23,062 nucleotides of DNA from a virus, in IMG/VR virus record IMGVR_UViG_3300021424_000245, positions 1-23,062 of that record, one strand, 5' to 3'. Both the position numbers and the translations under genes were made by a program. Shown piece by piece: positions 1 to 23,062 of this stretch. The notes below the pieces were generated by a model. It saw only the letters and a program-made list of their open reading frames with translations. It was not told where the DNA came from and did no database searches. Every line of letters starts with the position of its first letter. Positions within the stretch are counted from its first letter, which is position 1.

Positions 1-38
1 GGGGCACCTTGGTGACCACTTTATTTTGGAGCGTTAAA

Positions 39-281
39 ATGACCAAACTTCGTGATTTTCGATCTCCGCCTTGGGAAGTCTCTTTGTATAAAAAAATTCC
101 TATGGTAAAATACAATCGTGAATCAATTAAACTTATTCGTGAAATCGTCGGAGAACCAATTCGTGTTCGTTTTCGTGGACCTCGGCCGGCTAATTCTGGC
201 CGTTCGTTTGTTACTCGGCAATCCAGTTGTCTGAAGCAAGATGCGGTAACTTTTGCCGTATACCGCGATACTCGGCGATAA
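39..281 (+). CDS. small basic protein of unknown function
   Basis: The product is 80 aa and I recognise no family. I chose the ATG at 39 over an upstream GTG at 9 because a TTGGAG ribosome-binding site sits about 8 nt before it. The protein is rich in Arg and Lys (for example VRFRGPRPANSGRSF around residues 43-57), with no membrane segment or cysteine cluster, so a nucleic-acid- or protein-binding role is possible but only a guess. It lies directly upstream of a strong promoter that drives the next gene, so the two probably belong to different transcription units. The window begins just upstream, so its operon context is cut off. Confidence 0.5.
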   Translation: MTKLRDFRSPPWEVSLYKKIPMVKYNRESIKLIREIVGEPIRVRFRGPRPANSGRSFVTRQSSCLKQDAVTFAVYRDTRR

Positions 282-293
282 TGCAAATTGCTC

Positions 294-322
294 TTGACAC
301 TTGCTCATGCCTGTGTTACACT
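294..322 (+). promoter_or_regulatory. sigma70-type promoter for the 356-811 gene
   Basis: TTGACA at 294-299, a 17-nt spacer, then TACACT at 317-322. The -35 is a perfect consensus and the -10 matches 4 of 6. It lies in the 74-nt gap before the next gene, whose RBS is AAAGGA at about 342-347. This looks like a host-polymerase early promoter. Confidence 0.75.
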
Positions 323-355
323 GTAATCTCAAAATTAAATTGAAAGGACTATATT

Positions 356-811
356 ATGCCTCGTGGAAAATCTATTAAACTCAAGCCGTTTCAAAAGTTG
401 CTAACTGTTCTTGTCTCTGGCAAGCCTGTAACTGTTGAAGAAATTGATGCGACTCTCGGTAAAGAAATTTACATGTATCGCCTCTCAACTTATATTTGGC
501 ACATTAAGACAAATGCCAATGGCGTTGTCAGGGCTGTCAAAGACGGTCGCAAAGTAACTGCGTATCAAATCGTCAATGTAAAAGAGATGGAAGAATATCT
601 CAAGCGCACTGGCGTTACTAAGAGTGGCTTCGAACCTGGTAAGGTCGAAAAGAAGCCCTCAATTGCTAAGCTTGCCGATCTAAAGGCAAAGCCGGTCAAG
701 AAGGTTAAGACTTCTGTGAAGAAGGCTGATCCTGTTCAGCCCGTTGAAGCAGTTCAACCTGTTGCTGACAAAATGACCATCGTTGAAGTTACCGAAACTT
801 CAGCTGAATAA
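356..811 (+). CDS. winged-helix-like small protein with Lys/Ala/Pro tail
   Basis: The product is 151 aa. Residues about 10-74 look like a winged helix-turn-helix: helix (PFQKLLTVLVSG), a second helix (TVEEIDATLG), a recognition-type helix (YRLSTYIWHIKTN) and a beta wing (GVVRAVKDGRKVTAYQIVN). Residues about 95-140 are a low-complexity tail rich in Lys, Pro and Val, like histone H1-type tails. The fold call is by eye. The start at 356 follows AAAGGACTATATT, a good RBS. The gene has its own consensus-like promoter and favours C- or G-ending codons (CTC, AAG, GTC), as gp32 does and the tail genes do not, which suggests high early expression. A DNA-binding role, either regulatory or DNA-coating, is inferred. 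The exact function is unknown. Confidence 0.65.
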   Translation: MPRGKSIKLKPFQKLLTVLVSGKPVTVEEIDATLGKEIYMYRLSTYIWHIKTNANGVVRAVKDGRKVTAYQIVNVKEMEEYLKRTGVTKSGFEPGKVEKKPSIAKLADLKAKPVKKVKTSVKKADPVQPVEAVQPVADKMTIVEVTETSAE

Positions 812-826
812 TATATACATATAATC

Positions 827-898
827 GGGGGAGTAGCGTAACGGACACGCTCACTCTTAAACAACAGCTGACTGTCGGGAAGATAGACAACGTGCCCC
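827..898 (+). other. degenerate tRNA-like structured element
   Basis: This 72-nt stretch in the 105-nt gap between two genes has tRNA-like anatomy. GGGG at 827-830 can pair with CCCC at 895-898. A D-arm-like hairpin (AGCGT 835-839, loop with GG, ACGCT 847-851) is well formed. A weaker hairpin (TGTC 873-876 with GACA 886-889) sits where the T arm would be. No anticodon stem pairs properly and the TTCGA T-loop motif is missing, so it is unlikely to be a working tRNA. Outside the GGGG/CCCC pairing, ATAA (821-824) can pair with TTAT (899-902). It could be a decayed tRNA or another small structured RNA. Confidence 0.3.
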
Positions 899-916
899 TT
901 ATCCTAGGTTTGTATT

Positions 917-1483
917 ATGAATATTTTCTACCTAGATCGTGATCCTAAAACTTGTGCTGAAATGCACCTCGACAAGCATGTGGTCAAAATGATCATTGAG
1001 TATGGACAACTTATGTCTACGGCTCATCGTTTTCTTGATGGTCATATGTATCTTGACAAGACGGCTAATGGTCGATCTATCAAACGATGGCGTGTTAAAG
1101 ATGATATAGAAGACATTTTGATGAAAGCTTCACATATCAATCATCCGTCAGCCATATGGGCTCGCGCAACACGCCAAAATTATATTTGGTTTCATCGTAT
1201 GTGGTATTATCTTTGTAAAGAATACACTTATCGTTATGAAAAAATTCACTCTGTAGAAACACGGCTTGGTCAAGTGCTTTATCTTCCACCCGAAAATATT
1301 GCTCCTGGTGATTTTTATCCTCCGACTCCAGCCATGCCAAATGAATGCAAAATACCAAATAATTCTTTAGCATCTTATCACAAATATTACATAGAGCGTA
1401 AAAATCATTTCGCCAAGTGGACTAAGCGTGATGTTCCGTTTTGGTTCTCAGAAGGACTAAATAAACATAATGCCAACTTATAG
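917..1483 (+). CDS. conserved aquatic-phage protein, function unknown
   Basis: The product is 188 aa. The N-terminus (NIFYLDRDPKTCAEMH, then DKHVVKMIIEYGQL, then TAHRFLDG) matches, from memory, a family seen widely in marine T4-like and other phages and usually left as hypothetical. Conserved-looking His, Asp and Lys residues (H17, D19, K20, H21, H37) could form a catalytic or metal site, but I cannot assign a reaction. A second block (NHPSAIWARATRQNYIWFH) is rich in aromatics. There is no signal peptide or membrane segment. Its end overlaps the next gene by 14 nt, so the two are likely co-transcribed. The RBS is weak (TAGG at about 905). Confidence 0.75.
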   Translation: MNIFYLDRDPKTCAEMHLDKHVVKMIIEYGQLMSTAHRFLDGHMYLDKTANGRSIKRWRVKDDIEDILMKASHINHPSAIWARATRQNYIWFHRMWYYLCKEYTYRYEKIHSVETRLGQVLYLPPENIAPGDFYPPTPAMPNECKIPNNSLASYHKYYIERKNHFAKWTKRDVPFWFSEGLNKHNANL

Positions 1484-1766
1484 ATTTGTGAACATTGAAA
1501 CTGATGAAGAGTTTGAGGATTTTTTGACCAATTCTCGTAAAGAAGAGTTGTTAGAAAAAAACCAACATATTCGCCAGTTGCCATCTGCGCCTGCTATTAT
1601 CAGTAGTTCCGGTAGCCTCGACTCGAAAACTGATGATACTTGGAAAGAGGTTTTAGCGAAAGTTTCTGAAGCCCATCCCGACAGTCCTCTTGCGTCAAGA
1701 TATGGCAAGAAAACAATACATCAGGCGAAAGCTCGAGATATTTTTAACAAGTGGAAAAATAACTAG
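1470..1766 (+). CDS. FmdB-like small phage protein (no zinc cysteines)
   Basis: The product is 98 aa. The start (MPTYRFVNIETDEEFEDFL) is the typical N-terminus of FmdB-like 'putative regulatory' proteins common in T4-like cyanophages and other marine phages. In cellular FmdB proteins this is followed by a CxxC zinc ribbon, but here there is no cysteine at all, as I recall for the phage versions. The middle (HIRQLPSAPAIISS) and the C-terminal part (HPDSPLASRYGKKTIHQAK) also fit the phage family. The function is unknown. The gene overlaps the preceding one by 14 nt, with GAAGGA inside it as a distant RBS, and ends before a strong terminator. Confidence 0.65.
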   Translation: MPTYRFVNIETDEEFEDFLTNSRKEELLEKNQHIRQLPSAPAIISSSGSLDSKTDDTWKEVLAKVSEAHPDSPLASRYGKKTIHQAKARDIFNKWKNN

Positions 1767-1793
1767 ATGATGAGTTTGTATTTTTCATCAACC

Positions 1794-1830
1794 AGAGAGA
1801 TAACCAATACATTTGGTGTCTCTCTTTTTT
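1794..1830 (+). terminator. rho-independent terminator
   Basis: The stem is AGAGAGA (1794-1800) with TCTCTCT (1819-1825), extended inside by ACCAA with TTGGT, and is followed by a T run. It closes the first plus-strand unit, 22 nt before the phoH start. Confidence 0.9.
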
Positions 1831-1851
1831 ATTTCCAAAAAGGTAGAACTA

Positions 1852-2535
1852 ATGGCAAAAAAACTACAGAATCAACAAAACCATTTTTCTTTAAGAAGAA
1901 TCAAGCCGTTGACCTTAAATCAAGAGGACACATTTAACGCCTTTAATGAAGGCAAACATTTACTTTTACATGGTGTTGCCGGAACAGGTAAAACATTTAT
2001 AACACTTTACTTAGCATTAAATGAAGTTCTAAAAGGAAATTCTCTTCAAGATAAAATAGTTATCATTCGCTCTGTAGTCCCAAGTCGAGACATGGGATTT
2101 TTACCAGGAAATGTAAAAGAAAAAACAAAAGTATACGAAGAACCATACCGAGAAATTTGTGATGATCTATTTGGTCGTGGCGATGGTTATGATATACTAA
2201 AGACTAAAAAACTTATTGAATTCGGCACAACTTCATATTTAAGAGGTGTAACCTTCAAGAATGCCATTGTAATGGTTGACGAATCGCAAAATATGAATTA
2301 CCATGAGCTTGATACAATCATTACACGAATTGGTGATAACTGCCGTATTGTGTTTTGTGGTGATTACCGACAAAGTGATTTAAATTCAAAAGAACGAACA
2401 GGTTTGCTTGAGTTTATGAAAATCATAGATAAAATGGGATGTTTTGATAAGATTGAATTTGGTGTTGAAGATATTGTTCGATCTGAATTGGTAAAAAATT
2501 ATATTGTGACTAAATTGGAATTAGGTTTTGCGTAA
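1852..2535 (+). CDS. phoH: PhoH-like P-loop ATPase
   Basis: The product is 227 aa from the ATG at 1852, preceded by AAAGGTAG. An upstream in-frame start at 1813 lies inside the terminator stem and is rejected. Walker A is GVAGTGKT (residues 41-48), Walker B is VMVDESQN (140-147), and a GDYRQSD motif (170-176) follows, all typical of PhoH and related superfamily 1 helicase-like ATPases. PhoH-like genes are very common in marine phages, also outside phosphate-stress contexts. The precise role is unsettled, with proposals ranging from RNA helicase to RNase partner. It is followed with an 8-nt overlap by the exonuclease gene, so the pair is likely translated together. Confidence 0.92.
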   Translation: MAKKLQNQQNHFSLRRIKPLTLNQEDTFNAFNEGKHLLLHGVAGTGKTFITLYLALNEVLKGNSLQDKIVIIRSVVPSRDMGFLPGNVKEKTKVYEEPYREICDDLFGRGDGYDILKTKKLIEFGTTSYLRGVTFKNAIVMVDESQNMNYHELDTIITRIGDNCRIVFCGDYRQSDLNSKERTGLLEFMKIIDKMGCFDKIEFGVEDIVRSELVKNYIVTKLELGFA

Positions 2536-3187
2536 CTTTGAATTTGTAAAATTAAAATCACTAGACTACGATCTTAAAGCAGTAACAACAGATGATGGAA
2601 GAGTGTACGAAACACCGACAGGTGAAAAGTATCCTTCCATCACTACTGTTCTTTCTTCTTATAACAAGAAAGCTTTGTTTGAATGGCGTGAGCGTGTAGG
2701 CGCTGAAGAAGCAAATCGTATTTCTCGAAAGGCTTCAAGTCGAGGCACAAAACTTCATACGATTTGTGAAAAATATCTTTTAAATGAATCTGACGGCATA
2801 AAGTTTAAAACTATGATGCCTGATACCAAAGAATTATTTCTTCAACTTAAACCACATATTGATGAAAATGTTGGTCGTGTGTTTGGCATTGAACAAGCAC
2901 TTTTTAGCCATCGATTGAAAATTGCTGGTCGTTGTGATTGTATTGCAGAATGGAATAATCAACTTTCAATTATTGACTATAAAACGGCTTCAAGAGAAAA
3001 AAGTGAAGACGGCATTTTAAACTATTTTATGCAATGCACTGCATACGCTGAAATGTTTGAAGAACGAACTGAATTGCCAGTAAATCAGATTGTGGTTGCA
3101 ATTGCAGTTGAAGACTCACAACCACAAATCTTTGTAAGGGAAAAGCATAAATACCTTAATGCGTTAATGAATTATATTGCTGTATGA
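2528..3187 (+). CDS. PD-(D/E)XK exonuclease (RecB/Cas4-like)
   Basis: The product is 219 aa and appears to start at TTG (2528), overlapping the phoH stop, with TTAGG just upstream. No in-frame ATG precedes the conserved N-terminal region. Motifs fit the RecB-type nuclease family: SRGTKLH (residues 71-77) as the N-terminal motif, IEQALFSHRLKIAGRCD (121-137) with Asp137, IIDYKTA (148-154) giving D-x-K, and QCTAYAEMF (169-177) as the Q-x3-Y motif. The family degrades DNA ends from single- or double-stranded DNA. In phages it may serve host DNA breakdown or recombination. A late-promoter-like box lies inside its 3' end, and the permuted tmRNA begins right after the stop codon. Confidence 0.85.
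   Translation: MRNFEFVKLKSLDYDLKAVTTDDGRVYETPTGEKYPSITTVLSSYNKKALFEWRERVGAEEANRISRKASSRGTKLHTICEKYLLNESDGIKFKTMMPDTKELFLQLKPHIDENVGRVFGIEQALFSHRLKIAGRCDCIAEWNNQLSIIDYKTASREKSEDGILNYFMQCTAYAEMFEERTELPVNQIVVAIAVEDSQPQIFVREKHKYLNALMNYIAV
3146..3153 (+). promoter_or_regulatory. T4-late-type box ahead of the tmRNA
   Basis: CATAAATA followed by C matches the T4 late core TATAAATA at 7 of 8 positions. It lies inside the exonuclease gene, about 40 nt before the tmRNA acceptor piece begins, so transcription would start near 3159. The same kind of box occurs at 11797-11804 and 19580-19587. It is a candidate only, since the core is AT-rich and can occur by chance. Confidence 0.45.
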
Positions 3188-3440
3188 AGCAAAGAGAAAA
3201 GTGTTCTGGACGGCGGTTCGACTCCGCCCATCTCCACCAAGAGCATATTAGAAATAGTGTGTTGTTGCTGGGGATGAAATGGTTTCGACAGGGCAAATAG
3301 TAACAGAGTGGACAGCACGACACAGAGAGTCGTTAAAAGTAAATCAAGTAAATGCAAACGATGAAAAGTTCGCATTAGCAGCCTAAACACTGCTTAGGGT
3401 TCGGTGGGTTCCTCGTAACAGAATACCCACCATTTATTAA
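3188..3440 (+). ncRNA. ssrA: circularly permuted two-piece tmRNA
   Basis: tmRNA rescues stalled ribosomes and tags the nascent protein. Here the gene order is permuted. The acceptor piece (about 3190-3239) carries GGAC, a T arm (GGCGG 3212-3216, TTCGACT, CCGCC 3224-3228), CATCTCC (3229-3235) and ACCA. An intervening segment (3240-3269) follows. The coding piece then starts with GGGGATG (3270-3276), which pairs with CATCTCC in 7 bp including one G-U. TGGTTTCGACAGGG is the hallmark tmRNA D-loop region. ACGAC/GTCGT (3317-3333) forms a hairpin where pseudoknot 1 should lie. The tag frame 3354-3386 reads ANDEKFALAA then TAA. A strong hairpin follows (GGTGGGT 3403-3409, ACCCACC 3425-3431). CAGAGT (3304-3309) can pair with GTTCTG (3203-3208) as helix P2. 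Exact outer ends are uncertain. Confidence 0.93.
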
Positions 3441-3524
3441 AACAAAATCCCAATCGCCGCAAGAGGCAAATATTTTTTTATGAGACTTTTTAAAGTCTAG
3501 TGGGTAAACTATCTTGAAAGGAAA

Positions 3525-4085
3525 ATGATGGGAGCAAAAACCTTATTTTTTGGATTGTCATTAGCAAGTATTATTGTAATGTTGCTAGCAATTCATGTGG
3601 ATACAAGAAGCATTCTACCGATGAAAGCGCCATTTAACGCGCTTAATGCAGAAGCACAAAAACAAATATCGTGTTTAGCTGAGAACATTTATTTTGAAGC
3701 TGCACATGAACCAAAAGATGGCAAAATAGCAGTTGCTTTTGTTACTTTGAATCGCCTACGAACAGGCAATTATGCAGACAGTATTTGTGGCGTGGTCACA
3801 CAAAAGACCAACGGCGTTTGCCAGTTTTCATGGTATTGTGATTCAAACTTTACCACAAAGCGCTTGACAATTAAGAACAGTCCGTTGTATAATGAAATCT
3901 TAGAAATGTCGACCTATCTTTATCTAAACCTACATCGGGTTCAAGATGTTACGAATGGTGCGACATTCTATCATGCGGATTATGTTAATCCTGGCTGGCA
4001 ACTAAAAAAGGAAAAGCAAATTGGTAGACACATCTTCTACAAACGAAGCGGAGATCAAATTGACCGAAACAAAACCATTATATAA
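3525..4085 (+). CDS. SleB-type cell wall hydrolase, membrane-anchored or exported
   Basis: The product is 186 aa. Residues 5-24 are hydrophobic (a signal or anchor), followed by a Hydrolase_2/SleB domain at about 45-178. The key block CLAENIYFEAAHEPKDGKIA contains the Glu (E58) expected to be catalytic. VTLNRL, ICGVVTQK and CQFSWYCD follow in the family order. SleB enzymes are lytic transglycosylases acting on peptidoglycan. In a phage this may be the lysis enzyme, with the N-terminal segment acting as a signal-anchor-release element, but it could also be a virion or entry enzyme. The start at 3525 follows AAAGGAAA; an ATG at 3528 is equally possible. The next gene overlaps its end by 65 nt. 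Confidence 0.85.
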   Translation: MMGAKTLFFGLSLASIIVMLLAIHVDTRSILPMKAPFNALNAEAQKQISCLAENIYFEAAHEPKDGKIAVAFVTLNRLRTGNYADSICGVVTQKTNGVCQFSWYCDSNFTTKRLTIKNSPLYNEILEMSTYLYLNLHRVQDVTNGATFYHADYVNPGWQLKKEKQIGRHIFYKRSGDQIDRNKTII

Positions 4086-4308
4086 TCGAGCAAACCGCGA
4101 TTTAATTACAATTATGATAGCACTTACAATTGTATCTTGTACCGCAATTGTTGGTACAATTGTATATAATTTAAATGATCGCAATAACATGGCGAAAAAT
4201 ATCGAAGCTGCAATTGCAAAGGGTGTTGATCCTTTGTCTGTAAAGTGTGCATATGAAACAAATCCAAATTCTGTTTGTATTGCACATTCTTTAAGTAACA
4301 AGAAGTAA
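4021..4308 (+). CDS. small single-span membrane protein
   Basis: The product is 95 aa, starting at TTG (4021) with AAAGGA 8 nt upstream. This start lies inside the SleB gene, giving a 65-nt out-of-frame overlap. Residues about 28-50 form one transmembrane helix (LITIMIALTIVSCTAIVGTIVY). The C-terminal part has two cysteines (VKCAYETNPNSVC), possibly an exported disulfide loop. I do not recognise the family. Nested overlap with a muralytic gene recalls lysis cassettes where a holin, antiholin or spanin overlaps the endolysin, so a lysis role is an inference from position and topology only. Confidence 0.6.
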   Translation: MVDTSSTNEAEIKLTETKPLYNRANRDLITIMIALTIVSCTAIVGTIVYNLNDRNNMAKNIEAAIAKGVDPLSVKCAYETNPNSVCIAHSLSNKK

Positions 4309-4324
4309 TTTTTGGAGATATATT

Positions 4325-4639
4325 ATGACTAAATTTACATTTATTTCAGAGGAGCCTCAGGACTATAGCAAAGTTACGTTTGAATTTAACGCAATATCGC
4401 TAGATACGATGCTTAGACGATTTGAAAGTTTTCTTCGTGGTTCTGGTTATACCTTTGATGGTTATCTTGAGATTGTTGAACCATTATCTGAAGAATTAAG
4501 TGATGTTGAAATTGATGATGTAAATAATGTTGGTGAAAAAGTTTTTTCAAATCTAGTAGATGGTCTAAACGGAGTTAGCGCTATTGAAAACGAACTTTGG
4601 CTCAACGAAGGAGTACAATGCCAACTAAAGATGAAATGA
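4325..4639 (+). CDS. acidic protein of unknown function
   Basis: The product is 104 aa with a strong RBS (TTGGAGATATATT before ATG). The same TGGAGATATAT leader precedes gene 26 on the minus strand. The composition is acidic, with many Glu and Asp residues in 47-70 (for example EELSDVEIDDVNNVGEK). No membrane segment, cysteine cluster or known motif is visible. It overlaps the gp33-like gene by 22 nt, so it probably belongs to the same operon as genes 33, 59 and 32. From memory, similar small proteins occur beside gene 33 in aquatic T4-like phages. I cannot assign a function. Confidence 0.6.
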   Translation: MTKFTFISEEPQDYSKVTFEFNAISLDTMLRRFESFLRGSGYTFDGYLEIVEPLSEELSDVEIDDVNNVGEKVFSNLVDGLNGVSAIENELWLNEGVQCQLKMK

Positions 4640-4842
4640 AAAAGTTTGCATATGCAATTGACAGCATGGTTGCAAACTCAGACTATACATATCTTGAAGC
4701 CATTGTAGAGTATTGTAAAGAAACTGGACTTGAAGTTGAAGTTGCTGCGTCTTTAATTAACACTGGTCTTAAAGCTAAGATTGAATCTCAAGCGATGGAC
4801 CATAATATGTTGAAAATTAAAACATCACGATTACCTATATGA
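4618..4842 (+). CDS. 33: gp33-like late promoter transcription accessory protein
   Basis: The product is 74 aa from the ATG at 4618, preceded by GAAGGAG. A longer reading from 4597 uses a GTG start without an RBS and is rejected. The sequence (KDEMKKFAYAIDSMVAN, YLEAIVEYCKETGLEVEVAA, LINTGLKAKIESQAMD, ending in LPI) fits the small all-helical gp33 of T4-like cyanophages as I remember it. T4 gp33 binds the RNA polymerase beta flap and links the late sigma factor gp55 to the sliding clamp. The assignment is supported by position: T4 also has 33 next to 59 and 32. The stop overlaps the gene 59 start (ATGA). Confidence 0.7.
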   Translation: MPTKDEMKKFAYAIDSMVANSDYTYLEAIVEYCKETGLEVEVAASLINTGLKAKIESQAMDHNMLKIKTSRLPI

Positions 4843-5456
4843 TTACTGGATATGAAGCGTTTTGTATTTTTCAAGCACTCAAACTTCATTTCTCTTCCGA
4901 TTCATACGATTTTTTTAAGTATCACGGCAAAAGTAAAATCTATGTAGATTCTTTTGAAAATCGTAAAGACAAGTATCATTTCTATAAACTATCTCGGCGA
5001 CTGCCAAGTAAAGATGAATTAATTTTGTTTATTGTTGCTAATCTGCTTCACAATGATAATTTATGGGTTGGTGATTTGTTGACCGAAGAATCCGAAACCA
5101 TCTTTAGAGAGCGACAAAAGATTATTCAAAGTCTTTCGTACACTTTTGAAAATGATTGTCGTAAACTCTTTGCTGGTATCGACAATCCAAATGATTTATT
5201 GCAAAGTGAATCTGGTGATTATCCAGTTCTATTAACAAAAACTCTGCAAAAAGAAATACAAATTGAAACTCTTTGTATACTTAATTCTATACTGAAGTTT
5301 TTTCCAATGTGGTCGAAAAAAATTACTGACACTATTCGATGGCCAGATTACCGAAGAAAAGTTGAAAAGTTTACCGCATTTTTATCTTTTGATGATGTAA
5401 AATGTAAATCTATTTTAAAGAAAGTAATGAATGAAAGTAAAAAAGTTGTATCTTGA
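4839..5456 (+). CDS. 59: gp59-like loader of DNA helicase
   Basis: The product is 205 aa, close to T4 gp59 (217 aa). The opening (GYEAFCIFQALKLHFSS, YDFFKYHGK), ENRKDKYHFYKLSRRL, ILFIVANLLHNDNLWVGDL and the late FENDCRKLF mirror T4 gp59 segments (KYNW, RRDKYFFQKLSEK, LALIFISNLVANQDAWIGD). gp59 loads the gp41 helicase onto gp32-coated forked DNA. The neighbours (gp33 before, gp32 two genes later) keep the T4 order, with a HAD phosphatase inserted. It starts in an ATGA overlap with gene 33, and the next gene begins 26 nt before its end. Confidence 0.88.
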   Translation: MITGYEAFCIFQALKLHFSSDSYDFFKYHGKSKIYVDSFENRKDKYHFYKLSRRLPSKDELILFIVANLLHNDNLWVGDLLTEESETIFRERQKIIQSLSYTFENDCRKLFAGIDNPNDLLQSESGDYPVLLTKTLQKEIQIETLCILNSILKFFPMWSKKITDTIRWPDYRRKVEKFTAFLSFDDVKCKSILKKVMNESKKVVS

Positions 5457-5934
5457 CATGGATGGTGTTCTAGCACATTTTGATAAGCGCTATCACGAAC
5501 TGTTCAATGAATCACCGGCAGACTCAAGACAAAACAAAAACTTTAGTCCTAACTGGACTACTTTTGTTGAGGGCGAAAACTTTGCTACACTTGATAAGTT
5601 TCCTGGTGCTGATGAACTTGTAAAATTTGTGAGAAAGCTAGAAAATGATTTTGATATTATAGTTGAAATCTTATCTTCTAGTGGTGGCGAAAAATATCAC
5701 AATGAAGTTACACTTCAAAAAAATAATTGGCTTAATGGACATCAAATTTATTACACTCGTAATATTGTGCCTGGCCGCCGACTAAAGAAGAACTATGCAA
5801 CACCAAAAACCATTTTAATTGATGATACGCCAGATGTAATTGACGATTTCAACCGCGCAGGTGGTATTGGCATTCTTCATGTGAATGTGGCAGATACAAT
5901 TAAAAAGTTGAAGGACACATTTGCACTTCACTAA
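5431..5934 (+). CDS. HAD-family phosphatase, 5'(3')-nucleotidase-like
   Basis: The product is 167 aa. HAD motif I is DMDGV (D9, D11: nucleophile and acid/base), motif II is LSSS (81-84), candidate motif III lysines are K119-K120, and motif IV is LIDDTPDVI (129-137) with D131-D132. Its length and the small cap region resemble 5'(3')-deoxyribonucleotidases, so dephosphorylation of dNMPs in phage nucleotide metabolism is a reasonable guess, but the substrate cannot be read from sequence. It lies between genes 59 and 32, which are adjacent in T4. The start overlaps the end of gene 59 by 26 nt, with only a weak purine-rich RBS (AAAGAAAG). Confidence 0.85.
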   Translation: MKVKKLYLDMDGVLAHFDKRYHELFNESPADSRQNKNFSPNWTTFVEGENFATLDKFPGADELVKFVRKLENDFDIIVEILSSSGGEKYHNEVTLQKNNWLNGHQIYYTRNIVPGRRLKKNYATPKTILIDDTPDVIDDFNRAGGIGILHVNVADTIKKLKDTFALH

Positions 5935-6008
5935 ATATATCTACATTATGTTTTTGTGGATAATTCGTTTACATACCGTTAATACTCCGTCATACGAAAG
6001 GAAAATAT

Positions 6009-6884
6009 ATGACTTCATTTGCTAATCTCAAGCGTAACAAGAGTTCGTTTGAAAAACTCACTAAGGCTATCGAAGCCGTCAATCAACCTGCTGATTCAGG
6101 TTCCAAAGAAGATACTCGTTTCTGGCAACCAGTTGTAGATAAATCTGGCAACGGCATGGCTGTTGTTCGTTTTCTACCTGCACCTGCTGTCGATGGTGAT
6201 GATGCTCTTCCTTGGGTTCGTGTTTTCTCTCATGGATTTCAAGGTCCGGGTGGATGGTTGATTGATAACTGTTTAACTACAATCAATCAAAAGTGCCCAG
6301 TTTGTGAACACAACAGTATGCTTTGGAATTCAGGTGTTGAAGCCAATAAAGAAATTGTTCGTAAACAAAAGCGCAAATTGAACTATGTCGCTAATGTGTT
6401 CATTGTTTCTGATCCTAAGAATCCTGAGAACGAAGGTCAAGTCAAGCTCTTTAAGTTTGGCAAGAAGATTTTCGATAAGATCAGTGAAGCTATGAATCCA
6501 GAATTTGAAGATGAAAAGCCTATCAACCCATTTGATTTTTGGGAAGGTGCGAATTTCAAGTTGAAGATTCGTAATGTTGAAGGCTATCGCAACTACGATA
6601 AGTCTGAGTTTGATTCACCTGAACCACTTTTTGGTGGTAATGATGAAAAACTTGAAACACTTTGGAAGAAAGAACACTCTCTTCAAGAGTTTACTGATGC
6701 AAAGAACTTTAAGTCTTATGAAACTTTGAAAGGTCGCCTTGATAAGGTTCTTGGTTTTGAAGGTGTGCCTATTCGTTCTAAGGCTGAAGATACAGTCGCA
6801 AAGATTGATGCTGACATTGACACATCAAACACTGGCGATGAAGAAGACTTGGATTATTTTAAGTCACTAGCAGAAGAACGCTAA
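6009..6884 (+). CDS. 32: gp32 single-stranded DNA-binding protein
   Basis: The product is 291 aa (T4 gp32 is 301). The N-terminus has a basic KRNKSS patch (residues 8-13) like the T4 LAST motif used for cooperative binding. The zinc site is H75, C88, C96, C99, with spacing close to T4's H64, C77, C87, C90. The core includes AVVRFLPAPAVDGDDALPWV and WEGANFKLKIRNVEGYRNYD. The C-terminus is acidic (GDEEDLDYFKSLAEER), as needed for partner binding, for instance to gp59. The start follows AAAGGAAAATAT. Codons are C/G-ending more often than in the tail genes, consistent with very high expression. A strong terminator follows 3 nt after the stop. Confidence 0.96.
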   Translation: MTSFANLKRNKSSFEKLTKAIEAVNQPADSGSKEDTRFWQPVVDKSGNGMAVVRFLPAPAVDGDDALPWVRVFSHGFQGPGGWLIDNCLTTINQKCPVCEHNSMLWNSGVEANKEIVRKQKRKLNYVANVFIVSDPKNPENEGQVKLFKFGKKIFDKISEAMNPEFEDEKPINPFDFWEGANFKLKIRNVEGYRNYDKSEFDSPEPLFGGNDEKLETLWKKEHSLQEFTDAKNFKSYETLKGRLDKVLGFEGVPIRSKAEDTVAKIDADIDTSNTGDEEDLDYFKSLAEER

Positions 6885-6886
6885 AA

Positions 6887-6912
6887 GAAACCCTGCTTCG
6901 GCAGGGTTTTTT
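6887..6912 (+). terminator. rho-independent terminator after gene 32
   Basis: CCCTGC (6891-6896), a TTCG loop, GCAGGG (6901-6906), then six T. Four A precede the stem, so it can also stop the converging minus-strand transcript of the 699-aa gene that ends at 6914. Confidence 0.95.
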
Positions 6913-6913
6913 A

Positions 6914-9013
6914 TTATATTGTTACAGTTCTTCCGACTAACAACTTCATAAACTCACTATCGACCACACCTGGTTGATTATATGCTTGTTGAGTTCTGGC
7001 CGGCGATTGAACATTGTTTGTAGTTGGTGCTGAAATAATAACTGGCGCAGAAGCTACCTGCATTCTTTCTTTAGCAACCTCTGTTGTAGCGGCAGCAATC
7101 ATCGGTCCTGCCGGTGGTTTAGCTGCAGCAACAGACATTGATGGAGTAGCAGGTTGTAGGGAAGCTGTCATTGTGGGACTTACACCAAGAGAAGCGGTTT
7201 GTCTTGATGTTGATTCACTAATTTTGGTAAGCTTAGCGGCATATTCTGGATCGGTAGCATAACCAGCTTTTTGTAGAGCACTAAAAAAATCACTAGAAGT
7301 TTGTGCTTGAAAAACACCCGCTTTTTCGTATCGCTTGTTTGTTTTTAAAAAACTAACATAGTCATCTACAGCTTCTTCTGGACTTGAGTATGACCTGAAT
7401 GGTTGTGGTATACGAACTTTTTCTCCACTAATAAATTCCTGAGTCATTACATCTTCTTTTGGACCACTCCAACTCTTATCTGCTTTTATTCCAAAATAAT
7501 TATATTTGCCAGAAGTTTTAGTACCAAAAGCACTTTCTACACCCCACTGTGTAAGTAAAGCATTTGGATCTACACCACCTAATTTTTCCGATGCTCTTAC
7601 AGCTAAGGGATACATTCTGGTTAAAAACTCTCGTTTATTTTTAAACTCACCATTTGGACCAGTCTGTATACTAGGAGGTTCTTCTCTTGTTGGTGTTGGT
7701 GAAACTGATGGCGGATTAACCATACCTCGGCCACCTCCAACTGCACTTGGAGTAACATCTAATCTTGAAAGTCTCCCCTCACTTGTTTCTGTTTGTCTAA
7801 ATCTTCTACTTTCAGCTGCGTCATAAGAACCATCATCTGGAACTGGTATTCGCATCTTTTTCAGTTCTTCAGCACGTTTTACTATCTCTTCATTTTTAAC
7901 TAAATTTGGATTTTTACCTGCTTGTTCATATTCATTTCGAAGTTGTAATGCAGCTTCATCTTGTAAAGCAACTCTAGCTGCATTTGTTTCACCAACAATA
8001 GCTTGTATTCTAGTTTTACTGGTTTCTTTGTTAAGTATTGGATCATAACTCAATTCTTCTCTAGCAGCTTGTTGAAGTTTAGGAGAGTTTAATTTTTGTA
8101 ATTCTGATTCTTCATCAGCAGACAAACCACCTTGCTCTTTTTTCTTAGTTGCAAGTTCCATGTAACGTTGTTTTTTCTCATCAAATTCTTCTCGCAACAT
8201 TTTTGCAATTTGAAACATAGTGGCGCCCGCAGCGAAAGCTAAAAATATAGGACTTTTTACGATTGCGGTGAGAAACTCAACTAGTTTACCAATGACACTA
8301 CCACCTAGTCCAAGTGCTTTCATAATGTTATCAATACTGAAAACTGACACAATGCCTTTTAATAAAAATTCACCTATTCCACCTAAAGCACTTGTAATTG
8401 CGCCAACGATTGTTGTACCGATACTCAATAATGGCGCAAACAACATGCTTAACATTCCAAGTAATCCACCACCTTCTTCTTTTTTACCTGATACTGGTGT
8501 TGGCAGTGTTGATTTTGCTTTTCCAAACTTAGATTCATACTCTGTTTCTCTCTCACCTGCACGCTTGAAGAACATATCCGCTTTATACGCAGGTTCTCCA
8601 CCAACTTTACCTTCACCTTGAATCTTTACAAGTTTAGCGATGTTTTGTCGCATCAAATTCATATCTCGTGCCATCATTGGCAATACAAGAGAGTTTTTAG
8701 CGCTTAATTGTGTATTGACAATTACATCATTTGTTTTTGAAACTAACACATCCAACTTTGCATTCATGGCCTCAGAAACCATGGAATCTCTTGTTGGTGC
8801 TGTTGAAATTTTACTTGTAGCGTCACCAGTTGGAGTTGCACTATATGCCTTGAACATTGAAGGCAAAACTGCAGCTAAAAAACCACTTTGATTGAATATT
8901 TGGCGTGGGTCAACTTTTTCTAAAAATCTTTTACCAAGAGTCGATCCTACTCCACCGCCTCTTGCCTTTTCTGATTTATAAATTTCTGCTAGTCTTGATT
9001 GTTTGGTAGCCAT
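6914..9013 (-). CDS. tape-measure-like tail protein with FlgJ-type muramidase domain
   Basis: The product is 699 aa. Residues 1-60 are a conserved-looking N-terminus (LAEIYKSEKARGGG, KVDPRQIFNQSGF). Residues about 183-272 are strongly hydrophobic with several helix-length stretches, as in tape-measure proteins, followed by charged helices (273-390) and a Pro/Ser/Thr linker. Residues about 456-602 are a glucosaminidase/FlgJ-type domain: LLTQWGVESAFG with catalytic Glu493, then YNYFGIKADKSW and YATDPEYAAKL. It follows gene 26 and the gp51-like frame with a TAATG overlap, the position where tape-measure genes follow tail chaperones. Peptidoglycan cleavage at infection is the likely role of the C-terminal domain. 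The tape-measure role is inferred. It might instead be another hub protein. Confidence 0.72.
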   Translation of the reverse strand: MATKQSRLAEIYKSEKARGGGVGSTLGKRFLEKVDPRQIFNQSGFLAAVLPSMFKAYSATPTGDATSKISTAPTRDSMVSEAMNAKLDVLVSKTNDVIVNTQLSAKNSLVLPMMARDMNLMRQNIAKLVKIQGEGKVGGEPAYKADMFFKRAGERETEYESKFGKAKSTLPTPVSGKKEEGGGLLGMLSMLFAPLLSIGTTIVGAITSALGGIGEFLLKGIVSVFSIDNIMKALGLGGSVIGKLVEFLTAIVKSPIFLAFAAGATMFQIAKMLREEFDEKKQRYMELATKKKEQGGLSADEESELQKLNSPKLQQAAREELSYDPILNKETSKTRIQAIVGETNAARVALQDEAALQLRNEYEQAGKNPNLVKNEEIVKRAEELKKMRIPVPDDGSYDAAESRRFRQTETSEGRLSRLDVTPSAVGGGRGMVNPPSVSPTPTREEPPSIQTGPNGEFKNKREFLTRMYPLAVRASEKLGGVDPNALLTQWGVESAFGTKTSGKYNYFGIKADKSWSGPKEDVMTQEFISGEKVRIPQPFRSYSSPEEAVDDYVSFLKTNKRYEKAGVFQAQTSSDFFSALQKAGYATDPEYAAKLTKISESTSRQTASLGVSPTMTASLQPATPSMSVAAAKPPAGPMIAAATTEVAKERMQVASAPVIISAPTTNNVQSPARTQQAYNQPGVVDSEFMKLLVGRTVTI

Positions 9014-9213
9014 TATCGTGCCTTTTGTTGTGCTTTCAGTCTTTCTCGCTCTTCTTCTAAGTGTTTCACTAACATATCAATATAAATTTGTCTTTCCCAC
9101 GGTAACATATTTTCTAATTCAGTCAAACTGTATTTGTGATACTGCATCATAGCAAAGTTGGTTTGATAGTGATTTGATAAACTATCGTGAGAAAGACCTA
9201 TACGAAAAAATTT
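9013..9213 (-). CDS. 51: gp51-like frame, probably read by -1 frameshift from gene 26
   Basis: This open frame is 66 codons from 9213 to the stop at 9013-9015. Its only in-frame ATGs are at 9150 and 9147, giving at most a 45-aa product (MMQYHKYSLTELENMLPWER...), and no RBS precedes them. The sequence upstream of the ATG also reads like protein (FFRIGLSHDSLSNHYQTNFA) and has no start codon of its own. It overlaps the end of gene 26 at a slippery heptamer. The YSLTELENMLPWER segment and the charged helical tail (KHLEEERERLKAQQKAR) resemble the small gp51-like baseplate-hub proteins of T4-like cyanophages, from memory. The stop overlaps the next start (TAATG). Confidence 0.7.
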   Translation of the reverse strand, partial: KFFRIGLSHDSLSNHYQTNFAMMQYHKYSLTELENMLPWERQIYIDMLVKHLEEERERLKAQQKAR

Positions 9214-9926
9214 TGTATGCCCTCTATATTAAGTTTTTCCTCATAGTTACATTTTGGACATTTAAAATTCAATTCTTTTTTAATTTTAGGCATTGTCAAA
9301 AAGAAGTCTTGAATTTTTTCTAAATCATCTTGTTGCAAGTTTTCAATAAATTCTATTAATTCTTCTTTTGTTGAATCTTTAGCATAATAAATTTGTTCAT
9401 CATCGTAAATGTAATCAACACATTTGGCAATAAGTTCGATGGTCTTTTCAATTTCATTTTCTTCACTTATATGCTCAGTATTAATACTGTCAAAACTTGG
9501 ATATTTCATCACAATACCAAGTTTGTTTGTAATTTCTATTTTGTTAGAATGTTTCGCGTCTTTAGACGGCTCTAACTCCAAAAGATTTAAATCAAATTTA
9601 ACCAATCCATTACATTTTTTATCATTTTCTATAATATTATTACAAGTATATTTTAATGTAATTATTTCGCCAACAGACCTTGCTCTTAATTGTAAGAACA
9701 AATTTTCTAAATCAAATGTAGGTAAATCATCTACATCCACATCTTTTGATAAAATGCAATTGTTTAAAACTTGTTTAACAACTTCAATTTGTTCTTTAGA
9801 ATCTTCTGATTCCATAGCCATCATAAAAAGTTTTTGTTCTTTGACTAAGAATGGCCTAAATTTTATTTTTTTGCCTGTAGAAACAAGTTTTGTTTCAAAA
9901 ACAGGCGTATCAATCTTCGGTAACAT
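9198..9926 (-). CDS. 26: gp26-like baseplate hub / tail assembly protein
   Basis: The product is 242 aa. The N-terminus (LPKIDTPVFETKL, GKKIKFRPFLVKEQKLFMMAMES, VKQVLNNCILSKDV, FDLENLFLQLRARSVGEII) is the signature of the T4 gp26 baseplate-hub family in aquatic T4-like phages. Four cysteines (C95, C105, C223, C226) suggest a zinc site, with KCPKCNYEE near the end. The start at 9926 has a strong RBS (TGGAGATATATC before ATG). It precedes the gp51-like frame and the tape-measure-like gene, and its last codons contain a canonical -1 slippery heptamer. That arrangement resembles the tail-assembly chaperone genes of other tailed phages. Confidence 0.88.
   Translation of the reverse strand: MLPKIDTPVFETKLVSTGKKIKFRPFLVKEQKLFMMAMESEDSKEQIEVVKQVLNNCILSKDVDVDDLPTFDLENLFLQLRARSVGEIITLKYTCNNIIENDKKCNGLVKFDLNLLELEPSKDAKHSNKIEITNKLGIVMKYPSFDSINTEHISEENEIEKTIELIAKCVDYIYDDEQIYYAKDSTKEELIEFIENLQQDDLEKIQDFFLTMPKIKKELNFKCPKCNYEEKLNIEGIQNFFV
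9207..9213 (-). promoter_or_regulatory. -1 ribosomal frameshift slippery site in gene 26
   Basis: On the minus strand the heptamer A AAT TTT is in phase with gene 26 codons (CAA AAT TTT TTC GTA TAG) and fits X XXY YYZ exactly. Slipping back one base gives F-F-R-I-G-L and continues into the gp51-like frame, making a 304-aa fusion instead of the 242-aa gp26. A hairpin follows, with GATAGT (9186-9181) pairing with ACTATC (9170-9165); its 20-nt distance is longer than usual. Confidence 0.7.
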
Positions 9927-9938
9927 GATATATCTCCA

Positions 9939-10715
9939 CTAGTTAAAAATTCTACCAAATATAGTTCCGGCAGGGTTATAAATTTTATCTGTAACATTGG
10001 TCAATTTTCTTCCAACAGCATCACCAAATAACTGCGCGGCGGCTTCAACCAAGTTATAATTTCCATTAAATACTACTTTGTATCGTTGATAAGCAAATTG
10101 TATTGATAAGCGATGAAATCCATCTTCTGACCAAGATAATGGTTGTGATGCAATACCAATTGGAAATGCATCGATTAATTCAACAGCAAATATTTGACGA
10201 ATAAATTCATCATATTGAATGATTTTGATATTTGTTAAATAACGTGATTCTCGACCTTTTGGATAACGTAAATTATTTGTATCTGATGGCATAATTGAAT
10301 CAGTCCATCTTTCAAATAATTTACGTTCATAAAATTCATTTGTGCAAATAAAGTTTAATGCTGTTTCACCGTATTGTGTTTGATACGGCACTTTAAATGT
10401 TGGGCCGTAAATCTTAACATCAGCAGTTTGTAGTGTTTTGCCCGGTAATTCAGCACTTTCGCATTGAAGTGCTAGATAGCGTGACAGTGATGGATTATCA
10501 CTGCGAGATTGTGCATCTTGTTTTCCGCTACGAATAATGTTAGTAATATCTGCAACTAAAACATTAGGCAGATTAATAAGTTTTTCTAGAAAAGAATTTC
10601 CAATGAATTGATTAATGTATTGTGGAATTGGAATGATCACTTCAAACCTTGATGGTTTAGCGAAACCTTCTTTTGCATTTACATTTGATAAAAAAGATTG
10701 TGGTGAAAATGCCAT
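9939..10715 (-). CDS. tail-tube-fold protein (gp19/gp54-like)
   Basis: The product is 258 aa. The opening (FSPQSFLSNVNAKEGFAKPSRFEVIIPIP), then CESAELPGKTLQTADVKIYGPTFKVPYQ, FERWTDSIMP, and the end IQFAYQRYKVVF follow the layout of T4-type tail tube or tube-baseplate junction proteins (gp19, gp54), which share one fold. The ELPG and FAYR-like strands are the recognisable marks. Located in the hub cluster with gp26 and opposite gp48, it is more likely the gp54-like junction subunit than the main tube protein, but I cannot settle this from sequence. It starts in a TAATG overlap with the preceding gene and lies 12 nt before gene 26. Confidence 0.72.
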   Translation of the reverse strand: MAFSPQSFLSNVNAKEGFAKPSRFEVIIPIPQYINQFIGNSFLEKLINLPNVLVADITNIIRSGKQDAQSRSDNPSLSRYLALQCESAELPGKTLQTADVKIYGPTFKVPYQTQYGETALNFICTNEFYERKLFERWTDSIMPSDTNNLRYPKGRESRYLTNIKIIQYDEFIRQIFAVELIDAFPIGIASQPLSWSEDGFHRLSIQFAYQRYKVVFNGNYNLVEAAAQLFGDAVGRKLTNVTDKIYNPAGTIFGRIFN

Positions 10716-11293
10716 TAGAATTTATTCCTAGATTCAGCGTATACTTTACTTGTCGAAGCTTTAGCAAATGATTCCATCGGCAACAATGCGGCAATGTCCC
10801 ATTCGTCAGCATCAATTTCTAAAAACCTAGATTCAACATGATTAAACAAGTATCGTTTAATACATGGTTTTGCTTCGTAAGTTTTACTTGCTCGTGAAAG
10901 CAAATCGTAACTTAAACGAAGTTTAGTTGTTTTGTCAAACTTGTCGTTATTTGCATATTCACTTAATTTATCTAAAAGAACGATACGTTGCCTTGGATGA
11001 ATGTAATGTAAATTCAATCCTAAAAAACCATCGTTATATTGTTCTATGGGTAAAACCAATGGGAACCTATCGTAATATGGCAACTTATCTTTCATTTTTG
11101 GATCATAAAAGTAAAAATACATACGACCAATGATGGCATTATTTTTTAGTCTTTGACGATCTGCAAAAAGTGCCTGCCGACTAGGTTTCAAGGTTGATAT
11201 TTTAGCACGTAGCCATGCTCGTGCTTGATTAGTGCGAGTGTTCAAACCTTCTTTTGCAAGAGAACTTTTAATGCGGTCAATTAAATAAGCCAT
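10715..11293 (-). CDS. conserved T4-like phage protein, likely virion-associated
   Basis: The product is 192 aa. The central block (IIGRMYFYFYDPKMKDKLPYYDRFPLVLPI, then GFLGLNLHYIHPRQRIVLLDKL) and the end (VESRFLEIDADEWDIAALLPMESF, SKVYAESRNKF) match, from memory, a protein conserved across aquatic T4-like phages next to head- and tail-completion genes. I do not know its function. It is basic at the N-terminus (RTNQARAWLRAKI). There is no signal, membrane segment or enzyme motif. It lies between the gp4-like nuclease and the tube-fold protein. A late-type box (CCTAAATA on the minus strand) ends only 4 nt before its ATG and no RBS is evident. Confidence 0.7.
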   Translation of the reverse strand: MAYLIDRIKSSLAKEGLNTRTNQARAWLRAKISTLKPSRQALFADRQRLKNNAIIGRMYFYFYDPKMKDKLPYYDRFPLVLPIEQYNDGFLGLNLHYIHPRQRIVLLDKLSEYANNDKFDKTTKLRLSYDLLSRASKTYEAKPCIKRYLFNHVESRFLEIDADEWDIAALLPMESFAKASTSKVYAESRNKF

Positions 11294-11319
11294 ATTGTAT
11301 TTAGGTGAATTGCTAAAAT

Positions 11320-11333
11320 TGCCTTTTTAGGCA
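11320..11333 (-). terminator. possible weak terminator after gene 4
   Basis: A small inverted repeat (TGCC, 6-nt loop, GGCA) lies in the 71-nt gap between the gp4-like gene and the 192-aa gene. On the minus strand it is followed by ATTTTA. The stem is only 4 bp, so termination would be partial at best. Confidence 0.25.
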
Positions 11334-11364
11334 CACATTTGGAACATAAGTATGGTGTCCGCTT

Positions 11365-11799
11365 TTAAATAATACCTAAATTCTTCTCCGTAAGTATTCT
11401 AAATTCCCATCCACGATCCTTACAGAACTCAGTAGCAGCTTTCCATTTAGATTGATTGATTGCATAAGTCACATATTCACTAATGAACTTTTGTGTTTTT
11501 CTTTTACGAATCGGTTCTTTAGTTTGATACTCTGGTTTGACTTCTAAAACATGAGTCATCACGGTTCCGTCTTTACGTTTCACTTTAACGATGAAGTCTG
11601 GAAAGTAACGGTGTATCTTGTTGTCAATAGGGTTGTAATATCTAATTACCAACTCTTCGGAAGACCAATAAATGACACTTTCACTTTGATCTAGCCAATC
11701 CATGACTTTTCTTTCCCACGTGGAACGCCAAATAATATTGCTTGCATCACCGGCATATTTCTTGGGATTTTTAAGTATAAATCTTCCTTTGTATGACAT
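11365..11799 (-). CDS. 4: gp4-like head completion nuclease
   Basis: The product is 144 aa (T4 gp4 is about 150). The N-terminus GRFILKNPKKYAGD, then RSTWERKVMDWLDQSESVIYWSSEELVI and HRYFPDFIVKV, is the gp4 (gp50/65) head-completion pattern. The nuclease-type core is visible as P67-D68 and LEVK (E86, K88), plus E30 in the STWE helix, a PD-(D/E)XK arrangement like TnsA. In T4, gp4 finishes filled heads before tail joining. The 5' end overlaps a pair of divergent late-type boxes shared with gene 48, with the minus-strand box ending 6 nt before the ATG. Confidence 0.87.
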   Translation of the reverse strand: MSYKGRFILKNPKKYAGDASNIIWRSTWERKVMDWLDQSESVIYWSSEELVIRYYNPIDNKIHRYFPDFIVKVKRKDGTVMTHVLEVKPEYQTKEPIRKRKTQKFISEYVTYAINQSKWKAATEFCKDRGWEFRILTEKNLGII

Positions 11800-11813
11800 A
11801 AATAGTATTTATT
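11797..11813. promoter_or_regulatory. divergent pair of T4-late-type boxes between genes 4 and 48
   Basis: Plus strand: CATAAATA (11797-11804), 24 nt before the gene 48 ATG, which has its own RBS (TTAGGAAAAA). Minus strand: AATAAATA (11813-11806) followed by CTATTT and the gene 4 ATG. Each differs from TATAAATA at one position. The two boxes nearly form a palindrome and could fire in both directions. Confidence 0.6.
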
Positions 11814-11828
11814 TTACTTAGGAAAAAT

Positions 11829-13091
11829 ATGGCCTTATTTTCGTTTGCAGACCTTCGTTTTAAAACGGCAACAAGACGTGGATTTGGCGCTATTGGTAAT
11901 TTGGTTGGTAATAGAAAATACGATGTAGAATTGTTGAGGTATCCTATTGATCTTGGAAGTGCAGATAAGGGCCATTACATGGTCATTCATATTAACACAC
12001 AAGTTAAAACACAGTTTCAAAGTAATTTATCTGGTGATTTGCCTACAATATTGCAAAATGGCGGAATACCACCAATATACAGTTCAATTGGTAAACTTGG
12101 TGAAGGTGCTGTCAATTTAGTTGGAATTACAGACAAAATATCTGGTGGTGCTTTGACAAGTATTGGAACAAAAGCTGCAGATTTGATTGAAAAAATTGAT
12201 CGATTTGGTATTAGAAATGGTCTTGGCCAACTAGGACAAAATATTACTGGCAACCGTTCAGCTAGTGAAATATTAAGTCAGGGTGCAAGAACAATTCAAA
12301 GAACAACCGAAACAATTGCTCTTTACATGCCAGATACTTTAAATTTTACTTACAATCAACAATACAGTTCATCTGATTTAACTGGTAATTTAGCTGCAAT
12401 CATCTCGGCCGGCGCAAGTTCTGTTGATGCCTTAAAAGCGAGCGGCGCTACTGTTGATGGTGCAGTTGGTGTTGCATCAAATTTAACACCATTTGTATTG
12501 AATGCGGTCGCACAAGCTTCTGGCTCTAATCTTTTAAAAGCTGGTTTTGCTGCTATTACAGGTACAGTTCAAAATCCTATGCTTGAAATGTTGTATTCTA
12601 GTCCGTCTTTTAGGTCTTTTAGATTTGATTTTATGTTCTATCCTAGAGATGAAAGAGAGGCTGAAGAAGTTCAAAAAATATTAAATACATTAAAATTTCA
12701 TCAAGCGCCAGAAATTGCAGCAGAGGGTTCTGGATTTTTCTTAGTTCCACCTTCAGAATTTGATATTAAGTTTTATTACAATGGCAAAGAAAATGTAAAC
12801 ATACCAAAAATATCAACTTGTGTATTAGAATCTATTGATGTTAATTATGCGCCAAATGGATTTGCTGCTTATGAGGTTCCGGGTGAAAACACGCCAGCTT
12901 TAGGTAAAACCGGTATGCCCGTTGCCATACAATTAGGTTTACAATTTAAAGAAACAGAAATTCTTACAAAAACAAATTTTGCTAACGGTCGGAAAAAAAC
13001 ATCTAGAGTGGTTGGAACTGATTTTAGTGGAACAATAACTTCAGCAGATCAGATGGATTCAAGTTACAGTTATCGTGATGGTGGCCACTAA
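11829..13091 (+). CDS. 48: gp48-like baseplate tail-tube cap protein
   Basis: The product is 420 aa (T4 gp48 is 364). The N-terminal block (MALFSFADLRF, KYDVELLRYPIDLGSADKGHYMVIHIN) is the usual start of gp48 in aquatic T4-like phages. A Gly/Ala/Ser-rich middle (residues about 60-240) with amphipathic helices is followed by a tube-fold C-terminal part: SPSFRSFRFDFMFYPRDEREAEEVQKIL, FYYNGKENVNIPKISTCVLESIDVNY and MPVAIQLGLQFKETEIL, typical of gp19-related folds. gp48 caps the hub and starts tube growth. It opens the plus-strand baseplate operon behind a late-type box and a good RBS. Confidence 0.85.
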   Translation: MALFSFADLRFKTATRRGFGAIGNLVGNRKYDVELLRYPIDLGSADKGHYMVIHINTQVKTQFQSNLSGDLPTILQNGGIPPIYSSIGKLGEGAVNLVGITDKISGGALTSIGTKAADLIEKIDRFGIRNGLGQLGQNITGNRSASEILSQGARTIQRTTETIALYMPDTLNFTYNQQYSSSDLTGNLAAIISAGASSVDALKASGATVDGAVGVASNLTPFVLNAVAQASGSNLLKAGFAAITGTVQNPMLEMLYSSPSFRSFRFDFMFYPRDEREAEEVQKILNTLKFHQAPEIAAEGSGFFLVPPSEFDIKFYYNGKENVNIPKISTCVLESIDVNYAPNGFAAYEVPGENTPALGKTGMPVAIQLGLQFKETEILTKTNFANGRKKTSRVVGTDFSGTITSADQMDSSYSYRDGGH

Positions 13092-13106
13092 AAAGAAAGA
13101 CAATTA

Positions 13107-13751
13107 ATGGCTAATTATTTCATAAAATTTCCAAAACTTTTTTATAGCTATGATGCGTTTAATACCGCAGAGTTGGTTACTAATATTATGGCTCGTTTTT
13201 CATTGGAAAAATCAATTAAAGAAAATACATCCGTTTATTATGAATATGATGTTGTAGAGGGCGATACGCCAGAAATTATTGCAAGTAAAATATATGATTC
13301 TGCTGAAAGACATTGGATTGTTTTAATGACAAATGATATTGTTGATCCACAATATGATTGGCCATTAACAACTATTACATTAAATAATTATATTGATGAA
13401 AAATATTCAACAAGCGAATATGCTAATTCAAATACTTCTGGTGCTGGTATTTCTTATGCACAATCAAACACACATTCGTATTATAAAATAATTACAACAA
13501 CAATACCAAATGGAGATAAAATTATAAACAAATATGAGATTGATGTAAACACTTATGCCAATGTAACATCATCGTCAAGCTCGGTTACATTACAAGATAA
13601 TAATGTAATTACAATTGCTACAACAAAAACAACTAAAACTTATTATGATTATGAAATTGAAGAAAATGAAGAAAAAAGAAAAATTAAACTTTTAAAACCA
13701 GAATTTGTTTCGGACTTAGAAAAAGAGGTTGAGGCTGTTTTTAAAACATGA
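13107..13751 (+). CDS. 53: gp53-like baseplate wedge subunit
   Basis: The product is 214 aa (T4 gp53 is 196). Residues 1-100 carry the family pattern: NYFIKFPKLFYSYD, KENTSVYYEYDVVEGDTPEIIASKIYDSAERHWIVLMTN and DPQYDWPLT. The GDTPEIIASKIYDS part is the LysM-like region known from gp53. A Ser/Thr/Asn-rich stretch (about 105-180) is followed by a charged tail (YEIEENEEKRKIKLLKPEFV), which is typical too. gp53 joins neighbouring wedges in the baseplate. It ends in an ATGA overlap with the gp27-like gene. Confidence 0.92.
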   Translation: MANYFIKFPKLFYSYDAFNTAELVTNIMARFSLEKSIKENTSVYYEYDVVEGDTPEIIASKIYDSAERHWIVLMTNDIVDPQYDWPLTTITLNNYIDEKYSTSEYANSNTSGAGISYAQSNTHSYYKIITTTIPNGDKIINKYEIDVNTYANVTSSSSSVTLQDNNVITIATTKTTKTYYDYEIEENEEKRKIKLLKPEFVSDLEKEVEAVFKT

Positions 13752-15067
13752 GCTTAACTATTGCACAATCAACTCAATTTGTATTTGAGGAACTTACTTT
13801 AATATTACCTAATAATCAATCTTTTGATTTAAAGGGCATTTATACTGAAATAAATTTGCATGATAATTTATTTACACCATGCGTATCTGGTAATATATTA
13901 ATTGCTGATGCAAATAACTTGGCACAAAAACTTTTACTAAAAGGCCAAGAAAAATTAAAAGTTACTATTTCAAAATCTGGCACTCAATTTTTAAAATTTA
14001 CTAAAGAGTTTGTCATTTATAGTTTGACAAATAAAAAAAATATTAATCAAACTTCAACATCGTACATTTTAAATTTTGTTTCAGAAGAATTTGTTTATTC
14101 TGAGCAACAAAAACTTTCTCAAAATTTTGAAGGTTTATATTCTGAAGCAGTAACAAAAATTTTAAATACTTATTTAAAAGTTGCTAATAATTCACCATCA
14201 AATGGTCGTGCTGGTATTGGTATAATTTATCCTTCAAATGGTAATCAAGATTTTATTTTGCCGTCAATAACACCATTTGAATCTTTGAATTGGATTTCAC
14301 AAAGAGCTATTTGGAAAAGTCCAAAAGGTGGCGATTATAGTCCTGATTTTCTATTTTATGAAACTGCACAACAAGGTTATAATTTTGTGCCGTTAACTTT
14401 TTTAATGAGTTTAGATCCAGCTTTTCAAATAAACTTTAAACCAAAAAATATTGATGAAAATGTCGCTGAAGAGTTTCTTGGTGCTCGTGATTTAAAAGTA
14501 TTGTCTCAATTTAGTTTGTTAGATAGTGTGCGAGATGGTGTTTATGCTGGTAAATTTATTGGTTTTGATACTTTAACTAGAACACAAAAAATTACAAAAA
14601 TTAAAAATGTATATGAAAGTACTGTTACAAATAAAACACAGTATTCGCCAAATCTTGCAACAGATGCTGTAAGTAAAGATAAAAAGAATTTCACACAAAT
14701 GAATGATTCAAGAATTGTTTCTTATCCGTTTGCTTTACCAAGAACTGCGGTACAGTATATTAAAGAAAACTATCCAGAAGCAAGCAGTGTGATAGATAAT
14801 AGTGAGTTATATGTGTTTCAAAGAAAAGCTATATTTTCTAATTTAATGCAAAGAAGATTGCAATTAGCCATGCCTGGTAATTTTGGTTTGTTTTCTGGAC
14901 GCATGATTAATTTAAATGTGCCTAAATTTTCTTATAAAGATGGAACAAATCAAAATTTGGACAAGAGTTTAAGTGGCAGATACATAATTACTGGCACAAG
15001 ACATTTAATTAATTATAACAAACATGAAACATTTATTGAAGTTTGCACAGATAAAATAGAGAACTAA
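13748..15067 (+). CDS. 27: gp27-like baseplate central hub protein
   Basis: The product is 439 aa (T4 gp27 is 391). It begins with a beta-rich domain (FDLKGIYTEINLHDNLFTPCVSGNILIADANN), followed by FVIYSLTNKK and a hub-type middle (LPSITPFESLNWISQRAIWK, DFLFYETAQQGYNFVPL) that is characteristic of gp27/gpD-type hubs. The C-terminal part (ISGRMINLNVPKF-like, GRYIITGTRHLINYNKHETFIEV) resembles the end of hub proteins from contractile tails. gp27 forms the trimeric torus that holds gp5. It is directly followed by the gp5 OB-fold gene, as expected for the hub-spike pair. Confidence 0.8.
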   Translation: MSLTIAQSTQFVFEELTLILPNNQSFDLKGIYTEINLHDNLFTPCVSGNILIADANNLAQKLLLKGQEKLKVTISKSGTQFLKFTKEFVIYSLTNKKNINQTSTSYILNFVSEEFVYSEQQKLSQNFEGLYSEAVTKILNTYLKVANNSPSNGRAGIGIIYPSNGNQDFILPSITPFESLNWISQRAIWKSPKGGDYSPDFLFYETAQQGYNFVPLTFLMSLDPAFQINFKPKNIDENVAEEFLGARDLKVLSQFSLLDSVRDGVYAGKFIGFDTLTRTQKITKIKNVYESTVTNKTQYSPNLATDAVSKDKKNFTQMNDSRIVSYPFALPRTAVQYIKENYPEASSVIDNSELYVFQRKAIFSNLMQRRLQLAMPGNFGLFSGRMINLNVPKFSYKDGTNQNLDKSLSGRYIITGTRHLINYNKHETFIEVCTDKIEN

Positions 15068-15068
15068 T

Positions 15069-16178
15069 ATGCTAACACAAGATTTTTACGGTAAAAAAGG
15101 ATTTATATGGTGGGTTGGTCTAGTTGAAGACGATGAGGATCCATTAAAACTTGGATCAATTCGTGCTCGCATTATTGGCCTACATAGTGAAGATAGAAGT
15201 TTAGTGCCCACTGAAAGTTTACCATGGGCTCAAATTATGTTACCTGCCACCGGCTCAAATACTTTCACTGTGCCAAGAATTGGTGATTGGGTATTTGGTT
15301 TTTTTCAAGACGGCGAATATGCACAAATACCAGTTGTTATAGGTATTTTTCCTGGTATTGAAAGTGTGCAGTCACAAACTCTATATCAACAAATTGTAAA
15401 TAAAAAAGGTGGACCAAATGAAGTGCCACAAACACCATGGGCCGGCCGAGAACCGGGCAAACCAATAACACCACTTGAAGCAAGAAGTGATGGTACAATT
15501 GAAGGAACAGTTGTTAATGCAACGAATCAAGTTCGTTCACATGTTTGCGATATTACACCAGAAGTCACTAAAGCTGTTGGTTATATAAAAGGCCAATTTG
15601 GTGTTGTTATGGAAAAAATACGAGAAGGAATTAGAAAAATATTAGCTGTTTTGGGTTTAAATCCAAGTCCAGCATCTTTTTTTGTACAAGTAGCTAAAGA
15701 AGTCGTTGCATTATTGAAAAAAATTACAAATGCAATTAAAGAGGTAAATGAGCAATTGGTTTCTTTATTAAAAGTTGCACAAAGAATTCGTGCAGTAATT
15801 GAGTACATTGAAAGTTTACCAGAAAAAGCACGAAAATTTTTAACAGAATGTATTACTAAATTTTTGGCAGCATTAGCACAAGGTTTTGCTGATCTTTTCG
15901 CTAAGCCAATTACTGGTGCTTCATTTGGTGCTTTTTCTGAAATACAAAAATCTTTTAATGAAGTTAGCAGCGCAGCTAAAGGGCTATTGACTGAAACTGG
16001 TAAATTAGTCTCAATGCCAGCTCAATTTGTTGGTACTTTACTAACACCTTCAAGTCCGGATGCTTTAAATTCGGTTGAACGACAACTTAAAGGCCATATC
16101 AACGGTATAACCACAACGGGCACAACAATACATAATAGAAATGTAGTTTCTGCTAATACTGTAGGACAAGTAATATAA
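15069..16178 (+). CDS. 5: gp5 N-terminal part: OB-fold hub protein without lysozyme
   Basis: The product is 369 aa. Residues 1-100 are the gp5 OB-fold domain: FYGKKGFIWWVGLVEDDEDP, LGSIRARIIGLHSED, LPWAQIMLPATG and RIGDWVFGFFQDGEYAQIPVVIGIFPG. In T4 gp5 a lysozyme domain and a C-terminal beta-helix follow. Here neither is present. Residues about 155-300 are long amphipathic helices (EKIREGIRKILAVLG, KEVVALLKKITNAIKEVNEQL, EYIESLPEKARKFLTECI). The beta-helix is encoded by the next gene, with a TAATG overlap. The protein should sit on the gp27 torus and carry the needle. The role of the helical part is unknown. Confidence 0.82.
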   Translation: MLTQDFYGKKGFIWWVGLVEDDEDPLKLGSIRARIIGLHSEDRSLVPTESLPWAQIMLPATGSNTFTVPRIGDWVFGFFQDGEYAQIPVVIGIFPGIESVQSQTLYQQIVNKKGGPNEVPQTPWAGREPGKPITPLEARSDGTIEGTVVNATNQVRSHVCDITPEVTKAVGYIKGQFGVVMEKIREGIRKILAVLGLNPSPASFFVQVAKEVVALLKKITNAIKEVNEQLVSLLKVAQRIRAVIEYIESLPEKARKFLTECITKFLAALAQGFADLFAKPITGASFGAFSEIQKSFNEVSSAAKGLLTETGKLVSMPAQFVGTLLTPSSPDALNSVERQLKGHINGITTTGTTIHNRNVVSANTVGQVI

Positions 16179-16999
16179 TGGCAACAAAACCAGAAGGCGA
16201 TAATAGTTGGTTAGAACCAGAATCTCCAGCTAATGACGAAACACAGCCAAAATATCCATATAATAAAATAACAAAAACCGAGTCAGGCCATTCTTTTGAA
16301 ATGGATGATACACCAACACGAGAAAGAATTCGTCTTTCTCATCGCACTGGCACATTCATTGAAATGCATCCAAATGGTGATGAAGTTCATAAAGTTTATG
16401 GTGATGGTTATGAAATTACAATTAAAGACAAAAATGTTTTAATTGAGGGCACTTGTAGTGTCACAATTAATGGTGACTCAATTGTAGAAATTAAAGGCAA
16501 TAAATTTGAAAAGATTTTTGGTGATTATAAACTAGAAGTTAATGGTGATTTTGTTGCATACTCACACAAAAAAGCCAGTCTTTTGTCAGATGAAGACACT
16601 GAAATTGGCGCTGGTACTTCATTGGGCACAGGTATTTTAAAATTGGCAGCTGGTGATAACATTTATACCACTGGCGATTTAAATGTTGGCGGTGCATTAA
16701 ATGCAGATATTATTACTTCAAAAACCAAAGTTGATGCTGGCACCGGTGTTAGTGCAGGCCCATTAGGATTTGTGTCTGTGCTTGGCGGTCTTTCTATTGG
16801 AACTCCAGTTGCAGCTCCAGGTAATATAAATTGTATTGGATTGATTTCTGCTGGTATTTCAGTTACTTCAGTATTAGGAAGTTTTGTGGTGATGAAAGCC
16901 ACATGGGCAACAGACAAAGTAAATAGAGCTTTGTACAATTCACACTTTCATAAGGGTTTTAAAGGCCCAACTAGTCCACCAATTGCTAAAATGGTATAA
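16178..16999 (+). CDS. gp5 C-terminal part: beta-helix spike (needle)
   Basis: The product is 273 aa. After an acidic start come GHSFEMDDTPTRERIRLSHRTGTFIEMHPNGDEV and a run of short beta strands (YEITIKDKNVLIEGTCSVTING, DSIVEIKGNKFEKIFGDYKLEVNGD) of the gp5C/VgrG triangular beta-helix type, then Gly/Ala-rich strands. The C-terminus (NSHFHKGFKGPTSPPI) has an H-x-H motif at 256 and 258, like the metal-binding tip of contractile-phage spikes such as P2 gpV. It pierces the outer membrane. It is split from the OB-fold gene, with start and stop overlapping (TAATG). Confidence 0.82.
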   Translation: MATKPEGDNSWLEPESPANDETQPKYPYNKITKTESGHSFEMDDTPTRERIRLSHRTGTFIEMHPNGDEVHKVYGDGYEITIKDKNVLIEGTCSVTINGDSIVEIKGNKFEKIFGDYKLEVNGDFVAYSHKKASLLSDEDTEIGAGTSLGTGILKLAAGDNIYTTGDLNVGGALNADIITSKTKVDAGTGVSAGPLGFVSVLGGLSIGTPVAAPGNINCIGLISAGISVTSVLGSFVVMKATWATDKVNRALYNSHFHKGFKGPTSPPIAKMV

Positions 17000-17012
17000 T
17001 TGAAAATATAAA

Positions 17013-19574
17013 ATGCAATTTTTAAGAGATAGCTTTACAAGCGTACAACACAATGGCGGCGGAGGATCAATTAGTGAACCTTCTGCACCAAGTTTGTCTA
17101 AATTTTTAACAAATTCTAGACAAGATACAAATCAAAATCGAAAATTTCCTTCTAGTTCACCAACATCAAGTGTATTTGGTAGACTAGATTACAATTTTAC
17201 TCCAGCTGATGACACAATTCTTTTGTTATCAGATGCTGCAAAAAAACATTTGCAATCTATGCCAAGACTGATGAAAGATTGGCAAGCAGAAGACATGCGT
17301 AATGGCAATGTTAGTAATTACTACAAGAATCCACTTTCTGATGTTCTTACTTCAATTAATAGTGCTCTTAGTCAAATAGAATCTAAAATTCTTGTTGCTT
17401 CAACAACAACTTTTGATTATGAGGCTGGTTTTTCAACTACGAGCAATACTTACGTTACTAATCTTATTGATATTTACAATCAAGCAAGTTTTGCTTTGGA
17501 AGAAGGTCAAAAATTTTTGGAACATACCGATAGAATATCTGGTGTTGTTGAGCCAAAAGCTCCTACTGATACTGCAAATGGTACAATGGAATTACCTCAT
17601 TTTGAACAAGTAATGAGTCTTGGTAGAATTTCTTTATATATTTGTAATCAAACAGACGGCATATTAAATACTGCTCCAGTGATTGGATCAATGACAAGTT
17701 TATTTACGAATCAAGAATTAGAAACATATAATACAACTCTTACACCATATCCTGGTTTAATTGCAAACAGCATTACATTAGAAAGTGTATTCTCAGTGTC
17801 TGGTGGAGAATCGTTGCAAATTTCAGTATTTACATCAAATCTATCTAACAGTCAAATTGAAACAATTACAAATGACATTAAAGCTTTAAAAGTTTTATTT
17901 GAGACAAGAAGAACGCATGATGAAAATTTTTGGCTTAAAACCAAACAAATTGTTAAAGAGTTTGAAGGTTTTGATGCAATGAATAATGCCGGTGAAATTG
18001 AAAATCAATTGGTTAACAATTTTGTTGGCACTGAAAAATTATTAGATAGCGCCAACACACCAGACAATCCAAAACCATTTGAAGAACAGGTAATTGTTTC
18101 GCCTAGTGGTTTTATAACTGTGTACAATAAAAAGACTGGTGAAATTATTTCAAGTGATGAAGACCTTGAAAATATTGTTTTAAATGCTGAACCAACTGAT
18201 AATGTAATTACAACTGTATTTGACCAAGGCGAACCACCCACAGCTAATGTTATAACACCCGATGAATCAACATCTCCAATATTAACACTTGACGAGTTTA
18301 TTGAACAATTTAATACAAGTGTATTATCTGTTACAGTTGGAGATAGTACACTTAATGTTAACACTGGTGCAATTATTTTTAGAACACTTAATGGTGTTTT
18401 CTCTGATACAAGAATTATTCAAGTTACAAATGTTTCGGATAATGTTTATTATTATTCAAATGCTGAGTCTGTTTCTAACTTCTTGAATTCTGAAGTTAAT
18501 GTGGATGTTCAAGATTCCACAAAACGTAGAGGTATATTATCAGTTACTGTTGCAAACACTGGAAGTGGTTATTCAAATGGCACTGTGGTAATTACTGGTG
18601 GCGGCGTAGACAATATTGCAGCTACAATTGTAGTCAGTAATAACTCTATATCTGGTGCTATTACAACAATTAATATTACTTCTCGCGGTGCTTACACTTC
18701 AGCGCCAACATTAAATGTTACATCACTTGGCGGTTCAAATGCTAACTTGATTGCTGTTCTTGATGATCCAACAAATTCATTGGCTAATGGTGAGTCGTTT
18801 AATGTGTCGGTACAGTTTAGAAGTTTAACAACAGGAAATACGGTTGATTACGGACTTATTACAATTAATCCTGGTGTTGAACTTCGTGTTAAAGGTTATA
18901 GCAATGTTTCTACATCTGGTATTCTTTTACCCGGTGCCATCTCTCAAAATGTTGGTAACTTAACAAATAGACCGCTGCTTAATGAATTTAATGGACCTTA
19001 TGAAATCTTGGATTCTGCAGCCACTGGCACTGAAAAGTGGACATTTAGAAATTTAAGTGCTAATTCGCTTAACATCGTAAGTGTTATTGAAACTACAAAT
19101 TCTTTGAGTACCAATAGCAATACTCATATGAATGTTCAGTTTTTCCATGCTAATACACCAAACGTGCTTAATGTAAATGATTCTGTTCTTTGGTATGCAA
19201 ATGTCAAACCATTAATTGAGTTTCCAAATGTTTCTACATTCTTGGTGACAACCGAAGATGGTCAAGAAAGAATTATAACTATTGGTATTGATCGTGGTTT
19301 AGTTGATGATTCAAACAGTTTTAATGAGGTGCTTAATAGCAATCCTGATATTATAGTGACTAATTCGCCGTTTGCCATTCGTGTGTTTGGCGCTAAACCA
19401 AATACAGCATACACTTATTCAGGACCTAACATTTCCGGCACAGGATTTGTTTTGGCTAATGGTAATTCATTGGTTGCTAACACCACAATTACAAATACTG
19501 GTTCTTACACTTACACAGTTGATTTTGGTGGAACTAATCATAGAAGAACATTGACCAAAGTTATCACCTCTTAA
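17013..19574 (+). CDS. large virion structural protein with beta-modules, baseplate-associated
   Basis: The product is 853 aa and I do not recognise a named T4 homologue. Residues 1-90 are Ser/Asn/Pro-rich with ADDTILLLSDAAKKHLQSMPRLMKDWQ. Residues about 90-330 are helical and acidic, and include a short second beta segment (QTDGILNTAPVIGSMTSLFT). Residues about 505-580 hold a Gly-rich beta-module (ILSVTVANTGSGY, TTINITSRGAYTSAPTLNVTS) that recurs in gp6 and in the last gene. The last 70 residues look Ig-like (FAIRVFGAKPNTAYTYSGPN, NTGSYTYTVDFGG). It lies between the spike and gp25, with no clear RBS. A baseplate-peripheral or fibre-connector role is a position-based guess. Confidence 0.75.
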   Translation: MQFLRDSFTSVQHNGGGGSISEPSAPSLSKFLTNSRQDTNQNRKFPSSSPTSSVFGRLDYNFTPADDTILLLSDAAKKHLQSMPRLMKDWQAEDMRNGNVSNYYKNPLSDVLTSINSALSQIESKILVASTTTFDYEAGFSTTSNTYVTNLIDIYNQASFALEEGQKFLEHTDRISGVVEPKAPTDTANGTMELPHFEQVMSLGRISLYICNQTDGILNTAPVIGSMTSLFTNQELETYNTTLTPYPGLIANSITLESVFSVSGGESLQISVFTSNLSNSQIETITNDIKALKVLFETRRTHDENFWLKTKQIVKEFEGFDAMNNAGEIENQLVNNFVGTEKLLDSANTPDNPKPFEEQVIVSPSGFITVYNKKTGEIISSDEDLENIVLNAEPTDNVITTVFDQGEPPTANVITPDESTSPILTLDEFIEQFNTSVLSVTVGDSTLNVNTGAIIFRTLNGVFSDTRIIQVTNVSDNVYYYSNAESVSNFLNSEVNVDVQDSTKRRGILSVTVANTGSGYSNGTVVITGGGVDNIAATIVVSNNSISGAITTINITSRGAYTSAPTLNVTSLGGSNANLIAVLDDPTNSLANGESFNVSVQFRSLTTGNTVDYGLITINPGVELRVKGYSNVSTSGILLPGAISQNVGNLTNRPLLNEFNGPYEILDSAATGTEKWTFRNLSANSLNIVSVIETTNSLSTNSNTHMNVQFFHANTPNVLNVNDSVLWYANVKPLIEFPNVSTFLVTTEDGQERIITIGIDRGLVDDSNSFNEVLNSNPDIIVTNSPFAIRVFGAKPNTAYTYSGPNISGTGFVLANGNSLVANTTITNTGSYTYTVDFGGTNHRRTLTKVITS

Positions 19575-19579
19575 AGCGG

Positions 19580-19587
19580 CATAAATA
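19580..19587 (+). promoter_or_regulatory. T4-late-type box directly before gene 25
   Basis: CATAAATA followed by GACG and then the gene 25 ATG. It lies in the 17-nt gap after the 853-aa gene. With a start site about 6 nt beyond the box, the message would begin at or next to the ATG. No Shine-Dalgarno sequence is visible here. Confidence 0.45.
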
Positions 19588-19591
19588 GACG

Positions 19592-19996
19592 ATGGCTACA
19601 GTCACATCACACATTGCTCGTCAATTTAAAGACTTGGATTTAAATTTTACAATTCATCCGCTTAAAAAAGACATCAATAAAAATTTAGATCAAATTGCTG
19701 TAATTAATGCAATTAAAAATTTGGTGTTGACAAGTCACTACGAAAAACCTTTTAATCCTGATTATGGTTCCAATGTTCGCAAACTTTTATTTGAAACTGT
19801 AGATATTATTACTGCCTCTGCGATTGAAAGAGAAATACAACAAACAATTCAAAATTTTGAACCAAGAGTTAACATTATAAGTATTTCTGTAATCCCAGAT
19901 TTGGACAACAATGGTTTTAGCGTTCAAATGTATTTCTTTATTGTGAATCAAACAGAACCAGTATCAATAAGTTTTTTACTAGAGAGAACACGATAA
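19592..19996 (+). CDS. 25: gp25-like baseplate wedge subunit
   Basis: The product is 134 aa (T4 gp25 is 132). It has the gp25/lysozyme-like wedge fold: LDLNFTIHPLKKDINKNLDQIAVINAIKNLVLTSHYEKPFNPDYGSNVRKLLFE, with the EKPFNPDYGSNVRKLLFE block diagnostic of the family, then AIEREIQQTIQNFEPRVNIISISV. gp25 ties the wedge to the sheath and is one of the most conserved contractile-tail proteins (GpW/gp25 family). It lacks catalytic function despite old 'lysozyme' annotations. The stop is immediately followed by the gp6 start. Confidence 0.97.
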   Translation: MATVTSHIARQFKDLDLNFTIHPLKKDINKNLDQIAVINAIKNLVLTSHYEKPFNPDYGSNVRKLLFETVDIITASAIEREIQQTIQNFEPRVNIISISVIPDLDNNGFSVQMYFFIVNQTEPVSISFLLERTR

Positions 19997-22042
19997 ATGG
20001 CAACAAATCGTTTAACAGTCACAGACCTAGATTTTGATACAATTAAAACAAATCTAAAAACTTACTTACAAGATCAAGCAGAATTTACAGATTATGATTT
20101 TGAAGCTGCTGGTCTTAATGTTCTTTTAGATATTTTGGCATATAATACACATTATAATGCCTACTATTTAAACATGGTTGCTAATGAAGCGTTTCTTGAT
20201 ACTGCTGTTCTTCGCAGCTCGGTCGTATCACATGCTAAAACATTAGGTTATACTCCACGATCAACAACATCGCCTAGAGCTATCATAAACTTAGAAATAC
20301 CCACTGGCTCAAACACGGCAGATTCATTAACACTTCCTCGTGGTTTTAATTTTAGAACAAATTTACTAGAAAATTCTGTTTATAATTACACTCTTCTTGA
20401 TGATGTTACAGTTGATAAAGTTGATGAAGATTTTGTTTTTAGAAATTTAGAAATTTATGAGGGCGACTTAATTAGCTATGACTACACATACAATTCTACA
20501 ACAAATCCAAAAGCCGTTTTTCCAATACCTGACGCAAATGTAGATACAACAACCATTGTTGTTACTGTGCAAACTTCGTCTAGTAATTTGTCATTTGATA
20601 CGTATACATTATCAACAGATTCTTTGGAAGTTACTTCTAATTCAAAAGTTTTCTTTTTGCAAGAAAGTCAAAATGGAAAATTTGAAATTTATTTTGGTGA
20701 TGATTACCTTGGTAAAAAATTAAAAAATGGTAACATTATTAATATGAGTTTTTTGGTAACAAATGGGTCCATTTCTAATAAATCAAATAATTTTACGGCA
20801 ACTTCTTCAATTAGCCCATATACCGTATATACAATTACTCCTATATCAGAATCTGCTGGTGGTTCAGAAAAAGAAACTGCTGATAGTATTAAATTAAATT
20901 CAACATTACAATACGCCACACAAAATCGTTTGGTAACTACAAAAGATTATGAAAGTTATATTAAAAAAGTTTATGGTGCGGTAGACTCCATTTCGGTGTG
21001 GGGTGGTCAAGATGAAATTCCACCAGTTTATGGTAAAGTATTAATTTCCATCAAACCAAAAACAAATTATTATCTAACTGAAGCCGAAAAAACAAGAATT
21101 ATTGAAGAAATCGTAAAACCAAAATCAATTGTTGCTGTAGATGCTGAAATACGTGATCCAGAATTTTTGTTCTTAAAAGTCGTTAATAAAATTTTGTTAG
21201 ATCGTAAAAAAACTACGCTTAACGATGAGCAGCTTAAAAATCTTATTCGAATAGCGATTTTTGATTATTCGAACTTAAATTTAAATAAATTTAATTCAAC
21301 ATTTGTGCTTTCTAAATTGCAAGATAAAATTGACGCTGTTAATTTAGATGCAATTATTGGTTCAGAAACTACTCTTAGATTAGAAAAACGATTTGAACCA
21401 GACTTAAATAATTCAAAATCTTATGAAATTAAATTTGACGCTAAACTTCATCGTGGTACAATTTTAAATCGTCTTGTTTCTTCACAGTTTACAGTCAATG
21501 ATTCTTTAGGCACAACAAGAACTGCAATTATTGAAGAAATACCAGAATCATACACCGGTATTTCATCGATTGAAGTAACTAATGCTGGTTATGGTTATAT
21601 TTCTGCACCTACTGTAACGATTACTGGCGATGGTTCTGGTGCTAAAGGTGTAGCAACTATTGTTAATGGAAAAGTAATATCTGTAACAATTACTAATAGA
21701 GGCATCAACTATAGTAAAGCAGTTATTACGTTTACTGGTGGTGATGGTTATGGTGCAGCTGCAGATGCTGTTTTAGATGGCCGTTTTGGCACACTTAGAA
21801 CAGTTTTTTTTAATGCTCTTGCTGAACGACAAACAATTAACTCCAACGCTGGAACAATAGACTACAATACAGGCGTTGTAACAATTAGTGATTTAAGAAT
21901 TTTATCTGTTTTAACCTCTGATGGAGATGTTCGCATAAACATTGAATCTGAAGACGGTATTATTTCATCAGTTCGAAGCACAATTATTACAATTGATGAG
22001 GAAGATTCTACTTCAGTAGTAACAGAGATAACTGCTATATAA
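19997..22042 (+). CDS. 6: gp6-like baseplate wedge subunit
   Basis: The product is 681 aa (T4 gp6 is 660). The N-terminal block (LTVTDLDFDTIKTNLKTYLQDQAEFTDYDFEAAGLNVLLDILAYNTHYNAYYLNMVANEAFLDTA) is the standard gp6/J-type wedge signature, followed by LGYTPRSTTSPRAIINLEIP. The middle includes FEIYFGDDYLGKKLKNGNII and the RLVTTKDYESYIKKVYGAVDSISVWGGQD block, also diagnostic. Residues about 520-595 hold an inserted Gly-rich beta-module (SSIEVTNAGYGYISAPTVTITG, SVTITNRGINYSKAVITFTGG) not in T4 gp6, related to modules in two neighbouring proteins. gp6 dimers form the inner ring of the baseplate. The start abuts the gp25 stop. Confidence 0.96.
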   Translation: MATNRLTVTDLDFDTIKTNLKTYLQDQAEFTDYDFEAAGLNVLLDILAYNTHYNAYYLNMVANEAFLDTAVLRSSVVSHAKTLGYTPRSTTSPRAIINLEIPTGSNTADSLTLPRGFNFRTNLLENSVYNYTLLDDVTVDKVDEDFVFRNLEIYEGDLISYDYTYNSTTNPKAVFPIPDANVDTTTIVVTVQTSSSNLSFDTYTLSTDSLEVTSNSKVFFLQESQNGKFEIYFGDDYLGKKLKNGNIINMSFLVTNGSISNKSNNFTATSSISPYTVYTITPISESAGGSEKETADSIKLNSTLQYATQNRLVTTKDYESYIKKVYGAVDSISVWGGQDEIPPVYGKVLISIKPKTNYYLTEAEKTRIIEEIVKPKSIVAVDAEIRDPEFLFLKVVNKILLDRKKTTLNDEQLKNLIRIAIFDYSNLNLNKFNSTFVLSKLQDKIDAVNLDAIIGSETTLRLEKRFEPDLNNSKSYEIKFDAKLHRGTILNRLVSSQFTVNDSLGTTRTAIIEEIPESYTGISSIEVTNAGYGYISAPTVTITGDGSGAKGVATIVNGKVISVTITNRGINYSKAVITFTGGDGYGAAADAVLDGRFGTLRTVFFNALAERQTINSNAGTIDYNTGVVTISDLRILSVLTSDGDVRINIESEDGIISSVRSTIITIDEEDSTSVVTEITAI

Positions 22043-22043
22043 A

Positions 22044-23062
22044 ATGGACAATAAAACTTCTATTTTAGTTAGCGGACAAGTACCTGAGTTTGTTCGTGAA
22101 GAGTATCCTTTATTTGTTACTTTTTTGAAAGCTTATTATGAGTTTTTGGAGAACAAACAAGGTGTAAACAAAAATGATTTGGTAACACAAGCCAAAAGTT
22201 TAAAAACAGTTTTTGATATTGACCAATCAATTGATGATTTTGAAAAACACTTTTTTAACACATATGCTTCTTTAGTACCAATTAATATTCAAGGAAATAA
22301 AGAATTATTAATTAAAAATATTTTGTCGCTTTATCAATCAAAAGGATCAGAAAACTCTTTTAAATTATTATTTCGTTTTCTTTTTGGCGAAGAACCTGAA
22401 ATATTTTATCCAAAAGATAATATTCTTAGGGCCTCTGGTGGTAAATGGAAAATAGACAAATCAATTAAAGTATCAAAAAATATTTCATCTTTTTATACCG
22501 CTGACGGAACAACAAAAGAATTTACAATTATTTCTAAACTAGATTCTGCTGGTTTAGATGTTTATTTGGATGATGTTTTAACTACTAGTGGTTTTAAAAT
22601 ACTAAAAGAATACAATTTAATTGTGTTCGATAGCAATTTAGCTGCAAACACAGAATTAGAGATATTTTATGATTCTGTAGGTCGTGAAATTTTTAATAAT
22701 AGAAAAGTCACTGGTTTATCTTCTGGCGCTACAACCATTATTGAAAAAACTTTTCAAAGAAACTTAAACAATAGAGAAGTGCTAGAACTATTCATTGATA
22801 ATAAAACAACAGTTGGTGATTTTGAAGCCGGCGAAGTTATAGAAACAGATGTTTTTATTGACGAAACTTTGATTAATGTTCGTTTAAGAACAGTTTCCGA
22901 ATTAAATTCAATTACTGTTACAAACTCAGGTTCTGGTTATAATGTTGGAGATCCTGTAATTATTACTGCTCCCAGATCATTGAGAACTCCGCAAGCAGTA
23001 GTTTCAAGTGTTTTTAAAGGTAGTATAGAAAATATAACAATTATTAATGGAGGTGCAGGGGG
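22044..23062 (+). CDS. baseplate or tail structural protein, N-terminal part (cut by window end)
   Basis: This is the first 339 residues of a gene starting at ATG 22044, one base after the gp6 stop codon, and open to the window end. The N-terminus (SILVSGQVPEFVREEYPLFVTFLKAYYEFLENKQG) and LLIKNILSLYQSKGSENSFKLLFRFLFGEEPEIFYPKDNIL are, from memory, typical of large baseplate or tail-fibre-network proteins that follow gp6 in aquatic T4-like phages, in the place of T4 gp7. From about residue 287 a Gly-rich beta-module begins (LNSITVTNSGSGYNVGDPVIIT), like those in gp6 and the 853-aa protein. I do not assign gp7 on sequence alone. Confidence 0.8.
   Translation, partial: MDNKTSILVSGQVPEFVREEYPLFVTFLKAYYEFLENKQGVNKNDLVTQAKSLKTVFDIDQSIDDFEKHFFNTYASLVPINIQGNKELLIKNILSLYQSKGSENSFKLLFRFLFGEEPEIFYPKDNILRASGGKWKIDKSIKVSKNISSFYTADGTTKEFTIISKLDSAGLDVYLDDVLTTSGFKILKEYNLIVFDSNLAANTELEIFYDSVGREIFNNRKVTGLSSGATTIIEKTFQRNLNNREVLELFIDNKTTVGDFEAGEVIETDVFIDETLINVRLRTVSELNSITVTNSGSGYNVGDPVIITAPRSLRTPQAVVSSVFKGSIENITIINGGAG

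Follow-up and report, generated by a model that had tools for sequence, protein, structure and literature searches.

A betaproteobacterial-type two-piece tmRNA gene in a T4-like phage, and putative protein genes nested in the spacers of its relatives

The 23,062-bp IMG/VR virus record analysed here (IMGVR_UViG_3300021424_000245; the window) carries a complete circularly permuted, or two-piece, tmRNA gene on its plus strand at positions 3177-3434, and we hypothesize, with a probability of roughly 85%, that it is a working phage-borne tmRNA of betaproteobacterial type. The gene adds a betaproteobacterial-type branch, found on more than 100 environmental phage contigs, to the few phage two-piece tmRNAs described so far, and there is strong evidence that phage genes of this kind are selectively retained. 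The relatives further suggest a new gene arrangement, in which the spacer that a structured RNA discards contains protein genes; Melnitz, a phage in culture, offers a direct test of this idea, since it has an open reading frame (ORF) of this type inside its annotated ssrA gene.

ARAGORN called a permuted tmRNA at 3147-3477 with the tag ANDEKFALAA, and two Rfam models matched above their gathering cut-offs: beta_tmRNA (RF01850; 149.9 bits, E = 1.7e-46, cut-off 84) and tmRNA_permuted (RF04321; 137.8 bits, E = 2.2e-27, cut-off 47). The alpha and cyano tmRNA models reached 70.3 and 57.6 bits, both below the beta score. The acceptor piece is encoded 5' of the coding piece, the tRNA-like domain is complete (7-bp acceptor stem, G3:U70, T arm, A discriminator and CCA), and an in-frame tag with its stop codon follows (Table 1); judged by sequence and model, the gene is not a chance match. 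An earlier sequence-only reading had proposed these same searches and had already recognised the permuted architecture, the 7-bp pairing of CATCTCC with GGGGATG, the 30-nt intervening segment and the tag frame with its ALAA end, all of which are found where it put them, and it had noted the likeness of the tag to betaproteobacterial tags, in line with the type found here. Its limits for the gene (3188-3440) enclose the right region but begin too late, because the arm at 3178-3183 pairs with 3312-3317, so that the acceptor piece starts near 3177, an end placed from where conservation begins among the relatives. The tmRNA tree that it also proposed was short and poorly supported, and only identities are used here.

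Table 1. Features of the tmRNA gene and its flanks in the window.
Feature	Position	Strand	Basis
Exonuclease (phrog_298), directly upstream; stop codon inside acceptor piece	2528..3187	+	ORF list, PHROGs
Acceptor piece of two-piece tmRNA	3177..3239	+	ARAGORN, Rfam; conserved TATTGCTGTATGAAGC block at same place in relatives
UGCUGU arm, pairs with ACAGCA 3312-3317 of coding piece	3178..3183	+	pairing in Rfam models
UGUUCUG, 7-bp helix with 3289-3295, joins acceptor and coding pieces	3202..3208	+	MFE and centroid fold
T arm: stem 3212-3216 / 3224-3228, loop TTCGACT 3217-3223	3212..3228	+	sequence; T stem covaries in relatives
Acceptor stem 3' half CATCTCC (3229-3235), discriminator A 3236, encoded CCA 3237-3239	3229..3239	+	sequence, relatives
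Intervening segment, 30 nt, hairpin extending acceptor stem, no ORF	3240..3269	+	fold and spacer survey
Coding piece	3270..3434	+	ARAGORN, Rfam; 3' end inferred
Acceptor stem 5' half GGGGATG	3270..3276	+	sequence, relatives
Hairpin ACGAC/GTCGT 5' of tag, short form	3317..3333	+	sequence, relatives
Tag frame ANDEKFALAA and stop (GCA AAC GAT GAA AAG TTC GCA TTA GCA GCC TAA)	3354..3386	+	ARAGORN
3' hairpin GGTGGGT/ACCCACC of coding piece	3403..3431	+	sequence; Rfam
Endolysin-like hydrolase (phrog_938), downstream	3525..4085	+	PHROGs

Within the acceptor stem the G3:U70 wobble, the mark of alanine tRNAs, is formed with 3272. In the fold of the precursor at 3174-3320 (-47.4 kcal/mol, z -3.3), the acceptor stem, the T stem and the spacer hairpin are all present. 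From G3270 the coding piece runs through GGGGATG, the conserved TGGTTTCGAC, the tag and the 3' hairpin, and many relatives have about 22 nt more than the window between G1 and the tag. The exonuclease ORF runs into the UGCUGU arm with its final codons and the region of its stop (GCT GTA TGA; 3178-3187). A minus-strand ORF at 3172-3390 was regarded as spurious. As the sequence-only reading had supposed, the virus is T4-like: PHROGs matches in the window comprise PhoH-like and exonuclease proteins together with homologues of T4-type gp32 (SSB), gp4 (head closure), gp19 (tube), and gp25 and gp6 (baseplate wedge).

What we infer for the phage is a chain of transcription, processing, charging and ribosome rescue that would be to its benefit. 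The gene would be transcribed as one precursor, probably with the upstream exonuclease, and host tRNA-maturation enzymes would cleave this precursor 3' of the encoded CCA and 5' of G3270. The 30-nt hairpin would be thrown away, and the mature molecule would consist of two RNAs, acceptor and coding, joined through the acceptor stem plus two other helices. A host synthetase would charge this tmRNA with alanine, host SmpB would bind it, and ribosomes stalled in infection would be rescued with the addition of ANDEKFALAA, so that host trans-translation would be supplemented rather than re-coded. A profile search for SmpB found none in 18 phage records, the window included (a control search was positive in 10 of 14 genomes), and because of this the phage tmRNA must presumably rely on the host for SmpB, as also for alanyl-tRNA synthetase and the maturation enzymes.

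Relatives were collected by an exonuclease search, which gave 80 related loci, and by DNA patterns, which gave more than 100 further contigs; among the matches listed, ARAGORN dissected 135 distinct permuted tmRNAs. The tag ends in LAA in 112 of 132 distinct phage copies among those matches, other ends including LMAA, RIAA, SIAA, AFA and LAV, and by sequence the window tag is of the ordinary kind, its ALAA end being that of an ordinary ClpXP-type degron. The tags of L020, L025, L077, L147 and L371 have LMAA or RIAA in place of ALAA, which may alter the choice of protease. Tags of 26-32 residues occur in L003, L118, L138, L282 and L283; some long tags are without the LAA end (for example, AKANTQSGVKVTVGKGFRFGGSKSARTEAAFA), and several have a common SFTGN(T/S)V motif. 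A very large phage contig (L343, the record behind L148; 338,510 bp) has a permuted tmRNA with the 28-aa tag AKASTNGSFKFSGKGVKLASARREAVLA.

It is possible to imagine that the RNA serves mainly as a decoy, titrating host SmpB, alanyl-tRNA synthetase or EF-Tu and thereby damping host trans-translation. Phage DS6A provides a precedent, as it has the tRNA-like domain only, with no tag, and a molecule of the same form inhibits endogenous tmRNA in E. coli (PMC11915505, PMC4131195); the loss of the usual tag end in some relatives (LMAA, RIAA, AFA, LAV) points the same way. The window tmRNA, however, retains a full tag with its ALAA end, a resume region, a stop codon and the structures of the coding piece, all of them needless for a decoy, and we therefore consider such a role unlikely.

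That a working tmRNA is maintained is argued for by the acceptor stem, whose halves lie on separate pieces. Across the 58 distinct phage tRNA-like domains among the matches listed, every one of the 406 cells formed by the two halves is paired, whereas re-dealt partners give 323 pairs on average and never more than 346; 57 of these domains retain the G3:U70 alanine determinant, and all 58 the A discriminator. Perfect pairing of divergent halves, set against the re-dealt partners, is strong evidence that the phage tmRNA is under selection and functional at the RNA level.

Nothing promoter-like lies directly upstream of the acceptor piece in the window, so the gene is most simply, and probably correctly, read as co-transcribed with the exonuclease. 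A candidate T4 late promoter, CATAAATA at 3145-3152, was rejected as it falls in exonuclease codons (KHKY), and TATAAATA, sought in the same check, is absent from the window. Among 99 distinct upstream regions of relatives, consensus matches (rather than mapped starts) to a sigma70-like promoter, with at least 10 of 12 positions matching and the -10 ending 4-14 nt before the conserved TTGCTGTA, were found in 27 (random mean 0.6, maximum 2), and 30 of the regions have TAAATA, the core motif of late promoters of the T4 type, at a distance of up to 26 nt (random mean 1.3, maximum 4). The timing of tmRNA expression thus seems to differ between phages. The suggestion of the sequence-only reading that the gene acts late in infection finds no support in the window, which has no strong promoter directly upstream of the gene, and the relatives have either host-type or late-type motifs.

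The 24 relatives in which ARAGORN found nothing were rechecked by covariance model, and 8 have a tmRNA. Some related contigs, including the 157-kb record behind L031, are without a match to the tmRNA covariance model, so the tmRNA is dispensable within the group. In L005, a complete tmRNA, with a spacer that differs from the window's by one base, is preceded at a distance of 2 kb by a decayed relic of the tmRNA acceptor 5' half (2363-2403). Both this dispensability and the decayed fragment would suit a captured host gene without function, carried as a passenger of the exonuclease operon; yet the perfect compensatory pairing of two separate pieces across divergent copies, and the promoter-like motifs just upstream in relatives, speak against such a passenger, which we regard as very improbable. 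An assembly chimera of a bacterial tmRNA and a phage contig, to which the tag shared with a plasmid-borne bacterial tmRNA might point, is already contradicted and barely credible, since L004 matches the window virus over 7.5 kb with 99.7% identity, the same tmRNA is present on three IMG/VR contigs, the arrangement is seen on IMG/VR contigs of several metagenomes, and syntenic relatives have a tmRNA behind the same exonuclease.

While the two pieces of the tmRNA are conserved, the segment between them is not, and its length among relatives varies from 24 to about 266 nt. In close relatives, both flanks (roughly 80-90% nucleotide identity) and both tmRNA pieces match the window, and the spacers are entirely different: 119 nt in L012, 74 nt in L017, and 214 nt in L011, in which the exonuclease is 96% identical. 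Because spacers differ so completely between otherwise matching relatives, the spacer is, on this comparison, a hypervariable cassette site within a conserved gene. We think it likely that in aquatic T4-like phages small protein genes are exchanged at the tmRNA spacer, which would also serve as mRNA, and, within that reading, the window, with its plain 30-nt hairpin spacer and no nested ORF, would quite probably be a cassette-free allele.

The nested ORFs have a characteristic layout, with a Shine-Dalgarno sequence (AAAGGAG, TAAGGA) directly 3' of the CCA and an ATG about 11-14 nt into the spacer; the reading frame usually terminates at the UGA within the conserved UGAU immediately 5' of G1. 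In sets fetched regardless of spacer, and with the ORF required to reach within 16 nt of the spacer end, a spacer-filling, Shine-Dalgarno-led small ORF was found in 20 of 98 distinct spacers of at least 50 nt among the matches listed, against 1.1 expected from dinucleotide shuffles (maximum 3 in 200). Homologous nested ORFs differ mainly at synonymous positions: pooled with one pair per family, the count is about 38 synonymous against 40 nonsynonymous changes, the expected synonymous share being 21% (binomial p = 4e-8, a guide, the pairs being hand-chosen and the changes not fully independent). The nested protein of L011 (63 aa) matches PHROG 1679 (E = 8e-6) and is 79% identical to a free-standing one about 1 kb downstream of the L078 tmRNA, and L089, L112 and L168 have further free-standing homologues of nested proteins. 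In Melnitz (L333; MZ577097.1, about 46096-46260), the annotated tmRNA has in its intervening segment an ORF that the record does not annotate, with the product MFKWLSKTRLVVITRDYFRERNRKADAKIPKYLSGTRSVYDGG... (nested peptide sequence MFKWLSKTRLVVITRDYF...); this ORF has homologues in 18 environmental loci, and those inspected (11 dissected by ARAGORN and four others) all lie inside a tmRNA spacer. That nested genes in tmRNA spacers are real is well supported by such comparisons, and no description of them was found in the literature searched, the reach of which stopped short of Sharkady and Williams 2004.

Other spacer contents were also seen. The L343 spacer has a nested gene for an 83-aa hydrophobic protein, with no homologue among named phages, and the spacers of L320, L255, L265 and L270 have two overlapping conserved ORFs in different frames (one short and acidic, one hydrophobic). 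When the non-coding spacers of 17 relatives were searched with Rfam, neither a riboswitch nor any other known RNA came up; the spacers of L012-L016 and L021 (119 nt), L075, L160 and L185, which match no Rfam family, may be small structured RNAs of some other kind.

The acceptor stem is prolonged by pairing between the two ends of the spacer. Duplexes between a spacer's own ends average -12.0 kcal/mol against -4.8 with swapped partners in non-coding spacers, and -9.0 against -5.8 in coding ones. Among the matches listed, 91 of 124 spacers end in TGAT, as do 32 of the 33 coding ones, and in coding spacers the Shine-Dalgarno stretch lies within the end helix, opposite the last codons. The spacer would act as mRNA before, or instead of, its excision, and it is plausible, if speculative, that translation of the nested gene and maturation of the tmRNA compete.

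Bacterial counterparts were found on plasmids. A distant BLAST search against plasmids identified Cupriavidus (Betaproteobacteria) tmRNAs with 77% identity over 183 bp; these plasmid genes (NZ_CP073678, NZ_CP016951; RF01850) share the window's architecture and encoded CCA, and the one on plasmid p1 of Cupriavidus sp. KK10 also shares the tag, ANDEKFALAA, without any difference and has a 32-nt spacer hairpin ending CTTCTGAT. They differ from the window gene in residing on a bacterial replicon and in their 68% identity over the mature parts. Because of these matches, the KK10 tag included, a betaproteobacterial host for the window virus is likely. Pattern scans of genome contigs for bacterial counterparts gave no match; they demanded a GGGG(A/G)TG stem, which the Cupriavidus sequences lack, so this negative does not argue against such counterparts.

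Permuted tmRNAs are also known from phages. Those of Stenotrophomonas phages (DLP6, Marzo/Menderavirus) and Synechococcus phage BUCT-ZZ01 differ from the window in their neighbourhoods (for DLP6 and Marzo, a cluster of tRNA genes) and have the tags ANDDSFAPMAIAA and ANDETFSMALAA. The nearest precedent for the nested genes is in GCA-2688965, where a permuted tmRNA has a tRNA-Ala gene in its intervening sequence, and another's spacer holds a repeat element (PMC11915505); the tRNA-Ala gene is an RNA gene and a single case, whereas the spacers of the relatives studied here contain protein genes, recurrently. A two-piece tmRNA was described in the isolated T4-like methylophage Melnitz, along with permuted tmRNAs in 17 of 47 Melnitz-like contigs and a total of 53 two-piece structures among phage tmRNAs, all but three of marine or aquatic origin (50 of 53; Buchholz et al. 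2022, PMC9004378), which overturns the novelty that the sequence-only reading had seen in such a gene on a T4-like phage. Melnitz (Methylophilales phage, MZ577097) and Melnitz-like or pelagimyophage contigs resemble the window in having a permuted two-piece tmRNA on a T4-like aquatic phage, and Melnitz does so too in its PhoH and nuclease neighbourhood, standard ALAA-ending tag and lack of a phage SmpB. The Melnitz tmRNA, however, is alphaproteobacterial in type according to its authors, with the tag ANDNYVPVDYALAA and a 142-nt spacer containing the unannotated ORF, in contrast to the 30-nt spacer of the window; the two tmRNAs are 57% identical, and the window scores 70.3 bits with the alpha model against 149.9 with the beta. 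Permuted tmRNAs were thus already known from T4-like phages, and the window gene is a new member of betaproteobacterial type.
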